Source of the DNA: a candidate division Zixibacteria bacterium SM23_81
GTDB lineage: Bacteria > SM23-81
DNA: 6,146 nt
Assembly: GCA_001304015.1 (NCBI GenBank)
Contig: LJUY01000090.1
Span: forward strand, 1-6,146
Reading direction: 5' to 3'
The notes beneath the pieces were generated by a model, which was given only the letters and a program-made list of their open reading frames with translations, did no database searches and was not told the DNA's origin. A program made the translations under genes and the position numbers. This document shows, piece by piece, positions 1-6,146 of this stretch; position 1 is the stretch's first letter, and each line of letters starts with the position of its first letter.

Positions 1-281
1 AGCTTGTCCTCTTCCAGGTTTATCCTGGTGTATGTCCTATATTCGGCAAAGACCTCGGCGAAATCACCTCCCTGTCCCAGGGCGACCTCCAGCAGTCGCT
101 CCAGATCTCTCCGCGACAGGTCATGAATGTTCATGTGCTCCTCCTCTGCGGCCTCCGCCATGCTGCCCGCCATTTCCCTTAGGATCATGGGTGAGACACA
201 CAGGATGGCACCGCCCTGAGCTCCCTTCTTGAGAAATTCCCGACGAGGGATCTTCCTGCCTCGGCCATGTCTCCTGCGCAT
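1..281 (-). CDS. TldD/PmbA-family (modulator of DNA gyrase) metallopeptidase with Tat signal, N-terminal fragment
   Basis: The gene starts at an ATG at 281 and runs off the left edge, so only 93 whole codons are visible. AAAGGAG at 294-288, 6 nt upstream, supports this start. Residues 10-19 read KIPRREFLKK, which fits the twin-arginine consensus (R13-R14-x-F-L-K). A short uncharged stretch (20-34) follows, then a possible Ser-Met-Ala cleavage site at 40-42. From about residue 55 the protein matches the start of TldD/PmbA domains: a helix, then GGDFAEVFAEYR (71-82) and a strand ending in NLEEDK. Known members are zinc metallopeptidases acting on peptides, and E. coli TldD/TldE are cytosolic. 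The zinc site lies outside the window, so activity cannot be judged and TldD cannot be told from PmbA/TldE. A second in-frame ATG (codon 50, at 134) has its own strong SD. The family call is good; export is inferred from the motif. Confidence 0.85.
   Translation of the reverse strand, partial: MRRRHGRGRKIPRREFLKKGAQGGAILCVSPMILREMAGSMAEAAEEEHMNIHDLSRRDLERLLEVALGQGGDFAEVFAEYRTYTRINLEEDK
138..145 (-). promoter_or_regulatory. Strong internal Shine-Dalgarno before in-frame ATG at 134 (alternative TldD start)
   Basis: On the minus strand AGGAGGAG (145-138) lies just upstream of an ATG at 134-132; the AGGAGG core is 5 nt from it. This ATG is codon 50 of the TldD-like frame. It falls after the Tat signal and before the recognisable TldD domain. 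Starting here would give a protein beginning MNIHDLSRRDLE, the usual layout of a cytosolic TldD. The site may be chance, because the overlapping codons encode a Glu run (GAG GAG GAG) that resembles an SD. Use in the cell is not shown. Confidence 0.4.
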
Positions 282-300
282 GCGCAGCTCCTTTATGTAT

Positions 301-332
301 GGTGATCCTCACCAAAAGTGAACGAAATTATC
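301..332 (-). promoter_or_regulatory. Possible leader/promoter region of the TldD-like gene
   Basis: Minus-strand GATAAT at 332-327 is one base from the -10 consensus. The -35 position (GTGTTC, 355-350, 17-nt spacing) is poor. Downstream, GGTGA-GGA-TCACC (313-301) is a perfect 5-bp inverted repeat with a 3-nt loop, ending 6 nt before the AAAGGAG ribosome site. The preceding gene has a terminator immediately upstream, so this gene needs its own promoter and this is the best candidate I see. The evidence is weak. Confidence 0.3.
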
Positions 333-355
333 GCCGTTGAGTCTTTCTGGAACAC

Positions 356-389
356 AAAAAACCGCAGAGCGGCCTGCTCCTCTGCGGTT
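356..389 (-). terminator. Intrinsic terminator of the LTD gene
   Basis: Bases 360-369 and 380-389 form a perfect 10-bp inverted repeat (AACCGCAGAG / CTCTGCGGTT) around a 10-nt loop. On the minus strand the stem runs into six consecutive T (361-356), two of which pair in the stem. It lies 27 nt after the LTD stop codon. The plus strand lacks a T-run after the stem, so it should act only on minus-strand transcripts. Confidence 0.9.
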
Positions 390-416
390 CGGTGTCATGG
401 TTGAACACGTTTCTTC

Positions 417-1076
417 TCAACGGAACAACATCTTAATCTTAGACCAAGTAGATCTCTCGGCCACGGGAGCACTTTGGTTAGAGGCCCCCGGAGTGGGGTG
501 AGAGAAGGCCGCGAAATCGGCCGCCGGGTCGTCTGTGTCCCTCCCGTTGGGTTTCCGGCCCAAGCTAGAGCCACTGGGGACGATGGCCGCCCCCCCACTT
601 CCCATCTCCCCACCATCGCCGTACCACATGGCGTCTATATCCCTCTGCCCATCCGCCGAAAGGTGAATATCATCTCCGAATTGGTCGAAGAGCAGCTGCG
701 GGCATTCTCGGCCATATTCGAGAACCTGGGTTCCTGTGGGCACGGTCCAATAGTTGGCAAAGCAATTTCCATCGTGGTCCTTGCTATCGTCTAGATCGTT
801 GACCAATAGCAGATACCCGCCAGCAGAAATGCGAGTATCCATTGGAAAAATCAGTTCACGGCTCTTGATGCTGCCCTCCAGGGGATGATTGGTCAGCACC
901 CAGCCGCCGATGTTCACATCCTCTGGCCCGGGATTGAACAGCTCGACCCACTGAAGGTCATCGCCGTCATCACCCTCAGGGTGATACATCACCTCGTTGA
1001 TCACCACATTGGCGTGACAAAAGCCAGCGGCAAAAAACATGCTGGCTATAGGCAACAGAAGAAGAAACCTTTTCAT
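417..1076 (-). CDS. Secreted single lamin-tail-domain (LTD) protein
   Basis: This encodes 219 residues with a Sec-type signal peptide: MKRF, a hydrophobic core (4-18), and likely cleavage after Cys-His-Ala at 22. The rest is one LTD, an immunoglobulin-like beta fold found in nuclear lamins and many exported bacterial proteins. It opens with VVINEVMYHP (24-33), continues with QWVELFNPG (42-50) and the GGWVLTN strand (57-63), and closes with HPTPGASN (193-200), the usual end motif of the domain. No nuclease, protease or anchor domain is attached; only a 19-residue basic tail follows. The mature part has two Cys (105, 125), which could form a disulfide, and an acidic loop (94-104) that might bind cations. 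An in-frame GTG at 1088 is possible, but it overlaps GAGGAG (1086-1081), so ATG 1076 is preferred despite a 4-nt spacer. The gene is flanked by its own promoter and terminator. Its molecular role is unknown; a surface or envelope role is inferred. Confidence 0.9.
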   Translation of the reverse strand: MKRFLLLLPIASMFFAAGFCHANVVINEVMYHPEGDDGDDLQWVELFNPGPEDVNIGGWVLTNHPLEGSIKSRELIFPMDTRISAGGYLLLVNDLDDSKDHDGNCFANYWTVPTGTQVLEYGRECPQLLFDQFGDDIHLSADGQRDIDAMWYGDGGEMGSGGAAIVPSGSSLGRKPNGRDTDDPAADFAAFSHPTPGASNQSAPVAERSTWSKIKMLFR

Positions 1077-1129
1077 AATTCTCCTCACCCCCCGGGATAT
1101 ATCTCCATTCTTAATCTCGAAGGTGTTAA

Positions 1130-1180
1130 AATATACCCACAGCAGGCGGAGATGTCAAGGATTTTTGTGCGAATTTTTTT
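1130..1180 (-). promoter_or_regulatory. Consensus sigma-70-type promoter with UP-like A-tracts for the LTD gene
   Basis: On the minus strand TTGACA (1158-1153), a perfect -35, is followed by exactly 17 nt and TATATT (1135-1130), which has five of six consensus bases. A7 (1180-1174) and A5 (1166-1162) tracts lie directly upstream of the -35, where the alpha-subunit C-terminal domain binds UP elements. Predicted transcription start is near 1123, giving a leader of about 45 nt to the ATG at 1076. This is the best promoter in the window and predicts strong housekeeping expression. No obvious operator palindrome overlaps it. Confidence 0.85.
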
Positions 1181-1414
1181 GGAAGGACATGGGTACAGGA
1201 GATGACGGTAAGGGGATTATTTTTGAGATTCTTAGGCTTAAGTAGAATGATGCCGATGCTGAGCAGGGGAGAAAATATCTATCGAGAAAAAACGTCTCTC
1301 TTGAAAGGAAGGCACAAATACCTTGGAATTCTCAGCAATCCGTGGCTGCCAATATAGGCTCGATGACGATTTCAGCCTCTAAAAATCTTCATGGCTCTGT
1401 GGGGACGTCTCGAC
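1181..1414. other. Non-coding stretch between the GNAT and LTD genes
   Basis: With the promoter and leader, 1077-1414 is 338 nt without a supported gene. The part 1181-1414 is relatively A/T-rich. It holds no ORF with recognisable protein features on either strand, no tRNA-like fold and no convincing terminator for the GNAT gene. The only pairing I found is weak (four-base arms in the 1320-1355 area), without a following T-run. Confidence 0.6.
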
Positions 1415-1882
1415 CTAGAGATGTGGCAGCTTCTTCTCCATAACCACATCAAATCCCCACGCTCTATCTATTTTACCTGTGAGATGATACCCTAACTTCT
1501 CGTAGAAGTTAATGGCCCACAGAGCTGTTCCCGCGGTGTGAAGCTTCAGTCTGTGGAGATGTTTCTCTCCAGCTTCTTTTTCCAGATGTGTGACCAAGGC
1601 CTTCCCTATCCCCTGTCTCTGATGTTTCGGAAGGATGTAGACCCAATGAATCTGCCCTTCGCCTGCGTTTTTCACGGAAAGAGCGGCGACGCCAACGATT
1701 CTCTGCTCACTCCTGTAGACGTAAAACGCCATTCTCTCAAAGAGTTTCAGGAGCTCTTGCCGAGATAATACGGGGTCTTGAAAATAGTCCTTGGGAATGA
1801 TGCACTTAAAGACCTCTCGATTGCTCGTGTTGATGACTTCAAGAATGTCTTCAAGATCATCGGAACATGCTTTCTCGATCAT
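1415..1882 (-). CDS. GNAT-family N-acetyltransferase
   Basis: This 155-residue protein is a complete single GNAT domain, the usual length for the family. GNAT enzymes transfer an acetyl group from acetyl-CoA to an amine. Motif A is clear: the strand IHWVYIL (78-84), then HQRQGIGKAL (87-96), with the Q/R-x-x-G-x-G pyrophosphate loop at 88-93. Motif B, ALWAINFYEKLGY (120-132), includes Tyr127 where many members place the general acid. The N-terminal part (IPKDYFQDPVLSRQEL, 29-44) resembles a GNAT subgroup with an IPxDxxxxPxxSxxEL pattern whose substrates are mostly unassigned. The start at 1882 gives the normal beta-1 strand; AAAGGG at 1897-1892, 9 nt upstream, is a moderate SD. No signal peptide, so cytoplasmic. 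The substrate cannot be told from sequence, and neighbours do not help because terminators isolate the gene. Confidence 0.92.
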   Translation of the reverse strand: MIEKACSDDLEDILEVINTSNREVFKCIIPKDYFQDPVLSRQELLKLFERMAFYVYRSEQRIVGVAALSVKNAGEGQIHWVYILPKHQRQGIGKALVTHLEKEAGEKHLHRLKLHTAGTALWAINFYEKLGYHLTGKIDRAWGFDVVMEKKLPHL

Positions 1883-2015
1883 AGTATTTTGCCCTTTACT
1901 TTAAATGGTCTCTGGGAAATTGGGTCACGTGATGCCTCTGATGGATACATTCACCCCTCTGCACCCCTTGTCTCCATAGTTACTCTTATGCCCATAAATA
2001 CGTAAACAAGTCCTA

Positions 2016-2058
2016 CTTTGTTTCTTGTCCTCTGGGGACCTCAGAGCCCAAAACAAAG
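2016..2058. repeat. Inverted repeat CTTTGTTT / AAACAAAG with a nested inner hairpin
   Basis: CTTTGTTT at 2016-2023 is exactly complementary to AAACAAAG at 2051-2058. Between them CTCTG (2030-2034) can pair with CAGAG (2042-2046), extended on the plus strand by a G-T and a G-C pair. The right arm overlaps the U-tract of the terminator at 2057-2093. On minus-strand RNA this pairing would therefore compete with, or extend, the terminator. It may be a compound terminator or chance. Confidence 0.4.
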
Positions 2059-2093
2059 AAGATCCCGCTCCGAAAACCAAGCGGGACTCTTCT
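2047..2093 (-). terminator. Intrinsic terminator downstream of the flavodoxin gene
   Basis: AGAAGA-TCCCGCT (2057-2069) pairs with AGCGGGA-C-TCTTCT (2080-2093). This gives a 13-bp stem with one bulged C (2087) and a 10-nt loop. On the minus strand the stem is followed by UUGUUUUGGG (2056-2047). It begins about 75 nt after the flavodoxin stop codon and should end the permease-flavodoxin transcript before the GNAT gene. Confidence 0.8.
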
Positions 2094-2127
2094 GACAAAG
2101 TGGCCGGAAAAAGCCCTTAGCTGGGGG

Positions 2128-2150
2128 GGAAAAAGTCGCTTGACTTTTCC
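2128..2150. repeat. Small A/T-rich hairpin just after the flavodoxin stop
   Basis: GGAAAA(A)GTC (2128-2137) pairs with GACTTTTCC (2142-2150) around a GCTT loop, with one bulged A. On the minus strand it lies 17 nt past the flavodoxin stop and is followed by a C-run, not a T-run. It is therefore not a standard terminator. It could shield the 3' end or pause polymerase ahead of the stronger terminator. Confidence 0.35.
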
Positions 2151-2167
2151 TCTCCGCCAATGACCAC

Positions 2168-2650
2168 TCAGCTTCTCAACCTTTTGGCCAACAACGCCAC
2201 CCTTTTGCCCAGCTTCATGGCATTGCGGGCGGTCTTCTGGTTCGGGGCTCCCGTGCAGGCCACCCCATAGTGGCCAGTGGCATCCAAGGGATCCCCTACG
2301 ACGACCATACCATAGATCAACATGGCCTGGATAATGGAAAAGATGGTGGTCTCCTTTCCTCCGGTGGGATCTGCAGAGGTGGCGAAAGCGGCTCCTATTT
2401 TACCCTCCATTTTGGAGCGGATGCCCACATATTTGTCGAAAACTCCCTTCATCTCCGCGGCCATACTCCCGAAATACACGGGCGAGCCGGCTATGATGCC
2501 ATCGGAAGACAGAAAGTCAGCCTTCTTGACCTCGGACACTGATTTCAAGACGCAGGTCACCTCTTCTACTTCCCGAACTCCCCTGGCAATCGCTTCAGCC
2601 AACTTCTTGGTATTCCCTGTTCTCGAGTAATATATCACCAGAATCCGCAT
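2168..2650 (-). CDS. WrbA-like flavodoxin-fold protein (FMN-dependent NAD(P)H:quinone reductase type)
   Basis: This encodes 160 residues of flavodoxin fold. MRILVIYYSRTGNT gives the first strand and the FMN phosphate loop S9-R-T-G-N-T14. GSPVYFGSMAAEMKGVFDKY (55-74) is the second flavin loop, close to WrbA. The stretch 91-119 (TSADPTGGKETT, then GMVVVG) corresponds to the WrbA segment with GGxETT that contacts flavin in the tetramer. WrbA enzymes reduce quinones with NAD(P)H by two electrons. At 160 residues it is shorter than the roughly 200 usual for WrbA, so flavodoxin or another FMN-binding reductase is possible. The start is fixed by AAGGAGG (2663-2657), 6 nt before ATG 2650; the frame is open to an ATG at 2752, which has no good SD. 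No clear promoter lies in the 119 nt after the permease gene, so co-transcription is plausible. Confidence 0.9.
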   Translation of the reverse strand: MRILVIYYSRTGNTKKLAEAIARGVREVEEVTCVLKSVSEVKKADFLSSDGIIAGSPVYFGSMAAEMKGVFDKYVGIRSKMEGKIGAAFATSADPTGGKETTIFSIIQAMLIYGMVVVGDPLDATGHYGVACTGAPNQKTARNAMKLGKRVALLAKRLRS

Positions 2651-2656
2651 GTTTGC

Positions 2657-2663
2657 CCTCCTT
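2657..2663 (-). promoter_or_regulatory. Ribosome binding site that decides the flavodoxin start
   Basis: AAGGAGG on the minus strand lies 6 nt before ATG 2650. It settles the start in favour of MRILVIYYSRTGNT over the in-frame ATG at 2752, whose extra 34 residues have no flavodoxin counterpart. Confidence 0.85.
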
Positions 2664-2769
2664 AGACCCAAGAGGTGATCGCTCGTATAACCGCTTCTTT
2701 TTGCATCGTACAGTCTCGTCAATTTCCAATGCCCGGCTCTCAGATCGCTCATAGCTCAGAAATTGAAGA

Positions 2770-4608
2770 TCACGAGTCATCACGTCTCCGCTCACCGAGG
2801 AGAACGATATCTCGCAAAGACTCTTTGTTCTTGGCAGCCATCCACCTGTCTTCAAAGTGAGGACTTTGAACGATCTGAGCGATGGCAGCCAGAGCCCGAA
2901 GATGCAGGTTACGCTCGTCTCGGGTGCCAACCAAAACGAAAACGATGTGCACCGACGGAGCTCTTTCGGAAAAGGCGATGCCCTCCCTACAGCGGGCCAT
3001 GAGTACGGCGAAGTTGTGTTCTCCCTCAATGATCACATGGGGTATGGCCAGATTCGGAGTGATCACCGTGCTGCTCTCTTTCTCCCTGGCCAAAAGCGCC
3101 TGAAAAAGTGCCATCCAATCTGTCTCTAGCTTGGCGGACATGGCCTTTGCAGATAGCGCAAAGAACTGCTCAGCAGAAATGCTCTTCTCAATATCCAATA
3201 TGTCGCCCTCTTCGATCATCTGGTCGAAGCGGTCCTTGACGATCTCGTCTCTCTCGCGGACGATTTCCTTCAACTCGGACTCCAGCGAGCCGCTGACCAG
3301 CTCCCTGGCTGTGATTCTCTCAATGAGATGAAGCAGCGCATATTCCTTCACAGCTCTGAAGCGACCGTATAACAGAAAAACACAGAGGCCGCCGAGAATC
3401 AAGAAGGCGCTCATCAGCAGAGCTTCCCCTCCCATCTCCAGGATCAAGAATCCAAAACCAACGATGCCCATGACTTGTATCCACGGATATAAGGGCGTCT
3501 TGAAACGGGGCTGATAATTGACCAGTCGGCTTTCTCTGAGAATGATGATGGAAAGGTTGGCCAAAAGGTAGGTGAGAATGAGGATGGTCGAGGCTGCCTT
3601 GATGAGCACATCCAGTTTCAGAACCAAGGAGAGGGCCACGAAAGTCCCAGTCACCAGCAGAGCGACATGGGGTGTGCCGAATCGAGCACTTACTCTGCCA
3701 ATACACGTGGGCAATAGGCCATCCCGTGACGAGGCCATCAAATAGCGAGAAGCTGCCATTATACCGGCGTTGGCCGTGGTCACGAAAGCTAAAATGGCCG
3801 CCAGGCTGAGCAGGAAGCCACCCCAAGAACCCATGAACACATGGGCAGCATCGGAAATGGGCGTGAGGGAATGGTCGAGGGCAGCGCTGCCTAGAACGCC
3901 GGTGGTCACAAACACCATAAGCGTGTAGAGAACGCTCACAATTAGGAGTGAAAGGATCAGGCCCAACGGGATAACGCGCCCGGGGTTTTTGCCCTCCTCA
4001 GCCATGCTGGCCACCTTGAGGAGGCCGCCATAGGACACGAACACAAAACCCGCCGTGGAGAATATGGCTCCCAGACCATAAGGAGCAAAGGGCTCAAAAT
4101 GACGAATATTCACGGCAGGAAGGCCTTTGAGGATAAAAAGAGACATGCTGATCAGCAATCCGGCTACCAGGATCACTTGAAATCGACCTGCTTCCTTCAC
4201 GCCGATCAGGTTGATGCCCACAAAAAGTGCACATAGGCTCATGGCTAAAAGGTGGATATCGACATCGATGAGGGCTACCGTAAAGGCGGCCATGCCCACC
4301 AGGGCAAAGGCGCTCTTCAACGAAAGGGAAAACCAGCTCAATAATCCGGCCACGGTTCCTACGGCTGGGCCCAATCCGCGGGTGATAAAGAAATAATCCC
4401 CGCCTGCTCTTGGCATGGCGGTGGCCAGCTCTGCGATGCTCAACATCCCGGTGAGGGCGAAAAGCCCAGCCAGAAAATAAGAAAGCACTACGGCAGGGCC
4501 TGCCTGGGCATGGGCAAGACCAGGCAGTATGAAAATACCAGAGCTGATCATCGCTCCTGAGGCGATGCTGAAGACATCGCTTAAGCCCAGTGCTTTACGC
4601 AACTTCAT
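2770..4608 (-). CDS. APC-superfamily amino acid permease fused to a C-terminal PTS EIIA type-2 domain
   Basis: This 612-residue fusion has a permease part (1-415) with about twelve hydrophobic segments. It opens LGLSDVFSIASGAMISSGIFILPG, the broken first helix with the GxxxxxG backbone site where APC carriers bind the substrate amino group. EEGKNPGRVIP (204-214) is another family hallmark. Residues 416-475 form a charged, probably helical cytoplasmic linker rich in Glu and Arg. Residues 476-605 match PTS EIIA of the fructose/mannitol/PtsN class: ESSTVITPNLAIPH (511-524) places the phosphorylatable His at 524, and a second conserved His is at 569 in NLHLRALAAIAQIV. In classical PTS this His takes phosphate from HPr and passes it to EIIB. 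Here it more likely regulates uptake. The transported substrate is unknown. The SD AGGAG (4626-4622) is 13 nt from the ATG, unusually far, but a stop lies two codons upstream in frame. No frameshift is visible across the junction. Confidence 0.93.
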   Translation of the reverse strand: MKLRKALGLSDVFSIASGAMISSGIFILPGLAHAQAGPAVVLSYFLAGLFALTGMLSIAELATAMPRAGGDYFFITRGLGPAVGTVAGLLSWFSLSLKSAFALVGMAAFTVALIDVDIHLLAMSLCALFVGINLIGVKEAGRFQVILVAGLLISMSLFILKGLPAVNIRHFEPFAPYGLGAIFSTAGFVFVSYGGLLKVASMAEEGKNPGRVIPLGLILSLLIVSVLYTLMVFVTTGVLGSAALDHSLTPISDAAHVFMGSWGGFLLSLAAILAFVTTANAGIMAASRYLMASSRDGLLPTCIGRVSARFGTPHVALLVTGTFVALSLVLKLDVLIKAASTILILTYLLANLSIIILRESRLVNYQPRFKTPLYPWIQVMGIVGFGFLILEMGGEALLMSAFLILGGLCVFLLYGRFRAVKEYALLHLIERITARELVSGSLESELKEIVRERDEIVKDRFDQMIEEGDILDIEKSISAEQFFALSAKAMSAKLETDWMALFQALLAREKESSTVITPNLAIPHVIIEGEHNFAVLMARCREGIAFSERAPSVHIVFVLVGTRDERNLHLRALAAIAQIVQSPHFEDRWMAAKNKESLRDIVLLGERRRDDS

Positions 4609-4632
4609 GATTTATAACTATCTCCTGACCCC

Positions 4633-4662
4633 ACTTTTGAAAAGAGATACGTCAAAAGTCAA
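4633..4662 (-). promoter_or_regulatory. Inverted repeat with tandem TTGAC motifs in the permease leader
   Basis: ACTTTTGA (4633-4640) and TCAAAAGT (4652-4659) form a perfect 8-bp inverted repeat with an 11-nt spacer, ending 6 nt before the permease SD. On the minus strand two -35-like boxes overlap it: TTGACT (4662-4657) and TTGACG (4655-4650). Neither has a good -10 box at 16-18 nt. It could be an operator, a leader hairpin near the ribosome site, or chance. The 176-nt gap to the upstream gene makes a promoter here likely, but I cannot place it firmly. Confidence 0.35.
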
Positions 4663-4784
4663 CTGCCCTGCTAGCACCCTGCTGAAGGAGATGTTCATCC
4701 AGACGATCTCGCCCATGGAGCCACGACATAGTCTTTGTGTGTTTCCTAACAAAGCTTCTCCGAGAATACATCGATGAGCTGGCC

Positions 4785-6146
4785 TCAAGGCATTTCATCG
4801 ATCAGCACCATCATCTCGTCCACCTCGTTGGTGGGCATTTGGCAGGCATAGTGCTCACAGACATAGGCGGTGGCTTTTCCAGCGACCATCACCTGCCCCT
4901 TGACCAAGGGCACGATGTGCTCGATGGCCTCTCCCTCCTCTCCCTCAGGATGCAGGATGAGAACCTTTCGCGGATGGAAGCGACGACGGATAGCCCGCAA
5001 CATCTCCTCGGTATCCTTGGCGGACACATTCCCGGCAATGACGATTTCCTTCGTCGGACCCAAGGCAAAATCCAGGGCGATGAGAAACTGAGAAAAGCCA
5101 GTGGGGGAACCGCTGACCCGCTCGCCAAATATGTCCATCAACTGGTGGGCCTTTTCCTCATACTCCGGCCTCATGGTCATCCGACCCAGGCGCAGGAGAT
5201 TTAAGACAGCCACCGAGTTGCCCGAGGGGACCGCTCCGTCGTAGAGCTGCTTCGTCCTGGCGATGAGCTTTTCGCCGTCATCGCCGGTGAAATACAGACC
5301 ACCCTGTCCTCCATCCCAGAAGAGCTCAAGCATATCATCGGTGAGAGCCAGCGCCTCACGAAGATAGCTCACCTGAAAGGTGGTCTCATAGAGCTCGATG
5401 AGCCCCCAGATAAAGAAGACATAGTCATCCACATAGCCCAGCAGAGCGGCCTGGCCCTCTCGGTATCGATGCAGCAAGCGTCCATCCGGACAACGCAGCC
5501 TCTCCAGGAGAAAATCCGCAGCCCGACGGGCGGCATCGGCGTATTCCGGCCGATCCAGCGCCTGAGCTCCCTTGGCCAGCGCGGCGATCATCAGACCATT
5601 CCAATCGGTGAGGATCTTGTCGTCTCTTAAGAGATGGATTCTCTTCTCACGAGCCTCAAAAAGTTTCTCTCGTAACTGCTCCAGAGTCTTCTCCAGCTCC
5701 AGGGGCGAAACTCTCTGCTCTTGAGCCAGCTCCTCAACGGATCTGCCTCTGTGCAAAACGTTTCTTCCGCCCTCGAAATTGCCCTTTCGTGTGACTCCAA
5801 AGAACGCCTCCAACAGCTCTCCCTCTTGTTCTCCGAGGATGGCGGCGATTTCATCTTTCGTCCAGACATAGAATTTTCCCTCCTCCCCCTGGCTGTCGGC
5901 ATCCTGGCTGCAATAAAATCCTCCTTCAGGAGAGGTCAGGTCCCTGAGCACATAGGTGAAAATCTGCTGGGCCACATCCGCATATCGCGATTGTCCCGTC
6001 GCTTGGTAGGCCTCAATATACGCGATGGCCAGCATGGCCTGATCGTAGAGCATCTTCTCGAAGTGGGGAACCAACCACCTGGAATCGGTGGAATACCGGT
6101 GAAATCCAAAGCCCAGATGATCGTACAGGCCACCCTGCCACATGGC
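4785..6146 (-). CDS. YyaL/SSP411 (SPATA20)-type thioredoxin-domain protein, C-terminal part (N-terminus off window)
   Basis: The frame is open to the right edge (453 codons visible) and ends with TGA at 4785. The sequence matches the alpha/alpha-barrel part of the YyaL/SSP411 family, full length about 670-700 residues. The N-terminal thioredoxin-like (DUF255) domain and its Cys pair are outside the window. Visible landmarks: GGLYDHLGFGFHRYSTD near the edge, WLVPHFEKMLYDQA, GGFYCSQDADS, FYVWTKDEI, DDKILTDWNGLMIAALAK, GYVDDYVFFIWGLIELYE, DGAVPSGNSVAVLNLLRL, and near the C-terminus AYVCEHYACQMP. The barrel resembles N-acylglucosamine 2-epimerase/glycosidase folds. The biochemical role of the family is not established; redox or carbohydrate-related roles have been suggested. 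One oddity is Phe where the family usually has Gly in the GGGFHRY segment. The internal Met near the edge is not a real start, because family homology continues upstream of it. No terminator with a T-run follows the stop. Confidence 0.95.
   Translation of the reverse strand, partial: AMWQGGLYDHLGFGFHRYSTDSRWLVPHFEKMLYDQAMLAIAYIEAYQATGQSRYADVAQQIFTYVLRDLTSPEGGFYCSQDADSQGEEGKFYVWTKDEIAAILGEQEGELLEAFFGVTRKGNFEGGRNVLHRGRSVEELAQEQRVSPLELEKTLEQLREKLFEAREKRIHLLRDDKILTDWNGLMIAALAKGAQALDRPEYADAARRAADFLLERLRCPDGRLLHRYREGQAALLGYVDDYVFFIWGLIELYETTFQVSYLREALALTDDMLELFWDGGQGGLYFTGDDGEKLIARTKQLYDGAVPSGNSVAVLNLLRLGRMTMRPEYEEKAHQLMDIFGERVSGSPTGFSQFLIALDFALGPTKEIVIAGNVSAKDTEEMLRAIRRRFHPRKVLILHPEGEEGEAIEHIVPLVKGQVMVAGKATAYVCEHYACQMPTNEVDEMMVLIDEMP

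Follow-up and report, generated by a model that had tools for sequence, protein, structure and literature searches.

The minus-strand gene at positions 2770 to 4608 of the window (the whole 6,146-nucleotide stretch of DNA analysed here) encodes an APC/CAT-type amino-acid carrier which bears, in the same chain, a putative regulatory domain that descends from a PtsN-like EIIA. In other proteins the EIIA domain is a phosphate receiver in the cell's sugar-signalling relay. We consider it fairly probable that this EIIA acts as a tethered regulator and that HPr-dependent phosphorylation at His524 would alter how it contacts the carrier; the uptake of amino acids is probably adjusted to the cell's energy state.

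The fusion gene and its two domains

The features of the gene were located as follows.

2770..4608, minus strand: APC permease-EIIA fusion gene, 612 aa, stop codon at 2770-2772
3361..4608, minus strand: APC carrier domain with 12 TM segments, spanning residues 1-416; among solved structures GkApcT (6f34/5oqt) is closest, with a Z of about 44
3175..3363, minus strand: linker, residues 416-478, with helices at 424-433 and 441-453 and the signature E445-L446 ... R453-D454
2803..3174, minus strand: EIIA type-2 (PtsN-like) domain, residues 479-602
3037..3039, minus strand: His524 (CAT) of AIPH, predicted phosphorylation site
2902..2904, minus strand: His569 (CAT), second active-site His
2842..2844, minus strand: Trp589, candidate docking residue, near-invariant in fusions
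2782..2790, minus strand: C-terminal R607-x-R609, nearly invariant in fusions

The first-pass annotation had described a single uninterrupted frame joining an APC carrier to a type-2 EIIA, and this is borne out by an ORF that runs from an ATG at 4608 to 2770 with zero internal stops and by matches to both Pfam families. AA_permease_2 (PF13520) matched residues 7-389 (E 5e-45, 154.5 bits), and the suggested Pfam check of the C-terminus gave a clear match of residues 479-602 to PTS_EIIA_2 (PF00359, the PtsN/Mtl/Fru type), with 79.5 bits against a curated cut-off of 27. The sequencing error at the junction that had been feared was excluded, the architecture recurring in about 80 loci from unrelated assemblies and on a second contig of the host. 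The full-length chain was modelled by AlphaFold2 with a mean pLDDT of 89.6 and a pTM of 0.87.

The carrier domain belongs to the APC superfamily by its PF13520 profile, its APC fold and the GxxxSSG motif of TM1, read here as GAMISSG; within APC it is of the CAT/GkApcT type. It superimposes on 6f34/5oqt over 414 residues with an rmsd of about 2 A and 28% identity. The score against TIGR00909 (2A0306 amino acid transporter subfamily) was 240.6 bits for a cut-off of 556.8, and by this measure the carrier is related but falls outside the curated subfamily. The TM3 lysine K98 is invariant in the carriers of 63 aligned fusions, the set used for conservation, and in them hydrophobic residues occupy the positions aligned with the TM5 Lys region of GkApcT (VAIKVAV); the cation-coupling site of the fusion carriers is possibly different from that of GkApcT.

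The phosphorylatable His524 that had been reported in AIPH is present, in the context LAIPHV. The second His was also found at position 569 as claimed, but its diagnostic value did not hold, a tyrosine occupying this position in several stand-alone EIIAs which bear the first His; the same tyrosine weakens the paired loss of both His as proof of a phospho-relay. The best sequence and fold matches of the EIIA half are PtsN/EIIA-Ntr structures, and the top match of the half modelled alone was 1a6j (PtsN/EIIA-Ntr, target TM 0.80), followed at lower scores by the cytoplasmic domains of Band 3, AE2 and NDCBE. The PtsN equivalog TIGR01419 gave 40.8 bits for a cut-off of 138.7, and the fused EIIA would at most work like PtsN, its score placing it outside the PtsN orthologues. 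The linker had block-mean confidences of 77-87 in the whole-chain model, while those of its first 40 residues dropped to 56-67 when the carrier was left out, a modelled difference that is compatible with packing on the carrier, short of proof.

A flavodoxin/WrbA-like gene (2168-2752, also on the minus strand) follows just downstream of the fusion gene and probably starts at an ATG after AGGAGG, about 120 bases beyond the fusion stop. The two genes may share one transcript; their pairing is not among the recurring neighbours at other fusion loci, and no conserved operon partner was found across these loci. Further along the window, a small protein (417-1088, minus strand) combines a Lamin Tail Domain (Pfam) with a signal-like N-terminal stretch.

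Distribution and conservation of the fusion

A homologue scan with one genome per species found 80 loci, most of them spanning the query end to end, with a mostly collinear architecture from residue 1 to about 609. Fusions were found in Omnitrophota, Planctomycetota, Cloacimonadota, Fusobacteriota, Spirochaetota, deltaproteobacteria, Actinomycetota and Thermoplasmatota; each of the four genomes searched in the host phylum gave one or more matches at E <= 1e-20, and in the host itself a further fusion lies on a different contig (L005). The scattered occurrence foreseen by the first-pass annotation was thus confirmed, whereas the notion of a mere oddity gave way to a widespread family of about 80 loci in many bacterial phyla and in Thermoplasmata. 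In an unrooted tree of the permease part only, the Thermoplasmata form one supported group amid bacterial fusions; this placement suggests that the Thermoplasmata acquired their fusions from bacteria by transfer.

Several related arrangements were also seen. Fusion genes occur as tandem pairs at L038:5923-9762 and L123:2515-6308, and a more distant APC-EIIA protein (L104:1273-3345) has an extra TrkA_C domain C-terminal to EIIA. EIIA_2 is fused to Na/H exchangers at L003:1480-3306, L034:9128-10906 and L118:1965-4136, and N-terminally to a CitMHS carrier at L119:728-2746; fusion of a carrier with EIIA has arisen in several carrier families.

Five C-terminal residues, E445, L446, R539, F585 and W589, are invariant in the 63 aligned fusions. 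We then compared 83 fusions with 15 EIIA rows of stand-alone length, two of which are fusion fragments, leaving 13 true stand-alones. The comparison showed that W589 is present in 80/80 readable fusions (a Cys was read in one fragmentary row, L102) and in 0/13 true stand-alone EIIAs, while R539 and F585 are common in both. As aligned, the fusion-specific set consists of the linker residues E445-L446 ... R453-D454, W589 and the C-terminal R607/R609. Because the linker, W589 and the RxR are specific to fusions, we take them as the likely interface with the carrier.

His524 was kept in 68/83 fusions and in all stand-alone EIIAs. It was lost in at least four lineages which retained the EIIA domain, being replaced by Ser in five Thermoplasmata, Asn at three Actinomycetota loci, Asp in five deltaproteobacterial proteins and Glu in two Desulfacinum proteins; in the Bacillota protein L051 the His is present and the motif degraded. 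When 50 genomes were surveyed for EI and HPr, the active site was lost or degraded in 8/8 genomes without EI, HPr or a non-fusion EIIA_2 (Thermoplasmata, Actinomycetota and L051), and in these eight EIIA_2 was found only in frames of fusion length. Six deltaproteobacterial genomes with EI and HPr carry a His-less fusion (Asp or Glu). Five MAGs without EI and HPr matches keep both His; since each has 3-7 EIIA domains, contigs are likely missing from them. The association of His524 with the presence of a PTS gave a Fisher p of 0.0035 over related rows, and a tree-based pair test had too few independent pairs to reach significance.

Judged from the alignment, the phospho-His is not the most conserved feature of the family. 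Since the fusion-specific residues are near-invariant whereas at least four lineages no longer have His524, phosphorylation apparently cannot be the only function of the fused EIIA, and the pattern suggests a second, phosphate-independent use of the domain. It is somewhat unlikely, in our judgement, that this use is the main one, with EIIA serving chiefly for structure or assembly (docking, folding, dimer formation) like that of Band 3/SLC4 and with phosphorylation ancestral and secondary. Such a role would agree with an invariant set which does not include His524, with the retention of the domain after loss of the His, and with the matches of the EIIA model to SLC4 cytoplasmic domains, a resemblance in fold that a review of SLC4 carriers also remarks on (PMC4664831). 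However, a purely structural role would need neither His524 nor its AIPH surroundings, which persist in 68 of the 83 fusions across great sequence distance, and the losses are confined to PTS-less genomes or to one group of related lineages.

The Asp and Glu of the PTS-bearing lineages could mimic the phosphorylated state, a suggestion based on one or two evolutionary events. An extension of this idea, which we hold to be unlikely, is that of a docking-type gate in which an ancestral phospho-switch was frozen in opposite ways, Ser or Asn being never phosphorylated where no PTS is present and Asp or Glu being phosphate-like in PTS-bearing deltaproteobacteria. If true, these proteins would amount to naturally occurring locked mutants of a single regulatory switch, and the EIIA-like cytoplasmic domain of Band 3 would have a counterpart in prokaryotes.

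The host phosphotransferase system and the proposed mechanism

The host genome encodes HPr, Enzyme I and HPr kinase, the HPr gene (site LGLHARPAA) directly preceding that of EI; a genome lacking EI or HPr, which the first-pass annotation had named as a ground for refutation, is thus not the case here. The search for a sugar PTS covered PTS_EIIC and EIIA-Man (mannose-type EIIC/EIID and the EIIB families lay outside it) and gave no match to either in the 92.6%-complete assembly, and a sugar-transporting PTS was set aside. Five EIIA_2 domains were found in the host: those of the two APC fusions, that of the L003 Na/H-exchanger fusion, that of L001, whose gene adjoins a Na/H exchanger gene, and that of one stand-alone gene. 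Because HPr, EI and HPr kinase are present without EIIC or EIIA-Man, and four of the five EIIA domains are part of a transporter or encoded next to one, the host PTS is probably regulatory and acts on carriers. The gene content also upholds the earlier preference for a regulatory over a sugar-phosphorylating role, and the host is probably able to phosphorylate the fused EIIA.

The same combination of HPr, EI and HPr kinase with no EIIC to use the phosphate would suit a phosphate reservoir or relay, or an HPr titrator, by which the permease would inform the PTS of amino-acid flux, as a sensor and not a target. We regard this as quite improbable, as no partner is seen beside the fusion gene, the varying neighbours at other loci give no sign of a dedicated downstream partner, and His-less lineages share the same architecture. 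That the domain has decayed, or that the fusion arose by chance or in assembly and has no function, can be practically dismissed: the fused EIIA scores lower in Pfam (83 bits) than the host's two stand-alone EIIA genes (111-123 bits), but the same junction in about 80 homologous loci of many phyla, the two host copies and the strong conservation of fusion-specific residues refute it, and a fusion made by chance or sequencing error is ruled out.

For the phospho-switch that we favour, we infer phosphotransfer, docking and regulation of uptake as follows. The EIIA domain would lie on the cytoplasmic face, held by the conserved linker and the fusion-specific surface, and the regulatory PTS of the host would pass phosphate from PEP to His524. 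The phosphorylated EIIA would contact the carrier differently, which would change the rate or direction of transport. In lineages without His524, the domain would work phosphate-free, either modulating the carrier in a fixed way or helping in assembly.

This phospho-switch is supported by the EIIA match with its AIPH, the PtsN/EIIA-Ntr fold, the HPr, EI and HPr kinase of the host in the absence of PTS_EIIC and EIIA-Man matches, the link of four of the five host EIIA domains to transporters, the retention of His524 in most fusions and the lost or degraded active site in all eight genomes without EI, HPr or a non-fusion EIIA_2, as well as by the same-chain precedent of LacS-IIA and the precedents of PtsN-YcgO contact and PTS-Ntr effects on ABC uptake. 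Against it count the most conserved residues of the family, which are not the phospho-site, the six PTS-bearing deltaproteobacterial genomes with Asp or Glu fusions, as well as the five His-bearing MAGs scored without EI and HPr, and the association of His524 with a PTS, which falls short of significance once corrected for the tree.

If the phospho-switch is real, PTS phosphorylation would directly set amino-acid uptake in many uncultured phyla, and a regulatory PTS without a sugar permease would have a clear job. Cultured members of the family have His (Propionigenium maris), Asp (Dethiosulfatarculus sandiegensis) or Glu (Desulfacinum infernum) at the switch site, which would allow EIIA control of carriers to be studied in a single covalently linked protein.

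Comparison with known systems

The function of these proteins had been called little studied, and we likewise found no study, functional or other, of APC-EIIA fusions in the accessible papers searched (subscription papers and TCDB lay outside the scope). A carrier with a fused EIIA is already known as a kind from LacS; as far as this literature shows, the APC-EIIA type-2 combination, its spread, its fusion signature and its natural His-less variants are functionally undescribed.

LacS of Streptococcus thermophilus, a GPH-family lactose carrier with a C-terminal IIA-Glc, shares with the fusion a secondary carrier and a C-terminal EIIA in one chain; once HPr(His~P) has phosphorylated LacS-IIA, this domain engages its carrier (PMC10703360). 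LacS differs in its carrier superfamily, its Glc-type EIIA and its sugar substrate; the fusion has APC and type-2 EIIA domains, which place it outside the LacS type, and an amino-acid substrate. By their domains the two follow the same logic with a separate origin.

The GkApcT and CAT/SLC7 amino-acid carriers share the fold of the carrier domain of the fusion; the GkApcT chain, unlike the fusion, has no EIIA domain. PtsN/EIIA-Ntr, which acts on TrkA, YcgO and KdpD in E. coli and on ABC uptake in Rhizobium, has the same EIIA fold and active-site motif. It regulates the transporters YcgO and TrkA by contact (PMC11808508, PMC13104625), YcgO being inhibited by unphosphorylated PtsN (PMC11808508), and PTS-Ntr affects amino-acid ABC uptake (PMC3665714). 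PtsN is stand-alone and soluble, whereas the fused EIIA is tethered to one carrier and has fusion-specific residues. The cytoplasmic domain of Band 3/SLC4 resembles the fused EIIA in fold, as an EIIA-like domain on a carrier, without PTS phosphorylation; it is found in animals and is N-terminal to an SLC4 carrier, whereas the fused EIIA is C-terminal to an APC carrier. The fusion family may serve as a model of the route by which an EIIA fold turns into a carrier domain without phosphorylation, of which Band 3 is an example.
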